Positions 1 through 64,000 of a DNA stretch of 64,000 nucleotides are shown piece by piece (position 1 is the stretch's first letter; every line of letters begins with the position of its first letter). Source of the DNA: Candidatus Methylomirabilis sp. GTDB lineage: Bacteria; Muiribacteriota; Ozemobacteria; Ozemobacterales; Ozemobacteraceae. The notes under the pieces were generated by a model. The model saw nothing but the letters and a program-made list of their open reading frames with translations. It was not told where the DNA came from and made no database searches. The DNA lies in NCBI GenBank assembly GCA_020722725.1, contig DYKG01000008.1, forward strand, positions 30,836 to 94,835, given 5' to 3'. The translations under genes and the position numbers were made by a program.

Positions 1-1910
1 TTGTTGTGCAGAATGGCTAGATAATCAGCCTGAAGGCTTTTGTAGCGGGCAAAGCCGATTACGTCGCTGCTGATGAGCCCTTCGTAAATTCCGTAATGAG
101 CCCATTCATAGGGGTTTTTCTCAAGGTCAGTGGATTGCGGGTTTTTCAGAATATAGAACCCGTCTTCTTTGGTGCCGATGTAGAGTTTGTCGTCGTTGAA
201 CCAGACTTTTTTCAGCTCCAGGCCGTCGGCCCAGGGCTGGTATTTGCCCATGAATACCCATTCGGGCATTTCGCGGCGGACTTTTTTGCGGCCAATCTGC
301 ACGATTTTCGGCTTCATCTGCATATTGGCCAGGTATTTGTCGTCAAAAATCAACCACAGCATATCGGTAGATTTGTCGATGGTCATCGAGGTGATTTTTT
401 CTGAATAAATCGGGTACAGATCGTTGGTTTTGATTTCGGTTTCACCGTCTGAATCGAGAATTATCTCGGTATCGTAGCTGAGCATGTAGCGATTGCTGAA
501 TAGTTGCCAGTAGCCATGAACTGCCGGTGAAATGATGTCTTCGGTGGCGATGTCGGGGTCGGGCATTGAATCTTCAGGTGTTTTGGGTTCGCCAAAATTC
601 AGAAATTCGTCGGTTTCATCGCGCAGAATTTCGAGGCGTGAGCTCAGATCATTGGTTCGGTCGGTCTCTCTGATTTTTGGTCTGGAAGCGGGTCGCCAGC
701 GTGACAGCCCGTGATGATGGGAAAACCAGAAGCATGATCCTTTGCAGATTTCTTGAAATGGAACCATGTAGGCAAAGCTGGGTGGCATGGGGTAGAGGGT
801 TTTTGCGTAAATGTTGCCGATTCCCTGATTCTTGAATTCATCATATTGATGAGAATCGAGCGAACAGATCGCAAGCCCGCCGTCGGTGCACATTACCAGG
901 GTTCTGCCCATCAGGTAGAGGCGGTTGACACAGTTTGACGGCAGACTGCTCGATGTGCTGGTGTAATTGGTCCAGACGCCCATCTGGTAGCGCCAGAGGC
1001 CGTGATTGCGGGTGCCGACGAACAGGCTTCGACCATTGAGAAACTTGAAAAAGCTTTTTTCTTCGTCGTTCATTTTCGGCAGCTCGATGCAGGTGAAAAT
1101 GTCAGGGTTTTCTTTTACCGCAATAATGCAGTTGAGCCACGGGCTTTCAACCGGCAGCATCACTTCCTGAAAGGTTTTTGAATTTTTGATCAGGCTGATA
1201 TGTTCGGGGGTTATTGACAGCATATGGGTTGCTCTTGAAGGGCCCTGAAAGACCCAGAAATCGTTAACCCAGCCTTCGGGCATGCCGTCGAGGCCATTTA
1301 ATGGGTAGGCGTTGGGCCCGATCTGCTCGATGAGACCTTCTCCGGTCGTGCTTATCCAGCCTTTTGACTGATCGACCATGCCAAGGGCAGAAACCCCGAC
1401 CGACCGCATTTTAAAGCTGTCGCTAAGGTCTTCGCTGCGGTAATTGGCCGGTACAAAAGCGGTGCGCCCGGTCAGTGGTATTTCTGCCTGGCAAACATAG
1501 CCGCCAAAGCAGCCGGCAAAAATTTTGTTTTTCTGAATCTGAATACGGTCGACGTCAACCGTGGGCAAACCGTGCTCGACCCCGTAAAGATAAAAATCCT
1601 CGCCCTGAATGTGAACCAGTCCACGGGCAGATGCGACCCATAAATGGCCATTCTGGTCGAAGGCAATGTCTTTAATGGGGTTCGAGGCCACTTCATCGGG
1701 CAGTTTCAGCTGCTGCCAGCTGGAAGTTTCGCCGTTGTAAACGCTTGCGCCCAAATTGGTTCCCACTGCCATATAGGTTTTCATGGCGGTGAAGCAATGC
1801 ACGTTATTGTCTGCGAGGCCTTGCCCCTGAGTGAATACCTGCCAGGTATCGGCAAGCAGTGAAACTGGAATAAGCAAAAGCAGTAGCAGGCTCAGGCGCA
1901 GTTTTTTCAT
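1..1910 (-). CDS. Exported beta-propeller (two-component-regulator-propeller-like) protein, C-terminus beyond window
   Basis: The minus-strand frame is open from an ATG at 1910 through the window edge, giving 636 codons with no stop. It starts with a signal peptide (MKKLRLSLLLLLLIP, then SLLAD). Short repeats follow in which a W/G-rich strand precedes 'G...GL', for example DNNVHCF, IKDIAFDQNGHLWVASARGL, SLFVGTRNHGLWRY and DKLYIGTKEDGFYIL. Such blades are typical of ligand-binding sensor propellers found alone or in front of histidine kinases. The protein is therefore probably periplasmic or surface exposed. Whether a kinase, sorting or membrane domain follows lies outside the window. It is divergent from the symporter gene. 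Confidence is high that it is a real gene and moderate for the fold. Confidence 0.85.
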   Translation of the reverse strand, partial: MKKLRLSLLLLLLIPVSLLADTWQVFTQGQGLADNNVHCFTAMKTYMAVGTNLGASVYNGETSSWQQLKLPDEVASNPIKDIAFDQNGHLWVASARGLVHIQGEDFYLYGVEHGLPTVDVDRIQIQKNKIFAGCFGGYVCQAEIPLTGRTAFVPANYRSEDLSDSFKMRSVGVSALGMVDQSKGWISTTGEGLIEQIGPNAYPLNGLDGMPEGWVNDFWVFQGPSRATHMLSITPEHISLIKNSKTFQEVMLPVESPWLNCIIAVKENPDIFTCIELPKMNDEEKSFFKFLNGRSLFVGTRNHGLWRYQMGVWTNYTSTSSSLPSNCVNRLYLMGRTLVMCTDGGLAICSLDSHQYDEFKNQGIGNIYAKTLYPMPPSFAYMVPFQEICKGSCFWFSHHHGLSRWRPASRPKIRETDRTNDLSSRLEILRDETDEFLNFGEPKTPEDSMPDPDIATEDIISPAVHGYWQLFSNRYMLSYDTEIILDSDGETEIKTNDLYPIYSEKITSMTIDKSTDMLWLIFDDKYLANMQMKPKIVQIGRKKVRREMPEWVFMGKYQPWADGLELKKVWFNDDKLYIGTKEDGFYILKNPQSTDLEKNPYEWAHYGIYEGLISSDVIGFARYKSLQADYLAILHN

Positions 1911-1966
1911 CTACAGTCTCCGCTTTTTGTTCGTTCTAAATCTAAGAGTGCTTGGGATCTTATCTC

Positions 1967-2003
1967 AAGACGGGCATTTTGACAAGCTCAATGACCGTCT
2001 TTT
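1967..2003. repeat. Intergenic hairpin element, copy 1
   Basis: The arms AAGACGGGCATT (1967-1978) and AATGACCGTCTT (1990-2001) pair at 11 of 12 positions around an 11-nt loop, followed by TT. A second copy sits at 22108-22148 with the same ACGGTCATTTTGA...TCAATGACCGT core. This copy lies between two divergent genes, so it is not a simple transcription terminator. Confidence 0.5.
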
Positions 2004-2152
2004 ATCTGTCGCCGAGCCACATTGAGCTGGCGAATCGACAAAGAAATGGCTGAAAAATTTCAATAACTATATAACTCTAGCATGAAAAGGTCCGGTTAAT
2101 AATATGTGCCGGTGAACCGATACATAGAGAACATTGTGTCTGGAGGTGCAGG

Positions 2153-3586
2153 TTGGAACAATTTGCCAAACTGGTTGAAACGGTTGACAGCTACGTATGG
2201 GGCAGCTTTCTGATGTTCATGCTTATTGGTACCGGCTTTTTTCTGAGCATTCGCATGCGGCTGGTGCAGGCTCGTCTGTTCACCCATGCCTGGTCTTTGA
2301 TTACCGGCAAGTGGGATAACCCGGCAGACAAGGGCGAAATCACCCATTTTCAGGCACTTTCGACTGCGCTGGCGTCAACTATCGGCACTGGCAACATCGC
2401 AGGTGTGGCAACCGCCATTTCAAGCGGTGGCCCGGGCGCGGTATTCTGGATGTGGGTTACCGCATTAATCGGCATGTGTACGAAATTCACCTGCTGTCTG
2501 CTGGCACAGAAATATCGCAACATTGATTCAGACGGGGAAGTGACCGGCGGGCCAATGTACTACCTGCGTGACGGGCTGGGCAAGCCATGGCTTGGCTTTC
2601 TGTTCGCCACTTTTGCTTTTATCGCATCTTTCGGCATCGGCAACATGGTTCAGGCAAATTCGGTTGCCGGCCCGTTGCACACCTATCTTTCGGATGCAGG
2701 CCTGGTAAGCGTTGCCAGTGTCGATCATTTTGACTGGGTAAGGTTCATGATCGGAGTAGTGATGGCCATTTTTGCCGGCAGTGTAATATTGGGCGGAATA
2801 AAAAGAATCGCAAGTTTTTCTGACAAAATTGTTCCATTCATGGCCATTGGATATGTTTTCGGTTCCCTTTACATTCTTTTTGTGCAGCGAGATCAGATTA
2901 TTCCAGCGTTGAAGATGATTTTCTCTTCTGCATTTGGCATGCACGAGGCGGTGGGTGGTGTACTTGGCTTTTCGGTCGCTCAGGCCATGCGCTGGGGTAT
3001 TGCCCGCGGCCTGTTTTCAAATGAAGCCGGTCTTGGTTCAGCACCGATTGCGCATGCTCCCGCAAAAACCGATGAACCGGTCCGCGAGGGGCTGGTGGCA
3101 ATGCTCGGGCCCTTCATCGATACAATTGTCGTGTGTTCGATGACTGCATTGGTAATTCTTACCAGCGGCTATCTCGACCCGGAAAAAGCGTATCTTTTCG
3201 ATGGCTTGAAAGGGGCTGCATTAACTGCTGCGGCGTTTAAAACAAATGTCAGCTGGGGTCAACATGTGGTAAGCTTCGGCCTGGTTTTCTTCGCCTTTTC
3301 AACGATTATTGGCTGGTGCTATTACGGAGACCGCTCGGTTCGCTATCTTTTTGATGCCAACCCTGAACGGGCACGCAAAGCTGTTCTTGTTTACCGACTG
3401 GTTTACATAGCTCTTATTCCTGTGGGTGCCGCTTTCCCGCTCGAACTGATCTGGAATCTTTCAGATATCGCCAACGGCCTGATGGCATTTCCCAATCTTA
3501 TCGGCCTGCTTGGCCTTTCCAGCGTTGCTCACGGCATGATGAAAGATTACGAAGAACGGCTTCCTCAGATGAAGCCTTACCGGTAA
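2153..3586 (+). CDS. Sodium:alanine symporter, AGCS family
   Basis: 477 residues, normal for the alanine/glycine:cation symporter family (AlsT/DagA-like), which imports alanine or glycine with Na+ across the inner membrane. Family motifs are visible: GTGNIAGVATAISSGGPGA near residue 80, GGPMYYLRDGLG near 130, and GLFSNEAGLGSAPIAHA near 285. About ten hydrophobic spans are present. The start is a TTG, chosen because GGAGGTG lies five to six bases upstream at about 2142-2148 and the protein then has the usual short N-terminus before the first helix. The gene is transcribed toward the nucleotidyltransferase-fold gene 21 bases downstream. Which amino acid is carried cannot be read from the sequence. 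Confidence 0.92.
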   Translation: MEQFAKLVETVDSYVWGSFLMFMLIGTGFFLSIRMRLVQARLFTHAWSLITGKWDNPADKGEITHFQALSTALASTIGTGNIAGVATAISSGGPGAVFWMWVTALIGMCTKFTCCLLAQKYRNIDSDGEVTGGPMYYLRDGLGKPWLGFLFATFAFIASFGIGNMVQANSVAGPLHTYLSDAGLVSVASVDHFDWVRFMIGVVMAIFAGSVILGGIKRIASFSDKIVPFMAIGYVFGSLYILFVQRDQIIPALKMIFSSAFGMHEAVGGVLGFSVAQAMRWGIARGLFSNEAGLGSAPIAHAPAKTDEPVREGLVAMLGPFIDTIVVCSMTALVILTSGYLDPEKAYLFDGLKGAALTAAAFKTNVSWGQHVVSFGLVFFAFSTIIGWCYYGDRSVRYLFDANPERARKAVLVYRLVYIALIPVGAAFPLELIWNLSDIANGLMAFPNLIGLLGLSSVAHGMMKDYEERLPQMKPYR

Positions 3587-3607
3587 TTTGATTTAAGAGG
3601 TTTTTCA

Positions 3608-4387
3608 ATGATCTGGAATGATCCTGACAGTTTTGGGGAAGTGGTAAATCGTGCCATGCGGGTGGTTGAAAGTCGCTACGCCAAAGCAGCGGCTGCATTT
3701 GTCTGTGGTTCGGTGATTCGTGGTGATGCGACGTTGGAGTCGGATTACAACATGGTAATTGTTTTTTCACAGCTTGATAATGCCTGGCGCGAGTCTTTTA
3801 TTTTTGAAAATCGCAAAATTGAAGCTTTCGTGCACGACCCAGAAACCCTGCGCTGGTTTTTCGAAAGGGAGGATGCTGCTTCCGGCGTGCCTTCGCTGCA
3901 AAACATGGTAAACCAGGGGCTGATTCTGAAAAATCTCGATGGGCTTGCCGATCAGATCAAAGAGCAGCCTCACAAGCTGCTTCTAATCGGCCCCAAACCA
4001 TTAAGTCCCGAGCAGATCGATAATTACCGCTACTTTATCAATGATTTATGCGATGATTTAAAATACCCAGGAAGTTTTGACGAATCAATTGCCACCGCCA
4101 GCAAACTATATTCTCTTCTGGCCGAGTTCTATCTGCGGGTAAACGGTCATTGGGGCGCTTCAGGAAAAAGCATACCAAGGGCTCTCAAACAGGTTTCGCC
4201 AGAATTTTCCTATCGATTCAATGAGGCGTTTAAATTGTTTTTTTCAAGTGAAATGACTTATCAGGTCATTGCGCTTGCCGAAGAAACTCTTCGACCCTGG
4301 GGCGGAATGCTATTCGATGGCTATCACCGCCAGGCACCCGCCAAATTCAGGCTCAAGCGTCCTGGTCGCCAAAAAAATCTTGGTTAA
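3608..4387 (+). CDS. Nucleotidyltransferase-fold protein with altered metal-binding motif
   Basis: 259 residues. The N-terminal region has the Pol-beta-like nucleotidyltransferase signature: GS at 34-35, then SDYN at 45-48, and a later strand RKIEAFVHD with Glu72. The canonical pattern needs Asp-x-Asp, but here the second acidic residue is Asn48. It may therefore be catalytically impaired, or act as a regulatory or antitoxin-like relative. The C-terminal half is helical, as in HEPN/substrate-binding extensions of MNT-type proteins. The start ATG follows AAGAGG at about 3595-3600. Partner genes are not evident, because the upstream neighbour is a transporter. Its function is unknown. Confidence 0.75.
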   Translation: MIWNDPDSFGEVVNRAMRVVESRYAKAAAAFVCGSVIRGDATLESDYNMVIVFSQLDNAWRESFIFENRKIEAFVHDPETLRWFFEREDAASGVPSLQNMVNQGLILKNLDGLADQIKEQPHKLLLIGPKPLSPEQIDNYRYFINDLCDDLKYPGSFDESIATASKLYSLLAEFYLRVNGHWGASGKSIPRALKQVSPEFSYRFNEAFKLFFSSEMTYQVIALAEETLRPWGGMLFDGYHRQAPAKFRLKRPGRQKNLG

Positions 4388-4530
4388 TATAGCACATGGC
4401 ACTGTGAAATTTGACGGTGGCCGGGTTTTTTCTTTATTGCTTTCAAAGACTCGATGAATAAACGATCCAGGTTGTTTACTGCCTGTGTTTTACCTTGCCT
4501 GAGCAAAAAAGAAAAGAACCTGCCTCGCAA

Positions 4531-4917
4531 TCAGGAATGTTTTCTCTTCAGACCGTGTTTAACCAGGACTCTTTCAAACTGCCATTTTTGGTCTTTTTCA
4601 AGCCAGCTCAGGCCATAATCCGTTGCCTGATCAATGTGGCAGCGATAGAAACGATAATAATAAGGATTAACCTGGCGCAGTTCTTCAACGGTTGCTTCGT
4701 CAGTGAATACACCTAGAACCCTGCCGTCACCAATGGCATCCCAGAGAACAAAAACTTCCTGATTGGCAGTCGGAAGCGTTGAAGATGTTTCCGGGTCGGT
4801 TTTTTCCGTTTTATCAGGCATTTTAACGCGTGCGTCCGTGCCCGTAAACATGCTTCGAAGACGGGTTTTGAAAAAACTAAGCCATGAATTGATTGAATTG
4901 TTCTTCATTTTCAGCAT
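4531..4917 (-). CDS. Hypothetical protein, 128 aa
   Basis: I do not recognise a family. The first ~50 residues are polar and probably disordered. The rest reads as a small alpha/beta domain (EVFVLWDAIGDGRVLGVFT...ATVEELRQVNPYYYRFYRCHID), with the feel of short domains that track a value and a deviation. There is no signal peptide or membrane span. The upstream region is AT-rich, with no convincing ribosome binding site. An alternative start at the fourth codon (Met, 4908) is equally possible. The gene stands alone between two plus-strand genes. Coding looks real because the codon pattern resembles that of its neighbours. Confidence 0.6.
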   Translation of the reverse strand: MLKMKNNSINSWLSFFKTRLRSMFTGTDARVKMPDKTEKTDPETSSTLPTANQEVFVLWDAIGDGRVLGVFTDEATVEELRQVNPYYYRFYRCHIDQATDYGLSWLEKDQKWQFERVLVKHGLKRKHS

Positions 4918-5093
4918 CGCGTTGCTTTTGGCAACTTGATAATTTTATCTGATTAGCACAAAAATATCGCGAAATTTTTGTTTAATCAATAAATTTAATG
5001 TCAGAGGCTTTGCAAAATGATTTTATTACGGTAAAATAAAACGGCATTGAGAGAGTTTGTTCTGATGATATGATTCTAAGAGGGAATTACATT

Positions 5094-6053
5094 ATGAGTT
5101 CGGGCATTTTAAAAGCCAATGATCTGAGTGAAATTAAAGAGATTCTAGCCAGTGAGCAGGCATCGATGATGATCGAGAGGGACGTCTACTGGCCCAAATG
5201 GGATTCACCCTGGTGGTATTTTCTTCTATTGGAAGAAACCGACCGCCTTGGCGACGTGCCCGTTCCCACTTTCAAAGAACTGCTGGTTTGCGCTGACCGT
5301 CAGTATCTTCACATTTTCCCGATCCGGGAAGAAGACGCGCCCCATAACGTCAATGGTTTCACCGAAGTTCTTTGCTTCTGCTTTCTTGGCTCATTGATGA
5401 GGCTTGCATCGAAAGTTGATTTTGATGTTTTTGCCTGGCTGCCATGGGCCAAAGACTGGGTCAAGCGTTATCAATTGCCTGACGGCGGTTATAACTGCGA
5501 CGAGGCTGTTTATACCGGCAGCGGAAAAAGCTCGCTGATTTCAACCACGGTAATGCTCGAAGGCATGCTGGCTTATGTGAAATATACCGGCAATTATGAT
5601 GAATTTGGCAAAAGCATCGAAAAAGCGGTCAGTTACCTGCTGAAACATCATATTTTCATGTCAGCCAAAGGCGAGCCGATACCAGAAACCAGTTTCGACA
5701 AAATTCTTTTTCCAAGATTTTATGAATTTGATTTTTCAAGAGGTCTCGAAGTGGTGCTTGATTTTGTTTTGCAGACCGGCAAAAAGGTGCGCCGCACCAA
5801 CATGGAAAAAGCAATCGGCCTTTTAAAGCAAAAAATTGAATCTGGCATTGACCATTCTGAAAAAACCTGGCTTAGCGAAGAAAAAACCGTTTCTTACCTG
5901 ATTGAATCACCAATTCTTTTTAAAGAAATGGCCAACATTCCTCTGGTAATGAAGAAGCTTAACTCTTCTGCAGCAAACCCTTTCGTGCTCGAAAGACTAA
6001 AAAATATTCAGAAAAAACTCGACCAGGCCATGGCAAATCAGCAGCTGGTATAA
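5094..6053 (+). CDS. Alpha/alpha-toroid (prenyltransferase/squalene-cyclase-like) protein
   Basis: 319 residues from the ATG at 5094. I chose this start because AGAGGGA lies at about 5080-5086; an in-frame ATG at 5070 lacks a binding site. The body has helix-pair repeats with LPDGGYNCDEAVYTGSGKSSLISTT, like the P-x-G-G-[FY] turns of terpene-cyclase/prenyltransferase toroids. However, the acidic DxDD or zinc ligands of the enzymes are not obvious. An aromatic N-terminal stretch (YWPKWDSPWWYF) precedes it. It has no signal peptide, so it is probably cytosolic. A strong terminator follows 24 bases after the stop, so the gene looks monocistronic. The fold is a moderate-confidence guess and the substrate is unknown. 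Confidence 0.7.
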   Translation: MSSGILKANDLSEIKEILASEQASMMIERDVYWPKWDSPWWYFLLLEETDRLGDVPVPTFKELLVCADRQYLHIFPIREEDAPHNVNGFTEVLCFCFLGSLMRLASKVDFDVFAWLPWAKDWVKRYQLPDGGYNCDEAVYTGSGKSSLISTTVMLEGMLAYVKYTGNYDEFGKSIEKAVSYLLKHHIFMSAKGEPIPETSFDKILFPRFYEFDFSRGLEVVLDFVLQTGKKVRRTNMEKAIGLLKQKIESGIDHSEKTWLSEEKTVSYLIESPILFKEMANIPLVMKKLNSSAANPFVLERLKNIQKKLDQAMANQQLV

Positions 6054-6076
6054 GCCATTTCAACAGCGATTAAAAA

Positions 6077-6106
6077 GGGGGGCTGGTATTCCAGCCCCCC
6101 TTTTTT
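6077..6106. terminator. Rho-independent terminator (bidirectional)
   Basis: A perfect 10-bp stem GGGGGGCTGG/CCAGCCCCCC (6077-6086 and 6091-6100) with a TATT loop is followed by six T and preceded by five A. It therefore works in both orientations, between the convergent gene ending at 6053 and serA ending at 6227. Confidence 0.93.
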
Positions 6107-6226
6107 GCTGCAAAAAACGTCTTGTTTTGAAAAAAGACGCCGGGGTCAATTGTTCAGATTATTTTTTAATTGCTTTTCATTACCGGTGAAATCGAGAGTT
6201 ACTTAAACTTCTTTTGCATCACGCGG

Positions 6227-7156
6227 CTATTTATTGACCTTATAGGTGGTATCGCCGTTTTCAAAGAATGAAACGATCTGCTTGACTGCGGCAACGCCGG
6301 CGTTGATGTTTGCTTCTTCGGTCTGGGCACCCAGTTTTTTCGGGGTGAAATAGACGCGGTCGGCAAAATCTTTCATCAGCTCTTCGGCGCAATCGGGGGC
6401 GATATCTGAAACATAGCGGAAATCTTTGCGTTCAGCCAGCATACGTTTCAGGCCATCTTCACAGATTACTTCTTTGCGGGCGGTATTTACCAGCACCGCG
6501 CCCTTGGGCATGCGGTTTAGCAATTCGAAATTTACCGATTTCTTTGTCTGGGCAGTGGCAGGAATGTGCAGAGAAACAAAATGGCAGTTGCTGTAAAGTT
6601 CTTCAACCGTCTTTTCAACTTTGATGACTTCTGCTTCAATTTTACTTGCAGGAACATAAGGATCAAATGCATGAACTTTCATGCCGAAACCCTTGGCAAT
6701 ACGGGCAACTGCGCGGCCAACATTGCCATAGGCATGCAGGCCAAGTTTCTTGCCAAGCAGCTCAGAACCTGATTTCCCGTTGAATTTGCAGCGGGCGATA
6801 TAGACCATCATGCCCAGAGCCAGTTCAGCAACGGCGTTGGCATTTTGCCCGGGAGTGTTCATCGCGACGATTTTCTTTTCAGTGGCGGCTTCCAAGTCGA
6901 TATTGTCGTAACCGGCACCAGCTCTGACGATAATTTTCAGTTCGGGAGCGGCTTCGATGATTTCACGCGAAGCAATATCGCTTCTGATGATAAGGGCATG
7001 CGCATCTTTGACCGCTGCCTTGAATTGCGAAACATTTGTGTATTTTTCCAGAAGCTCAAGTTTGTAGTTTTTATTGCCGGCAACCACTTCTTTCATCAAG
7101 TCTATGGCTTCAGGGGCAAAGGGTTTGTCGGTGGCTATCAGGATCTTTTTTGTCAT
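6227..7156 (-). CDS. serA: D-3-phosphoglycerate dehydrogenase, short form with Lys in place of the catalytic His
   Basis: 309 residues. It catalyses the first step of serine synthesis, 3-phosphoglycerate to 3-phosphohydroxypyruvate with NAD+. There is a substrate domain, then a Rossmann domain with AYGNVGR (around 145-151) and FDPYVP. The catalytic Arg is in NTARKEV. The family's usual HLGAST motif is replaced by KKLGAQT, so the general acid/base His is Lys. This resembles the PGDH subgroup described as type III-K (Entamoeba-like). The protein lacks the C-terminal ACT or intervening regulatory domains, so serine feedback by ACT is not expected. It lies downstream of serC in the same direction with a 62-bp gap, a clear serC-serA operon. 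The start has AGGAAAGGAA upstream. Confidence 0.9.
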   Translation of the reverse strand: MTKKILIATDKPFAPEAIDLMKEVVAGNKNYKLELLEKYTNVSQFKAAVKDAHALIIRSDIASREIIEAAPELKIIVRAGAGYDNIDLEAATEKKIVAMNTPGQNANAVAELALGMMVYIARCKFNGKSGSELLGKKLGLHAYGNVGRAVARIAKGFGMKVHAFDPYVPASKIEAEVIKVEKTVEELYSNCHFVSLHIPATAQTKKSVNFELLNRMPKGAVLVNTARKEVICEDGLKRMLAERKDFRYVSDIAPDCAEELMKDFADRVYFTPKKLGAQTEEANINAGVAAVKQIVSFFENGDTTYKVNK

Positions 7157-7218
7157 TTCTTATTCCTTTCCTTGATCGGGCCCGCAAAAATGGGGGCGAT
7201 AACCGCCCCCGCATTGTT

Positions 7219-8301
7219 TCAGGAGTTTTCCCTGTCGAATTTTTTAATGAAGTCAGCAAGTTTTTTGCAGCCTTCAATGGGCATTGCATTATAGACCGAA
7301 GCGCGCATTCCACCAACACTGCGATGACCAGCCAGGGTTACCAGGCCTGCCGCTTCAGCTTCTTTGAGGAATTTTTTGTTGAGTTCTTCTTTTTCGGTGA
7401 AGAACGGAATGTTCATCAAAGATCTGTCTTTACCAGGTTTGACGTGGGCTTTGAAAAGTTTTGAATTGTCGATTGCATCGTAGACGATGGCGGCTTTTTC
7501 TTTGTTGAGCTTTTCGAAATACTCGACGCCGCCGAGGCTGAGCATGTGGTCGAAAACCAGCTTGGCGATGTAGATGCCGTAAGTTGCCGGGGTATTGAAC
7601 ATCGAACCGGCCCTGGCATGAGTAGCGTAATCAAGCATGGTGGGCAGACCTTGGACAAGACCGAGCAGGTCTTCACGGATAATAACGATAACGACCCCGG
7701 CTGGCCCGATGTTTTTCTGGGCGCCGGCATAAATCAGGCCATAATCGCTGACATTGAACTTTTCGCTCATGATGTTAGATGACATGTCGGCGACGATGGG
7801 AATATTCACTTTCGGAACATCCATGCACTTGGTGCCATAAATGGTGTTGTTTGATGTGATATGCAGATAATCCGCGTCTTTTCTTACTTTTGCCGGGTCA
7901 ATTTTGGGGAAGTGGTTGAAGGTGGTCGATTCAGATGAGGCGACGACATTTACGTCCATACCAAATTTCCTGGCTTCTTTAATAGCTTTGGTTGCCCATT
8001 CGCCGGTATTGACATAATCGGCTTTTTTGGTTTTACCCAAATTCATTGGAATCATGAGAAACTGAAGGGAGGCCCCGCCCTGTAAAAAAAGCACTTTATA
8101 ATTTGCCTGAATATTCATGAGCTTGCGCAGCCCGGCTTCTGCATCGTCGATAATCTTCTGGTAAACGCTGGAACGGTGGCTCAGTTCCATCACGCTCATG
8201 CCACATCCCTGATAATCAAGCATTTCATCAGCAGCCTGTTTCAGAACCTTTTCTGGAAGCACGGCCGGACCTGCGGAAAAATTGTAAACTCGATGTGCCA
8301 T
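7219..8301 (-). CDS. serC: Phosphoserine aminotransferase
   Basis: 360 residues from the ATG at 8301, which has AGGAG a few bases upstream; a longer frame to 8337 lacks a binding site. It transfers an amino group from glutamate to 3-phosphohydroxypyruvate, the second step of serine synthesis, and may act in pyridoxal phosphate synthesis. Class V aminotransferase features are present: YNFSAGPAVLPE at the N-terminus, GMSVMELSHRS, FLQGGASLQF, the PLP lysine in YAGAQKNIGPAG, and the C-terminal GHRSVGGMRASVYNA. Length is standard. It is the first gene of the serC-serA operon, and a promoter should lie in the 195-bp gap it shares with the divergent arsR-type gene. Confidence 0.96.
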   Translation of the reverse strand: MAHRVYNFSAGPAVLPEKVLKQAADEMLDYQGCGMSVMELSHRSSVYQKIIDDAEAGLRKLMNIQANYKVLFLQGGASLQFLMIPMNLGKTKKADYVNTGEWATKAIKEARKFGMDVNVVASSESTTFNHFPKIDPAKVRKDADYLHITSNNTIYGTKCMDVPKVNIPIVADMSSNIMSEKFNVSDYGLIYAGAQKNIGPAGVVIVIIREDLLGLVQGLPTMLDYATHARAGSMFNTPATYGIYIAKLVFDHMLSLGGVEYFEKLNKEKAAIVYDAIDNSKLFKAHVKPGKDRSLMNIPFFTEKEELNKKFLKEAEAAGLVTLAGHRSVGGMRASVYNAMPIEGCKKLADFIKKFDRENS

Positions 8302-8446
8302 ATAATGTCTCCTGTTTCTATTTATGCTCCAAGACAACTATTCCTTTCCCGTGGGGCATTTCCTTACTCTAATAGCACTCATACACGGCTTAGTCAACCA
8401 TGTAATTTCAATATTTAAAAAACTGGTTAAAAGCCAATAAATACGC

Positions 8447-8475
8447 TTGCATTGTTGTTGGTTATTTGGTAAAAT
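8447..8475 (+). promoter_or_regulatory. Sigma70-type promoter of the ars-type operon
   Basis: TTGCAT (8447-8452) and TAAAAT (8470-8475) are separated by 17 bp, 23 bases before the start of the ArsR-family gene. The -10 box lies inside the palindrome annotated separately, as expected for autorepression. Confidence 0.7.
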
Positions 8476-8483
8476 TACCAAAT
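8464..8483. promoter_or_regulatory. Palindromic operator for the ArsR-family repressor
   Basis: A perfect inverted repeat, ATTTGGTAA (8464-8472), AA, TTACCAAAT (8475-8483), overlaps the -10 box and ends 14 bases before the repressor gene. Arm size and position suit a dimeric winged-helix repressor. Confidence 0.75.
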
Positions 8484-8497
8484 ATTAGGAGATATTT

Positions 8498-8833
8498 ATG
8501 TTGACCGACTCATATAAAGAAAGATCGCTGGTTTTTAAGGCTCTGGCACACCCGAGCCGCCTTTTCATTGTTGATAAACTCACTGCCGGAGAATGCTGTG
8601 TCTGCGAATTCGTTAATGAACTGAAAGTGGATTTTTCGACGGTTTCAAAACACCTTTCGGTTCTGAAGAATGCTGGTTTGATTTCAGATGAAAAGCGTGG
8701 TCAGCAGGTTTTCTACCGATTGCAGATGCATTGTGTCGGCGAATTTAATCGATGTATCGATAATTTTTTGAGCCGCAGAGGCAATGATCAAAAAGTTTGT
8801 TTGAAATGCTGTGCTGTCGGAGAAACGGAATGA
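8498..8833 (+). CDS. ArsR/SmtB-family metalloregulatory repressor
   Basis: 111 residues. This is a winged-helix repressor that releases DNA when it binds a metalloid or metal. It has the family's metal site at the start of the recognition region, ECCVCEF (Cys33, Cys34, Cys36; classical ArsR has ELCVCDL), then the helix-turn-helix VDFSTVSKHLSVLKNAGLI. A second Cys cluster, CLKCC (101-105), lies at the C-terminus. It probably controls its own operon through the palindrome at 8464-8483. AGGAGA precedes the ATG by six bases. Its stop overlaps the next start (ATGA), so the permease is translationally coupled. As(III) or an organoarsenical is the likely inducer given the downstream genes. Confidence 0.92.
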   Translation: MLTDSYKERSLVFKALAHPSRLFIVDKLTAGECCVCEFVNELKVDFSTVSKHLSVLKNAGLISDEKRGQQVFYRLQMHCVGEFNRCIDNFLSRRGNDQKVCLKCCAVGETE

Positions 8834-10134
8834 ATGTCTGGAAAGCCGAATGGAAAGCCTTTTTAACCGTTGCTGTTGTTTTTCTTGCTTGCTATTACCT
8901 TCCTGTCGGCACGGCCAGATTTGATAACGCGGTTCTTGAAGCGTTTCATCTGGTTAAATGGTATGCCCAGGAACACGTTCTTCTTTGTCTTGTTCCCGCC
9001 TTTTTCATTGCCGGCGCGGTCGGTGTTTTTGTCAGCCAGACTTCGGTAATGAAGTATCTCGGGCCCAGGGCCAATAAAGTGATTGCATATGGCGTTGCCG
9101 CAGTTTCAGGTACTATTCTGGCTGTCTGTTCGTGCACGATTCTTCCGCTTTTTTCAGGGATTTACCGTATGGGTGCGGGTCTTGGGCCAGCCTGTGCGTT
9201 TTTGTATTCAGGCCCGGCCATCAATATTCTTGCGATTGTTCTCACAGCAAGAATCCTTGGGTTTGAACCTGGCGTTGCCAGAGCTGCAGGTGCCGTTTTC
9301 TTCAGTGTAATCATTGGTTTATTGATGCATTTCATTTTCAGAGATGAAGAAGAGGCCAAGGCGGCAGCGCAAATGGCCATGCCCGAACCGGAAGTAAAGC
9401 GCAGTCTTTTGCAGAACGGGTTATATTTCGCCTCGATGGTAGGCATTCTGGTTTTTGCCAACTGGGGCAAACCTCAGGGGACTGAAGGTTTGTGGGCGGC
9501 AATTTTTGGCGCAAAGTGGATGATAACCGGGATTTTTTATCTGGCTTTTTCACTGATCATGGTGCTTTGGTTTGAGCTGAAAGCATGGAAAGCTTTTATC
9601 TCGGTTGTTGCGGTAAGTGCAGCTGGATTTGCTTATCCGGATTCCCCGCTTATTCCTTTTACCGTCGGTTCCATGGCTCTTACCCTTTTCACCAGTACTC
9701 AGGATGGCGAGCTCTCAGACTGGTTCAATGTTTCGTGGGATTTCGCCAAAAAGATTCTGCCTCTGCTTCTTTTTGGTGTGGTTATTGCCGGAGCATTGCT
9801 TGGTCGCGTCGGCCACGAGGGCCTGATTCCCTCTGAATGGGTTGCCAAAGCTGTCGGCGGCAATTCTTTGCGGGCAAACTTTTTCGCTTCCTTCGCCGGT
9901 GCTTTCATGTATTTTGCAACTCTCACCGAAGTTCCTATCGTTCAGGGGCTTGTAGGAAGCGGTATGGGAAATGGGCCGGCCCTGGCTCTGCTGCTGGCTG
10001 GTCCGGCTTTGAGCCTTCCCAGTATGCTGGTAATTCGCAGCGTTCTTGGCACTAAAAAAACTGTCGTATTTGTATCACTGGTAATTATCATGGCCACAAT
10101 CTGTGGCATGATTTTCGGAACAATTTACCCATAA
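8830..10134 (+). CDS. ArsP-like permease (UPF0718/DUF318 family)
   Basis: 434 residues from the ATG at 8830, which overlaps the repressor stop. It is an inner-membrane protein with about ten spans, containing the family block GTILAVCSCTILPLFSGIYRMG near residue 95 and a second-half counterpart around 355 (FATLTEVPIVQGL). Characterised members export trivalent organoarsenicals such as methylarsenite. Others in the family are uncharacterised, so the exact substrate is an inference from the neighbours. The Cys-x-Cys in the conserved block could take part in metalloid transfer. The gene is followed after 13 bp by a small thioredoxin-fold gene, the usual partner of this permease family. Confidence 0.85.
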   Translation: MNVWKAEWKAFLTVAVVFLACYYLPVGTARFDNAVLEAFHLVKWYAQEHVLLCLVPAFFIAGAVGVFVSQTSVMKYLGPRANKVIAYGVAAVSGTILAVCSCTILPLFSGIYRMGAGLGPACAFLYSGPAINILAIVLTARILGFEPGVARAAGAVFFSVIIGLLMHFIFRDEEEAKAAAQMAMPEPEVKRSLLQNGLYFASMVGILVFANWGKPQGTEGLWAAIFGAKWMITGIFYLAFSLIMVLWFELKAWKAFISVVAVSAAGFAYPDSPLIPFTVGSMALTLFTSTQDGELSDWFNVSWDFAKKILPLLLFGVVIAGALLGRVGHEGLIPSEWVAKAVGGNSLRANFFASFAGAFMYFATLTEVPIVQGLVGSGMGNGPALALLLAGPALSLPSMLVIRSVLGTKKTVVFVSLVIIMATICGMIFGTIYP

Positions 10135-10147
10135 CGGAGGTTTTTAA

Positions 10148-10378
10148 ATGAAAATTCAAATTCTGGGAACAGGCTGTCCATCATGTACAAAACTGGCAGA
10201 AAATGCTAAACAGGCAATCAAAGAAGCGGGCCTTGACGCAGAAATTGAAAAAGTCACCGACATCAACCAGATAACTGCTTTTGGCGTAATGATGACTCCT
10301 GCACTTGCGGTCGATGGCACCGTAAAAATAGTGGGAAAGGTGGCTTCACCCGAAGAGATTAAAAAGGTTTTAAAGTGA
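10148..10378 (+). CDS. Small thioredoxin-like redox protein (MTH895/redox-active disulfide type)
   Basis: 76 residues, single domain. It has a thioredoxin fold with the redox pair at the N-terminus (GTGCPSCTKL, CPSC at about 9-13), the cis-Pro segment MMTPALAVDG, and a G-K-V-A-S-P end typical of this mini-thioredoxin group. It is cytosolic. Members commonly sit next to ArsP-like permeases. In ArsEFG-type loci a protein of this sort is suggested to act with ArsF on aromatic arsenicals; applying that here is inference. AACGGAGG precedes the ATG by about six to seven bases. The next gene begins four bases after the stop, so the two are co-translated. Confidence 0.85.
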   Translation: MKIQILGTGCPSCTKLAENAKQAIKEAGLDAEIEKVTDINQITAFGVMMTPALAVDGTVKIVGKVASPEEIKKVLK

Positions 10379-10382
10379 AGAA

Positions 10383-10826
10383 ATGAACAGACTACTTACT
10401 CTTCTTTTCCTGTTTGCTTTTTCAATTGCTTTGTCGGCTCAGGTTGCTTCTTCTTCTGCAGAAACTTCAAAAAAACTGCCGAGAATGGTTGATTTCGGCT
10501 CGAAACAGTGTAAGGCCTGTAAAGCAATGGAGAAGGTTCTTGAAGCATGCATAGAGAAGCATTCTGACAAATTCAAGACCGAATTCATCGATGTCTGGCA
10601 GCAGGAAAATCAGGCCCTTGCTCAGGCGAACCAGATTCAGTCTATTCCAACCCAGGTTTTCTTCAGCGAAGAAGATAAAGAACTGTATCGTCACACTGGC
10701 TTTTTGTCAGAAGATGAAATTCTAGATAAGTGGAAAGAACTTGGTTTTGTCTTCGAAACAGATGATTTGTCGGGCAAGCCGGCATCCAGTCAGGAAAAAC
10801 AGACAGAAGCCATTGATCAGGAATGA
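10383..10826 (+). CDS. Exported thioredoxin-fold protein
   Basis: 147 residues. A signal peptide covers about residues 1-19 (LLTLLFLFAFSIALSAQ). The mature domain has a thioredoxin-type active site, FGSKQCKACKAME (CKAC near 42-45), and the cis-Pro strand SIPTQVFF near 85. It therefore acts in the periplasm as a thiol-disulfide protein, possibly taking electrons from the CcdA/DsbD-like ArsG-type membrane protein encoded two genes later. A polar tail of about 25 residues ends it. Its stop overlaps the start of the next gene (ATGA), so expression is coupled. No GGAGG-like site is needed after the 4-bp gap from the preceding gene. Confidence 0.85.
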   Translation: MNRLLTLLFLFAFSIALSAQVASSSAETSKKLPRMVDFGSKQCKACKAMEKVLEACIEKHSDKFKTEFIDVWQQENQALAQANQIQSIPTQVFFSEEDKELYRHTGFLSEDEILDKWKELGFVFETDDLSGKPASSQEKQTEAIDQE

Positions 10827-11317
10827 TAAGAATACTGGAACGATATAAAGACTTTTTGACCAGATTTTTGCTGGTTTTCGTCATTTTTTCAGTTGGTTTT
10901 GCCTTTGGCAGACACAGTGAAAAAATACGCAATGCTGATTCAGGCAAGATTCAGACTTTAACCCAGACTGCCGGCAAAGAAGAAAAGGGCATGGTCAGGC
11001 TTTATTACATGCATGCCATGTTTCGCTGTGTAACCTGCAACAGCATTGAAGAGCGGGCAAAGAAACTGACGGAAATTGAATTTGCCAATGAGCTGTCATC
11101 AGGCATCATGGCCTGGGAAGAAGTAAATTTTCAGCAAAACCAGCCTTTAGCTGCAAAATTTGATGTTTCATCAAGTTGCGTGGTTGTGGCTGTAATTAGA
11201 AATGGACAGATTGAAAGCTTTGAGAGGCTTGATCAACTCTGGTCGCTTCTGGAAAAGCATGAAGAGTTCGATTCCTGCATTCGCACCGCAGTTAAAAATG
11301 CAATTGAAAAAATCTGA
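10823..11317 (+). CDS. ArsF-like thioredoxin-fold membrane-anchored protein
   Basis: 164 residues. An N-terminal hydrophobic anchor (about 13-30, LLVFVIFSVGFAFG) is followed by an extracytoplasmic domain with VRLYYMHAMFRCVTCNSIEE. That motif characterises the family named after ArsF, a subunit proposed to reduce nitrophenyl arsenicals. The CVTC pair is the expected redox centre. Two further Cys, in SSSCVVV and DSCIRT, could form a second pair. It lies between an exported thioredoxin and the ArsG-like permease, which supports an electron path or a metalloid handover at the membrane. The assignment to aromatic arsenicals is by family name and context only. Confidence 0.78.
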   Translation: MIRILERYKDFLTRFLLVFVIFSVGFAFGRHSEKIRNADSGKIQTLTQTAGKEEKGMVRLYYMHAMFRCVTCNSIEERAKKLTEIEFANELSSGIMAWEEVNFQQNQPLAAKFDVSSSCVVVAVIRNGQIESFERLDQLWSLLEKHEEFDSCIRTAVKNAIEKI

Positions 11318-11320
11318 GGG

Positions 11321-12010
11321 GTGAAAATGGACTGGATAAGTCTCTCCAGCGCGGTCTGGCTCGGAATATTGACGGCGATCAGCCCTTGCCCGCTGGCGAC
11401 CAATGTTGCCGCAATTTCCTTCATTGGCCGCCAGATGGGCAATAAATCTGCAATTTTTCTTTCAGGGATACTTTATACCTCGGGAAGAGTAATTGCTTAT
11501 GTATTGCTTGGCTATCTGATTTCATCGGGGCTTTTCGCTACCGGGCAGATTGCGCGTTTTCTTCAAAACTATCTGAACGATATTCTCGGGCCGTTGTTGA
11601 TTATTCTAGGGATGATTCTGCTGAACCTGATTGGTCATGGGGTAAGCATTCAATTTGCCGGAACTGGAATACAGGAAAAAGCTGCAAAAAATGGCGCTTT
11701 GTATGCTCTTCCTCTGGGGGTTCTCTTTGCTCTGTCTTTTTGCCCGGTTTCGGCCGGTCTGTTTTTCGGGGCGCTGATTCCTTTGACGCTCAAATCCGGT
11801 TCGCCATTCGTTTTGCCGCTGGTTTATGGGGTTGGAACTGCGGTTCCGGTGGTGGTATTCGCTTTTCTTGTGGCTTACAGCAGTGAAATGCTGGGAAAAG
11901 CCTTCGACAGTCTTAATAAAATTGAGGCCTATGCAAGGTTGCTGACCGGCACAATCTTTATTTTTGCCGGTTTCTATTATTGCCTTGTCCATATCTACGG
12001 GGTTATCTGA
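11321..12010 (+). CDS. ArsG-like / CcdA-DsbD-like membrane protein
   Basis: 229 residues with six membrane spans in two threefold repeats. Each repeat carries the diagnostic Pro-Cys segment: ISPCPLAT near residue 22 and LSFCPVSAGLFFG near 137. In CcdA/DsbD the two Cys carry electrons from cytosolic thioredoxin to the periplasm. The related ArsG family is described as exporting aminobenzyl arsenicals. Either activity would fit beside three CxxC proteins. GAGGGG lies just upstream of the ATG (11321), which is four bases after the previous stop. The gene is directly followed by the remains of an ACR3 pump, reading in frame from the base after this stop. Confidence 0.85.
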   Translation: MKMDWISLSSAVWLGILTAISPCPLATNVAAISFIGRQMGNKSAIFLSGILYTSGRVIAYVLLGYLISSGLFATGQIARFLQNYLNDILGPLLIILGMILLNLIGHGVSIQFAGTGIQEKAAKNGALYALPLGVLFALSFCPVSAGLFFGALIPLTLKSGSPFVLPLVYGVGTAVPVVVFAFLVAYSSEMLGKAFDSLNKIEAYARLLTGTIFIFAGFYYCLVHIYGVI

Positions 12011-12070
12011 TTCACGATATGGCTATTATTTTTTGAAGCCAGTCTGATTAAGGGGCGAAAAGAAGGGCGA

Positions 12071-12703
12071 TGGGTTTATCTTTCGCGAGGGAATGATGGC
12101 CTGACTCTGGTTATGGTGGCGGTAAATTCTTTAACAATGCTGGTTTTGTATGGTGTTCTCGGGGGGTATCTTCTTGGCGTCGGGCAGTTGCCGGTTCCAT
12201 GGCAGGCTATGTTGCTTTCGATTGCGATTTATGTGGCATTACCGCCTGTGGCAGGTTTTGCTTCACGAAAGCTGATAATCAGGAGCAAAGGTGAAGAATG
12301 GTTTAAAGAAAAGTTCCTGCACTTTTTAACTCCAATAACTATAATTGCGTTGCTGACAACTCTGGTATTGCTGTTTTCGTTCAAAGGCGAAGTCATCGCT
12401 GCCAACCCGCTTACCATTTTTTACATTGCTGTGCCATTGTTTATCCAAACGATAATGATCTTTGCTCTGGGTTATATTGCTGCTCGATTTCTTGGCTTGA
12501 GCTATGACATGGCGGCTCCGGCGGCAATGATTGGCGCTTCAAATCATTTCGAAGTCGCCATTGCAACGGCAGTCATGATTTTCGGCCTTTCGTCAGAGGC
12601 GGCTCTGGCTACGGTTGTTAGTGTTCTGATCGAAGTTCCGGTAATGCTGATGCTGGTAAAATTCTGCCTGAAAACCCAATCCTGGTTCGCAACCAAACCC
12701 TGA
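12071..12703 (+). pseudogene. ACR3-type arsenite efflux transporter, N-terminal half missing
   Basis: About 211 codons match the C-terminal half of ACR3 (normally about 350 residues). The pieces seen are [64 protein letters not shown] and [20 protein letters not shown]. The last block is the conserved region of the second half. The first half, including the membrane spans with the essential Cys, is absent. Homology starts near 12071 with no start codon in frame until ATG 12113, inside a transmembrane segment. The frame is otherwise intact to 12703. The break lies within about 60 bases of the arsG-like stop, so a deletion probably fused the operon end to this stump. A separately working half-transporter is unlikely. 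Confidence 0.8.
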
Positions 12704-12718
12704 ACTATTTCTTCTTAT

Positions 12719-12740
12719 ATGTCCTCACGACATGTTTTTT
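12719..12740 (+). terminator. Weak intrinsic terminator after the ars-type operon
   Basis: A 5-bp stem ATGTC/GACAT (12719-12723, 12729-12733) with a 5-nt loop is followed by G and six T. It sits between the convergent ACR3 remnant and the DUF4276 gene. The stem is short, so confidence is modest. Confidence 0.4.
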
Positions 12741-12742
12741 AA

Positions 12743-13303
12743 TCAAAAATGGGCCGCCAGGTCGCGAATGGTGCTTACAAGCATGTTGAAGCTTTTTGAC
12801 CTGTTTTGGCCGTCCAGTTTCAGTTGCCGGGCGATTAATTGTGAACCGGTAATTTCACTGTATTCATTGTTTGTTAATCTTTCAAGCTCCTGCTTTGGAT
12901 TTCCAAGACGGTCAGGGTTTCTGAACTTGGTATTGTTTTGTTTTCCCGCAATGTGTTTACCGACAAAAGCCTTTTCAACTGCTGATAAGTCGCCGAGATA
13001 GAAACTTTCAAGTTCGTGACAGGCAATTCGGATTTTTGTGTTATTTATCTTTCCGGATGCAGTGACTTTGCTGATTAGCTTTTGTTTCAAAACCTTGCAA
13101 TCGTTTGAGTCCTGATCGGTTAAAATCAAAAAAGTCGTGTCCGGAATGCACCACTTTTTCAATTTTCGTTCCAATTGTTTGTTTAAATCTTGTTTTCCTT
13201 CAAATGAAACGCAGAGAAATTTAACCTGGGAGCCGGCTATTTTGGGAATAATAACACTCAAGAGCTCTTTTGCAGATTCTTCTTCAGTAAAACAAACTAG
13301 CAT
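12743..13303 (-). CDS. TOPRIM-like DUF4276-family protein, partner of an AAA ATPase
   Basis: 186 residues from the ATG at 13303, which overlaps the stop of the upstream ATPase gene; a longer frame to 13339 would overlap more and lacks a signal. It has the TOPRIM-like order: a first strand ending in an acidic loop (LVCFTEEESAKELL, around 2-14), then LILTDQDSNDC with the Asp pair, and CHELESFYLGD, matching the E-x-[EW]-[FW]-L-x-D block of DUF4276. These proteins are usually encoded beside ABC-type ATPases and are thought to be nuclease-like, as in OLD-family systems. The overlap with the ATPase implies equal expression and a complex. Confidence 0.78.
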   Translation of the reverse strand: MLVCFTEEESAKELLSVIIPKIAGSQVKFLCVSFEGKQDLNKQLERKLKKWCIPDTTFLILTDQDSNDCKVLKQKLISKVTASGKINNTKIRIACHELESFYLGDLSAVEKAFVGKHIAGKQNNTKFRNPDRLGNPKQELERLTNNEYSEITGSQLIARQLKLDGQNRSKSFNMLVSTIRDLAAHF

Positions 13304-14499
13304 TGGGGATCGACGTCTCCAAAAAAGCCCTGTTTCCAAAGATAGCCCATTTTGTCGCCATCTTTCATGTATTCAGCTATCTGCCGGTTCTCTTTTGCTC
13401 TTTTAATCGTTGTGTAGCCATCGGTTTTTTCCAGCCAGAAAACCTCATCAATTTTCATGGCATTGAGAAAATCAGGTGAATGCGTCGAAACGAAAACCTG
13501 CCCGCCTCTTCTTGCATAAGCTCTGAATTCTTCTGCAAGTTTAAGTAAAAGCTTGGGGTAAAGCTGATTTTCAGGCTCTTCAACACAAAGCAACGGGTGT
13601 GGTTTGGGGTCGTAAAGTAAAGTTAGATAAGCCAGCATTTTAATTGTGCCGTCAGAAACGTATCGCGCCAGAAAAGGGTCTTCAAAAGCGCTATCTTGAA
13701 ATTTGAGTAACACGCGGCCTTCTTCGGTGACTTTTGCTTCAACTTTTTCAATTCCCGGAACACGTTGTTTGAGCAGGGTAAGAATCTTGCTAAAAATGTC
13801 TTTATGATTTCTGAAGAGAAATTCTATTACCAGCGCCAGGTTTTCACCTTCCTTGGAAAGGTGCTCGGCGAAACCGGCTTCCTGCTCGGGTCGTGCTTTG
13901 CTTATATGAAAATCAGAAATGTGCCAGTTTTCAATTAAATTACCAATCGCCACGACTGCCGGGAAGCGCTCAAATTGCGAAAGACCTTTTATCGCCAGAA
14001 TATCGTCGGATTTTAAGGTTTGCTCTTCACGGGTTAAATCCTGGTCATTATCGGCATTTGAAAGATAGTCCAACTCATTGGTTATTGCCAATCCCTTGCC
14101 TTTGCTGAAATCCAGAAAATGCCAGGGCTGGCCCTTGCGGCCACGTCTGTATTTTAGAATTTCTCGTTCAACGAAGGCTCGATCTTTACTTGCGTTAACT
14201 CTTAAGATATAAGTTATAAGCGGACTATCAGGCTTTGTGCGAAACTTAATTTCAATTTCAATTGGCCCTTTGGTTCCTCGGCTGCGAATCTCTTCAAAAC
14301 CGCGGCTGCCACCAAATCTGGCAATGGCAGTGTTGACGTTACTTATAATTGCTTCGCGCAAAAAACTAAAAACACTGAAAATCGTACTTTTTCCTGAACC
14401 GTTAGCGCCAACAATCACACAAAACTGCGGAATATTCCTCATTGAGGTGTTTTTGAAGGCCTTAAAGTTTTTTAGCGAAATCGATTCAATTTTCATCAT
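13297..14499 (-). CDS. AAA (AAA_21/SMC-like) ATPase of a putative defence pair
   Basis: 400 residues. It is an ABC/SMC-type ATPase with Walker A GANGSGKST (about 31-39), an ABC signature YVSDGTIKML near 282, Walker B LLCVEEPEN near 303, and the switch His in STHSPDFLN near 342. The N-terminus (KIESISLKNFKAFKN) is the typical first strand of RecF/OLD-like ATPases. There is no transmembrane part or DNA-binding domain. Together with the overlapping TOPRIM-like gene it forms a two-gene module like those of several anti-phage systems, although no known system is matched with certainty. It lies next to restriction remnants. A second Met one codon in is an equally possible start. Confidence 0.88.
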   Translation of the reverse strand: MMKIESISLKNFKAFKNTSMRNIPQFCVIVGANGSGKSTIFSVFSFLREAIISNVNTAIARFGGSRGFEEIRSRGTKGPIEIEIKFRTKPDSPLITYILRVNASKDRAFVEREILKYRRGRKGQPWHFLDFSKGKGLAITNELDYLSNADNDQDLTREEQTLKSDDILAIKGLSQFERFPAVVAIGNLIENWHISDFHISKARPEQEAGFAEHLSKEGENLALVIEFLFRNHKDIFSKILTLLKQRVPGIEKVEAKVTEEGRVLLKFQDSAFEDPFLARYVSDGTIKMLAYLTLLYDPKPHPLLCVEEPENQLYPKLLLKLAEEFRAYARRGGQVFVSTHSPDFLNAMKIDEVFWLEKTDGYTTIKRAKENRQIAEYMKDGDKMGYLWKQGFFGDVDPQC

Positions 14500-14555
14500 T
14501 TAACCCACAAGACTCTGTAGATTCTTCAGGAATTTATACCGTTTTCTCTTTAATT

Positions 14556-14585
14556 AGTCAATTTAAGTCAATTTAAGTCAATCAA
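14556..14585. repeat. Three 10-bp direct repeats upstream of the ATPase gene
   Basis: AGTCAATTTA occurs at 14556-14565 and 14566-14575, then AGTCAATCAA at 14576-14585, a strict 10-bp (one helical turn) period. It lies 57 bp upstream of the minus-strand ATPase start, a position suited to regulator binding. Confidence 0.55.
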
Positions 14586-14644
14586 AATTAGCGGTTTCTC
14601 AGACCCAGGTTCAAAAAAGCGCTTCTCAAATTGTCATTTTATCG

Positions 14645-14658
14645 TTGCAATATTGCAA
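14645..14658. repeat. 14-bp perfect palindrome
   Basis: TTGCAATATTGCAA reads identically on both strands. It lies in the gap between the divergent ATPase gene and the restriction-helicase remnant and could be an operator. Confidence 0.35.
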
Positions 14659-14735
14659 GTTTTGCGGGAAAATGCAGCTGTGCCAATTGTAAGGCCGATA
14701 AACTCATTAAAAATTTGGAAGCACAGACTCATACA

Positions 14736-15706
14736 ATGCCAACACTTGACTGGATCGGGAAAAAAGCTGTCGTTAACCATACCGTCAGGCTTTAGATACG
14801 GCATTGCAGTCTGTCACCATTCTTGATATTCAGGAAGCCCTGTTTATGCAACCCTCAGTTTGTGATGGTTCTACTGTTATTATAGTTGCGACAATGCAGG
14901 CGTTTCGGGTTGAAGATACTGAAGGCTGCAAAGTTTACGAATCATCGAGTATTCTGAAAAATCATTTCGCTAACATTCCTTCAAATTTTCTGTCTTATCT
15001 TGAAACACTGTCTGATAATACGCCGATTCCTTCTCTCGTTAATGTTTTTCGTTTGCGAAATCCGATTATTATAGTCGATGAAGCTCATAATGCCAGAACC
15101 GATCTTTCATTTGAAACTCTCGCGAGATTCAGACCGGCCTGTATTATTGAGTTTACTGCAACACCGGCAACCAAAGACAAGCCGAGCAATGTTTTACACG
15201 CAGTTTCTGCCGCAGAGCTAAATGCTGAAGAAATGATAAAACTGCCGATTCGTCTGGAGTCGCGCGAAGACTGGAAAGAATTGCTCTCAGATGCGCTGGC
15301 CGTACGCAAAGATCTTGAGAAAGCAAAGCGGAAAAAATAGCTCAAGCTTAACCAGGCATACGCTTTTTCTGCTTCCAAAAACTTTGTCGATGCTGCAAAG
15401 GCCCTGGAAGATGCTTTGGTAGAAAACGGTTTTCAACGCCATGAAGCTCAGACTTTCGTTGCTCCGGTTCAATATGTTTTCGAAGAACCGGCCGTTTTCA
15501 TGGGCGCAACATCTGTCGAGATTGCAGAAAAGCCCGATTTAAAAGCTCTTCCCAAAGAAGTGGCCGGTAAAGTTTTGTTTGATGAAGAAAAAAGCGTGAT
15601 AACCTTTCAGGGCGAAATGCAGGAATCGGATAAACAGGCTCTTGAGACTTTGAGTTTATCTATCAATAAGGACTTCAAGATTTCGGATGCTCTCAAAAAC
15701 TTTTAA
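14736..15706 (+). pseudogene. Broken restriction-type DEAD/DEAH helicase
   Basis: The pieces of one long gene are readable in order. ATG at 14736 gives MPTLDWIGKKAVVNH, a typical N-terminus of such helicases. The frame then shifts near 14780 and jumps to QALDTALQSVTILDIQEAL, losing the Walker A region. An intact stretch follows with IIIVDEAHNA (DEAH box, motif II) and FTATPA (motif III) up to a stop at 15340. A final piece (QAYAFSASKNFVDAAKALEDALVENGF...SDALKNF) ends at 15706. Functional enzymes of this type are about 900-1000 residues; under 330 codons remain. It is probably the R subunit of a type III-like restriction system, now dead. No methyltransferase is found beside it. Confidence 0.75.
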
Positions 15707-15730
15707 AATCAGGGTGGATGGGGCGTTGCA

Positions 15731-15796
15731 ATGGGTGAAGAACAGTTGTTAAAAATAGACAGAGACTTTGCCATCGAATTTATGAAGGAGGATTGA
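15731..15796 (+). other. 21-codon open frame coupled to the next gene
   Basis: MGEEQLLKIDRDFAIEFMKE plus Asp, then a TGA (15794-15796) whose last base is the A of the downstream ATG at 15796. It may be a leader peptide or the tail of a lost gene. It is in the same frame as the helicase remnant, after that remnant's TAA. Confidence 0.3.
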
Positions 15797-16446
15797 TGAC
15801 TGATAGAGAAATAATTTATCAGTGGGTATTTGCACACTTCGAACCGAAAGAGCTTGCCCGGTTATTCGGCGATGGTTATGAAGAGATGAATGCGGTAATC
15901 GGATTTATCTATTTGGACAGCAGCTGTGGGATGACTTTGAACGTTGAATTCGGCGGCGTTGCCGCTGGCGAGGTTTTCAGGCCATTATTCAAGCCTGCGG
16001 ATTTTAAACAAATGTTTTTTGTCCGCTATAGCTTGTTGGCGAAAAAAGAAATGAGGCTGCTTTCAAAACAGGAAAAGATAGAGTTTAATTTGCCTGAATT
16101 CCCTGATTTGCTAAAAAGATATATCGATGATAAAGAAAAAGTGGAAATGCGTTCTCTGGTCTGGCTGGATCGAGTTCGTGCGCCCGGTTTCCCTGACGAT
16201 ATCAAATGTATGGTATATGATGAGAAAACAAAGAATGGCGAATGGGTTTGGGCAAGGCTACTACATCAATACGCTGAACATCGCTTTATTTGCCGTTTGT
16301 TAAATGAGCCATTTAAAGAATTTGGCGTTCATAAGGGCGAAACTATTTCAGTTTTGGCTGTCATCAAAGGAAATGAGATTTCATGCATCTGCACGGGTAA
16401 AGCTGAACTGATCGGACAAGATCGGGTTAGCAAACTTCAAGATTAA
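15796..16446 (+). CDS. Hypothetical protein in defence-like patch
   Basis: 216 residues; I do not recognise the family. The start ATG at 15796 has AAGGAGGA about four to eleven bases upstream. The N-terminal half is hydrophobic-aromatic but has no membrane span. The C-terminal half (VWLDRVRAPGFPDDIKCMVYDE...GEWVWARLLHQYAEHRFICRLLNEPFKEFGVHKGETISVLAV) reads as a small beta-rich domain like those of immunity or DUF2314-type proteins. It follows a helicase remnant and precedes a convergent MFS gene. It could be an orphan accessory of the lost system or an immunity protein. Confidence 0.6.
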   Translation: MTDREIIYQWVFAHFEPKELARLFGDGYEEMNAVIGFIYLDSSCGMTLNVEFGGVAAGEVFRPLFKPADFKQMFFVRYSLLAKKEMRLLSKQEKIEFNLPEFPDLLKRYIDDKEKVEMRSLVWLDRVRAPGFPDDIKCMVYDEKTKNGEWVWARLLHQYAEHRFICRLLNEPFKEFGVHKGETISVLAVIKGNEISCICTGKAELIGQDRVSKLQD

Positions 16447-16487
16447 ATGTCCGGCAGGTCGTTTCTCAAAAAAATAGTTTAAAATAA

Positions 16488-17714
16488 TCAGCAGTCTTTG
16501 GTATTTTTTAGATCCGTACCTCTAAGGAAAAACCACAAAGTGCCGATCAGGCCGCAGATAAACGCACCGATAAAATTGGCCTGCGGGCTTATTTCCCAGA
16601 GGATTGCACCGGAAAATGCCCCGACCGAAACTACAATGTCACGATACAGGTAATAGGTGCCGAATGCTGCTGCCTTGCGTCCTTCGGGAGCAAGATCCAT
16701 GATCAGGGCCTTGCGGGTTGGTTCGCCGAATTCTTTCAGGCCTCTGATGAAAAAGGCAATGCTTAACATCCAGAAAGATTTTGAATAAAGCAGAAACAAA
16801 GGGAAGATCGTGAAAAAAACGAAGGTCATGGTGACAAAAGGTTTCTTGGTGCCGCGATCAGCCAGCCAGGCCACTGGAATGTATATCAAAACAGCTGTTG
16901 TCATTTCTATTGTTGATAAAAGACCGAATTCAATGCCTGAAACCTTGTTTAAATTCATGCACCAGAGAACGACGAAGGGGTAGGGGATCTGTTCACAGAA
17001 ACGCACCAGAATATCAGCCACCAGTAGCCTCTTTAATTCAGGTCCCAGCAGGGGTTTTTGCGATTCAGATTCGTCAACTTTTTCCATGGGCTTTTTTTCC
17101 GGTTCAACAATCATGATTTCTTGAAAAATCATCGATATCAGCGCCATCACCAGAGCAGAAATGAAGGCATAACGAACCCCTTCAATTTCGCCATAGCGGG
17201 TTATCAGATAGCCGCCGATAACCGGCCCCAGAGCCATGGGAATGCGCCGGATCAATGAGTGAACCGAGACGCCCATGGTTCGCTTGTTTTTGGGCAGAAC
17301 CTCTGAAATCAGACCCATTGTTGCAGGTAGTGAAAGTGAGGTCCAGCTTATAAACAAAACAGAACCAAGCATGACGGCCCATATGCTTGGAATCATTATA
17401 ACCAGAAGATAGCCGGAGATTGCCACCAGGTTGAAGATCATCAGGGATTTTTTCGTGCCATAGCGGTCAGCCAGCCAGCCGCCGGGAAACGAGTATAGAG
17501 CTGAAAGAAGGTTATCGAGTGAATTCAGCAGACCAACCATGTAAGCGCCGCCGCCGAGAGCTACCAGATAGATTGGCAGAAATCTTTCTGCCATTTTTTC
17601 GCCGAGCCCGATAAGTATGCACATGCCCAGAACGCCGACAACGCTTTTTTTCAGCCCGAAAAATTCGATAAATCGCACCAGTTTTGAATTGTTTTCAGTT
17701 GTTTCAGTATTCAT
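16488..17714 (-). CDS. Major facilitator superfamily transporter
   Basis: 408 residues, twelve predicted spans in two halves. The MFS loop 2-3 motif is seen as GGWLADRYGTKKSLM near residue 78, and its counterpart in the second half as AWLADRGTKKPFV near 287. Segments like RTMGVSVHSLIRRIPMALGPVIGGYL resemble motif C-type antiporter sequences. It is probably a drug or metabolite exporter, but the substrate cannot be read. The N-terminus has about 25 cytosolic residues. A weak AAGGTAA precedes the start. It is a single gene, convergent with the hypothetical gene ending at 16446. Confidence 0.88.
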   Translation of the reverse strand: MNTETTENNSKLVRFIEFFGLKKSVVGVLGMCILIGLGEKMAERFLPIYLVALGGGAYMVGLLNSLDNLLSALYSFPGGWLADRYGTKKSLMIFNLVAISGYLLVIMIPSIWAVMLGSVLFISWTSLSLPATMGLISEVLPKNKRTMGVSVHSLIRRIPMALGPVIGGYLITRYGEIEGVRYAFISALVMALISMIFQEIMIVEPEKKPMEKVDESESQKPLLGPELKRLLVADILVRFCEQIPYPFVVLWCMNLNKVSGIEFGLLSTIEMTTAVLIYIPVAWLADRGTKKPFVTMTFVFFTIFPLFLLYSKSFWMLSIAFFIRGLKEFGEPTRKALIMDLAPEGRKAAAFGTYYLYRDIVVSVGAFSGAILWEISPQANFIGAFICGLIGTLWFFLRGTDLKNTKDC

Positions 17715-18064
17715 TAAAAAATATTACCTTATGGAAGGTGAGTTTTGAAGAGGTTCGTTGTCAAATTTCTGCAAATCAGATAACAATACCAGGTATTGCT
17801 TTTAAATTCTGCATATCATCTAATGCAAGTAACCAAAATTTCAAACAAAATTGATAACCCGCTGGGCCACAAGTGTGCATCGTAGATTTTTCAGCTTCGG
17901 CAAAATCTGGAACGCTTCTGTAATTGGGGTATGCTGATTGGCAATTGTTTTTTTACTAAATTTGTTTTTCACTTTAATTCGGGCATGAGGTAAGATTAAC
18001 TCCTGCACCGAAAATTTGAACCGGTTGCACATTTGAATACTGCATATTTTCGTAAGGGGCTATC
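17715..18064. other. 350-bp gap without a convincing gene
   Basis: AT-rich spacer between divergent MFS and gnd genes. A 63-codon minus-strand frame (17841-18032) has no family signature, no binding site and a basic, low-complexity look. I see no tRNA, clear promoter or repeat. AAGGGG just before 18065 is the ribosome binding site of gnd. Confidence 0.5.
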
Positions 18065-19492
18065 ATGAATAGTTTAGCTGATATTGGTTTGATCGGTCTC
18101 GGGGTTATGGGGCAAAGCCTGATTCTGAATTTGCACGATAAGGGGTTCGCAGTTTCATGCTATAACCGTTCCGCTGACGGGCTTCATCAATTCATCAATA
18201 CCAGGGCGGCTGGAAAAAGCATTCAGGGTTTTACCGACCTGCATGATTTTGTTGTAAGCCTGAGTCGCCCCCGAAAAATCATTCTGATGATACCCGCCGG
18301 GAAACCGGTTGATCAAAACATCGAGCTTCTTCTGCCTTTGCTCGAACCAGGCGATGTAATCATCGACGGCGGAAATTCCCATTATGAGGACAGCAATCGC
18401 AGGAACGCTTATCTCCTGGAAAAAGGCCTTCTTTTTATCGGTCTCGGCGTGTCTGGTGGCGAAGAAGGCGCTTTGAAAGGCCCATCGCTGATGCCAGGAG
18501 GAAATGCAACTGCCTGGCCGATAGTAAAGCCCTTTTTACAGAAAATTGCCGCCAGATTGCCCGACGGCAGCGCCTGCTGCGAATGGATGGGCGAGGGTGG
18601 GGCGGGTCACTTTGTTAAGATGGTTCACAATGGCATCGAATACGGCGACATGCAGCTGATATGTGAAGCATTCCATCTTATGCAGACTGGCATTGGCATG
18701 AACTATGATGAAATGAAAAAAACATTTGAAAACTGGAACAGGAGTGATCTAAGTTCATACCTGATCGAAATTACCGCGGATATCATGTCGGCGAAAGACC
18801 CACAAACGGGTCGGCCAATGCTCGACATGATTCTCGATGCAGCTGGTCAAAAGGGCACCGGCAGCTGGACTGCCCAGATAGCTCTCGATATGGGGGTTGC
18901 GATTCCGCAGATTGCCGAAGCGGTGTTTGCACGAAGTCTGTCGGCAATAAAAGCTCAACGAGAACAGGCCGCCGGAAAACTTGGATGGCAAGCCCCAGAA
19001 AACCTTTTCGATCGGCAGGAGATGGTAAAGAATCTTGAAAAAGCGGTTTACGCCGCTAAAATCTGTTCTTACGCCCAGGGTTTCGGCCTGTTGCATGCCG
19101 CTTCAGACAGGTTTTCCTGGAAGCTTGACTATGCCAACATTGCACAGGTCTGGCGTGCCGGTTGCATAATCAGGGCCGAGTTTCTTACCAGCATTAAAAA
19201 AGCATTTGAAAAAGACAGTGACCTTGAAAACCTGCTGATGGCAGAATTCGTTGGTAAAAAAATCGATCTTGCAGCCCAGAAAGGCTGGCGTGAAATAATC
19301 AAATTTGCCATCGACCAGGGCATTCCGGTTCCTTCGATGAGTTCGGCGCTGAATTATTTTGACGGCTACCGCTGTGCGCGGCTGCCGGCCAATCTTTTAC
19401 AGGCGCAGCGAGATTATTTCGGCGCTCATACCTTCGAGCGCGTTGACCGCCCGCGCGGCGAATTTTTCCACCACATCTGGTTAGAGAATTAG
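18065..19492 (+). CDS. gnd: 6-phosphogluconate dehydrogenase, decarboxylating
   Basis: 475 residues. It converts 6-phosphogluconate to ribulose 5-phosphate with NADP+ in the oxidative pentose phosphate pathway. It has the N-terminal dinucleotide fold GLIGLGVMGQSL (residues 9-20), the substrate motif GVSGGEEGALKGPSLMPGG around 130, and the catalytic Lys/Asn/His block HFVKMVHNGIEYGDMQLI around 183. The long helical C-terminal domain ends with YFGAHTFERVDRPRGEFFHH. Length matches the dimeric long form. AAGGGG precedes the ATG. There is no zwf or pgl next to it in this window. Confidence 0.97.
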   Translation: MNSLADIGLIGLGVMGQSLILNLHDKGFAVSCYNRSADGLHQFINTRAAGKSIQGFTDLHDFVVSLSRPRKIILMIPAGKPVDQNIELLLPLLEPGDVIIDGGNSHYEDSNRRNAYLLEKGLLFIGLGVSGGEEGALKGPSLMPGGNATAWPIVKPFLQKIAARLPDGSACCEWMGEGGAGHFVKMVHNGIEYGDMQLICEAFHLMQTGIGMNYDEMKKTFENWNRSDLSSYLIEITADIMSAKDPQTGRPMLDMILDAAGQKGTGSWTAQIALDMGVAIPQIAEAVFARSLSAIKAQREQAAGKLGWQAPENLFDRQEMVKNLEKAVYAAKICSYAQGFGLLHAASDRFSWKLDYANIAQVWRAGCIIRAEFLTSIKKAFEKDSDLENLLMAEFVGKKIDLAAQKGWREIIKFAIDQGIPVPSMSSALNYFDGYRCARLPANLLQAQRDYFGAHTFERVDRPRGEFFHHIWLEN

Positions 19493-19509
19493 AGCGGCAG
19501 GTTAAAATT

Positions 19510-20673
19510 TTAATTCAAATCAATCTGGTATTTTTTAGAATAGTATTCTGAACTTTGGGGGCGGCGACGAAAATCTTCGGTTACGATTCCGGGTCGCAGA
19601 TAGATGCCGGGGGTTGCCGATACCGCTTCGGTCTGGTTCGAGTTGTATTTTTTGTCAAGCAGATCGATGTTTAAAACAAATGAGGTAAAAATATTCAGCA
19701 CCAGCAGTATAAGCAGCTGTTGTCCGCTGAAATTAAAATGCCAGGCAAGCAGTGGAAAAATAAGAAGAAGCAGGGGCAGCTGGTAAGAAATTTCCAATGG
19801 AATTTTAAAAAATAGCATTGAATGAATCAGCAGGGCAGTCAGAACAGACAAGTTTACCAGGTTACCAGGATTGCTTTTTTGAAGAAAAAGTCGGTTTTTC
19901 CAGGCGCAGACCAGCAGCCACAAAGTCGGTAAGAGACCGAATAAAAAAAGATTTTTGTAGAGAAATCGCGAGACGTGCCCAAACAATGACCATTCTACCG
20001 CCGCGTAACTGAAAAAACCGAAGCTGTAGCCGGCGCTGCGATAGCCTGGAAAAAACAGGGATAATGTAAGAAACATTGCCAGAAGCGTTGAAACGGTAAG
20101 TCTGGAAAAGCCTGTTTTATCGTATCTGTAAGTTTTAAAGAGAAAATACAGATAAATGGCAAGAATCAGCAGAGCGTTTCCTGGTCGGGATGATAGGGCC
20201 GTCGCAGTTGCCGGTGCCGCCATCAGAGGCCGGCCATCAATAAGCAGCCGCAGCGCCAGAAGAATGAAAAAAAGGCTGTAGATGTAATCGATCGAGGTGG
20301 TGGCGGCCAGCACGAACCAGGGGTTGAAAGCTACGCACAGCACCAGCAGCAGCGCGGATTTTTCCGGCATAAAAATGCTCAGCATTCGATGAAAAAGGTA
20401 TAAGGATGCCACGGCAAGTAATGCCGATACCGCGTTTGAAAGCCAGTGCCCCGCAAGGTAAGAGCTGATACCGATGATCAATTCGGGAACCAGATAACCT
20501 GGTGGGCGTGAGAACTGATAACCCTCGCCATTGATGAGTTGGCGGCCACTGCGAATCATAAGATAAGTGTCGCAGTCGTTGCCGAAACCCCCAAGCCCGA
20601 TCAGAATATAGATTGCCAGCAACAGCGCCAAAGGCAGGCGCAGGTTGATCGTTTTTTCAGTCTCTGAGTTCAT
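19510..20673 (-). CDS. GT-C-fold membrane glycosyltransferase (GT39/ArnT-like)
   Basis: 387 residues from Met at 20673. A frame extending to 20823 exists, but its first 50 residues look non-coding and run into the proS start. It is an integral membrane protein with 9-11 spans. The first extracytoplasmic loop contains GGFGNDCDTYLMIRSGRQLI and FSRPPGYLVPE, the Asp-containing loop and R-P-P-G segment of the lipid-linked sugar-using GT39/ArnT/PMT group. The catalytic Asp is probably in NDCD. The acceptor is unknown. No other envelope-glycan genes lie nearby. The protein ends in a soluble 45-residue tail. Confidence 0.75.
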   Translation of the reverse strand: MNSETEKTINLRLPLALLLAIYILIGLGGFGNDCDTYLMIRSGRQLINGEGYQFSRPPGYLVPELIIGISSYLAGHWLSNAVSALLAVASLYLFHRMLSIFMPEKSALLLVLCVAFNPWFVLAATTSIDYIYSLFFILLALRLLIDGRPLMAAPATATALSSRPGNALLILAIYLYFLFKTYRYDKTGFSRLTVSTLLAMFLTLSLFFPGYRSAGYSFGFFSYAAVEWSLFGHVSRFLYKNLFLFGLLPTLWLLVCAWKNRLFLQKSNPGNLVNLSVLTALLIHSMLFFKIPLEISYQLPLLLLIFPLLAWHFNFSGQQLLILLVLNIFTSFVLNIDLLDKKYNSNQTEAVSATPGIYLRPGIVTEDFRRRPQSSEYYSKKYQIDLN

Positions 20674-20814
20674 CGGTCTATAAGTAACAGCAAAACCGGC
20701 TGATGTCCAGTCAGGTTGGATTAAAAAGTTTAAGCAGGGGCTGTGTAAAATCTTAATTTTGTGGTATGTTTCTTCGTTCAAATTTGAAACCTGTGAAAAG
20801 GAACCAGCAATGCC

Positions 20815-22068
20815 ATGAGACAATCAAGACTTTTTACCAAAACTTCCAAGACTCTGCCAAAAGACGAAGTGAGCATAAATTCGCAGCTTCTGTTGAAAAG
20901 CGGTTTTATCGATAAGGAATTTGCTGGTGTCTATTCGTTTCTGCCTCTTGGGCATCGCGTTCTGAACAAGATCATCAACGTCATTCGTCAGGAAATGAAC
21001 GCCATCGACGGCCAGGAAATTCTCATGACCGCGCTGCAGTCGCCTCAGACCTGGGAACCAACCGACCGCTGGGATGACGCGAAAATGGATGTGTGGTTCA
21101 AGACCGAATTGAAAAACGGCAGTCAGCTTGGTCTGGCACCAACTCATGAAGAGCCTCTGACAAAAATGATGAAAAAGTTTATCAACTCCTATAAAGATCT
21201 GCCGGCCTATGCCTATCAGTTTCAGACCAAGTTTCGCAATGAAACCCGGGCAAAATCGGGGATCTTGCGCACCCGTGAATTCATCATGAAGGATCTCTAC
21301 TCTTTCTGCCGCGACCAGGCTGAGCTCGATGAATATTATGAACGCGCAAAGAATGCCTATATTAAGATTTTCAATCGCCTTGGTATCGGTGAAATAACCT
21401 ATGTTACCTATGCTTCGGGTGGCACTTTCAGCAAATTCAGCCATGAATTTCAGACTTTGTGCGAATATGGCGAAGACTTGATCTATATCAACGAAGAAAA
21501 GAAAATCGCGATCAACCGCGAGATTTTCGTCGATGAAGTAATCGCTGAATTCGGCCTGAGCCGCAATGATTTCGTGGAAAAGAAGGCCATCGAGGTTGGC
21601 AATATTTTCAAACTGGGAACCAAATTTTCTGATGGCCTGAGCCTTCAGTATGTCGATGAAAAAGGTGAAAGAAAGCCGGTAATCATGGGCAGTTACGGCA
21701 TCGGGCCCGGCCGCGTCATGGGTACCATTGTTGAAACGCACAATGATGAAAAAGGCATTATCTGGCCGAAAGAAGTTGCACCGTATCAGGTACACATCGT
21801 TTCGCTCGGCAAAGAAGAAAGCATTATGGCCGAATCAGAAAAGCTTTATCGCATGCTGAACGAAAATGGCTTCGAAACCCTTTGGGATGACCGGGTCAAC
21901 CTGAACCCCGGTGCTAAATTCGCTGACTCAGATCTGATCGGATGCCCGGTTCGTGTTACTGTCAGCGGCAAGAACATCGAAAATCGCCAGTATGAAGTCA
22001 AACGTCGCTCTGGTGGCGAAGTTGAATTTATCCCCCAGGATAACATCATCGATTATCTGAATAAGTAA
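20815..22068 (+). CDS. proS: Prolyl-tRNA synthetase, short form without editing insertion
   Basis: 417 residues. It charges tRNA-Pro. The class II core is complete: motif 1 region AGVYSFLPLGHRVLNKI, motif 2 FRNETRAKSGILRTREFIMKDLYSF (around 140-165), motif 3 GSYGIGPGRVMGTIVE (around 295), and the anticodon-binding domain to the end (DDRVNLNPGAKFADSDLIGCPVRV). Bacterial-type enzymes normally carry a ~180-residue INS editing domain between motifs 2 and 3. Here that region is only about 125 residues, so misacylated Ala-tRNA-Pro must be cleared in trans or not at all. AAGGA (20798-20802) is spaced for an out-of-frame ATG at 20810, not for this start at 20815. Confidence 0.93.
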   Translation: MRQSRLFTKTSKTLPKDEVSINSQLLLKSGFIDKEFAGVYSFLPLGHRVLNKIINVIRQEMNAIDGQEILMTALQSPQTWEPTDRWDDAKMDVWFKTELKNGSQLGLAPTHEEPLTKMMKKFINSYKDLPAYAYQFQTKFRNETRAKSGILRTREFIMKDLYSFCRDQAELDEYYERAKNAYIKIFNRLGIGEITYVTYASGGTFSKFSHEFQTLCEYGEDLIYINEEKKIAINREIFVDEVIAEFGLSRNDFVEKKAIEVGNIFKLGTKFSDGLSLQYVDEKGERKPVIMGSYGIGPGRVMGTIVETHNDEKGIIWPKEVAPYQVHIVSLGKEESIMAESEKLYRMLNENGFETLWDDRVNLNPGAKFADSDLIGCPVRVTVSGKNIENRQYEVKRRSGGEVEFIPQDNIIDYLNK

Positions 22069-22107
22069 TCTGATTCTACAAAAATATACTTAAGATTTGT
22101 TTCAACA

Positions 22108-22148
22108 ACGGTCATTTTGACCCATTGTGTGGGTTCAATGACCGTTTT
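22108..22148. terminator. Hairpin element, copy 2 (terminator between proS and tgt)
   Basis: The arms ACGGTCATT (22108-22116) and AATGACCGT (22137-22145) are perfect, with further pairing of GACCCA and GGGTT inside, followed by TTT. It lies between convergent genes and shares its core with the element at 1967-2003. The 150 bases beyond it hold no gene. Confidence 0.6.
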
Positions 22149-22302
22149 GGTTTTCGACCCTGCTTCGCTTAATCTGCGAACGGTTGGCGAGCTTCACAAG
22201 GTTTATACAAAAGCTCATTGAACAATTTATTACTGTCATCGCTCGCCGAGCTTTTGCCCTGAATCAGCCAATCTGGTTTTTGAGCTGGTTACAGATTTAA
22301 AA

Positions 22303-24321
22303 TTAAAAATTGAATTGTGGGTGATTGCGAAGTTTATGGCAAAGGTCGGTTTTATCTTCTTCAGAAAGGTGGTTTTGAAAGGGCAGCTGATTCTGACAGA
22401 AATTTTTGAGCCAGTCACGATTCAAAAGTGCTGAAGACCATGGGTGATTGGCACTGGTTTTATTAGGCAGATAAGCAACCGTCGATTCACCGCTGAAAGA
22501 GGTGCTGACACCGCGACCCACCATAAAACCCGCAGAAAGAAGGGCAAGTCTTGCTTCAATGCTGTTGATTGAAGTGATCAATTCGGTTGGGCGACCGTTG
22601 CACAGTCTTTTTATCGTTGCGAAGGTATCGCTTTGCCAAAGTTCGGTTTCGCTGTCTGGGGAAAAGGGATCATAAAAAATCAGATGAGGTGGTGCAGCGC
22701 GTGCCATTGATACGCGAATATCACCATCGAGCATTTGAATCGAGATCAAACCAGAAGGGTGGTTCCATTCATCCTGTGTCAGCAGTTTGTGGGGGGCGCT
22801 GTGGCGAAGATGGGGAAATCGATTCGGGTCTTTGCAGGCAAGTTTGAGCGGGTCTAAATCTTTCTCGAAGGTGAAAATATGTATTGGTCTTAATTTGCCG
22901 TAATGGCTCAACAGTTCTTCGCTGCAGTTTATTATCGCCATCAGGTTGGTGGCGGCTCCGAGCCAGATATCCCAGATTATGAGCGGTTCCTCTGAAAAGT
23001 TCAACAGTTTTTGATTTAGCCGAGCCTGCTCAATGTATAATTTTACCGCATCTTTTTCAGGCTGGCTGGCAGAAATGAAAATTTCTCCTGAGCTTATCTG
23101 GCGGATACTTGAGGTGCCTTCTTCAAGATCGACAATTTCATAATCTCCAAGGCGGGCTGGTTTGGGAGATGATTTTACTCTTGGTGGAACTCCAGGGTTC
23201 TGCTCGTCTTTGCGATCGAGCTCGCTTTTCATTGCTTCATAAAATGACCAGAAAGTGCCCGCCAGAATGTTCTCGCGTATCTCATGCATCAGGCGGTGGT
23301 AATAATGAACATTATGAAAGGTTAGAAGCTCGTTACCAAGAATTTCGCCGGCTTTTATCAGATGATGCAGGTAAGCCCGGCTGTAATTGCGGCAGGCATG
23401 GCAAGAGCAGCGGCTGTCGATGGGCTTTTCTGACATTTTATAAACCTGGCGGCGAAAGTGGATCATACCATGGGAAGTGAAGGCAACGCCACGGTGGGCC
23501 AGCTGCGATGGCATGATGCAGTCGAACATGTCAACGCCGCGATGAACTGCTTCGAGAATATCGAGTGGGGTTCCTACTCCCATAAGGTAGCGGGGCAGGC
23601 TGTCGGGGATCAAGTCGGTGACCAGGCCGGTGAATTCATACCGTTCCTGCTGGGTTTCGCCGACTGCCAGACCGCCAATGGCGAGCCCGTCAAACGGCAG
23701 TTTCTTAAGAAACTCAGAGCTTAATTCGCGCAACTCCGGAAAACATGCACCCTGGATAATGCCGAAAAGAGCCTGGGGTGAGTCGCCCCTGGCTTCGAGC
23801 GATCGTACTGCCCACCGGTGGGTCAATTCAACCGCCCGTTTTGCCTGATCAAAATCTGCTTTGCTGGGTATGCACTGGTCGAGCACCATCATGATATCGC
23901 TGCCGATGGCCCGCTGCATTTCAATACTGGTTTCTGGAGATAGAAGAAAAGTTTTGCCATCGACGTAGCTTTGAAAAGTTGCGCCTTCTTCATTCATGGC
24001 TCTTGCATGGGGCAGAGAAAAAATTTGAAATCCCCCCGAATCGGTTAAAACCGGACCCTTCCAGTTCATGAAGCTGTGAATGCCGCCGAATTTTTTAAAA
24101 ACTTCGATGCCTGGGCGCAGCAGCAGGTGATAAGTATTGGCAAGAATTATCTGAGAGCCGGCATCTACCAGGCCTTCGACGGTAAGGCCCTTTACTGATG
24201 CCTGAGTGCCTACCGGCATGAATACGGGCGTTTTTATTTCGCCATGCATAGTATGCATGCGCCCGGCCCGGGCTTTTGAGCCAGTTGCCCGACGTTCAAG
24301 GCTGAAGCTGAATTTCGCCAT
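22303..24321 (-). CDS. tgt: tRNA-guanine transglycosylase fused to an MnmC-like methyltransferase domain
   Basis: 672 residues; normal bacterial Tgt is about 375. Residues 1-375 are a full Tgt, which exchanges G34 for preQ1 in GUN-anticodon tRNAs. It has TDSGGFQIFSL, GIIQGACF, GLAIGGLAVGE, the nucleophile Asp in RGVDMFDC, and zinc ligands CSCHAC with a distal His near 337. A linker of about 30 residues (QNPGVPPRVKSSPKPARL) leads to residues 390-640. There LIIWDIWLGAATNLMAII is an altered SAM-binding loop and LIFYDPFSPDSETELW matches the DxFSPxxNPELW block of the DUF752/MnmC methyltransferase family. MnmC acts on U34, so both halves belong to wobble-base modification. ATG at 24321 is preferred to a TTG one codon earlier. 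Confidence 0.92.
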   Translation of the reverse strand: MAKFSFSLERRATGSKARAGRMHTMHGEIKTPVFMPVGTQASVKGLTVEGLVDAGSQIILANTYHLLLRPGIEVFKKFGGIHSFMNWKGPVLTDSGGFQIFSLPHARAMNEEGATFQSYVDGKTFLLSPETSIEMQRAIGSDIMMVLDQCIPSKADFDQAKRAVELTHRWAVRSLEARGDSPQALFGIIQGACFPELRELSSEFLKKLPFDGLAIGGLAVGETQQERYEFTGLVTDLIPDSLPRYLMGVGTPLDILEAVHRGVDMFDCIMPSQLAHRGVAFTSHGMIHFRRQVYKMSEKPIDSRCSCHACRNYSRAYLHHLIKAGEILGNELLTFHNVHYYHRLMHEIRENILAGTFWSFYEAMKSELDRKDEQNPGVPPRVKSSPKPARLGDYEIVDLEEGTSSIRQISSGEIFISASQPEKDAVKLYIEQARLNQKLLNFSEEPLIIWDIWLGAATNLMAIINCSEELLSHYGKLRPIHIFTFEKDLDPLKLACKDPNRFPHLRHSAPHKLLTQDEWNHPSGLISIQMLDGDIRVSMARAAPPHLIFYDPFSPDSETELWQSDTFATIKRLCNGRPTELITSINSIEARLALLSAGFMVGRGVSTSFSGESTVAYLPNKTSANHPWSSALLNRDWLKNFCQNQLPFQNHLSEEDKTDLCHKLRNHPQFNF

Positions 24322-24532
24322 CAATCAGATTTCCGTGGTTTCAATTGATTATCTATCTTGGAGAAAAATTTTAACCGTGAAAGATTTATAAGTCAAAGCA
24401 AATCTGTTATTCTTTCGTTTGAGAATAAACCTTGCAAAATAAGGTCTGGATAATGTTTGAGAAAAATGGTGCGGTTGAGTTCGATATCTATAACTAAAAT
24501 GAGGTTGCCAATGAAAATGCAAAATTCTTATT

Positions 24533-24913
24533 GTGGATGATGAACCGGTTAATTGCCGACTTTTGCGGGAATACCTTGCTGGCCATGCATGTTGCGATGC
24601 GGTTTTAAATGGTGAAGATGCGATAAAAATGTTTGAACTGGCTCATAAAACAAGGAATTCCTATCAAATGATTTTACTTGATATTGCGATGCCTGACATG
24701 GACGGCATGGAGGTTCTTGAAAAAATCAGGTCTTATGAAGAGAGCTGCGGTATACCCCTGGGCAGGGGGGTAAAAATAATAATGGTCACTGCCCTTAAAG
24801 AAACCTTTATGCAGTCCTTCAAGAAGGGTGCCGAAGATTATATTTTGAAGCCCGTCGAACTTAATGCCCTGCTCGGTAAGTTAAATGAGCACCTTGGGTC
24901 CATTCAGGCCTGA
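24533..24913 (+). CDS. Stand-alone response-regulator receiver domain, start disrupted
   Basis: The frame encodes a single REC domain: acidic pair DDE at its very start, phospho-acceptor Asp in MILLDIAMPDMDG, conserved Thr in IIMVTALK, and Lys in YILKPVE. There is no output domain. A GTG at 24533 is the first start codon, but it would delete the first strand. The in-frame sequence upstream (AAA-ATT-CTT-ATT-GTG, KILIV) restores the usual KILIVDDEP. The good ATG at 24511, with GAGGT at 24501-24505, is out of frame by one base. So either one base was gained near 24517-24524 or the assembly has an error. The gene is tail-to-tail with the histidine kinase, overlapping by 10 bases. Confidence 0.75.
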   Translation: MDDEPVNCRLLREYLAGHACCDAVLNGEDAIKMFELAHKTRNSYQMILLDIAMPDMDGMEVLEKIRSYEESCGIPLGRGVKIIMVTALKETFMQSFKKGAEDYILKPVELNALLGKLNEHLGSIQA

Positions 24914-26772
24914 GAGTTTCGGCCCAGCTGCTTTTCAAGTTTTCGGCGAAGGTCTTGTGGTTCAAATGGTTTGGCGAGATAGTCGTTCATTCCTGCTTTG
25001 AGGCAGGCTTCCCGGTCGCCCTTCATCGCTTTGGCGGTCACCCCGATTACCGGCACATTCTGGTTCGGTCCCTGATTTCTTCGCAACTCTTCAACGATCA
25101 TCAGCCCATTCCAGCCTGGCAGGCACCAGTCCATGATTACTGCATCGAATCTCTGTCGGTGCAAAATTTCCGTGGCCTTGATCCCATTGTCGACGCTTAC
25201 CACCTGATACCCCAGATCAACCATGCACTGGGTGGCAAATTTTAAACAGAATTTGTCGTCTTCAACCAGCAGGATGGTAATGTTACCTGGTTCAGGTCTG
25301 GTTGATCGCCCGGCATGCATGGCCTTATCAGAAGTCTGAGACTCTTTTAAGACTTTTTCTCCGGGCAAATCAAATGGAATATGAAAAAAGAATTCTGACC
25401 CCTTGCCCAGGGTGCTGCAACAACCCATGGTTCCGCCCATCAGGTCAACCAGGCGTTTGGAAATAGCCAGCCCGAGCCCGGTACCGCCGAATTTCCTTGT
25501 CGTGCTTGAGTTGGCCTGGGTGAATTTTCCGAAAATTTTGGGCAGATCGTTTTGCGAAATACCTATTCCGGAATCTTCTACGGTAACATCGGCAAAAAAA
25601 GTATCATCTTCACTCTTGTGGCAGAAGGCTTTGATAAAGACATAGCCCTCACGGGTAAATTTTACCGCATTGCCGATCAGATTGATCATGACCTGTCTTA
25701 CTCTCTGGTGGTCACCGGAAACATCGTTTTCAAGCAGGAACCTGTCAAGCTCGAAGGTGATTTTAATCCCTTTTTCAATCGCCTTGGGTTCAAACAAGCT
25801 GACTATTTCTCTCACCATTGCACCGAATGAGAACGGTATTTTCTCAAGAATAAGCCGGTTTGCTTCAATTTTTGAAAGATCGAGAATGTCGTCGATCAAT
25901 GCCAGCAGAAGAGAGCCTGAAGATTTCACCGTAAGGGCGTAATCACGTTGTCGTTCATCCAGTCTGGTATTGAGCATAAGACTTATAAAGCCAAGAACCG
26001 AGTTCATCGGGGTGCGGATTTCATGACTCATGTTGGCGAGAAATTCACTTTTTGCCAGGTTTGCTGACTCAGCCTCTTCTTTTGATTTTTTCAACTGCTT
26101 TTCGAATTCTTTTCTCGCGGCAATTTCTCTGGCAAGCTCGGCGTTTGCCTTTTCAAGTTTGCTGGTGCGATCTCTTACCCTTTTTTCGAGAGTGTCGAGA
26201 GTTTGTTTCAGCGCGATTTCTGCATTTTTGCGGGCAGTTATCTCGGTAATTATCAACACTGCGCGATTGAGTGAAGATGATGGTGATTTTATGGAGCTGC
26301 AAACCAGGGAAAGGTATTTGATTGAATTTTTTACCAGTATTTCCAGTTCATCCTGGTAAATCACCTTTTCGGTAATGCAGTGCGTTATTCCCTGGCGTAA
26401 ATTGCGCGCCGCGTTTTCCTGAAAGTAGCTCCAGACTGGCTGATTGATTATCTCATCATAATCTTTTTCGAGAATTCGCATGCCCGAGCCATTTATGACA
26501 AGTAATCTGCCTACTTCGTCAATCAGGCTCACCCAGTTGGGCGAGGCCTCGATAAGGCTCTGATACTTAATGTCTGAATTGGCCACAAGCAGAGAAGAAA
26601 GCTTCATTCTTTCTGTAAGTGTTCTCTGAAGGGCTTCTTCTGTTTTTTTCAGGGCAGTAACATCCGCGAAAATTGCAACCATGCAGCTTTTTCCCTCGCA
26701 GCACATGTTACATGGGTGCATTTCGAGGGAGAGATAAAGAACTTTGCCTTCCTGAGCCTGAAATTCAATCAT
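24904..26772 (-). CDS. Hybrid sensor histidine kinase (PAS-HisKA-HATPase-REC), main part of a frameshifted gene
   Basis: 622 residues. In order: the second half of a PAS domain (to about residue 45), a complete PAS (about 70-185), a coiled coil (about 185-240), HisKA with the phosphorylated His in FLANMSHEIRTPMN (around 250), and HATPase_c with N-box INLIGNAVKFT, G1 VEDSGIGIS and G2 GGTGLGLAIS. A C-terminal receiver with VIMDWCLPGWNG completes it. There are no membrane spans, so it is cytosolic. The true N-terminus is in another frame (26829-27053): reading back from the Met gives FSETLKPQIKQIFLSFHEGRKKPA, which continues that upstream PAS. It probably signals to the convergent receiver gene or by internal phosphorelay. 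Confidence 0.88.
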   Translation of the reverse strand: MIEFQAQEGKVLYLSLEMHPCNMCCEGKSCMVAIFADVTALKKTEEALQRTLTERMKLSSLLVANSDIKYQSLIEASPNWVSLIDEVGRLLVINGSGMRILEKDYDEIINQPVWSYFQENAARNLRQGITHCITEKVIYQDELEILVKNSIKYLSLVCSSIKSPSSSLNRAVLIITEITARKNAEIALKQTLDTLEKRVRDRTSKLEKANAELAREIAARKEFEKQLKKSKEEAESANLAKSEFLANMSHEIRTPMNSVLGFISLMLNTRLDERQRDYALTVKSSGSLLLALIDDILDLSKIEANRLILEKIPFSFGAMVREIVSLFEPKAIEKGIKITFELDRFLLENDVSGDHQRVRQVMINLIGNAVKFTREGYVFIKAFCHKSEDDTFFADVTVEDSGIGISQNDLPKIFGKFTQANSSTTRKFGGTGLGLAISKRLVDLMGGTMGCCSTLGKGSEFFFHIPFDLPGEKVLKESQTSDKAMHAGRSTRPEPGNITILLVEDDKFCLKFATQCMVDLGYQVVSVDNGIKATEILHRQRFDAVIMDWCLPGWNGLMIVEELRRNQGPNQNVPVIGVTAKAMKGDREACLKAGMNDYLAKPFEPQDLRRKLEKQLGRNSQA

Positions 26773-26828
26773 TGCAGGCTTTTTTCTGCCCTCATGAAAA
26801 GAAAGAAAAATTTGTTTTATCTGTGGTT

Positions 26829-27053
26829 TTAAGGTCTCTGAAAATAGCGAAAAAGGCTTATCCCTGAGCTTTTTTCCGGGCTGATCGAAAACAATCGACA
26901 GCTAACGGGGTTCAACTTTATAATTTCACCTTCGCCATCGATAAGCATTATCGCCGCCGAAGCTTTCTCGGTAAAAGCCTTGAAAAATCGATCAAACTCG
27001 CACGGAAGCGGGCCTTTGTTATCCATAATCAGCCTTATATAATTTTTTACCAT
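26829..27053 (-). pseudogene. N-terminal PAS fragment of the hybrid histidine kinase, separated by a frameshift
   Basis: 74 codons with the first half of a PAS domain (FDRFFKAFTEKASAAIMLIDGEGEIIKLNPVSCRLF...SLFRYF). A shift of one base around 26836-26846, near a run of T on the coding strand, would join it without a stop to the main kinase frame. The combined protein would be about 715 residues. The fragment alone has no use. An authentic mutation, programmed slippage or an assembly error are all possible. The neighbouring receiver gene shows a similar fault. Confidence 0.7.
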
Positions 27054-27120
27054 TATAACGCCAATTTGAAAAAAATAAAATGCTTAAAAAGAGCCTGTTG
27101 TGGTTATATTTGGCAATTGT

Positions 27121-27148
27121 TTGAAAAAGAATGAATAAAGTCTATAAT
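27121..27148 (+). promoter_or_regulatory. Sigma70-type promoter of the nitrilase gene, near-leaderless
   Basis: TTGAAA (27121-27126), a 16-bp spacer and a consensus TATAAT (27143-27148). The expected start of transcription is about 27155, one base before the ATG at 27156, and no ribosome binding site is visible. The mRNA may be leaderless. Confidence 0.55.
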
Positions 27149-27155
27149 CTCAATC

Positions 27156-27977
27156 ATGGAGCAAAGATCATCAATCAAAATTGCCATGGCTCAAAGCAGA
27201 ATTAAAAGCGATATTGCTGAAAATTGTCGGGCCATTGAAGAGCATATACAAAAGGCTGCCGGAATGGGAGCCAGGCTGATTCACCTGCCCGAAGGAGCCT
27301 TGTCAGGATATGTGAAAAGTCAGATTACTGACTGGCGGGAATTTGACTGGAATAAGTTTGAAAACTCGATCAAAAGCCTTTGTTATGCTGCGGCAAAACA
27401 TAAAATTTTTGTGGTGGTGGGCGGAGTAAAATCTCTGCCATTTCCCCATCGCCCATATAACAGCCTTTTCGTTGTCAGCGATAATGGTGAACTTCTCGGG
27501 CGCTATGATAAGCGTATGATTTCAAATACCGAATTGAAAAGCTGGTTCACTCCGGGGCAAAAACCTTTTGTTTTTTCAATTGATGGTTATCGATTTGGTC
27601 TGGCAACCTGTATTGAAATTAATTTCCCCGAAATTTTTCTTGATTACGGTCGTCAGAACGTCGATTGCATCCTCTGCTCATCCTACTCTGAAAATCTGTT
27701 CTTCAAGACTTTGGCACAGGCTCACGCATCATTTAACAGCTGTTGGTTCAGCCTTGTCGTTCCTGCAAATGTCAGTAATACAATGTCGAGCCTGGCATGC
27801 GGGCCTGATGGTAAGGTTATAAAAACTGCAAGAAAGAACAGCGCCAGCCTGACTTGCTTTGAAATTGTTCCGGCAGATCCATCTTTTGAGATTGCCCTTC
27901 AACGAGCCCGCCCCTGGCGACAGAAAGTCCGGTCAGCGGATTTCTATAAGCCTTATCAAATAATTGCTGAAAGTTAA
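27156..27977 (+). CDS. Carbon-nitrogen hydrolase (nitrilase superfamily)
   Basis: 273 residues, a single nitrilase-fold domain. The catalytic triad is readable: Glu46 in LPEGALSGY, Lys119 in GRYDKRMI, and the nucleophile Cys152 in LATCIEINFPE. It hydrolyses an amide or C-N bond, but the substrate is open; omega-amidase, N-carbamoyl amidase and other branches look alike at this level. It has no signal peptide. It heads a run of genes (pyruvate-kinase-like, etfB, etfA, FAD dehydrogenase) with short gaps of 9-18 bp, so it may be co-transcribed with them. There is no binding site before its ATG. Confidence 0.88.
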   Translation: MEQRSSIKIAMAQSRIKSDIAENCRAIEEHIQKAAGMGARLIHLPEGALSGYVKSQITDWREFDWNKFENSIKSLCYAAAKHKIFVVVGGVKSLPFPHRPYNSLFVVSDNGELLGRYDKRMISNTELKSWFTPGQKPFVFSIDGYRFGLATCIEINFPEIFLDYGRQNVDCILCSSYSENLFFKTLAQAHASFNSCWFSLVVPANVSNTMSSLACGPDGKVIKTARKNSASLTCFEIVPADPSFEIALQRARPWRQKVRSADFYKPYQIIAES

Positions 27978-27986
27978 AACCACAAA

Positions 27987-28976
27987 ATGCAGATTATCTC
28001 AACTATTGGCCCTTCAAGTATTGAACCGCGAAATCTTGCGCTGCTGAGCCAGCATTCTACTTCAATAAGAATAAATGTTGCGCACTTGAGCCAGGCAGAT
28101 CTTGCCGAATGGTTGGATTTGCTCGATCAGCACCGCCGAGATTCGGGCAGGAATTTTCGCATTATTCTTGACCTTCAGGGAGCCAAGGTAAGAATTGGCA
28201 GATTTCCCGCAGTTGATCAGCTGGATGAAAACCTTACGATTTTTCCTGGTGATTTATCTGACGATTGCAGGCGAATTCCGGTTCCCAATGAAAGGGTTTT
28301 TCAGCAGAGTTCAGTTGGTGACCGTCTTTTATTGAATGATCGTCGGGTGATTCTGGAAGTTGTGAAACAGTCTTCTGACTATCTGGAGGTTAAAGTCAGG
28401 CAGAATGGAGCTTTGAGCTCTTATAAAGGCTTAAATTCTCCTGACCGGGTATTTGAAATGGCGAGGGTTATGCCTGGCGATGCTGCCGCAATAAAGGCTG
28501 TCGCTGGTTTTTGCAACGTTTCTTTTGCAGTTTCCTTTGTTGCAGATGGTAATGAGGCTGGCCTTTTCAAGCCTTTAACCGGCAACTCACCCCTGATCGC
28601 GAAAATCGAGCAGGTTGCTGCTTTTGACCATCTTAAAGAGATTGCAGCTCAATTCGACGAACTCTGGTTGTGCCGCGGAGATCTCGGTGCGGAAGCAGGT
28701 TTCGCTCGCCTGGGAGAGCTGCAGCGAAGATTTGTCGGGAGCATTCATGAACTCGAAAAGCCATGTCTGCTGGCCGGAGAGGTTCTTGGTTCGATGACTG
28801 TTCTGAATCAACCATCCCGGGCAGAAATTGTACAGCTTTCTGATGCTTTGAACGATGGATTCCGCGGCTTTATTTTATCAGACGAAACAGCCGTGGGTAA
28901 GCAGTTACCGGCGGTTTTCAGATTTCTTGAAACATTTTTCCCTCAGACCGCACAACCTCTTGCTAAGCCTGATTAA
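27987..28976 (+). CDS. Pyruvate-kinase-like barrel protein lacking the C-terminal domain
   Basis: 329 residues against about 470 for pyruvate kinase. The barrel and inserted B domain are recognisable: STIGPSS, RINVAH (canonical R-x-N-x-S-H), DLQGAKVR (canonical DLQGPKIR), a Lys in LIAKIEQVAAFD, LCRGDLGAEAG and LSDETAVGKQLPAV. The whole allosteric C-terminal domain is absent. Most catalytic motifs are conserved with single changes (Pro to Ala in DLQGA, Ser to Ala in NVAH). It may be an unregulated kinase or a relative with another substrate. It sits nine bases after the nitrilase stop and 18 before etfB, linking it to lactate/pyruvate metabolism. No clear binding site is seen. Confidence 0.8.
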   Translation: MQIISTIGPSSIEPRNLALLSQHSTSIRINVAHLSQADLAEWLDLLDQHRRDSGRNFRIILDLQGAKVRIGRFPAVDQLDENLTIFPGDLSDDCRRIPVPNERVFQQSSVGDRLLLNDRRVILEVVKQSSDYLEVKVRQNGALSSYKGLNSPDRVFEMARVMPGDAAAIKAVAGFCNVSFAVSFVADGNEAGLFKPLTGNSPLIAKIEQVAAFDHLKEIAAQFDELWLCRGDLGAEAGFARLGELQRRFVGSIHELEKPCLLAGEVLGSMTVLNQPSRAEIVQLSDALNDGFRGFILSDETAVGKQLPAVFRFLETFFPQTAQPLAKPD

Positions 28977-28994
28977 AAGCATTAAAATGGCAAC

Positions 28995-29783
28995 ATGAAA
29001 ATCGTAGTATGTATAAAACAGGTTCCTGATTCGAGCAAGGTAGATATCGATCCCGAGAATATGACACTCAAGCGTTACGGGGTTGAGAGTAAAATCAATC
29101 CATTCGATCTCTATGCGATTGAAACGGCAGTGAAGCTCAAGCAGACCATGAATGGTATGGTTTGCGCAGTAAGCATGGGCCCACCCCAGACCGAGGCTGC
29201 GATACGTGAGTCGTACATGCTGGGGGTCGATGAAGGGGTGCTGATGACTGACCGAAATTTTGCCGGTGCTGATGTGCTGGCAACCTCTTATGCTCTTTCA
29301 CAGGGAATTCTGGCCGGAGGCATGCCCGATCTGATTATCTGTGGCCGGCAGACTACAGATGGTGATACGGGTCAGGTAGGCCCTGAAATTGCCGAGTTTC
29401 TAAACATACCGCACCTTGCCTATGTCAATCGCATTGTTCAGGCTGACCAGGATGGAATAGTCGTTGAAATGGATATGCCTGAAACAATCGAGACGGTTCG
29501 TATTGGTTTTCCATGTCTGATAACTGTTGAAAAAGGAATTTACCAGCCAAGATTGCCTTCATTCAAGCTGAAAATGGAAACCAGAGAGCGGCCGGTAAGA
29601 AAAATGACCCTTGCTGACCTGCCCGACAAGAATCCCCAGAATTATGGTCTGAAGGGTTCCCCGACCCAGGTTATCCGGGTTTTTCCGCCACAGTCATCAA
29701 CGCAACGCGAAACCTGGGATGAATCGCCGGAAACCCTTTCTGAAAAAATATATGACAAGCTCAGTGAGTTGAAGTTTTTATGA
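28995..29783 (+). CDS. etfB: Electron transfer flavoprotein beta subunit
   Basis: 262 residues. It starts with MKIVVCIKQVPDSSKV, standard for EtfB. The nucleotide-binding loop reads CGRQTTDGDTGQVGPE (around 116-131), which resembles the FAD-binding version seen in electron-bifurcating ETFs and not the AMP-binding version of mitochondrial-type ETFs. It forms a heterodimer with EtfA in the cytosol and moves electrons between NADH, ferredoxin and the FAD dehydrogenase encoded two genes on. Its stop overlaps the etfA start (ATGA). The assignment to the bifurcating type is inference from that loop and from the neighbours. Confidence 0.95.
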   Translation: MKIVVCIKQVPDSSKVDIDPENMTLKRYGVESKINPFDLYAIETAVKLKQTMNGMVCAVSMGPPQTEAAIRESYMLGVDEGVLMTDRNFAGADVLATSYALSQGILAGGMPDLIICGRQTTDGDTGQVGPEIAEFLNIPHLAYVNRIVQADQDGIVVEMDMPETIETVRIGFPCLITVEKGIYQPRLPSFKLKMETRERPVRKMTLADLPDKNPQNYGLKGSPTQVIRVFPPQSSTQRETWDESPETLSEKIYDKLSELKFL

Positions 29784-30970
29784 GTACAATAAAAGTTCTT
29801 CCTTTCAGTAATCAGAACCTTGATGAACTCGTTGAGCTTTGCCCGTTCAACGCCATTGAAAAACTCGGCACCACAGTTGAGATCAATTCTGGCTGTCGCA
29901 TGTGTCGCGTTTGCCTGAAAAAGCGCCCGGATATTTTTGTTCTTGAGCTTCCTGGCGAAACCAGGAAAATTGATAAGTGTGATTGGCAGGGACTGGCGGT
30001 CTTTATCGAGCATCAAGCCGGTTCTGTGCACCCGGTTTCGTTCGAACTGATTGGAAAAGCCCGGGAGCTGGCTGGCAGAACCGGGCAACCGGTATTTTGC
30101 CTGCTGATCGGTCACCACATGCCTGGAATGGCTGAAGAAGCATTAAATTATGGTGTTGATAAGGTTTTTGTCTATGACCGGCCAGAACTGGGGCATTTTC
30201 GCATTGAGCCTTACACCGCAGTTTTTGCGGATTTTGTTAATCGTGCAAAACCTTCAGGAGTGCTGGTCGGAGGGACTTCAATCGGGCGTTCGCTCGCTCC
30301 CAGGGTTGCCGCCAGATTCAGAACCGGACTCACGGCCGATTGTACCATTCTGGATATTCAGAAAAATACTGATATTGACCAGATTCGACCAGCCTACGGC
30401 GGCAATATCATGGCACATATTCAGACCCCGAATCACCGGCCGCAGTTCGCTACCGTGCGGTATAAAATTTTCAACGCACCCGAAAAAATCCCTCCGGTGG
30501 GAACAATTGAATATTGCGATATTTCAAGCGAAAAATTAAAATCTTCAATTGAAGTTCTCGATGTCAGGCCGAAAGAAAAAGTGCGCTCAATCGAAGACGC
30601 TGATGCGATTGTGGTTGCCGGGAAGGGCGTTAAAAAAGAATCTGACCTTGCAATGGTTTTTGAACTCGCCGATGCCCTCGGGGCCATGACCGCCGGAACC
30701 CGACCATTGATCGAACAGGGCTGGTTCGACCCGCGTTTGCAGATTGGCCTTAGCGGCAGAACCGTAAAGCCGAAGTTGATAATTACCTGTGGTGTTTCCG
30801 GCTCGGTTCAATTTGCTGCCGGCATGCAGGGTGCCGACAATATAATTGCTATCAATAATGATCCCAGGGCTGCCATTTTTGATATGGCACATTATGCTGT
30901 GGTTGGCGACCTTTACCAGGTTTTGCCGGCATTGCTCGACAAAATTAGAAAGGGCAGGGCGATTCTATGA
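29780..30970 (+). CDS. etfA: Electron transfer flavoprotein alpha subunit with N-terminal 4Fe-4S segment
   Basis: 396 residues, longer than plain EtfA (about 320). The first ~60 residues form a ferredoxin-like insert with Cys21 (in LCPFNAI) and Cys39-x2-Cys42-x2-Cys45, enough ligands for one [4Fe-4S] cluster. The ETF alpha domain follows, with the FAD-binding C-terminal part [45 protein letters not shown] around 320-365. Such Fe-S EtfA forms occur in anaerobes whose Etf works with lactate or acyl-CoA dehydrogenases. It overlaps both neighbours by four bases, so the three genes are translated as a unit. Confidence 0.95.
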
Positions 30971-32361
30971 ACTTTCAACCGATAACCCAGGCAGACCTGG
31001 AATTTCTCGCCAATATCTGCGGGCAGGAAAACCTGATTTGTGGCAGTGAAATACATGAAGATTTCAGTCACGACGAGCTGGGAGACCTGCACCGGTTTCC
31101 TGAAATTCTGGTTTTGCCGGCAAATGCCCGGGAAATTTCTGAAATCATGAAATATGCCAATCAGCGCGGCATGGCCGTTACGCCGCGCGGGCAGGGTACT
31201 GGACTGGTTGGCGGGTCAGTGGCGATGCACGGTGGAATTATGATAAGCACTGCTCGAATGAATCGTATCCTTGAACTTGACCAGGAAAACCTTACTTTGA
31301 CCGTTGAGCCTGGAGTTCTGTTGATGGAAATCGCCGCCTATGTCGAAGCCCATGATCTTTTCTACCCTCCCGACCCCGGTGAAAAAAGCGCGTCGATCGG
31401 CGGAAATATCAGCACCAACGCCGGCGGAATGCGGGCAGTCAAATATGGCGTTACCCGCGATTATGTAAGAGCTCTCGAAGTTGTGCTTCCAGATGGTGAA
31501 ATAACCTGGCTTGGCGGCAAAATAGTTAAAAACAGCTCGGGATATAGCCTTAAAGATTTGATAATTGGATCAGAGGGAACGTTGGGAATTGTGACCAAAG
31601 CGGTTTTGCGACTTCTGCCCAGACCGGTAAAGGCAATCAGCCTGCTTGTTCCTTTTCCATGCCTTGAAAAAGCAATCGAAACGGTGCCGCTGATCATTCA
31701 GTCGAAAGCTGTTCCAACCGCGATAGAATACATGGAACGGGCAGTAATCGAAAATTCTGAAGATTTCCTCGGTAAAAAATTCCCCGATTCATCAGCCGAT
31801 GCATATCTGCTTCTTACCTTCGACGGCAACACCCGCGAAGATATTGAAAAAGATTATGAAAAAGTTGCGCATATCTGTTTGAAAAACGGTGCTCTCGATA
31901 TTCTGATTTCTGATACCCAGGAACGGCAGGAATCGATCTGGTCGGCTCGCGGTGCCTTTCTCGAGGCGATTAAAGCATCGACTACCGAGATGGATGAATG
32001 CGATGTGGTGGTGCCGCGCAACCGTGTTGCTGAATTTGTAAGGTTTACCAGACAGATTGAGAAAGAAGAAGGCCTGAGAATCAGAAGCTTTGGCCATGCC
32101 GGAGATGGAAACCTGCATGTTTACCTGTTGCGCGATCAGCTTGAACGGGATGAATTCAAAACCCGTCTGCATAAAAGCTTTGTCAGGCTTTATGACCGTG
32201 CCAGGGAGCTCGGAGGGCAGGTTTCAGGCGAGCACGGAATTGGCTTTGCCAAGCGAAGCTTTCTTGAAGAAGTTGCCGGAAAAGTTCAGCTTTCTCTGAT
32301 GCGCCAGATCAAACATGCGTTTGACCCTAAAGGCATACTCAATCCGGGAAAGGTAATCTGA
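30967..32361 (+). CDS. FAD-linked D-lactate/glycolate dehydrogenase (GlcD-type), Etf partner
   Basis: 464 residues. It has the FAD_binding_4 (PCMH) domain with [20 protein letters not shown] (around 75) and [21 protein letters not shown] (around 137). The FAD-oxidase C-terminal domain has [15 protein letters not shown] (around 376), [10 protein letters not shown] and [12 protein letters not shown] at the end. It oxidises a 2-hydroxy acid, most likely D-lactate or glycolate. Being fused into etfB-etfA by ATGA overlaps, it resembles the Ldh-EtfAB complex of acetogens, where lactate oxidation by NAD+ is driven by ferredoxin. Substrate choice cannot be read. There are no Cys-rich GlpC/GlcF-type partners nearby. 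Confidence 0.93.
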
Positions 32362-32434
32362 ACATTTTGAAAACTTTCGTCATTTCGAAAGATATGGTAG
32401 GATAAGTTTACTATTGATGTCTGAGAGGTAGCCG

Positions 32435-33604
32435 ATGCGAAAAGTAACTGCCGGTTTACTGCTGGCTCTGGCCGTCTGTTGTCAATCATTGGTTCTGGTT
32501 TCGCCTGTTTGCCTGGCGCAGGCAGCTGAAGCCGAAATTAACGAGGAAGCCAATATCCTGTATCAGGAAGCCCTTGTCCTTAAAAAGCAGGGTAGCGTCG
32601 ATAAGGCGGTTGATGCATATCATCGTGCCATGCGAAAAGATCGGGGAATTCTGGCGTTTGATGACGAAGGGTTGATCGAGGCTCTGAAAAAGGATTGTGA
32701 ACAGAAACTGGAAAAAGATCCCAACGATGTGAAAACCATCGAAACTCTGGCTTTTGTAAACGCAGTCTGTTACTCAGATTACCAGGCCGCGATTAAAAAC
32801 TACGAAAAGGTGGTTGAGCTGGTTACCGATGAAGCAGTTAAAGAAAAGACGATTGCTCTGATTGAACGCCTTAAGGCCACTGCCGAAGCTCAGCAGCAAT
32901 TTCAGACAGAAGTTGCCCGGGAAATTCGTGAAGAGCGTCTGAAAAGCTGGAGTGAAATGGAGCGGATTGAGCGCTATGGTGAAGAAGCCGCAGAAGCTCA
33001 GGAAAAAGCCAGGGCGCTGGCAGAAAAATATAAAGAAAAAGACAGCCTGAAAAACAGGGTTCCACAGCTCGAACAGGAATTGAGCGATATGCGTGAAGCT
33101 CTGGATAAAGCCAAACGGATGTGGTACACGCTAAAAGATGATCTTTACGATCGCCGCCGTCGCCGCCTTGAGGACGATATCGAAGTTAAGGAAAAAGAAC
33201 TGAGTAAAGCCCGAGAAGAGCTCGAAGGAGTCGAAGAAGACACCGCGCAGCTTGAAAGGGAAGTGCAATTCAAAAAGCAGCAGGATCAGCAGAGCGCCGT
33301 AAAAACTTACGATAATTATCAGAATCCAAACGGCCAGAATCCCGAAACCCAGGGGTCAGACGACAATGGGCAAAGCGAACCCCCGCCCGGCGATCTGCCT
33401 GCTGCTCCACCATCAAATGATTATGGCAGTTCCGATGACTCTCAGAGCTCTGATGGGCAAGCTTCGGACGACATTCCCGATACTGAAGAACCTTTGCCGG
33501 CAGTTGAAAATCCTGATTTTCCCAGCAGCAGTTCAGAACCGTCGGTTAATGAGACACCCGAAGAGCGTGAAAAAAGACTTCAGGATCTGATAAACAATCT
33601 TTGA
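32435..33604 (+). CDS. Exported TPR/coiled-coil protein with acidic disordered tail
   Basis: 389 residues. A signal peptide (about 1-30) ends at CLAQAAEA; the Cys is not in a good lipobox. One or two TPR units follow (EEANILYQEALVLKKQGSVDKAVDAYHRAM, and a second around 105-125). A long charged coiled coil runs from about 150 to 290 (EMERIERYGEEAAEAQEKA, DIEVKEKELSKAREELEG). A Pro/Ser/Asp-rich low-complexity tail covers about 295-370, with a short helix at the end. I infer a periplasmic scaffold or spacer. It has its own spacing from the upstream operon (74 bp) and a strong terminator after it. Confidence 0.8.
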   Translation: MRKVTAGLLLALAVCCQSLVLVSPVCLAQAAEAEINEEANILYQEALVLKKQGSVDKAVDAYHRAMRKDRGILAFDDEGLIEALKKDCEQKLEKDPNDVKTIETLAFVNAVCYSDYQAAIKNYEKVVELVTDEAVKEKTIALIERLKATAEAQQQFQTEVAREIREERLKSWSEMERIERYGEEAAEAQEKARALAEKYKEKDSLKNRVPQLEQELSDMREALDKAKRMWYTLKDDLYDRRRRRLEDDIEVKEKELSKAREELEGVEEDTAQLEREVQFKKQQDQQSAVKTYDNYQNPNGQNPETQGSDDNGQSEPPPGDLPAAPPSNDYGSSDDSQSSDGQASDDIPDTEEPLPAVENPDFPSSSSEPSVNETPEEREKRLQDLINNL

Positions 33605-33623
33605 ATCAGAAAAATAGAAAAAC

Positions 33624-33654
33624 AAAAAACCGCCGTTTAACACGGCGGTTTTTT
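33624..33654. terminator. Rho-independent terminator (bidirectional)
   Basis: AACCGCCGT (33628-33636) and ACGGCGGTT (33642-33650) flank TTAAC, with A-runs before and six T after. It separates the convergent coiled-coil gene and ferredoxin gene. Confidence 0.92.
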
Positions 33655-33663
33655 ATTAAAAAA

Positions 33664-33834
33664 TTACAGGCTGAGAGCTTCAACCGGGCATGAAGAAACG
33701 CATGCACCGCACTCAATACACCCGTCGCCCTTATAGGCAACCTTGCCGTCTCTCATTTCAAGAACTTCAACCGGGCATGTGCCGGTGCAGGCGCCACAAC
33801 CAACGCATTTTTCGCTGTCAATCTTAATAGCCAT
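33664..33834 (-). CDS. 2[4Fe-4S] ferredoxin
   Basis: 56 residues from the ATG at 33834, which has AAGGAG about seven bases upstream; an upstream in-frame ATG at 33858 does not. Two classic cluster motifs are present, CVGCGACTGTCPV and CIECGACVSSCPV, as in clostridial ferredoxin. It is a low-potential cytosolic electron carrier and a plausible redox partner for the Etf/dehydrogenase complex and other anaerobic oxidoreductases. It is transcribed alone and ends at a shared bidirectional terminator. Confidence 0.95.
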   Translation of the reverse strand: MAIKIDSEKCVGCGACTGTCPVEVLEMRDGKVAYKGDGCIECGACVSSCPVEALSL

Positions 33835-34022
33835 CTTGTTCTCCTTCGTAATCTGCAAAATTGCTGACGAATTGCAAACTGATGATAAACAAAATCGACA
33901 ATTTTGTAAAGTTTTGGTTTAAAAATATGACACAGGTTTTGGGCTGTTTTTCTGGTTCACAAAAACGATTATTGTGATAAAATCTATATTCATAATTTAT
34001 TGTACTCCCGGAGAAACCATGC

Positions 34023-36065
34023 ATGAACAATCCTCTTGAATCACTGAAAGAGCAATTGAATTCCATTCAGGCAAAAACTTCACAGATTCGCTATCGGGTT
34101 CCTTCTCTTTGGGTGCCTGCCGGTAACGAACCCGTCGATGGAAAACCCCCTGTATCGGTGCAACCTGCCAAATTTTTTCTTTCGCATATTGAAGCTATAG
34201 AAAAAAATCAGGTTGCCGGCATTGATCCGGCTCGCTCTTTGAATTCTCAAATACCGGGCAATAAATGTGGCGAATGGATTGCTTCACAAAGCATTTACAA
34301 TATTTTTGTCAGGCTTACTTCTGCTTACGACCATGATGGTGATGGCCAGCTTGGTGGAAGCAGAGCAGACCTTACCCTGAATGCAGATGGCATAAGAGAA
34401 TCAGGCACTTTTCTGAAGTGCATTGCCATGCTTGGTTACATCAAGTCACTGGGTTGCGATACCATTCACCTGTTGCCGGTCACAGCTATCGGGCGTGACG
34501 GCAACAAGGGCGATCTGGGTTCACCCTATGCAGTCAGAAACCCTTATAAAATTGAAGCTACACTGGCTGATCCGCTTGTCGAGATGTCAGCCGAAGATCA
34601 ATTTAGAGCCTTTGTTTATGCGGCTCACATGATCGGCATGAGAGTAATTACCGAATTCGTTTTTAGAACTGCATCAAAAGACTCAGACTGGATAGCCAGC
34701 AATCCCGAGTGGTTTTATTGGATCGATGAAAATATCAAAGACCGCGACCCGGGTGAGACTGATCCCGAAAAGATTGCTGCCGGATATGGAAATCCGGTTT
34801 TTGACGCAGCAACTCTGAAACTGATCAATCAGAAGGTACAGTCTCATGATTTTAACCAATTGCCACCTCCGCCAGATTATTATCAGCACTTTTTCAAACT
34901 TTGTCCCGAAAAAAACACGGTTGCCCTGAATCGGCGTGGTCAGTATCGCGGCGTCAGTGTCTGCCCGAAAACCGGTGAAAAATTTTCGGTGCGAATTCCC
35001 GGTGCTTTTGCCGACTGGCCGCCAGACGACAACCAGCCGCCATGGGGAGATGTAACCTACCTGCGCATGTATCGTGATGAGAACCCGCAAAAGCCAGAGT
35101 TCAATTATATTGCCTACAACACCATCAGAATGTACGATACCAGCCTGGCAAAGCCTGAACTGGCAAACGAAAGTTTGTGGAAAACAATCGAAGAGCTTAT
35201 TCCTACCTATCAGCGCGAATACGGTATTGATGGGGTTATGGTTGATATGGGGCATGCGGTTCCGGTTAGTCTGATGCAGAAAATCATCAGCACCGCCAGA
35301 AAACATGATGAGAATTTTGCTTTTCTTTCCGAGAATTTTGAAATAAAGGAAGATTCGGTTCAGGCGGGCTATAACGCCGTTGTTGGTTATGCCTGGTGGG
35401 TGGAATATCGGCGCGATGGCATGTATGATCTGCTTAACCATGTAGGCAACCAGGGTGTTCCGCTATCTTTTTTCGGGGCAGTGGAAAACCACAACACACC
35501 GCGTGCTGCCGGGCGACCGGGTGGTGAGAAGTATGCCCGTTATGCTTTTCTTGTAAATACAATGCTGCCCCATTCCGTTCCATTTGTGCATTCAGGCCAG
35601 GAACTGGGTGAAACCATGCCGGTAAATACCGGTCTTGACTTCTCGAATCAGGATCTCGAAAAGCTTAAAGGCAAGAAGCTCGCTTTGTTCGATCTTTGCG
35701 GTTACAACTGGGATGGAAGCCACTCGATGTTTCCGTTTATCAAAAAAGTAATAGGTTTGCGCCACACGCATTCTGATGTGGTTGGGCTTACCGGCCGTGA
35801 AAGCTTTGCAACCGTTCTAACCGGACAGACTGATGTGATCTGCTTTTTGCGCCGGGGAGCGGGCAAACACCTGGCTGTCGTATTTAATCGAGATCTTGAG
35901 CGAAAACTGAAGGGCGAGCTCGAGCTTGAATGGGCGTTACCGAAAGAATCAGGAAAGGTGCGCAACCTTCTTGCCGAGGCTGGCCAAAAAAGTGAATATG
36001 AAGCTGTTAATGGGCGTATTCCTTACGACCTTGGGCCGGGAGAATGTGCCCTGTTGATCTGGTAA
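34023..36065 (+). CDS. GH13-type alpha-amylase-fold protein with altered catalytic residues
   Basis: 680 residues, no signal peptide, so cytosolic. A (beta/alpha)8 barrel of the alpha-amylase family is recognisable. There is an N-terminal extension of about 85 residues, then IYNIFVRLTSAYDHDGDG and DTIHLLPVTAIG (strand 3 region). Region II is GVMVDMGHA with the nucleophile Asp408, although the usual Arg two residues before is Met. Region III is FLSENFE with Glu437, and region IV reads AVENHNTPR with Asn491 in place of the transition-state Asp. A beta domain ends the protein. With two of the four near-invariant residues changed, a normal hydrolase is doubtful; a transferase or a non-catalytic role is possible. 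GGAG at 34010-34013 suits the ATG at 34023. Confidence 0.82.
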   Translation: MNNPLESLKEQLNSIQAKTSQIRYRVPSLWVPAGNEPVDGKPPVSVQPAKFFLSHIEAIEKNQVAGIDPARSLNSQIPGNKCGEWIASQSIYNIFVRLTSAYDHDGDGQLGGSRADLTLNADGIRESGTFLKCIAMLGYIKSLGCDTIHLLPVTAIGRDGNKGDLGSPYAVRNPYKIEATLADPLVEMSAEDQFRAFVYAAHMIGMRVITEFVFRTASKDSDWIASNPEWFYWIDENIKDRDPGETDPEKIAAGYGNPVFDAATLKLINQKVQSHDFNQLPPPPDYYQHFFKLCPEKNTVALNRRGQYRGVSVCPKTGEKFSVRIPGAFADWPPDDNQPPWGDVTYLRMYRDENPQKPEFNYIAYNTIRMYDTSLAKPELANESLWKTIEELIPTYQREYGIDGVMVDMGHAVPVSLMQKIISTARKHDENFAFLSENFEIKEDSVQAGYNAVVGYAWWVEYRRDGMYDLLNHVGNQGVPLSFFGAVENHNTPRAAGRPGGEKYARYAFLVNTMLPHSVPFVHSGQELGETMPVNTGLDFSNQDLEKLKGKKLALFDLCGYNWDGSHSMFPFIKKVIGLRHTHSDVVGLTGRESFATVLTGQTDVICFLRRGAGKHLAVVFNRDLERKLKGELELEWALPKESGKVRNLLAEAGQKSEYEAVNGRIPYDLGPGECALLIW

Positions 36066-36100
36066 ATCAAACATTTTTTTGAGGATGCAGCTTTGGAAAA

Positions 36101-38938
36101 ATGGATATAACGATTGAAAAAATTGTTGAACTGCTGAATTCAGGTAATTCTGAATATCGCAAACAGGGTATTCTGCTTGCGGCAAAAACGAATGCGGTTG
36201 GTCTGGAAGATCAGCTGACTCGAATTGCCGGATCAGATCCCGATCAGGATCTCAGAATTCTGGCGCGAAAGGCGATAGACCGTCTAAAATCAACTGTTTC
36301 TCCCAATCAGGCTGAAGATGAAAAATTCGCCAATCAGCATTTTGAACAGCTTTTACAGTCTGAAGACCCTTATGCGCGATTTGCCGGGCTCAAGAAAGCG
36401 CTGAATCAGAACAATTCGATTGCCAGGCTTTGCATATTGTCTGCTCTTGAGAAAGAGCAGGTGCCTCAGCTGAAGGCATCGATGGTGATGGCGGTCGGAC
36501 GATTTGCCTCGCCCGATGATGTTGAGCTGATAAGTTCTTTTTTGCGCGACAGTGATTCGCGGGTCAGGGCCAATGCTGTTGAATCTTTGGCTGTAATCGG
36601 CGGTGAAGCGGCTAATCGCCATATCATCGCGATGATGGCCGATGAAGATAACCGGGTTAAGACCAATGTGGTCAAGGCATTAAAAGGCCTTGGCGGCCCC
36701 GGTCTGCTCCAACTGCTGCGCAGTATGGCACAGGATGACCGTGTCTGGATGAGGGCTTCAGCTGTTTTTGCCTTTTCCCGCATCAAGTCGCCACAGTCGC
36801 TGGTAATGCTGGCACAGGTGGCTTCATCAGACCCTGAAGAGCAGATCAGACAGAAAGCCTTAGCGGCAATCAATGAAGAGAAAAAAGAAGGAAACCCAGC
36901 GGCGGCATTAATTCTTGAAAAATTAACCACTCAGGTTGCCGGCCAGGAAAAGGAAACCACCCGACAGATCGAGACGGTTCTTGCCCCTCCTGGTGAATCC
37001 AATCTGGTTTTGCAGCTACAGAACGAAGATCCATGTCGGCGCTACCTTGCTCTTTCAGAATTAAGCGGCCAGTTTGAAAAATATGCCGAGGCTTTTATTG
37101 AAGCTTTCCAGCAGGAAAAAGATTCTTTTCTGCTGTCGATGATGCTGACTGTGGTTAAGGAGCGTAAGCCTCCGCAAACGATCAATCGCTGCATTCAACT
37201 ATTGAAGCATGATGACGACCGGGTGCGTGCAAATGCCGTAGAAGCCGCTGCGGCAGTTGAAGTTGTCAGCAGCGCCGATTACATTTTCCCTCTGCTGAAT
37301 GATAAAAACAGTCGGGTGGCGGCCAACGCCATTATTGCTCTGGGTGCGATTGGCCGGGTCGACATTTTTGCCGAGGTAAAGAAACTGCTCAACAAGGGTC
37401 GTGAGGCGTTCAGGCAGAGCGCTCTCTATGTAATTTCGCTGCAGCGCGAGCAGCAGTATGTCGGGCTTCTTGAAAAGCTGTTGCTGGATTCAAGCCCAAA
37501 AGTTCGTGATAAGGCTTATACCATTCTGAAGTCTTTTGTTACTGACAAGGTTCCAGGCGCTTTGCGACTTTACCAGGACGTAGAACAGCGGATCAGTCTT
37601 GAAAAAAGTCGTGAGACGTTTTTTGAAAACAGCCTTGATCAGCTGTTCAGCAGTCTGGTACACGCGATCAAATCTTCAGATAACACCCAGAAAGAGGAAT
37701 TTGTTTTCGAAAGAACCCCCGAGGCTGAAAAGCAGTCGCTGATTCAGCTTGCCCGCAAAGCTTTGGAAAGTCTCGATCATAAATACATCGATGAGCGTAC
37801 CGCTCAGATGCTGAGAAAAATCGAAGATGAGCTTAGTTCAATTAAAAATTTGATTGAAAAATCCGGGCAGACTCACGAAGCCAGAGTTGAAGACGCGGCC
37901 CGTCAAATGTCGGAAATCGAACTGCTGAAAATTGAACAGAAGAGCCTTAAAGCCAGAAGAGACGCGATTCTGGTGGCGTTTGCACTCGATATTTTTGGGG
38001 CACGTTCCAGTCTTGACAGCAAAAGCCAGGCTTTTCTTCGAGTTGAGCTGGCAAGGGTCGAAGGAAGTCTGTGTACCCGGGTTCCGGCCGGATCATTCTC
38101 CATACTTCCACCGGATGAGGCTTCGGTAAGCGAGATTTTCGACTTGACCATGCGTCTTTATCAGAAGCATGTGTGGTTTTTTTCATTCGAAACCGGACGA
38201 AAATTCTTGCGCTTTTTACTGATGATGATGGTAGCTGGCTTTTTGTTCGGAATCTTTAAGTTTATGAGCGTGCCGGTTGCAGGTTTTTTCGCGATTCTGG
38301 CGACTCCCTATTGTGCCTATAAAGCGCTTGGCATTTTTGTTGAGTGGAAGATACTTACCGTATGCATGGTTGAAGATTTCGTTCATGGTCGTGAAGGCTC
38401 ATCGTCAGAATGGCACAGCAGGGTCAATGACCTTTATTCTCATGTTTTTTCCAATTCTCTGCGCAAGTATTTTTATCTGATTGCCTGGTCGATTACCGCG
38501 CTTATGATTGGTGGTACAGTTATCGCAAGCGGTGAAAGCTACCCTGAAATTGTTTTTATTGCGCCGTTAACCAAGCTTATCGGTTTGCTGATGATGATTT
38601 TTGTCATGGCTTCGGTTTATTTCAAATTTTTGTTTATCGAACCGGTCAGTGTTCTCGAAAATAAGGCCGATGCATTCGGTATGGCTGAAAAAATCTTTAA
38701 TCAGAATAAAGTTAAATTCTCGACGCTGATAATTTTTTCGACCTTTATTATGATGCTTATTTCCGGCACTTCAACACAAACCCTTACCTTTCTGGTTCCC
38801 GTACTGCCTGGCAAAATGACCGAAATTCTTGCAACCTTTCTTGCCGTGATTTCTGAAGTCTGTCTTTTCCCAATAACCTTTTCCAGCGTAGTTATCTATT
38901 CGCTGATGTTTTTTCGCGGTCAGAAGAATCAGGTTTGA
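36101..38938 (+). CDS. HEAT-repeat protein with C-terminal membrane domain
   Basis: 945 residues. Residues about 1-510 are HEAT-type repeats of roughly 30 residues, for example DDVELISSFLRDSDSRVRANAVESLAVIGG and DDRVRANAVEAAAAVEV, including the R-V-R-x-[ND]-A signature several times. Residues about 560-640 are charged and helical (coiled coil). From about 690 there are five or more membrane spans (FLRFLLMMMVAGFLFGIF, AGFFAILATPYCAYKALGIF, LIAWSITALMIGGTVIA, LIGLLMMIFVMASVYF and others). It looks like an inner-membrane protein with a large cytosolic solenoid, perhaps a scaffold. I know no named family with this order. It overlaps the convergent rhomboid gene by 10 bases. Confidence 0.85.
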   Translation: MDITIEKIVELLNSGNSEYRKQGILLAAKTNAVGLEDQLTRIAGSDPDQDLRILARKAIDRLKSTVSPNQAEDEKFANQHFEQLLQSEDPYARFAGLKKALNQNNSIARLCILSALEKEQVPQLKASMVMAVGRFASPDDVELISSFLRDSDSRVRANAVESLAVIGGEAANRHIIAMMADEDNRVKTNVVKALKGLGGPGLLQLLRSMAQDDRVWMRASAVFAFSRIKSPQSLVMLAQVASSDPEEQIRQKALAAINEEKKEGNPAAALILEKLTTQVAGQEKETTRQIETVLAPPGESNLVLQLQNEDPCRRYLALSELSGQFEKYAEAFIEAFQQEKDSFLLSMMLTVVKERKPPQTINRCIQLLKHDDDRVRANAVEAAAAVEVVSSADYIFPLLNDKNSRVAANAIIALGAIGRVDIFAEVKKLLNKGREAFRQSALYVISLQREQQYVGLLEKLLLDSSPKVRDKAYTILKSFVTDKVPGALRLYQDVEQRISLEKSRETFFENSLDQLFSSLVHAIKSSDNTQKEEFVFERTPEAEKQSLIQLARKALESLDHKYIDERTAQMLRKIEDELSSIKNLIEKSGQTHEARVEDAARQMSEIELLKIEQKSLKARRDAILVAFALDIFGARSSLDSKSQAFLRVELARVEGSLCTRVPAGSFSILPPDEASVSEIFDLTMRLYQKHVWFFSFETGRKFLRFLLMMMVAGFLFGIFKFMSVPVAGFFAILATPYCAYKALGIFVEWKILTVCMVEDFVHGREGSSSEWHSRVNDLYSHVFSNSLRKYFYLIAWSITALMIGGTVIASGESYPEIVFIAPLTKLIGLLMMIFVMASVYFKFLFIEPVSVLENKADAFGMAEKIFNQNKVKFSTLIIFSTFIMMLISGTSTQTLTFLVPVLPGKMTEILATFLAVISEVCLFPITFSSVVIYSLMFFRGQKNQV

Positions 38939-39729
38939 ACTTTTTTCTCCCGGAACAGGAACCCAAAAGTCAGTCCAGCCAGAAAACCGAAAAAATGCGC
39001 GTCAAACGCCGTCGTACTATTGGTCGCAGAGGTCATGGAAAGGAAGTTGATCAGCAAATACATGCCAAGAACCACAAAGGCCGGTACATCTATTCGCCTG
39101 ATGAAAAACCAGATTGGGCAGAAATAAGTGGTGATGCGGTTTGAAGGGAACATAATGACATAGGCTCCCATTACCGCGCTGACCGCTCCACTGGCTCCAA
39201 CCAGCGGAACGACCGAATCGATTCGAATCAGTACATGCCCAAGGCTTGAAAGAATACCGGCGGTCAGATAAAAAAGCAGAAACTTGAAGCTGCCCATTTT
39301 TTCTTCGACGTTGTCGGTGAAGATCCAGAAAAACCAGATGTTTGACAGCAAGTGCATCCAACCGCCGTGCATGAACATACAGGTCAATGGCATGAGATAA
39401 ATCCAGAAAAGTGAACTTTCAACCGTTGCCATATCGGCAAGCTTCTTCTCTTCAGCATTTGCCGGCATGGCTTTGATTCGCTTCATTTCCTTCTTGCCTA
39501 AATACTGTTCGAAAGACCCAACCCCGTATGTGCTTTCGCCATTAAGAAAGACAGACGGAACCAGGCCGTGGCGGTAAAGAAAATGAATCTGGCTTTTCTG
39601 AGATGGGTCAGAAAAGCCAAGAATCATCCAGTAGAGATGCACGATCAGACAGATTCCGATAATGGTGTAGCTCACTATTGGAATCGTTTTTACTGACTCA
39701 TTATTCTGATCGTGCAGCGGAAAAAACAT
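38929..39729 (-). CDS. Rhomboid-family intramembrane serine protease
   Basis: 266 residues with six or seven spans. It has the rhomboid motifs HGGWMHLLSN (oxyanion-side His and Asn, 121-130), GASGAVSAVMG with catalytic Ser180, and AFDAHFFGFLAG with catalytic His245. It cleaves membrane proteins within or next to their transmembrane segment; the substrate is unknown. An ~85-residue loop between spans one and two, KKEMKRIKAMPANAEEKKL, is larger than in GlpG. It is followed three bases later by the M3 peptidase stop on the same strand, so the peptidase gene is upstream of it and the two may share an mRNA. Confidence 0.92.
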   Translation of the reverse strand: MFFPLHDQNNESVKTIPIVSYTIIGICLIVHLYWMILGFSDPSQKSQIHFLYRHGLVPSVFLNGESTYGVGSFEQYLGKKEMKRIKAMPANAEEKKLADMATVESSLFWIYLMPLTCMFMHGGWMHLLSNIWFFWIFTDNVEEKMGSFKFLLFYLTAGILSSLGHVLIRIDSVVPLVGASGAVSAVMGAYVIMFPSNRITTYFCPIWFFIRRIDVPAFVVLGMYLLINFLSMTSATNSTTAFDAHFFGFLAGLTFGFLFREKKVQT

Positions 39730-39732
39730 GGG

Positions 39733-41838
39733 CTATTTTAGACCTGAATGCTTCATCAGAGCTTCAGTTGTGGCATCGCGGCCGCGAAACTGACGGTATA
39801 CTTCGCTGGGATGCCTGCTTCCACCAAGTGCCAGAATGGTGTCGCGGTATTTGCGACCCAGTTCACTGATTTTGTTCTCATTCTCCAGTCCCGCTTCCTC
39901 AAACGCAGCAAAGGCATCTGAGCTGAGAACCTCGGCCCATTTGTAGCTGTAATAGCCGGCGCTGTAGCCGCCCGAAAAAATATGGGAAAAGCTGTTGAGA
40001 AATTTTTCATGTTCGTAAGGCGCAATGACTCTGCACTGGCGGGCGATCCGCTCAGCAACCTGCTGCGGGGTTTCTTTGCCTTCAGGCTCGAATTCGTGGT
40101 GCAGGTACATGTCAACGCGGCCGAATTCGATCTGGCGCAGCATCGCTGTTCCGGCACGGAAATTCTTTGAAGCTTTGATTTTTTCAAAAAGATCTTCAGG
40201 AAGAGGTTCGCCAGTTTCAAAATGTCTGGTCATGCCAAGCAGGGTCTTCTTGTGAAAACACCAGTTTTCCATAAATTGACTTGCAAGTTCGACAGCATCC
40301 CATTCAACTCCGTTGATTCCAGCGGCTTCGGCCTCGTTAACCGTGGTAAGCATGCCCTGAAGACCATGGCCAAATTCATGAAACAGAGTTTGTACTTCGC
40401 CAAAGCCCATTAAAGAAGGCTTTTCACCCACCGGTGGGGTACCATTGCAGACCAGATAGATAACCGGGTTTCTTACTTTTGCATTGATTATTCTGCGGCC
40501 AAAGCATTCATTCATCCAGGCTCCACCACGCTTTTCAGCGGGCCGGGAGTAGGGGTCGAGGTAGAAATTGGCAATTACCTGCCCAGCTTCATTGCGAACT
40601 TCGAAAAACATTACATCTTCGTTCCATCTGGGAAACTGGCCTTTGAACTGAACGATACTGATCGAGAAAAGCCTTTCAGCAAGACTGAACAGGCCATCTA
40701 ATACGCGTGGAAGCGGGAAATACGGCCTGAGCATTTCATCAGTGTAATTGAAGCTTTTTTCGCGTAGTCGCTCAGCGTAAAATCCCATATCCCAATGTTT
40801 CAATTCGCCCGGATGCTTCATTTCGGCAGCGATCTTTTTCAGTTCTTCATGCTCTTTGTGTGCAAACGGCATGGCTGCTTCGGCAAGCTCGTCGCCCATT
40901 TTTCTTACCGCTTCGACGGTTGTTGCCATTTTGTTCGAGAGGCTGAGTTCGGCGAAAGTCTCGAAACCAAGAATTTTGGCTTCTTCACGGCGAAGTTTCA
41001 GAATTTCATTGATCAAAGGTGTGTTGTCGAGCTTGCCCTCTGACGCTTTGGTCATCTGTGCGTGATACACCTGACGGCGCAACTCGGCATTGCGGCAATG
41101 CTGCAAAAACGGCCCTGAAATCGGGTAGTCGAGAGTCACCCGCCATGGGCCTTTTTCCGGGTCGGCTTTGGTATCTTTGTTGCCCTTTTCTTTTGCCCAT
41201 GACTGGGAAGTCAGGTTCTTCAAATTGCCGGGCCAGCCTTCCGTATCTTTTGGGTCAGTTATTATCAACTCAAAAGCTTTGGTGGCATCGAGAACATTAT
41301 TGGAAAAATCGGTGCTCAGCTTTGAAAGCCGATTGGCGATTTCGTTGAATCTTTCTTTTTCTTTGCCTTCAAGGCCGACCCCTGCCTGCTCAGCTGCTTT
41401 AAGCTTTTTTTCAATAATTCGTTTTTTGGCTTCGTTGAAGCTGGCAAATTCTCTTCCGGCCCTGATTGCCTTCAATCCTTCATATATCGGCTTGCTCTGC
41501 GACATTCGCAGGCTGAAAGTCACAACTTTCGGCAGTATTTCCTGGTAAGCCTGCCGCAACTCATCTGAGTTCTTAACGCTGATCAGGTGGTTGATTACTC
41601 CCCAGGTATATTCAAAATGCAGGTCGAGGTCTTCAAGGGGCTGGCAAAGGCCTTCCCAGGTTGGAATAATTTTATTTTCAATTTTGCAGAGTTCCGCTTC
41701 AATCTGATCCAGCGTCGCATTCATTGCGGGAACCACATGTGAAGGCTGAATTTTTTCAAATTCAGGCAGGCCGCTGCGCTTCATCAAAGGATTGTCATTC
41801 AGAGCATTCTTTTCCATTTCCATCTGCTGCGCGTTCAT
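39733..41838 (-). CDS. prlC: M3-family oligopeptidase (oligopeptidase A-like)
   Basis: 701 residues, normal for oligopeptidase A/PrlC. It is a cytosolic zinc peptidase that degrades short peptides, including cleaved signal peptides. The zinc motif is TLFHEFGHGLQGML (HExGH) with the downstream Glu in EWDAVELASQFMENW. The C-terminal YSAGYYSYKWAEVLSSDAFAAFE is diagnostic for the family. The N-terminus lacks a signal peptide. GGGAGA precedes the ATG at 41838. Only four bases separate it from the rhomboid gene downstream, which suggests a common transcript and possibly a shared role in membrane-protein turnover. Confidence 0.94.
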   Translation of the reverse strand: MNAQQMEMEKNALNDNPLMKRSGLPEFEKIQPSHVVPAMNATLDQIEAELCKIENKIIPTWEGLCQPLEDLDLHFEYTWGVINHLISVKNSDELRQAYQEILPKVVTFSLRMSQSKPIYEGLKAIRAGREFASFNEAKKRIIEKKLKAAEQAGVGLEGKEKERFNEIANRLSKLSTDFSNNVLDATKAFELIITDPKDTEGWPGNLKNLTSQSWAKEKGNKDTKADPEKGPWRVTLDYPISGPFLQHCRNAELRRQVYHAQMTKASEGKLDNTPLINEILKLRREEAKILGFETFAELSLSNKMATTVEAVRKMGDELAEAAMPFAHKEHEELKKIAAEMKHPGELKHWDMGFYAERLREKSFNYTDEMLRPYFPLPRVLDGLFSLAERLFSISIVQFKGQFPRWNEDVMFFEVRNEAGQVIANFYLDPYSRPAEKRGGAWMNECFGRRIINAKVRNPVIYLVCNGTPPVGEKPSLMGFGEVQTLFHEFGHGLQGMLTTVNEAEAAGINGVEWDAVELASQFMENWCFHKKTLLGMTRHFETGEPLPEDLFEKIKASKNFRAGTAMLRQIEFGRVDMYLHHEFEPEGKETPQQVAERIARQCRVIAPYEHEKFLNSFSHIFSGGYSAGYYSYKWAEVLSSDAFAAFEEAGLENENKISELGRKYRDTILALGGSRHPSEVYRQFRGRDATTEALMKHSGLK

Positions 41839-41962
41839 CTTTATTCTCCCAAGTAAATATTTTCAGCATTTTAGAAGTTTTACCTGTAATTGACAAACAA
41901 AAAATGAAAAAAACTCAGTATTTTTCCGATAATTCATATGAATAACCAAGACGGAAGGTGCC

Positions 41963-42538
41963 ATGAAAAAAAATCTGCTGCTAGTTATGCTGGTATTGGC
42001 CGTGACTGTGATCTCGCCTGGCTGTAGCGAAAAAACCGGCATTCTGCCAGAACCTCAGCCTGAGCCTATTTTTGTTACCCCCACGATTTATGATTTGCAG
42101 GTGCAGAACAACAGCATTTCAAAGTGCGGTGGTGGAATCATGTCGATCGCGTGCACCTGGACCTCGCCATGGAAGGTTGCCACGGCGACTGCCTTTCTTG
42201 GCTTTGTTAAGACAATTCAGGACCAGAAAACCGAGCCGGTTGGGGTAATCGGTTCATCGACCACCGGGGTTATTCTCAACAATCTGAGAGCACAAACGGT
42301 AACTACTGACTGCACTGCCTCTGATACTGCTGCATTTTTTGCCAAGTATGCAGAACCAATCGAGATTCCCACTATGATCGGCACCAATGAGAATTCAGGG
42401 CGCTGGGAAGTGGATATTCCGTTTGCTCCCGCAGATACCTCAATCGCGCCTCTTGGTGTTTACCAGATGATTTTTTACATGAAAATGAATCATATCAAAA
42501 CAAACACGCTGGCATTTGAACTTACGTTTGTGCCCTGA
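41963..42538 (+). CDS. Lipoprotein of unknown function
   Basis: 191 residues. The signal peptide ends in a lipobox (VISPGC, Cys about residue 21), so the mature protein is lipid-anchored. A Pro/Glu-rich linker (LPEPQPEPIFVTP) follows. The remainder is beta-rich with no recognised motif, plus three more Cys (in SKCGG, SIACT and TTDCT) that could make a disulfide. GACGGAAGG lies upstream of the ATG. The gene stands alone between two minus-strand genes, convergent with the multi-nuclease gene. Confidence 0.8.
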   Translation: MKKNLLLVMLVLAVTVISPGCSEKTGILPEPQPEPIFVTPTIYDLQVQNNSISKCGGGIMSIACTWTSPWKVATATAFLGFVKTIQDQKTEPVGVIGSSTTGVILNNLRAQTVTTDCTASDTAAFFAKYAEPIEIPTMIGTNENSGRWEVDIPFAPADTSIAPLGVYQMIFYMKMNHIKTNTLAFELTFVP

Positions 42539-42567
42539 AATTTTTCAATTAACTTCATCAAGCTCAA

Positions 42568-45500
42568 TCAGAATTTTTTCATCGAGATAAGAGATTCGTC
42601 GGTGAGAATTTCGTCTTTGAGAGGACAATCGTGCAGATGGTCACAGCTTTTGCAGTACTTGTTTTTTTTGGGCTTGAATTCTTTTTCATGAATCATTGCA
42701 TAGGCTGTTTTATCAATTGACTCAACAACTTTGGGAATATCATCACGCGTGCGGGTCGTTTCAACCTTGCAGTCATGATCAAGCATCAGCAATGATAGTT
42801 TGCTGATTTTCAAACCAAAAGTATCTTCACAGGCCCAGTAATAGATGCTCAGCTGCTTATCAGCATCTACCGCTTCCTGACTACGCATTGTCGGTTCGGT
42901 CTTGTAATCGAGAATTTCGCAGGTACCGTCTTCGAGCTTGTCGATGCGGTCGATGAAACCGGTCATCACTGCATATTTGCCACACGGGATCTCGAAATAC
43001 TCCTCAATCGAATAGGCTGGCCTGAAATCACAATCCCTGATGAACCGATTATAATACATGGTTATCTGGCGAATTCCATCCTGGCGGTATTGTTGTTCGA
43101 TTGCGTCTGAATCAAAACCTTCGCGGTGGGTCAGGCGAACTTCATCGTAAATTCGCAGCACTTCTTCGAGGCTTGGCTTGGGAATCGGGTTTCTTGGATC
43201 GTAAACCCGCTCGAAAGTCTCATGTATTGTTGTGCCGAAGCTGAAAAATGGTTGCGGCTTGGGCGGGACTTTGTCAATATAAAGCTTGCGGTAAGATCGT
43301 GGACAGTTCAGATACAGACTCATTTTTGAATAACTTAATCTGATGCGCTGCCTGAACTGTTCCTGGGTTTCGCCGACCATTTCATGGGGCTTGACTTTCC
43401 ATTCCGGGCAGGGTCCATAAAATTCGCACCAGGCGCAGAGCGACCCTTTGTTCGGCTCAAATTCGTTTTTATTAATCAGTTCAACCAGTTCTGCTGTTTT
43501 GATTTTATGAGCTTTTATGTCATCTTCTGATGGGTCAAGGCTGTAGCGCCTATTATTTGAAAGGTAATGATACGAAACCCTGGCAATTCTTCCCGGCCAT
43601 TTCTGATTGGCAGCGAGAAACATGTTCAGCAGGCTGGAGTCTTCGTTGAGTACGCGCTCATCGGGAACTTTCCTGCCAGTTTTGTAATCGATTATCTCAA
43701 GCTTGCCATCAGGCAGTTCATCCACCCGATCAATCTGAACCACTGTGTCAATTCCGTTCCAGTTCCAGCGTGCTGAAACTTCAAACATGATCGGTTTTTC
43801 ATTGCCGGTCAAAGATTTGAAATAATCTTCTAAAAATATATTTGCCCTCACCTTGAATCGTTCTTCTTCTTCAGAGTCTGCATATCCGTCACGAATCCAA
43901 TATTTATTTAAAATCTGGCGAAATGGGTTCTTTTTGAATTGTTTCGCATTGTAGTTCTCGTGAAATTCCCGCAAAGCAAAGTGAATCGAACGATCGAAGC
44001 TGAGATTTGGTGTGGGGCGAGCTTCTTTGGGAACCCGGTCAATGTATTTCATCTGATATTTCAACGGACAGCTCTGAAAGCAGCTGATTTTCGAAGGTGA
44101 AAGAAGCATGGTTTTTGCGTCTTCACAAATTTCCAGGTAATCGCAGTAACTGCATAGCGGATTGCGCTGACCTTCAAATTCGCCGGCGGCATTTTCTGCA
44201 AGAAACTCTTCGATGCTGAGTTTAAGCCTTTCTAGATCCTGCTGTGACGGCGTAAACGGCACCACGTCTCCGGTCAACAGGTAATGATATGACAGCTTTT
44301 CGACCCGCCCGGGGTACAGGCGGTCGGCGATAAACCAGTTATAAACCCCGCTCAGGTCAAGCCGGGCCTCATGGGGTGTCAGCGCTTTTTTGCCGGTTTT
44401 GTAAATAACCACATGCAGATTGCCGTTGGGCAGAATGTCGATGCGATCGAATCGCGTTGTCAGAATAACATCTTCATAAGGCAGTCGAACCGACTCGCCG
44501 AGGGTGTGAATTTTCGGCAACCCTCCTTTATTCAGTTGAGTGAAGTTGATGAAAGCCTTGTAAGCCTTTTCCATGACCTCTTTGCGACCAGATTCGCTGA
44601 GCTGGTCGGAAGGGGGCAGCGTGGCCGCCGCTTTTTCGAGCAGGCTGGTTGCGTCTTCCAGTTTGCCGGCAGCAACTGTTGTCTGAAGAACGCTCTGCAG
44701 GGTCTGATACAGAACCTGTGCCGGTTTTTCGCTGTCAGGAACCGGTGCTTTGTCAATGTAGCGAAACCGGTAGCGTTTCGGGCAATCACGCATGGTCTGA
44801 AGCTTGGACATCGAGATCGTCGTTTTGCGCGAGGTGCAACCCACTGCGGCCGCACAGGTCGAACAGACCGGCCCGCCCAGCGGTTCAAAGTTTTTGGCTT
44901 TGATCTGCTCACCAACCGAGTTAAGCAACTGATTGCCTTTTCTGATCATCATTTCATCAATGTCAATTTCAATTTTCTCGCCGTGGCGCAGATAAAGGAA
45001 GGCGAATTTTTTTACCCGGCCGGGAAAAACTGCTTCGGCGGCCGCACAGATTGCTGCGATAACCGGATCATTGCGCAGCTCATTCTCTGAATTGATGCGC
45101 CGCCCGGTTTTGTAATCGATCAGGGTAAGGTTGCCGGAACTGTCAGCATCAATGCGGTCTATGGTGGCCTGAAAGCGGAACTTGCCGGTTTCAAATTCGA
45201 TGAATTCGTTGGTTTTCCAGGTTTTTGACTGTGGGAACAGCCTGGTCAGATAGCTTTGCAGCATTTCACGACCGAGGTTTTTCATCTCGTCAGTCATTTC
45301 TTCCGGCAGGTCTTTTCCCACAGCTTTAAAGAATTTCGAATAAACGAATGATTCTGCGGTTAGATTTGGCGAGGGCAGGTAATCGCGATGAAGGGCGGCA
45401 AGGGCCTCGTGAATCGGTCTGTCGATGGCAAGATCGATAGATGGAATCTCGTCGAAATTGCGCTCGGTTTTCTTGACATAATACGCCTCGTATTTGTGCG

Positions 45501-46434
45501 GACAATCAAGAAAAGTCTTAAGTTTCGAAGAATTAAGAGTTGGAATCTGCCCAACCGGGCACATATCCCGGTAATCACAGTAATTGCAGGCTGAAGATCT
45601 GATCGGGTTGAATTGGCCCTGGTATATTTTCTCGCAGAGATCAAGGTAACGTTTCTGTGCCAATGCTAATTCAGACGGATTGCGCATCACGGTCAATGTT
45701 TCATTTTCATTCAAATATATGAATGAAATCTTTTTGACTTTTCCCGGCCAGATACATTCTGTGGCGTGAAAAAGAAGCTGAACTGTCAGGCTTTGTTCCA
45801 GCTCAGTTACACCACCGATTGGTAATTTGCCGGTTTTATAATCGATCAGTTCAAGAGAACCATCAGGTAAGCGGTCAACCCGGTCGATTTTGCCTGAGTA
45901 TTCGCCACCGAACATATCGACTTTGAAAAAATAATCTGTTTCAACGTGGCGCGATGGCACCCGGCAGAATTTTTCAAAATAGTTTTTCATCGCAGCGGTG
46001 GCCAGGTTTTTGAAGTTCAACTCTTCTTCAGGGTTCTGATAGCCTTTTTTGTCCCAGTTTTTTATCAGACTTTGGGCGAGCTGCTCAATTTTAAACGGTT
46101 CGCCTGGTTTATAACCCCGGTAAAAATCGCGCAGTGCTGCATGCAAAGACTGGTCGCAGCTTAAATTAGCGCCGGGGGCATTGCCTTTTCGAACTTTACT
46201 GATATGGGTAAAATGGAATTTTTTGGGGCAGGTCTGGTAAAGGTCTATCTTGCTGCCGCTTAATGGAACTTTGATCTTGGCTGAACCCTTTTCGGGAGCC
46301 TTGTCTTTGTTTGGGGCGGTGGTGGATGGTCTGGCCGCTTGTGTCTTCTTTTCTTCTTTATTGTACTGCTGCTTCTTAAGATTGTCTTTGGTTAAGCGAA
46401 ACAGTCGCGAAAGAAGGTCGGGCTTGTCAGCCAT
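42568..46434 (-). CDS. Five-module Fe-S PD-(D/E)XK (RecB/Cas4/AddB-like) nuclease protein
   Basis: 1288 residues. After a basic 50-residue N-terminus there are five successive copies of one domain, at about 55-293, 300-535, 540-770, 775-1012 and 1030-1272. Each begins with S-K-[LIM]-x(4-6)-C-P-x-[KR]-[YF] and has IDR[IV]D, then [IL]DYKTG, and ends C-x2-C-x5-C. Thus each has an Asp...Asp-x-Lys nuclease site and four Cys as in Cas4/AddB iron-sulfur nucleases. Asp/Asp/Lys are 184/198/200, 426/440/442, 902/916/918 and 1162/1176/1178. Module 3 has 663/Ile677/679 and lacks the upstream His, so it is probably inactive. Cys sets are 69/283/286/292, 311/524/527/533, 551/761/764/770, 789/1000/1003/1009 and 1044/1261/1264/1270. 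It lies 114 bp downstream of a RecQ stump on the same strand, suggesting a DNA-end processing role. Confidence 0.9.
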   Translation of the reverse strand: MADKPDLLSRLFRLTKDNLKKQQYNKEEKKTQAARPSTTAPNKDKAPEKGSAKIKVPLSGSKIDLYQTCPKKFHFTHISKVRKGNAPGANLSCDQSLHAALRDFYRGYKPGEPFKIEQLAQSLIKNWDKKGYQNPEEELNFKNLATAAMKNYFEKFCRVPSRHVETDYFFKVDMFGGEYSGKIDRVDRLPDGSLELIDYKTGKLPIGGVTELEQSLTVQLLFHATECIWPGKVKKISFIYLNENETLTVMRNPSELALAQKRYLDLCEKIYQGQFNPIRSSACNYCDYRDMCPVGQIPTLNSSKLKTFLDCPHKYEAYYVKKTERNFDEIPSIDLAIDRPIHEALAALHRDYLPSPNLTAESFVYSKFFKAVGKDLPEEMTDEMKNLGREMLQSYLTRLFPQSKTWKTNEFIEFETGKFRFQATIDRIDADSSGNLTLIDYKTGRRINSENELRNDPVIAAICAAAEAVFPGRVKKFAFLYLRHGEKIEIDIDEMMIRKGNQLLNSVGEQIKAKNFEPLGGPVCSTCAAAVGCTSRKTTISMSKLQTMRDCPKRYRFRYIDKAPVPDSEKPAQVLYQTLQSVLQTTVAAGKLEDATSLLEKAAATLPPSDQLSESGRKEVMEKAYKAFINFTQLNKGGLPKIHTLGESVRLPYEDVILTTRFDRIDILPNGNLHVVIYKTGKKALTPHEARLDLSGVYNWFIADRLYPGRVEKLSYHYLLTGDVVPFTPSQQDLERLKLSIEEFLAENAAGEFEGQRNPLCSYCDYLEICEDAKTMLLSPSKISCFQSCPLKYQMKYIDRVPKEARPTPNLSFDRSIHFALREFHENYNAKQFKKNPFRQILNKYWIRDGYADSEEEERFKVRANIFLEDYFKSLTGNEKPIMFEVSARWNWNGIDTVVQIDRVDELPDGKLEIIDYKTGRKVPDERVLNEDSSLLNMFLAANQKWPGRIARVSYHYLSNNRRYSLDPSEDDIKAHKIKTAELVELINKNEFEPNKGSLCAWCEFYGPCPEWKVKPHEMVGETQEQFRQRIRLSYSKMSLYLNCPRSYRKLYIDKVPPKPQPFFSFGTTIHETFERVYDPRNPIPKPSLEEVLRIYDEVRLTHREGFDSDAIEQQYRQDGIRQITMYYNRFIRDCDFRPAYSIEEYFEIPCGKYAVMTGFIDRIDKLEDGTCEILDYKTEPTMRSQEAVDADKQLSIYYWACEDTFGLKISKLSLLMLDHDCKVETTRTRDDIPKVVESIDKTAYAMIHEKEFKPKKNKYCKSCDHLHDCPLKDEILTDESLISMKKF

Positions 46435-46548
46435 TCCATACTCCTTGAATTTTTTTTGTAATTATAACCCAGCTGGCAAAAATTCACAAAAATTAGAAAA
46501 TTTAAAGGCATTTACAGGACAATTTTCTTTATCATGCCAATCGGCGGT

Positions 46549-46947
46549 CTATTCTTTGAAGGTTTCGGCTGCCTCTTCTGGAGTCGAGCCCGCGATGACT
46601 TTAAGAAAAACTTCACCATAGCGGTCACGCTTGTGTTCGCCGATTCCTTTGATCTCACAAAGCTCATCGAGTTTCTCGGGCTTGATGGTTGTCAGCGACA
46701 TCAGAACCGAATCGGCAAAAATCATGTAGGGTGGCAGACCCATGCGTCTTGCCAGCAGCAGGCGAAGTTTTCGCAGGTTTTCAAACAGGGTTGGGTTTTC
46801 GACGTTTTCGGCTGATGCTTTCTTTCTGCGGGTCTTTGACGCAAGCGGCCTGGAAACCGGGTGCCCAAGTCTGATTCGCGCTTCCCCCCGGCAGACTTTC
46901 AGACCCTCGGCTGTGTGTTTGAGCATGGGGTATTCACCATCGGTCAC
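46549..46947 (-). pseudogene. C-terminal remnant of a RecQ helicase (end of RQC plus HRDC domain)
   Basis: 132 codons. GEYPMLKHTAEGLKVCRGE is the last part of an RQC domain. ENPTLFENLRKLRLLLARRMGLPPYMIFADSVLMSLTTIKP with LCEIKGIGEHKRDRYGEVFL is a full HRDC domain. The helicase core (about 450 residues) is absent. The upstream sequence switches at about 46950 to a receiver-domain fragment on the other strand, so a rearrangement removed the 5' part. An independent HRDC gene is possible but unlikely given the split RQC. The intact ancestor probably formed an operon with the multi-nuclease gene downstream. Confidence 0.75.
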
Positions 46948-46950
46948 CGC

Positions 46951-47142
46951 CAGAGAGAGGCGGCTGAAAAGATTCTGTCCATTCTTCCTGATGCCAGTAT
47001 TGTGGTGGCGAGCGGTTATTCCCAGGATCTTGTTCTGACAAATTTTTCCGACTTCGGGTTTCAGGGAGCCCTTTCAAAGCCTTTCGGTCTGGCCAGGCTA
47101 AAAGATTTGATCGATACAGTTTTAGGCAGGGGTATTGATTGA
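46951..47142 (+). pseudogene. C-terminal remnant of a response-regulator receiver domain
   Basis: The frame AAEKILSILPDASIVVASGYSQDLV...DFGFQGALSKPFGLARLKDLIDTVLG matches the last two-thirds of a REC domain. It has the Ser in ASGYS and the Lys in LSKPF, and is of the kind attached to hybrid kinases. The phospho-acceptor Asp part and everything upstream are missing. Upstream in the same frame lies antisense recQ sequence. It ends normally with a stop at 47140-47142. Confidence 0.7.
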
Positions 47143-47227
47143 CGAAAATAAATTCGTATGATAGTCTTTGCCAGATAAGTAACTCAATCGCCAATAAAGA
47201 TTAAATGACTGAACAGCCCCTATATAA

Positions 47228-49501
<2,274 letters not shown>

Positions 49502-49521
49502 TTTAAATTTGAATCATTGCC

Positions 49522-49552
49522 GGCCGCCTTGCAATTTTTGCAGATGGCGGCC
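49522..49552 (+). terminator. Probable terminator of icd
   Basis: GGCCGCC (49522-49528) and GGCGGCC (49546-49552) pair perfectly; the inner TTGCAA/TTGCAG adds some pairing. A T-rich stretch (AGTTTTGCATTTTAG) follows. The next gene is on the opposite strand, so this closes icd. Confidence 0.6.
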
Positions 49553-49667
49553 AGTTTTGCATTTTAGAGAAAATTAAAAAAACTTTTAAGTGTATACAAT
49601 TAATGGTATGACTGAGGATGTGCAAATTTTAAAGGAAATACCCCCTGAGATGATGGAAAATCTTTTT

Positions 49668-50036
49668 TCACGACTTCTTTTCGGCAAAATAGATACTGAT
49701 AAAAGACAGAACCTGATTTTCATGCAGATCATTCAATATGCCGTGGGTTTCGCCCCGCCGGCAGAGCCAGGCATCACCGGGCTGCACGTCGAACCTGCTG
49801 CCGTTATGAATGCCGGTGCCTTTGCCGGAAATGATATAATACATTTCGGCGCTGTCCTCATGGCAATGCTCTGGAATCGTGGCTCCCGGCTGCATCTCGT
49901 TTAGCCTCATCGCATCAAAGGGCACACCATCGGGTTCCAGTTTAAGGTAGTCGCGGCATCTGACTTCACCGACGCCGCCTCGCACGTTATGCTTGATTAT
50001 TTCAGGCAAACTCGCATGAGACAGAAGGTTTTTCAT
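49668..50036 (-). CDS. Cupin-domain protein
   Basis: 122 residues, one cupin. Motif 1 reads GATIPEHCHEDSAEMYYIISGKG, with the metal ligands His/His/Glu, and motif 2 GDAWLCRRGETHGILN with the fourth ligand His. Such proteins bind Fe, Mn or Zn and act as isomerases, dioxygenases or sensors; nothing here selects one. It lies seven bases downstream of the tryptophanase gene on the same strand, so the two are probably co-transcribed. That might link it to aromatic amino-acid breakdown. No signal peptide. Confidence 0.85.
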   Translation of the reverse strand: MKNLLSHASLPEIIKHNVRGGVGEVRCRDYLKLEPDGVPFDAMRLNEMQPGATIPEHCHEDSAEMYYIISGKGTGIHNGSRFDVQPGDAWLCRRGETHGILNDLHENQVLSFISIYFAEKKS

Positions 50037-50043
50037 GAAATTT

Positions 50044-51417
50044 TCAGCCTACCGGTGCGAATTTGGCGGTGAAATGGCGCAGGAAAGGCGGTTCCCAGAC
50101 AATTTTCAGTCCTTTTGCTTTTTTGCGGCATTCAAAGGTTTCGATTATTGCTTCCACCGCGTAGTCAAAATGGCTTTGGGTATAAACCCGGCGGGGAAAG
50201 GCCAGGCGAACCAGTTCCATGGCTGCGGGAATCTCTTTTCCCGTTTTTTTATCTTTTTTACCGAACATAACCGACCCGATTTCCACTCCTCTGATCCCAC
50301 CTTTTTTGTAGAGCTCGCAAACCAGCACCTGACCTGGATACTGGTGGGGGGGAATATGCGGGTAAACGGATTTTGCGTCGATGTACACCGCGTGGCCCCC
50401 GGTTGGCCTGATTATGCCTATACCGGCCGCCAGAAGTTGTTCACCCATGTATTCAGCCGTTCTGATTCGATAACGCAGGTATTCTTCGTCGAGGGCTTCC
50501 ATCAGGCCGACTGCCAGGGCGTCGAGATCACGCCCTGCCAGACCACCGTAACTGGGAAAGCCTTCGGTGAGGATGAGAAGGTTGCGGCAGTTGGCGGCAA
50601 GACTGTCGTCATTCATTGCAAGAAAGCCGCCAATGTTAACCATGCCGTCTTTTTTAGCGCTCATCGTGCAGCCATCAGCGTAAGAAAACATCTCCTGGGC
50701 AATTTCGAGAACCGATTTCTTTTCGTAGCCCTTTTCCCTGATTTTGATGAAATAGGCGTTTTCAGCAAAACGGCAGGCATCAATAAAGAAAGGCACTTTG
50801 TATTTACGATAAATAGCTGAGGCCTTGCGCAGATTTTCCATTGAAACGGGCTGCCCACCGCCAGAATTGTTGGTGACGGTCATCATTCCAACCGGGGATT
50901 TTTTGTGGTTCTTTTTCAAAAAGGCTTCAAGCTTCTCAAGGTCAATATTGCCTTTAAAAGGATGAACCAGCGCAGGCTGTTTGCCTTCAGCAATTACCAG
51001 ATCCACTGCTTCGGCATCGTTATATTCTACATTGGCTCTGGTAGTATCAAAGTGGGTGTTGTTTGGCACCATATCGCCCTTCTTAACCGTGTTGGCAAAG
51101 AGAATTTTCTCTGCAGCCCGCCCCTGATGTGTGGGAATGATATGTTTGAAACCCGTGATTTTTTTTACCACCGATTCAAAATTATAAAAGCTCTTGCTGC
51201 CGGCATAAGCTTCGTCGCCGGTAATCATTGCGGCCCATTGCCGGTCACTCATGGCACCGGTTCCGCTATCGGTAAGAAAATCGAGCAGAATGTTCTCCGC
51301 CCTGATTAGAAAAGGGTTGTAGTCAGCTTCTTTAAGGAATTTTTCTCTCTGTTTTTCGGTCGTTTGAGAAATTGGTTCAACCATTTTGATCTTGAAAGGT
51401 TCAATTAATGTCTTCAT
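50044..51417 (-). CDS. tnaA: Tryptophanase (beta-eliminating PLP lyase; tyrosine phenol-lyase less likely)
   Basis: 457 residues from the ATG at 51417, five bases after GAGG. It is a PLP enzyme of the beta-eliminating lyase family. It has GDEAYAGSKSFYNFE, IPTHQGRAAEK, SAKKDGMVNIGGF with the PLP Lys, and GFPSYGGLAGRDLDALAVGL. The family splits into tryptophanase and tyrosine phenol-lyase. The latter needs Arg in the segment after GIR (S-M-E-R-G), while this protein has GVEIGS, as in TnaA. The C-terminal VYTQSHFDY and LRHFTAK also fit TnaA. NIGGF is more lyase-like, so some doubt remains. It would make indole, pyruvate and ammonia. There is no obvious TnaC-like leader upstream. Confidence 0.85.
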   Translation of the reverse strand: MKTLIEPFKIKMVEPISQTTEKQREKFLKEADYNPFLIRAENILLDFLTDSGTGAMSDRQWAAMITGDEAYAGSKSFYNFESVVKKITGFKHIIPTHQGRAAEKILFANTVKKGDMVPNNTHFDTTRANVEYNDAEAVDLVIAEGKQPALVHPFKGNIDLEKLEAFLKKNHKKSPVGMMTVTNNSGGGQPVSMENLRKASAIYRKYKVPFFIDACRFAENAYFIKIREKGYEKKSVLEIAQEMFSYADGCTMSAKKDGMVNIGGFLAMNDDSLAANCRNLLILTEGFPSYGGLAGRDLDALAVGLMEALDEEYLRYRIRTAEYMGEQLLAAGIGIIRPTGGHAVYIDAKSVYPHIPPHQYPGQVLVCELYKKGGIRGVEIGSVMFGKKDKKTGKEIPAAMELVRLAFPRRVYTQSHFDYAVEAIIETFECRKKAKGLKIVWEPPFLRHFTAKFAPVG

Positions 51418-51582
51418 AATCACCTCGAATGATTTTTTTACATTCTATGCAATACTCATCAATATTTCAAACTAAGAATTTATTTGTTCATCAATTTGAA
51501 GAAATCTGCCGGCCGGGGGTAGCAGGTCGCAACTGTTTGGTGCTATCATGTTGCAATTACACGATTTGGAGAAGTGGATTCA

Positions 51583-52284
51583 ATGGGCATCTTTCGTGCT
51601 TGTCTGTGGCTGTTTATGATTGCGACAGTGATTGGCTTCATTGCCGAAGGCCGGGCAGAAGAGCTCGCCTCCTCGACTGCCGTTCAGGGTCTTGAGCCAG
51701 TGGAAGTTTCTCTTGAATCCCATATCGCAAGCCAGGCCAGTCAGAATTCTGGCGCCTCAGATTCAGAAGAAATCGCTTCTGAAATTTATGAGACCCCAAT
51801 TCCTGACGAAATCCCGTTTGAAGATGAAGAAACCCTTATCGCTTCTGCACCGGGAGAAATTGCATCAGAATCGGTAAAATTGTATGAAAAGGCCGAGCCA
51901 CTGGAACCAAGTCTGATGTTGCGGGGAAAGCCGATCGAAGATGTTTGCGAAGCCGATGCCCGTCAGCGCCTGAAAGGTAAGATCGTGCCCGAGAAGCAGC
52001 AGATAAACAGACGTCGACAGATGCTGCGCTGGGTGCTTCAGACCGAAGACCGCCGGCGTATTCCACTTAAATCAAATCTTCAGCTTTTAACCATTGTTAG
52101 AAAAGAAGATCTTCTCGATGGCCCGGTTATGCTGACCGGCTATTTTGTTAAATCCGGATTTAACGAAAATCTGCAGTATTTTAACGTTGAGAAGGCGGTT
52201 CCAGCAGGGGATTCCGAGGAAGAAAAGACAGCCGAAAAAGATAAAAGTAAGGGCAAGTCGTCGGAAAAAAAGAAAAAGAAATGA
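51583..52284 (+). CDS. Exported hypothetical protein with acidic linker and basic tail
   Basis: 233 residues from the ATG at 51583 (GGAG at 51568-51571); a GTG nine bases earlier has no room for a binding site. An N-terminal hydrophobic segment (LWLFMIATVIGFIAEG) acts as signal peptide or anchor. Residues about 25-105 are acidic and rich in Ser/Glu/Pro. Residues about 110-205 form a compact domain (LMLRGKPIEDVCEAD...LTIVRKEDLLDGPVMLTGYFVKSGFNENLQYFNVEKA) that could be a small beta-barrel. A Lys-rich tail ends it. I do not recognise a family. It is followed nine bases later by uvrC. Confidence 0.7.
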   Translation: MGIFRACLWLFMIATVIGFIAEGRAEELASSTAVQGLEPVEVSLESHIASQASQNSGASDSEEIASEIYETPIPDEIPFEDEETLIASAPGEIASESVKLYEKAEPLEPSLMLRGKPIEDVCEADARQRLKGKIVPEKQQINRRRQMLRWVLQTEDRRRIPLKSNLQLLTIVRKEDLLDGPVMLTGYFVKSGFNENLQYFNVEKAVPAGDSEEEKTAEKDKSKGKSSEKKKKK

Positions 52285-52293
52285 ATTCACCCG

Positions 52294-54105
52294 ATGAACC
52301 GCGAGAAACTTGATAAAATTCTGACGCTTTTACCTGATACGCCCGGGGTTTACCTTATGAAAAACCGGGTAGACGAGATCATTTATATCGGCAAATCTAG
52401 ATCGCTTAAAAAACGCGTCAGATCTTATTTTGCCCGGCACCATGATAACCAGAAAACCGCCGTATTGGTTTCAGCCATAGAGAATATCGAATTCATTGTT
52501 ACTGCCACTGAAACAGAAGCGCTAATTCTTGAAAACAACCTGATCAAAAAGCATAAGCCCAGATATAATGTTTTGCTTAAAGACAGCAAAACTCACCCTT
52601 ATGTCAGGGTTACTATCAAAGATCCTTACCCAAGAATTGAAAAGGTGCGCCGGGTAAGTTTTCGTGACGGAAATCAGTATTTTGGCCCATTTCCCAATGC
52701 TTTTGATTTGAACCGCATTCTCGATCTGCTGTGTCGAACCTGCCGACTGTGCACTTCAGAACGGCGATTTGTGCCGGGCAGGGTGCAGCGCCCCTGCTTG
52801 AAATACCATCTTGGTGTCTGCCAGGGAATCTGTCTTGGAAAAGTTTCGCCTGAGGTTTATCGATGCTCGATAAATCAGGCAATTGACGTGCTCTCTGGTA
52901 AAACATTGCCCGATTACGAAGAAATGGAGCACAATCTCAGGCAGTTGACCGCCGAATTCCGTTATGAAGAGGCGGCTGAACTTCGCGATACCTTAACTGC
53001 TTTAAAACGATTTTTTGAAAGCCAGAAAGTCGAATTTGTCCAGCCGGTTAATTCTGATATCTGGGGGCTGAGCCAGACCCCGGATCGAATTGTGGTTTCT
53101 ATTTTCTTTATCCGGGCCGGTAAGCTGCTCGGAAACAGAATAATCGATGTTGAACGTGAACCGGGCGCAGAAACAGAGCAGGTGCTTGCTTCTCTCTTTC
53201 AGCGTTTTTATGATCGAAATCTGATTCCTCAGTTGATTTATGTTTCCCGGATTCCCGAAGGGGTTGACTCCCTGAAAGAGCTTTTGAGCAGTTTGAGCGG
53301 CCGAAAGGTCAGTATTATGAAACCGGTTCGTGGCCAGTTCAGGCAATTGATGGCGATGGCTGATACGAACGCTCTTGAGATATTGAAAAATCTCAAAACC
53401 ATTGCCGGCCCAAGAATCAATGCTGGTGTGATTGATCTGCAACAACGCCTTCAACTTGCCAAAGCACCGGTGCGAATTGAATGCATCGATATTTCTCATA
53501 TTCAGGGTGTTGATCCGGTTGCTTCACTTGTTGTGGCGGTCAACGGGTTGCCCAAAAAATCTGATTATCGGCTTTTTCACATCAAAGAGGCGGAAGGCGG
53601 GGATGATCCGGCTTCAATCGCTGAAGTGGTGCGGCGGCGTATTGCACGGCTGCAGCAGGAGAACAAAGCAATGCCCGATCTGTTGATCGTGGATGGAGGC
53701 ATAACCCAGGTCAGGGCTGCCGAAAGAGTTCTTGTAGAAGCGGGAGTCGATGTTGCTCTGCTTGGTCTTGCAAAGCGGGAAGAGCTTCTTGTAAGCAGTG
53801 ATGGCTTCGAAAGAAAATTGCCTCTTGCCTCAACAGGAATGAGAATAATCATAAAGTTGCGCAATGAAGCCCATCGTTTTGCCAATAACTTTCAGAAGAA
53901 AACTCACACAAGAAAGACCGTACGTTCAGCACTGCTGAATCTGCCAGGAGTCGGTCCGGTGGTTCTTCGCAAGGTAATTGGGGTGTTCGGTTCGACTGCC
54001 ATGGCTGTCAAAGCTGGAGCGGAAGAAATTCAAAAAAAAGCTGGAATTCCGCTTAAAACTGCATTAATAATTGTTGAGGCGTTAAATGAACAAAAAACGA
54101 TTTAA
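52294..54105 (+). CDS. uvrC: Excinuclease ABC subunit C
   Basis: 603 residues, normal length. It makes both incisions in nucleotide excision repair with UvrA and UvrB. In order: a GIY-YIG nuclease domain (TPGVYLMKNRVDEIIYIGKS, around 15-35), a Cys-rich stretch that may bind Fe-S or Zn (CRTCRLC...CLKYHLGVCQGIC, around 147-180), a UVR motif for UvrB (AEFRYEEAAELRDTLTALK, around 215), the RNase H-like nuclease (IECIDISHIQG with its Asp, around 390), and tandem helix-hairpin-helix (LNLPGVGPVVLRKVIGVFGS, around 548). The last 20 bases overlap the next gene. The upstream binding site is weak. Confidence 0.97.
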   Translation: MNREKLDKILTLLPDTPGVYLMKNRVDEIIYIGKSRSLKKRVRSYFARHHDNQKTAVLVSAIENIEFIVTATETEALILENNLIKKHKPRYNVLLKDSKTHPYVRVTIKDPYPRIEKVRRVSFRDGNQYFGPFPNAFDLNRILDLLCRTCRLCTSERRFVPGRVQRPCLKYHLGVCQGICLGKVSPEVYRCSINQAIDVLSGKTLPDYEEMEHNLRQLTAEFRYEEAAELRDTLTALKRFFESQKVEFVQPVNSDIWGLSQTPDRIVVSIFFIRAGKLLGNRIIDVEREPGAETEQVLASLFQRFYDRNLIPQLIYVSRIPEGVDSLKELLSSLSGRKVSIMKPVRGQFRQLMAMADTNALEILKNLKTIAGPRINAGVIDLQQRLQLAKAPVRIECIDISHIQGVDPVASLVVAVNGLPKKSDYRLFHIKEAEGGDDPASIAEVVRRRIARLQQENKAMPDLLIVDGGITQVRAAERVLVEAGVDVALLGLAKREELLVSSDGFERKLPLASTGMRIIIKLRNEAHRFANNFQKKTHTRKTVRSALLNLPGVGPVVLRKVIGVFGSTAMAVKAGAEEIQKKAGIPLKTALIIVEALNEQKTI

Positions 54106-54880
54106 TTCATATATTTTTTTGATTTTGCATTTGGGTGTGGTTCTCAGCCCATTGATTGCTGAAGAATCAGACCTTGATCGGCAGTTGAAGAGTGGTTTCA
54201 TGCGCGCCTTGTCAACGCCCGAGGGCTTTAGATCGACAGAAATTTTTAAACTGCTTGGTTATCTCGAACCAGAAATTTCTCTGATTGGAAAAATCACCCC
54301 GCGACCGGCTTTTGTTCAGGTAGAATACCAGCCTGCAAGCTTCGCTTGTGAATTTTCCAATATCAAGGTAATCTGCAGTCAGGTGGGTTATTATAATATG
54401 ACCATCGCCACTGCCACCTTTGAATTTTCCAACTGCCAGCTTGACCTGATGCAGTTACGGCAGAACCGCATCAGGTTTTTGAAGTCAGACGAAATCAAGC
54501 TTAAAACTGAGGTTTCAGAAAACGACATCTTGAAGGCTTTTGAACTGTACACCAGGGCGAAAGCGCTCAGAAATCTGAGGCTTGACCTGGGTAAAGAGCG
54601 GGCAAACATCGGCGGTTGGTTTCGCAAGGGTTTTTTAACCGTCAGTTTCAATGTTTCTGGCAGAGTTGAACTGGTAAATCCAAAGGTTGTAAATTTTAAC
54701 TGCGATAAATTGACCATGAACAAAATTGTTTTGCCCAGGAATGCGGCAAGGGCTTTATTTGCAAAGATCAACCCGGTTTTTGACTCGCGAAAAACCTGGC
54801 TCAACCTCAATATTGACAGTGTCAGCATCAAAAACGGCTTTGTTGAAACCAACGCCAGAATCAGCAGAAGAGAAGGATAA
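54086..54880 (+). CDS. Exported LmeA-like (DUF2993) protein
   Basis: 264 residues. Signal peptide about residues 1-25 (IFLILHLGVVLSPLIAEE). The rest resembles the DUF2993/LmeA family of lipid-binding periplasmic proteins: a repetitive beta-sheet with FEFSNCQLDLMQL, KLKTEVSENDILKAFELY (the family's typical helix, normally ...t.ed...ll), and VSGRVELVNPKVVNF. The characterised LmeA binds phospholipids in mycobacteria; a lipid-handling role here is inference. Its ATG lies inside the 3' end of uvrC, 20 bases before that stop, so it is translationally coupled. TrmH follows eight bases after. Confidence 0.7.
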   Translation: MNKKRFNSYIFLILHLGVVLSPLIAEESDLDRQLKSGFMRALSTPEGFRSTEIFKLLGYLEPEISLIGKITPRPAFVQVEYQPASFACEFSNIKVICSQVGYYNMTIATATFEFSNCQLDLMQLRQNRIRFLKSDEIKLKTEVSENDILKAFELYTRAKALRNLRLDLGKERANIGGWFRKGFLTVSFNVSGRVELVNPKVVNFNCDKLTMNKIVLPRNAARALFAKINPVFDSRKTWLNLNIDSVSIKNGFVETNARISRREG

Positions 54881-54888
54881 TCAAGCTT

Positions 54889-55596
54889 ATGCCAACCCCC
54901 AGAAGACTTCATCGAATCGCCGAGGCTATTCATAACCGGCAACTTGATCTTATTTTTGCCCTCGACCGGGTTCACGACCAGCACAATCTGTCTGCGGTTC
55001 TTCGTAGTGCCGATGCCACCGGAATTAACCGTGTAATCTGGTTTCCCGACATCAAAAAGCCCGATAAGCTCAACCCGGAAGTTTCAAAGGGCTCAGAAAA
55101 ATGGGTACAGCTTGAAACCGTCGATGATTTGAAGGTTCCTTTGACGCTTCTCAAGACAAAGGGGTACAGAATAACTGCTACCCATATGGCGAGAGAAGCG
55201 GTTGATTTTCGCTCAATTGACTGGACTCAGCCATGGATCGTGGTCATGGGAAATGAGCAACGCGGCTGTTCTGATGAAATTCTCGAACTTGCTGATGCCA
55301 ATATTTTTCTGCCCATGGCCGGATTCGTTCAAAGTCTCAATATCTCTGTGGCTTCGGCGGTTATCATGTACGAAATTCAAAGACAACGCCAGAATGCCGG
55401 GATGTACAGCAAAAATGCCGACCATAATCAAATCGTTCAACTTTTTGACCAGTGGAGCCTTGAGCAGGAAGAGTGTTCAGTCGAAGATCTTCTGCTGCGA
55501 CCACAGGGTCCAAGGCCGGCCCCGGAAATCCCGCACTCAGATGGGCGATCGGTCAGAAAAATTCCCCGAGCTTATCGAGCCAAAAGCGCCGATTGA
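54889..55596 (+). CDS. trmH: tRNA (guanosine-18-2'-O-)-methyltransferase, SpoU/TrmH family
   Basis: 235 residues. It is a SPOUT-fold enzyme with the trefoil-knot motifs in order: DRVHDQHNLSAVLRSADATG (motif 1, Asn and Arg, around 27-46), WIVVMGNEQRGCSDEI (motif 2, around 118), and IFLPMAGFVQSLNISVASAVIMYEI (motif 3, around 141). The N- and C-terminal extensions match TrmH more than RlmB or TrmL, so G18 ribose methylation of tRNA is likely, although an rRNA target cannot be excluded. The C-terminus is rich in Arg/Pro and may bind tRNA. It is the third gene of a uvrC-LmeA-like-trmH set with small or negative gaps. Confidence 0.88.
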   Translation: MPTPRRLHRIAEAIHNRQLDLIFALDRVHDQHNLSAVLRSADATGINRVIWFPDIKKPDKLNPEVSKGSEKWVQLETVDDLKVPLTLLKTKGYRITATHMAREAVDFRSIDWTQPWIVVMGNEQRGCSDEILELADANIFLPMAGFVQSLNISVASAVIMYEIQRQRQNAGMYSKNADHNQIVQLFDQWSLEQEECSVEDLLLRPQGPRPAPEIPHSDGRSVRKIPRAYRAKSAD

Positions 55597-55695
55597 TTTC
55601 AATTTTAAAAAAAATCAAATTTATGGTAATGAAATAATCAATTCCTTCCGAATGGGAGTACACATACATAATCAGGCCTAAATGGAGTTTGGTCG

Positions 55696-56223
55696 ATGGG
55701 AAAAATTGTACACGGACTAAGGGATTGGTTCAAAGACTTTGTAAAAGCACTGGTGTTCTTTCTGTTTCTGCAGACATATATTGTACAGGGATTCGTAATC
55801 GAAGGCGCCTGTATGGAACCTGCTCTGCATTCACACGAGAAGATAATCGTTAACAAACTGATCTATAAGATTCAGGAACCTAAAGTTGGCGATGTCGTAG
55901 TATTCTCTTATCCTCTTGAACCTGAAAAAGACTTTATCAAAAGGGTCGTCGGAGTTCCTGGTGATATCATTGAAATCCGCGACGGCTATCTGTACCGCAA
56001 CCACAAACGGATGCAGGAAAATTTCGTTAAAGAGTATGTGTTTGGCTCTTATGGTCCGATTAGAGTACCCCATGGCAGCCTGTGTGTTATGGGTGACAAT
56101 CGGAACAATTCACATGACTCAAGGTCATGGGGGCTTTTACAGCGTTCGATGATTAAAGGCCGGGCTGAATTAAAATTCTGGCCGCTCGATAATCTGGGAA
56201 AAATTGCCTGTCTGGCAGATTGA
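55696..56223 (+). CDS. lepB: Signal peptidase I with Cys in place of the catalytic Ser
   Basis: 175 residues, the short Gram-positive-like size. One N-terminal span (FVKALVFFLFLQTYIVQGFVI, about 16-36) anchors an extracytoplasmic protease domain. Boxes are present: B region EGACMEPAL (canonical G-x-S-M-x-P-T-L), C VGDVVVFSYP, D FIKRVVGVPGD with the general base Lys82, and E MGDNRNNSHDSRSWG. The nucleophile position is Cys39 (codon TGT, 55810-55812), one base from the Ser codon TCT. Cys can replace Ser in LepB in vitro, so activity is possible. If inactive, another signal peptidase must exist elsewhere. The start ATG follows TGGAGTTTGG. Confidence 0.9.
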   Translation: MGKIVHGLRDWFKDFVKALVFFLFLQTYIVQGFVIEGACMEPALHSHEKIIVNKLIYKIQEPKVGDVVVFSYPLEPEKDFIKRVVGVPGDIIEIRDGYLYRNHKRMQENFVKEYVFGSYGPIRVPHGSLCVMGDNRNNSHDSRSWGLLQRSMIKGRAELKFWPLDNLGKIACLAD

Positions 56224-56281
56224 TTTAAAGTTGACAGAACAAGTTATACGTATATATTCTGGCTGAAGTCAGGAGAAACCA

Positions 56282-56935
56282 GTGGGAACATCGTTTAAAA
56301 CCAGCAGTTTTATCTGTCCGTCATGTTCGACCTCGTTTGAGGCGCGTATCGTTAAGTCGGTAACCCATCAGGGCCAGGACTCGGATTTCTTTCCCCATTA
56401 TCTGGGGGAAAACCCACTGCCTTTTTTCCTGGTAAGATGCCCTGAGTGCGGCTATTGCGCTTATCCTGAAGACTATGCTCCGTCAATGGTTAACCAAAAC
56501 AAGGCTCACCAGACATATATTAAAAAGGTTCTCAGCATGCCGGTTGCAAAAAAGCTTCCCGAAGAAGCCCTGAAGTTTTTCGTTGCCGGCAAAGTTTACG
56601 AAGAAAATGCCCGTAATCCTTATCATATCGGCAATTTGTATTTGCGTGGCTCCTGGTGTTGCCGGCTGATTGAAAACCGCAAACTTGAAATAGAATTGCA
56701 GCAGCTTGCGGTGAAATTTTTGAAAGAAGCAGTTGAAAAGTCTACCATTACCAACCCCGACAATATACCAGTAGTGATTTACCTGGTAGGAGAGCTGTAT
56801 AGACGGCTTGAAGACCGGCAGTCGGCGAGAGAATGGTTCGGCAGCGTCGAAGAGTACATAATAGACAATGATCAGCAGTGGATCTTGGAGCTTACACAAA
56901 AACAGGCAGAATTAAACGAACATTTTATCAACTGA
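56282..56935 (+). CDS. DUF2225-family zinc-ribbon/helical-repeat protein
   Basis: 217 residues starting with GTG; AGGAG lies seven bases upstream (about 56271-56275). The N-terminus has two Cys pairs, CPSCSTSFEARIV and CPECGYCAYPEDY, around residues 12-60, forming a zinc ribbon typical of DUF2225. The rest is helical, TPR-like, with GNLYLRGSWCCRLIENRK and a last repeat ending DRQSAREWFGSVEEY. No known activity is established for the family. It precedes the secretion operon by 139 bp and is separated from it by the long hairpin at 56972-57059, so it is probably transcribed separately. Confidence 0.85.
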   Translation: MGTSFKTSSFICPSCSTSFEARIVKSVTHQGQDSDFFPHYLGENPLPFFLVRCPECGYCAYPEDYAPSMVNQNKAHQTYIKKVLSMPVAKKLPEEALKFFVAGKVYEENARNPYHIGNLYLRGSWCCRLIENRKLEIELQQLAVKFLKEAVEKSTITNPDNIPVVIYLVGELYRRLEDRQSAREWFGSVEEYIIDNDQQWILELTQKQAELNEHFIN

Positions 56936-56971
56936 AGCTCGCATTGAAAGGGAGTTAGGGTCACTGCTGTA

Positions 56972-57059
56972 AAAATTCCTGATTTTTTTCCAGAAAAAAT
57001 TGTCATTTTGCTGCAAATACAATAGACTGACATATCTGGAAAAATCTCAGGATTTTTTT
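56972..57059 (+). promoter_or_regulatory. Long imperfect hairpin upstream of the pilus/secretion operon
   Basis: The 23-nt arms at 56972-56994 and 57035-57057 match at 20 positions as an inverted repeat around a 40-nt loop. The 3' arm ends in seven T. It could be the terminator of the DUF2225 gene or a leader attenuator of gspF, whose binding site (GGAGCGG) begins a few bases later. Confidence 0.5.
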
Positions 57060-57074
57060 ATCCGGAGCGGATCA

Positions 57075-58292
57075 ATGGAAAGAATCAAGGTTCGATACGC
57101 AGACGAGAAGGGGCGGTCAAGAGAAGAAATTTTTGAAATCCGCTCGCTTGTCGAAATGCGCAAAGCTTTTCAAGCTCAGGGCTATTACATTATTTCTGAA
57201 GAGAAAGAAGAAGTGACCTTGTCTGAAAGATTTCAGAAGATGTTCAAGGTCGGGCAGGGAGCTTCGATTAAAGAGCTTAACGAATTTACCAAACTGCTTC
57301 GAACCCTGATTAAATCGGGAATGCCGATTAACGATGCTTTGGACGTTCTTCTTGAAGGGGCTGCTGACACCAGGCTGAACCGGGCACTCAAACAGGTTAA
57401 AGAAGACATCAGTGAGGGAATAGCTTTGTCAACAGCTTTGAGCCGTCATCCTGATGTTTTTCCCGAAATTTACATCAAAACTATCGTGGCGGGCGAAAAA
57501 TCTGGAGCCCTCGAAAACATCCTTCTGCGTCTGAGTGAATTTTTTGTCAGCACCATGACAATCAGGCGCAAGGTTTTTGCTGCGATGATTTATCCATGCA
57601 TTCTTCTGATGGTGACGATAGTAGCGGTCTCTTATATGATAGTAGCTGTTGTACCCGAATTTTCCGCGTTTTTCCGCAGCGTAAATGTGCCGTTGCCGCT
57701 GATGACCACTATGCTTCTATGGGCATCTGATTTTCTCAGTGAATGGTTCTGGATTCTGGTTTTTGGCCTTATTTTTGTTGTTTCTGGCATCTGGAGTTAT
57801 TCAAAATCCCCTGAGGGCAGAAAGTTTCTCGATAATTTCAAGCTTACCATACCCATTATCCGCGACCTTGAAACCAACTATGCATTCAGTCAATTCTCGC
57901 GAACTCTCAGTACAATGATTGAGGGTGGTATTCCATTGCTTGACAGCTTGAACGTGGTTCTTGAAACCCTCGAAAACAAAGTGCTGGCGGCCCGATTCTC
58001 GGTTCTGCCCGAGCTTCTTGAAAAGGGGCTTGGTTTCGGAAAAGCGCTGAAAAAGGTGCATGGAGCACCCGGGGTTATGGTCAAAGTTATTCACGTTGGT
58101 GAAGAATCGGGTAATCTTGGCGAGATGCTTGATAACCTGGCAGACCATTATGATGAAGAAATCTCCGAGACTACTGATGCGATAACCGCGTTGATTGAAC
58201 CAATTCTCTTTCTTGGCATTGCAATGGTGGTGGGTACAATGGTTGTGGCTCTGCTTTACCCGCTGCTTACCGCGTCGACTCACCTGAATTGA
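57075..58292 (+). CDS. Type II secretion / type IV pilus inner-membrane platform protein (GspF/PilC)
   Basis: 405 residues from ATG 57075, which has GGAGCGG seven bases upstream; an earlier in-frame start would add 25 unlikely residues. It has an N-terminal domain (KVRYADEKGRSREEIFEI), then two T2SSF domains, about 70-195 and 275-395. Each carries the conserved helical motif: FTKLLRTLIKSGMPINDALDVL, and FSRTLSTMIEGGIPLLDSLNVV. Membrane spans lie near 172-195, 222-245 and at the C-terminus (ILFLGIAMVVGTMVVALLYPLL). It is the inner-membrane platform around which the assembly ATPase turns. It is the first gene of an eight-gene operon. Confidence 0.93.
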   Translation: MERIKVRYADEKGRSREEIFEIRSLVEMRKAFQAQGYYIISEEKEEVTLSERFQKMFKVGQGASIKELNEFTKLLRTLIKSGMPINDALDVLLEGAADTRLNRALKQVKEDISEGIALSTALSRHPDVFPEIYIKTIVAGEKSGALENILLRLSEFFVSTMTIRRKVFAAMIYPCILLMVTIVAVSYMIVAVVPEFSAFFRSVNVPLPLMTTMLLWASDFLSEWFWILVFGLIFVVSGIWSYSKSPEGRKFLDNFKLTIPIIRDLETNYAFSQFSRTLSTMIEGGIPLLDSLNVVLETLENKVLAARFSVLPELLEKGLGFGKALKKVHGAPGVMVKVIHVGEESGNLGEMLDNLADHYDEEISETTDAITALIEPILFLGIAMVVGTMVVALLYPLLTASTHLN

Positions 58293-58302
58293 GGCAGAAT
58301 AA

Positions 58303-60195
58303 ATGGAAAGCTTTAAAGACTATCTGATCAAACAGAAAATCGTGGATGGAAAGACGGCTGAAAGGCTTATCGCCGAAAGTTCAGGTGACGTGGTTCGTTG
58401 CCTGAGAAAGCTGGAACAGGACCCGGATGTTTCCGATCAATCGCTGATCAAAGCCTATGTCACCACTTTCAAGAAGAAAAGCCTTTGCGAGATCCTGGTA
58501 GAGGAAGGCTATATATCTCTTGATTATATCCAGGGAATAATCACTGAATTCGGCGCAGTGCCGGCCAACATCGGGCAAATTCTTGTCGACCGCAAGGTCA
58601 TAACTGAAGAAGATTTTGCCAGGGCGGTAGCCATGGAACTTGGAATTCAATACGTGGATTTATCGCATTACCAGGTTAAGGATGAGCTTTTCAACAGCAT
58701 TGATGTCGCCCTGATGAGACGTTACTGTTTTATTCCTCACCAGCGTGACAGCCGGGAAATCCACCTGATTATGTCCGACCCTGGTAATGTTGATTCAATC
58801 GAAGAACTCGAGGTTCAGCTTGGTCAGCCAATCGTACCCATGGTCGCATCAAGAATCAGCTTGCAGAAGCTTTTGTCTCTGATGGTGGAAACCAGCCTCG
58901 ATTCAAAAGTGGTGTTTGCTGATCTGGAAAATTTTCCACCACTTGAAGTGGTGGTTGAAGAGGAAGATGATGATCAATCTCCTGCGCCGGGCATCGCAAC
59001 CGCATCAGGCTTTGGCTCGGATACCACTGTCGTGCGCATGGTCGACGCCATTGTGCTCAAGGGGGTCAGAAAGCGCGCCAGCGACATTCACTTTGAAGTT
59101 TATGAGTCGCAATTGAAAGTGAAATATCGTATCGACGGAGTGCTGTTTGAAGTGCTTTCAGACGTCGAGCCGAGGTTTCGAGACCCGGTTATTTCCCGTT
59201 TAAAAATTATGGCACAGCTTGATATTGCCGAAAAGCGGGTGCCTCAGGATGGCCGTTTCAAATTAAAAATTGATGATCGCTTTGTCGATTTTCGCGTTTC
59301 GGTTCTGCCTTCAATATTTGGTGAAACAGTTGTTCTGCGCATTCTTGATAAATCAGCACTGGGCCTTGATATACAAAAAGTCGGGCTTGAAGGCGAAGAT
59401 CTGCTGATTTTCAAACGAAATGTTAAAAAACCCTATGGCATGGTTCTGGTGGCCGGGCCAACCGGTTCAGGCAAAACGACAACTCTGTATTCGGCAATCA
59501 AATTCGTTCACACTCCCAAAGACAAGTTCATAACCATTGAAGATCCGGTTGAATACCAGCTGCCTGACATCGTTCAAATCGCGGTAAACGAAAAGAAGGG
59601 GCTGACCTTCAGCTCCGGCCTGCGTTCCATCGTCAGACAGGATCCGGACAAGGTTATGGTCGGGGAAATCCGCGATCCGGAAACCGCAAAAATAGCGATC
59701 AACGCAGCATTGACCGGCCATCTTGTTTTCAGTTCCATTCACGCCAACAATGTCATCGATGCCATTTCACGCCTTGAAAATATGGAAATTGACCCCTATG
59801 AGTTTGTCAGCTCATTCAATCTTATCATGTCGCAGCGCCTGATCAGACTGAATTGCAAAAACTGCCTGGGTGAAGACTCTACCATTACTGACGAGATGAA
59901 AAAGCTGACCGTTGATTTTGATCAATATTCCCAAGTTTCTTTCAAACGCGGGCATGGCTGTCGTTATTGCCACGATACCGGGTATCAGGGGCGTTCGGGA
60001 ATTTTTGAAGTTCTTGAAATGACCCCAAAAATCAAACAGATGATTCTTACCCGGCAATCGCCGCTTGAAATAAGAAAAGTGGCAATGGAGCAGGGGATGG
60101 TTCCTTTGCGCCGGGCCGGCTGGCAGAAAGTTGAAAAAGGCCTGACAACCTTTGAAGAAATGAATCGCGTGACCTTTGAAGAAGGGGTGCTCTGA
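58303..60195 (+). CDS. Type II secretion / type IV pilus assembly ATPase (GspE/PilB)
   Basis: 630 residues. The N-terminal ~190 residues contain helical repeats and one MshEN-type domain (YVDLSHYQVKDELFNSIDVALMRRYCFIP...REIHLIMSDP), which in relatives binds c-di-GMP. An acidic linker leads to the ATPase: DIHFEVYESQLKVKYRIDG, Walker A AGPTGSGKTTTL (around 385), Asp box TIEDPVEYQL, Walker B VMVGEIRDPETA (around 450), His box TGHLVFSSIHAN, and the zinc tetracysteine CKNC...CRYC (around 525-560). It powers pilin extrusion. Ten bases follow gspF, and its stop overlaps the pilM start (TGATGA). Confidence 0.94.
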   Translation: MESFKDYLIKQKIVDGKTAERLIAESSGDVVRCLRKLEQDPDVSDQSLIKAYVTTFKKKSLCEILVEEGYISLDYIQGIITEFGAVPANIGQILVDRKVITEEDFARAVAMELGIQYVDLSHYQVKDELFNSIDVALMRRYCFIPHQRDSREIHLIMSDPGNVDSIEELEVQLGQPIVPMVASRISLQKLLSLMVETSLDSKVVFADLENFPPLEVVVEEEDDDQSPAPGIATASGFGSDTTVVRMVDAIVLKGVRKRASDIHFEVYESQLKVKYRIDGVLFEVLSDVEPRFRDPVISRLKIMAQLDIAEKRVPQDGRFKLKIDDRFVDFRVSVLPSIFGETVVLRILDKSALGLDIQKVGLEGEDLLIFKRNVKKPYGMVLVAGPTGSGKTTTLYSAIKFVHTPKDKFITIEDPVEYQLPDIVQIAVNEKKGLTFSSGLRSIVRQDPDKVMVGEIRDPETAKIAINAALTGHLVFSSIHANNVIDAISRLENMEIDPYEFVSSFNLIMSQRLIRLNCKNCLGEDSTITDEMKKLTVDFDQYSQVSFKRGHGCRYCHDTGYQGRSGIFEVLEMTPKIKQMILTRQSPLEIRKVAMEQGMVPLRRAGWQKVEKGLTTFEEMNRVTFEEGVL

Positions 60196-61274
60196 TGAAC
60201 CTTTACACCGATCTTATTGCAGTAGATATTGGCACCAGTAGCATAAAAATGGTGGCTATTGATCCCGGACCTGGGAAACAGGGATACCGGATCAAACACC
60301 TTGACATGGCTGAATTGCCCGAAGGGCTGGTCGGCGGAGATTTTACCCGGCCATTCATCAGTGATATCGGTGCATTTCAAAAGATTCTGGGCGATTTGAC
60401 CCGAAAAAATCGAAGCACCCGGCAGGGGTTGGTGATCGGCCTGCCCGACCGCTGGGTCAAGCTGCATCTTTTTGACATGAAACTCAGTGAAGCTGAAAAG
60501 AAATCTACAGAATTTCTCAACTGGAGAATTGAAAAGAACCTGCCGGTTCCTGATGGTATAGAGGTTCTTGTCGATTACCAGATTCTGGAAAAGGACGAAG
60601 CAAGCAGTGAGGATGAGTATCGAATCATGGCGGCAGCTGTGAAAAGAGACATTATCGATATTCTTTCTTCGGTAACTACCAATCTTGAGCTTGAAGTCAT
60701 GGCTTTTGACACTTCTTCACTGGGAGTATTCAATCTTTTCGAAGAAGTTTTTCCCGAGAAATGCGTTGACCAGATAGTCCTGAACCTGCACATAGGGCAT
60801 GAAACCACCGTAGTTAAGGCTTATCGCCGTGGCGCTCTGATTTATGAGCGGGTTATCGAATCGGCCGGTGAAGAGTTTTCGCGCAGTGTCGGCGAGCTTG
60901 ATTCTTTAAATGCCGATTGTGCGCAGAGGGCAAAAGAGCGTGAAGCCTTTTTCCCTCTTGATCGAAAGCAGGTTCTTGAGATGCTCGACAAGCGGGCGAG
61001 GATTGAAAAGATCTTCGGCAACTGGTTTCGCGAGCTAAATGTTACCTTTCGCTTTTTCCAGGAAAAATATAATCTTTCTCGGCTTCCCGGCATTTTCATG
61101 ACCGGAGGAAGCGCCCAGTTTACCGGGTTGCCCGAGTTTCTGAGCGAATATTTTTCTACCCGTTGCATGCTGTTTAACCCCCTTGAAGAAATGCCGCTGG
61201 TGCAAAAGCTCGATTCTGAAAAAACCAGGCGCGGGCCGGCTTTTGCCCCATGTATCGGGCTTCTGGCCAAGTAG
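60195..61274 (+). CDS. pilM: PilM-type actin-fold protein
   Basis: 359 residues. It begins with the phosphate-1 loop of the actin/FtsA fold, IAVDIGTSSIKMVAID (8-23). Later come the family blocks VIGLPDRWVKLHLFDM, QIVLNLHIGHETTVVKAYRRGALIYERVI (around 195-225) and GIFMTGGSAQFTGLPEFLSEYF (around 298). PilM is cytosolic and connects PilN at the membrane to the assembly ATPase. Gene order (pilM, pilN, pilO) confirms the assignment. Its ATG overlaps the gspE stop by one base, so it is coupled. Confidence 0.9.
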   Translation: MNLYTDLIAVDIGTSSIKMVAIDPGPGKQGYRIKHLDMAELPEGLVGGDFTRPFISDIGAFQKILGDLTRKNRSTRQGLVIGLPDRWVKLHLFDMKLSEAEKKSTEFLNWRIEKNLPVPDGIEVLVDYQILEKDEASSEDEYRIMAAAVKRDIIDILSSVTTNLELEVMAFDTSSLGVFNLFEEVFPEKCVDQIVLNLHIGHETTVVKAYRRGALIYERVIESAGEEFSRSVGELDSLNADCAQRAKEREAFFPLDRKQVLEMLDKRARIEKIFGNWFRELNVTFRFFQEKYNLSRLPGIFMTGGSAQFTGLPEFLSEYFSTRCMLFNPLEEMPLVQKLDSEKTRRGPAFAPCIGLLAK

Positions 61275-61283
61275 AGGAGCAAT

Positions 61284-61856
61284 ATGAAGCATTATCTGAA
61301 CTTTAAACCATCGATAGTATTTCGCAAAGGCTCGAGTTTTATGCTGAAAACTTCGTTGATGATTCTTTACGGTCTTCCGGTCACTCTGGTTTTTTTCTGG
61401 AGTTACAACTATTTTGTGCTCGCAGCCCTCAACGGTCATTATGAGGTTGCCATAAAAGAATTGAATGGCAGAAGCAGAGACTTCAGCTCTGAAATGCTTA
61501 AATTGAAGCCAGACACGGAAATTCTTGCCGGCCTTGAAAAAGATTATTACAGCTATCGAAAATTGCAGAGCGCTTTTAAAACCACTTTCAATCGTTTGTT
61601 TGAAGCACTTGAAAGAACTACTCCCGGTGCGGTAATGTTCAAGCGTATTAATGCGCGACCAGACAAACTGGTGCATGTGGTTATCGATGGTGAGGCAGAA
61701 AAGCTTGATGATTTGACCATGTTCGTTCGCCGACTTCATGCGGCCGGTGATTTTATCAACCCTCAATTAAAGAAGCACACCAGCACGGGCGAAGCAAACA
61801 GGCTTGCATTCAGCCTGGAAGTTGATTACCTGGGCCAGAAAGGGGAGTTACCCTGA
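61284..61856 (+). CDS. pilN: PilN-like inner-membrane assembly protein
   Basis: 190 residues. A short cytosolic N-terminus (MKHYLNFKPSIVFRKG) would carry the PilM-binding segment. It is followed by one span (MILYGLPVTLVFFWSYNYFVL, about 28-50), a coiled coil (about 52-90), and a ferredoxin-like periplasmic domain (TTPGAVMFKRINARPDKLVHVVIDGEAEKLDDLTMFVRRL). Similarity to PilN is structural and by place. The canonical INLLPYR motif is replaced by LNFKPS. The next gene starts at the final base of this stop (TGATGA), so they are coupled. Confidence 0.78.
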   Translation: MKHYLNFKPSIVFRKGSSFMLKTSLMILYGLPVTLVFFWSYNYFVLAALNGHYEVAIKELNGRSRDFSSEMLKLKPDTEILAGLEKDYYSYRKLQSAFKTTFNRLFEALERTTPGAVMFKRINARPDKLVHVVIDGEAEKLDDLTMFVRRLHAAGDFINPQLKKHTSTGEANRLAFSLEVDYLGQKGELP

Positions 61857-62383
61857 TGAATCCAAATGAAATCAGAAAACTGAAGGAAAAAGCCCCGTTT
61901 CCCCTGATTATTCTGGTTGTTCTCATGTTTTTGCCGTCGTTTTTAATTCAGCCCGAGCGCGACCTTTATGTTGAACGTATAAAAGAATACGATGCTCAGC
62001 TTAAAAAAGCTCGCGGTGAGATTACCAGGCGGTCAGGCTACAATCTTGAACAAAGTCGGTTAAACCGGCTCAAAACCATCAGGGCGGGCATCGATGAACA
62101 ATTACCGAGTATTGAAATGTTGCCACAGGTTATCGACAGCATCGGCAAGATGGCAGCCGAATTTTCGGTTGAACTGAAAGATGTAACCTATGCGAATGGC
62201 GACCCGGAAAACAGGGTTATGGTTCCCTGTATCACCCTTAATATGAACGTCGAAGCCCTTTATGAAAACATGCGGCGTTTCGTATGCTCACTTGAAAATC
62301 TTAAATACCCGCTGATTGTCGAAGAAATCGTGGTTTCAGCAGGTCGTTCGTATCGTTTAACCTTGAAACAGCTGGTGAAATGA
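61856..62383 (+). CDS. pilO: PilO-like inner-membrane assembly protein
   Basis: 175 residues. A cytosolic N-terminus (NEIRKLKEKAP) is followed by a span (FPLIILVVLMFLPSFLI, about 15-31), a coiled coil (about 40-75) and a periplasmic alpha/beta domain (LPQVIDSIGKMAAEFSVELKDVTYANGD...LNMNVEALYENMRRFVCSLENLKYPLIVEEIVVS). This is the usual order of PilO, which pairs with PilN. Its end overlaps the next gene by four bases. It is assigned by topology, size and order, because direct sequence motifs are weak. Confidence 0.78.
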   Translation: MNPNEIRKLKEKAPFPLIILVVLMFLPSFLIQPERDLYVERIKEYDAQLKKARGEITRRSGYNLEQSRLNRLKTIRAGIDEQLPSIEMLPQVIDSIGKMAAEFSVELKDVTYANGDPENRVMVPCITLNMNVEALYENMRRFVCSLENLKYPLIVEEIVVSAGRSYRLTLKQLVK

Positions 62384-62970
62384 TGGAAAAGAAAATTGAT
62401 TTCAGAATCAAGCATCGCGAGGACATAATCGACACTCTTTTGTTGAGAGCCAGAGAAAAAAAAGTTCTGCTTGGCCTTTTAATCATGCTCATTTGCACGA
62501 TTGTCTATGAAAATTCCGAGGCTCTTTCCCGCTTCATCTGGGCCGATAACTTCAAAGTGCCGGCGCTGGGCGCTCCGAAACCCGCTCTTGTCAGGCCTGA
62601 AATGATCAAGCAGCTCAGCCGCAGTCTTCAGAAGGTTGAAGGGCAGTTTCCCCAGTTTGTCGGGATATTCGCCAGATTTCATGAAACCCTTAACAAGGCA
62701 GAGGCAGATGCTGCTACTGAACAAAATCGGCAGAAGGCAACTTATGCCTTTTTCATGGTCAGTCGTGAAATCTACCGCTTTGCTTTCAATCCGGTTTTGC
62801 CTGTATCAAAAGAAATGACAGCGCTTCAGACGGCATTGCAGCAGTTGCAGAAAAAAATGAAATTCGATCTGAAATCACCGGATGAATTGAACCCGGTGAG
62901 CTTTGTCAGGGCTGAAGAAGAGCAGCAGGTCGAAATACACCGAAGTCTATTTGAATATGAAAATTTTTAG
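62380..62970 (+). CDS. Unknown single-span protein in the pilus/secretion operon
   Basis: 196 residues. A polar N-terminus (about 1-28) precedes one span (VLLGLLIMLICTIVYE, about 29-45). A helical extracytoplasmic domain (about 70-150) follows, then a coiled stretch (TALQTALQQLQKKMKFDLKSP). It sits where pilP or gspM might be, but it has no lipobox and no beta domain, so it is not a PilP. Probably an operon-specific assembly component. The ATGATG start overlaps the pilO stop, and its last 14 bases overlap the first pseudopilin. Confidence 0.72.
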   Translation: MMEKKIDFRIKHREDIIDTLLLRAREKKVLLGLLIMLICTIVYENSEALSRFIWADNFKVPALGAPKPALVRPEMIKQLSRSLQKVEGQFPQFVGIFARFHETLNKAEADAATEQNRQKATYAFFMVSREIYRFAFNPVLPVSKEMTALQTALQQLQKKMKFDLKSPDELNPVSFVRAEEEQQVEIHRSLFEYENF

Positions 62971-63367
62971 AAAAAGTAATCTGGTTGTTCATTTGAACAA
63001 TTCTGGTTTTACCCTGATTGAAATGCTGGTGGTGCTTTCGGTGCTCGGCATTCTTTTCGGGATTGCGAGCTATAACAATTCCAGAGTATTGAATAATTCC
63101 AGAGACACGGCGCTCAAGGTTCAATTAAATGAGCTCAGAACCGCTGTTTATCGATATGCTTTGAATAATTCCGGAAACCTTCCTGCCAGTCTGGCTCAAC
63201 TAGAAGGAAGCGAGCTGCAGAAAGTTCCGGTTAAATGGCAGGGAAGCCGAGGTCGGGGCCGTTATTTCCTTGATCTGGAAAAGGGGCTGGTGCTTCTTTA
63301 TGACGATCAGGGCGCCAATCCATCTGAAGCATTGGATGCCGCCGGGAAAAAATATGCAGATTACTGA
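62957..63367 (+). CDS. Type II secretion/type IV pilus pseudopilin (prepilin with GFTLIE motif)
   Basis: 136 residues from ATG 62957, inside the 3' end of the preceding gene. A 17-residue basic leader (MKIFRKSNLVVHLNNSG) is followed by the prepilin cleavage/methylation motif G-FTLIEMLVVLSVLGILFGIA with Glu at +5. The globular part is short and has KVQLNELRTAVYRYALNNSGNLPASLAQLEG, the GspG-like helix plus loop found in minor pseudopilins. It needs a prepilin peptidase, which is not in this window. The stop overlaps the next pseudopilin start by 14 bases. Confidence 0.9.
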   Translation: MKIFRKSNLVVHLNNSGFTLIEMLVVLSVLGILFGIASYNNSRVLNNSRDTALKVQLNELRTAVYRYALNNSGNLPASLAQLEGSELQKVPVKWQGSRGRGRYFLDLEKGLVLLYDDQGANPSEALDAAGKKYADY

Positions 63368-63779
63368 GAAAAAAGGGCTGACATTGCTCGAACTGGTGGT
63401 GTGTACGCTGATTATCGGCATTCTTGCGTCAACCGCGCTGCCGTTGAGTAAAAATCTGCTGCGCCACGAAAAAGAGCAGTTGTTGCGTGACCGTCTCAGA
63501 GAAATACGCTATGCCATCGACCGCTTCTATCAGATGAAGGTCGCCAAAACCCCGGGTCTGAGTGAAAAAGAGGCTTACCCCGCTTCTCTTCAGGAGCTGG
63601 TTGAAAATCGAATGCTGCGCCGAATTCCCATTGACCCCATGACCGGGAAGGCTGACTGGCGAATCAGATCGACCACCGATGAAATTACTGCCGAGCTGAC
63701 AGATGGAACCAATGTTTTCGACGTGACATCAACTTCGGGTGAGATTGGCAGTGACGGCCAGCCATATTTTCAATGGTAG
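63354..63779 (+). CDS. Pseudopilin, GspG-like
   Basis: 141 residues from ATG 63354. An 8-residue leader (MQITEKKG) precedes LTLLELVVCTLIIGILASTALPL, a prepilin motif with Leu in place of Phe at +1 and Glu at +5. The body matches major pseudopilins: LLRDRLREIRYAIDRFYQ, EKEAYPASLQELVENRMLRRIPIDPMTGKADW, then a variable end (GTNVFDVTSTSGEIGSDGQPYFQW). The P-I-D-P-M-T-G and S-x-S-x-x-x-x-x-D-G-x-P-Y elements belong to the calcium-site region of GspG. It is the last gene of the operon visible; a minus-strand frame follows. Confidence 0.9.
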   Translation: MQITEKKGLTLLELVVCTLIIGILASTALPLSKNLLRHEKEQLLRDRLREIRYAIDRFYQMKVAKTPGLSEKEAYPASLQELVENRMLRRIPIDPMTGKADWRIRSTTDEITAELTDGTNVFDVTSTSGEIGSDGQPYFQW

Positions 63780-63801
63780 GCTGGATTGGTTACATGCGGG
63801 C

Positions 63802-63954
63802 TTATAGACCATAAGCCTCATCATGAGGGCCAAGCAACACAAATTTCAACGTGTTATCTGGCATTTTTTTGCAGTCAAAACAGTTTACGATTACATCATC
63901 ATTCTTTTTCCGGCAAGCTTCGCAAAACAGGTAAATGATAATGAAATCCGACAT
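63802..63954 (-). CDS. Small putative zinc-ribbon protein
   Basis: 50 residues from an ATG at 63954. The sequence has two Cys pairs, CEAC and CFDC, spaced 13 residues, as in a mini zinc ribbon, and ends FVLLGPHDEAYGL. The frame stays open upstream to the window edge, so a longer protein is possible. No clear ribosome binding site. The 20-odd bases between this and the last pseudopilin hold nothing else. Confidence 0.4.
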   Translation of the reverse strand: MSDFIIIYLFCEACRKKNDDVIVNCFDCKKMPDNTLKFVLLGPHDEAYGL

Positions 63955-64000
63955 TCCGCAAAGTGAGTACTGAAATTTGAATTTTTTCGTTGATGAATAC

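Follow-up and report, generated by a model that had tools for sequence, protein, structure and literature searches.

A single polypeptide with five tandem PD-(D/E)XK modules, predicted to hold iron-sulfur clusters, of which only the last carries the full set of catalytic motifs

Gene and module layout

The window, a 64,000-nucleotide stretch of DNA, carries on its minus strand a complete open reading frame (42568..46434) that starts with ATG and encodes a protein of 1288 amino acids. The DNA comes from an uncultured bacterium that probably belongs to the Riflebacteria. The assignment is based on the ORF call, matches to Pfam family PF12705 and intact orthologous frames; all features described below lie on the same strand. 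PF12705 matches five stretches of the protein (E 5.9e-124; score 413 bits, cut-off 22), the best-scoring being module 5, and in a search of the window's own genome each module passes the cut-off singly, at 70–104 bits. The same domain had been reported five times in 1288 residues by the first-pass annotation, and this is borne out. The module limits used here are those of a module HMM built in this analysis, and they differ by a few residues from the boundaries first proposed. Residues 1–56 form an N-terminal extension (46267..46434), the first module beginning at residue 57 in the HMM match. The modules share 21–33% identity with one another and the same five are present in 36 aligned proteins, which rules out an assembly artefact or a chance repeat.

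Among the matches listed, regions of the structure models within modules 1–4 correspond to PD-(D/E)XK structures, module 4 by few rows, while the assignment of module 5 to this fold rests on sequence. The fold originally suggested is upheld by these matches and by the PF12705 score of module 5, and stapled PD-(D/E)XK folds are predicted for the modules. The overall confidence of the models is modest (pTM 0.53 and 0.62), and for this reason no arrangement of the modules, such as a ring or spiral, is claimed. A PDB sequence search with the whole protein as query gave a single match (E 0.2), too weak to be informative.

The AddA, AddB and RexB models of NCBIfam match the window protein below cut-off. 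The Cas4 model TIGR00372 reaches 100 bits against a cut-off of 65 over three stretches, and the Cas4 models of PADLOC match as well, as would be expected of a Cas4 from a CRISPR system or of another defence nuclease. This identity is nevertheless very improbable: the genome (91% complete) has no Cas1 match, Pfam and NCBIfam scans found no cas match among the 14 other window proteins, and several genera carry the nuclease as a separate gene. Moreover, Cas4 proteins are described as single modules of 171–362 amino acids (PMC4176176), and Cas4 (SSO0001, Pcal_0546) and ACE1 have one module per chain, whereas here five are joined, four of them degenerate. The nuclease module of AdnAB and AddAB lies behind an SF1 helicase; in contrast, Pfam detects no helicase family in the window protein, in agreement with the initial remark that none is fused.

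Catalytic motifs and cysteines of the individual modules

The motifs were counted over 36 rows, comprising the window protein and 35 homologues and omitting two fragments (P0025 and P0035) and the proteins from P0038 onwards. Motif II was scored as the first Asp of DR[IV]D, and the counts are identical if the second is scored. The columns used for QhXXY agree with the helices of the structure models.

Module 5 (residues 1032–1271; 42622..43341) contains H1071, D1162, D1176-x-K1178, Q1194 and Y1198. Its QhXXY motif (QLSIYY, Q1194–Y1198; 42841..42855) has both Gln and Tyr in 36/36 rows, and it is the most conserved module, with 113 of 240 columns invariant over the 36 rows. The linker that connects module 4 to module 5 (residues 1011–1031; 43342..43404) is likewise strongly conserved, none of W1012, K1015, P1016, E1022 and R1030 varying across 41 rows that represent five-, four- and three-module proteins. 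H, D, D/ExK and QhXXY occur together in module 5 of all 36 rows and in none of the rows for modules 1–4, where the full QhXXY is absent throughout (0/36 each).

Three of the remaining modules of the window protein retain H, D and DxK: module 1 (residues 57–293; 45556..46266) with H98, D184 and D198-x-K200, module 2 (299–533; 44836..45540) with H342, D426 and D440-x-K442, and module 4 (777–1010; 43405..44106) with H818, D902 and D916-x-K918. The same residues are complete in 34, 34 and 36 of the 36 rows, respectively. Module 3 (539–770; 44125..44820) is degenerate in 33/36 rows, and in most rows the His of motif I and the Asp of DxK are missing; in the window protein these positions are occupied by Q580 and I677. 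Thus, of the IDR[IV]D and [IL]DYKTG strands initially ascribed to every module, DR[IV]D is indeed found in all five, but module 3 reads VIYKTG. The further claim of four intact sites is not sustained, since QhXXY is incomplete in modules 1–4 and the whole motif set is confined to one module. With it falls the main ground for processive or defined-spacing cutting from several sites, which is no longer the leading idea, whereas the option that some modules serve only for binding is the one favoured by the evidence.

It is conceivable, though rather unlikely, that modules 1, 2, 4 and 5 all cut, with another residue replacing QhXXY in the first three and several nicks made per binding event. Such a multi-site enzyme would account for the retained metal-ligand motifs, and in module 1 a Gln lies two residues past the motif position in 32/36 rows. 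Displaced in this way, however, the Gln would be expected to point to a different side of the helix; module 3 is degenerate, and loss of QhXXY almost abolishes cutting in the Cas4 proteins for which mutants are reported in PMC4176176. The motif is perhaps not absolute, as G042, a single-module relative, lacks its Gln and keeps its Tyr. Outside the Riflebacteria clade, every module of a multi-module protein can be complete (for example P0054 and P0121), which also speaks for several active sites.

A single Cys close to the start and a terminal C-x2-C-x5-C are found in every module: residues 69/283/286/292 in module 1, 311/524/527/533 in module 2, 551/761/764/770 in module 3, 789/1000/1003/1009 in module 4 and 1044/1261/1264/1270 in module 5. 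The four-Cys pattern noted at first pass is therefore present as five full sets, and with the iron-staple cysteines in place an iron-sulfur cluster is predicted for each module. None of the 20 cluster cysteines varies among the 36 aligned five-module proteins, while the catalytic residues drift. This could reflect an array of up to five clusters that senses oxidation or DNA-mediated electron flow, with cutting secondary, but we regard this as quite improbable; the cysteines may serve merely to staple the fold, as in 'iron staple' nucleases (PMC4176176). Pcal_0546 and SSO1391 continue to cut after loss of the cluster, so that cysteine conservation does not by itself prove a role in DNA handling.

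Homologues, selection and genomic neighbourhood

The homologue list gives the best 120 of 749. The frame is intact and free of internal stops in eight orthologous genomes of one family, the window's own included, and dN/dS is 0.05–0.19 in three clearly unsaturated pairs, all from one genus, the other 25 pairs being saturated or nearly so. In that genus, the one measurable, every module is under purifying selection, and a decayed gene is ruled out by the eight frames together with these ratios. Acquisition from a phage or plasmid was likewise rejected: matches were obtained to 21 phage and 9 plasmid records, all at less than 60% identity and none covering more than 80% of the query.

A tree was calculated for 64 of 73 proteins (omitting P0025, P0035, P0039, P0052, P0199, G018, G042 and two helicases of contig C61), with a root for drawing only and a long-branch warning among the outgroup rows. 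Most three-module relatives nest within the five-module clade. A test for chimaerism, which covered four of the 15 three-module proteins together with P0038 and G002, found chimaeric modules in P0040, P0044 and P0050 and none in P0053. The tree suggests that module number falls as well as rises. Two modules are present in 10/10 of the proteins P0121–P0130 and in 23/24 of P0206–P0229, and in most of the P0121–P0128 members shown both modules have full motifs. These proteins contain the same stapled module in tandem with no helicase and are probably deeper relatives; the ones included in the tree lie mostly outside the Riflebacteria clade (P0130 is at its edge). They bear names such as RecB family exonuclease and PD-(D/E)XK nuclease family protein, and some are from Endomicrobia. 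Single-module relatives have a match in 38 of the 41 genomes around G051, some with internal stops.

No neighbouring gene is common to all 15 neighbourhoods compared, and none indicates a pathway. An M3 peptidase, a rhomboid protein and an ORF of 191–226 amino acids lie beside the gene both in the window and in three loci of one genus (L043, L051 and L039); on the opposite side of the gene, L043, L046, L038 and L053 (the last from G001) have an ORF family in common. Four loci contain an amylase-like ORF somewhat farther away. In L044 an overlapping frame masked the nuclease gene during ORF picking. A helicase partner next door was also rejected, as among the matches listed neither PF00580 (UvrD-type) nor PF00271 (Helicase_C) occurs within 5 kb in 11/12 genomes, the search reaching only to contig ends (5.6–11.6 kb contigs in G001, G005 and G015). 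In G002, which has the two-module form, the divergent neighbour is a Helicase_C gene. The window's genome encodes a separate UvrD-PDDEXK (AdnAB-like) pair on contig C61, which makes it unlikely that the window protein is a missing AddB subunit.

Upstream of the gene lies a promoter-like site (TTGTGA-17-TATAAT; 46461..46489), a consensus match only, in a 64-kb stretch with 10 such sites against 5.5 expected. TATAAT can be seen by eye in 8/8 upstream regions and the TTG-spacer-TATAAT pattern in 5/8. No SOS box of the form CTGT-N8-ACAG or GAAC-N4-GTTC is found within 200 bases upstream in any of the eight orthologues.

The combination of catalytic decay with purifying selection, and the conserved linker between modules 4 and 5, would also fit a scaffold in which modules 1–4 make no contact with DNA and instead bind a protein partner for module 5, such as the AdnAB-like pair, a polymerase or another repair protein. 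Modules 1, 2 and 4 retain metal-ligand motifs and no neighbour is shared by all loci, and we consider such a scaffold distinctly unlikely.

A proposed division of labour between the modules

Given full motifs only in module 5 and cysteines kept in all five, modules 1–4 have likely become a track that holds DNA. We infer, with a probability of roughly one half, that module 5 cuts and that modules 1–4 bind DNA and thread it to module 5. Module 5 would cut DNA that is single-stranded by analogy with Cas4, and modules 1–4, in each of which a predicted iron-sulfur cluster would assemble, would bind the strand and pass it along. The cellular role would be DNA-end or flap processing, beside the separate UvrD-PDDEXK pair.

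A precedent for such a track is the C-terminal nuclease-like domain of RecC, a PD-(D/E)XK domain without catalysis that is described as retained for DNA handling (PMC1185551) beside one active copy, that of RecB in RecBCD. In RecC the inactivated domain forms a hoop for single-stranded DNA; modules 1–4 have incomplete motifs, and passage of DNA through them is suggested by analogy. RecC differs in having one dead domain within a helicase complex and no tandem array, and the comparison is one of description. Wolbachia CinB combines two PD-(D/E)XK domains in a single polypeptide; both are apparently necessary but belong to another subfamily, and the passages that describe them are silent on Fe-S cysteines (PMC8787490). 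In TTV1 TP1 a Cas4-type nuclease is reported to be inactivated and reused in the nucleocapsid; there the viral gene is split and the cluster lost (PMC4625639), whereas nothing in the window protein is better conserved than the cluster residues.

Several observations sit less easily with a single cutting module. If modules 1, 2 and 4 never cut, their retention of all metal-ligand motifs would be odd, the Gln-less motif of G042 and the activity of cluster-free Pcal_0546 and SSO1391 weaken two of its premises, and no neighbour gene points to a pathway. The pI predicted for modules 2, 3 and 5 (5.9–6.4) does not point to a basic track for DNA.

A more tentative extension of the division of labour proposed here is a threading nuclease made of a single chain. 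Duplications would have produced four retired, stapled hoops and one live blade, and recombination between modules may tune the number of hoops (some lineages going from five down to four or three), setting the length of strand held before each cut; no motor would be needed.

The open-licence literature searched contains no description of one chain with five RecB/AddB/Cas4-type modules, and the first-pass annotation knew of no characterised example either. To our knowledge, it is unusual for a nuclease that a whole enzyme domain is repeated five times with all but one copy apparently retired. The relatives, with anywhere from one to five modules, provide a natural series for comparing one and the same module in its roles as enzyme and as structural part. 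If the front four modules hold DNA, the protein would represent a helicase-free route to processive cutting, in which Fe-S staples outlast catalysis, and this would bear on the purpose of the cluster in AddAB, Dna2 and Cas4.

The tandem-module protein and its distribution

The five-module protein is encoded by an ORF of 1288 codons with an ATG start (42568..46434, minus strand). A profile search with PF12705 matched the protein in five stretches (E 5.9e-124), every one of which alone exceeds the PF12705 cut-off when the source genome is searched (70–104 bits). The module limits, taken from a module profile built here, are residues 57–293, 299–533, 539–770, 777–1010 and 1032–1271. Pairwise identity among the modules is 21–33%, and all five have a single cysteine close to the start and C-x2-C-x5-C at the end. 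The NCBIfam Cas4 model scores 100 bits versus a cut-off of 65 on the ORF (window 42571-46434, minus strand), but that score sums three stretches of the whole protein, and automatic naming as Cas4 would therefore mislead. A promoter-like site matching consensus, TTGTGA-17-TATAAT, lies ahead of the gene (46489-46461, minus strand); TATAAT is readable at a similar upstream position in 8/8 orthologues, and a TTG-type first hexamer in 5/8.

No such five-module protein was found in open-licence literature on Riflebacteria nucleases, tandem Fe-S RecB-family domains or multiple PDDEXK copies. CinB is described as having two PD-(D/E)XK domains (PMC8787490), and excerpts of a Cas4 phylogenomics paper covering pfam12705 proteins report helicase fusions and hold no mention of tandem modules (PMC5704561).

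The 1288-residue protein was used to query 56 genomes, comprising 24 of the same family, 15 of other families of the phylum and 17 others. A family member or a fragment of one is present in 18 of the 24 same-family genomes, the window's own included, and in none of the 15 from the other families, where the best match (E 1.2e-6) falls in a 939-codon frame; some of the remaining 17 have single-module or helicase-size matches. The whole five-module frame, uninterrupted by a stop, occurs in eight genomes. Among the best 120 of 749 homologues, the close ones with names are mostly from Candidatus Riflebacteria, Rifleibacteriota or Ozemobacter metagenome assemblies. A five-module gene with 70% identity is also found in records named Erysipelotrichia bacterium (locus L041, SABV01000014.1; protein P0011), an assembly that is probably a mislabelled Riflebacteria genome.

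Catalytic motifs and constraint across the modules

In the alignment of 36 five-module proteins, made up of the window's own and 35 homologues, the combination of His, Asp and [DE]xK is complete in modules 1 to 5 in 34, 34, 3, 36 and 36 rows, respectively. With QhXXY included, the corresponding counts are 0, 0, 0, 0 and 36. In the models, the QhXXY columns fall at residue 1 or 2 of an equivalent predicted helix in all modules (T217, V458, S695, S934 and Q1194), which makes misalignment unlikely. Alanine substitutions in motifs II, III and QhXXY are described as leaving Pcal_0546 and SSO1391 with almost no activity (PMC4176176). Our inference is that cutting falls to module 5, with modules 1–4 having little activity or none. 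Two observations speak against it: metal ligands are retained in modules 1, 2 and 4, and the Gln of QhXXY is missing from one single-module relative.

Each of the 20 cluster cysteines is unchanged across all 36 rows; given 262 invariant columns of 1288, the chance of this under a random draw of columns is 8e-15. None of the protein's other 11 cysteines is invariant in these rows. Of 28 orthologue pairs compared for dN/dS, only three, from genomes G005, G012 and G017 of one genus, are clearly unsaturated in synonymous change (pS 0.35–0.53), and these give 0.11–0.16, 0.08–0.19, 0.05–0.08, 0.07–0.12 and 0.05–0.07 for modules 1 to 5. Module 3 lacks the motif-I His and the DxK Asp in all three genomes alike; within this single genus, not family-wide, its constraint equals that of module 5. 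When genera are compared, conservation is highest in module 5.

Genomic surroundings

No neighbour is common to all 15 neighbourhoods compared; flanking genes are shared between the window's genus and genus g4. In 11 of 12 genomes, as far as the contigs reach, no UvrD-type or Helicase_C gene lies closer than 5 kb, the exception being G002, which carries a two-module form. The divergent neighbour of that form encodes a Helicase_C protein of ~960 aa (locus L049, 10621-13509, plus strand). Away from this locus, the window's genome encodes a UvrD-PDDEXK pair of 1074 and 1035 aa; it has no Cas1 match.

Just upstream of the five-module gene is a stand-alone HRDC-domain ORF of 132 aa (window 46549-46947, minus strand; E 2.4e-19). 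Its start, judged by eye, resembles the closing part of a RecQ RQC domain and, as the window's genome has no RQC match, the ORF looks like a recQ remnant. It is overlapped on the opposite strand by an ORF with a weak match to a response-regulator tail (window 46861-47142, plus strand; E 0.042), and the stretch looks like a junction between two decayed genes.

A single-module relative of 259 aa (locus L056, 8552-9331, minus strand) stands in a row with coaE- and polA-like genes, so judged by reading their translations; among 41 genomes around G051, a match is present in 38. In G007, a 563-codon frame (locus L033, 1087-2775, plus strand) carries a single weak Cas4-like module and, after it, other sequence, with a helicase-like ORF adjoining, and is probably a phage-type nuclease outside the five-module family.

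Module number and a proposed division of labour

The module profile found one to five modules per protein among 73 proteins, with P0054 and P0055, which it splits, counted as three and two, and P0025, P0035 and P0039 as fragments. None of the proteins scanned exceeds five, and the longest five-module protein has 1323 residues. By the same profile, a further 88 proteins comprise 63 with one module, 24 with two and one with three.

In a 64-row tree of last modules, 11 three-module proteins adjoin the five-module P0036 and P0037 (support 98/92), a group nested within a 38-row fork (100/91), and are therefore likely to descend from five-module forms. Four-module P0038 and three-module P0050 lie in an unresolved fork amid rows with five modules. 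In P0040 and P0044 the middle module is like module 3 over its first ~200 residues and like module 4 thereafter, that of P0050 is module 2-like and then module 4-like, and P0038 comprises modules 1, 2, 4 and 5. Such chimaeric or missing modules are what in-frame deletion through inter-module recombination would leave. Outside the five-module fork (93/93) are P0053, with modules 1, 4 and 5, and the two-module G002 protein, whose first module mixes modules 1 and 4; these may represent an earlier state.

The Riflebacteria forms shown have a whole QhXXY in the last module only; two-module proteins outside that clade, among those of P0121–P0128 shown, mostly have it in both. Among two-module proteins, one-sided loss of catalytic residues affects the second module in P0123 and the first in P0130, and retirement of a copy has thus probably occurred more than once. 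Also outside the clade, P0055 (1118 aa) has its first module interrupted, ahead of the Cys triad, by ~440 residues, likely helical by eye, and a complete second module follows. P0054 (842 aa), another protein outside the clade, keeps His, DxK and QhXXY in all three modules, its first module lacking the second Asp of DRID, and would be a good active-array control.

The arrangement proposed for the five-module protein is of a single live module at the C-terminus with four retired modules ahead of it, all five stapled by the predicted clusters. Modules 1–4 would hold a strand and pass it on to module 5, a reading to which we give about an even chance. The role proposed for modules 1–4 recalls RecC, where a retired nuclease domain is described as having turned into a hoop for single-stranded DNA (PMC1185551), and the TTV1 nucleocapsid, where an inactivated Cas4 is described as reused in a structural role (PMC4625639).
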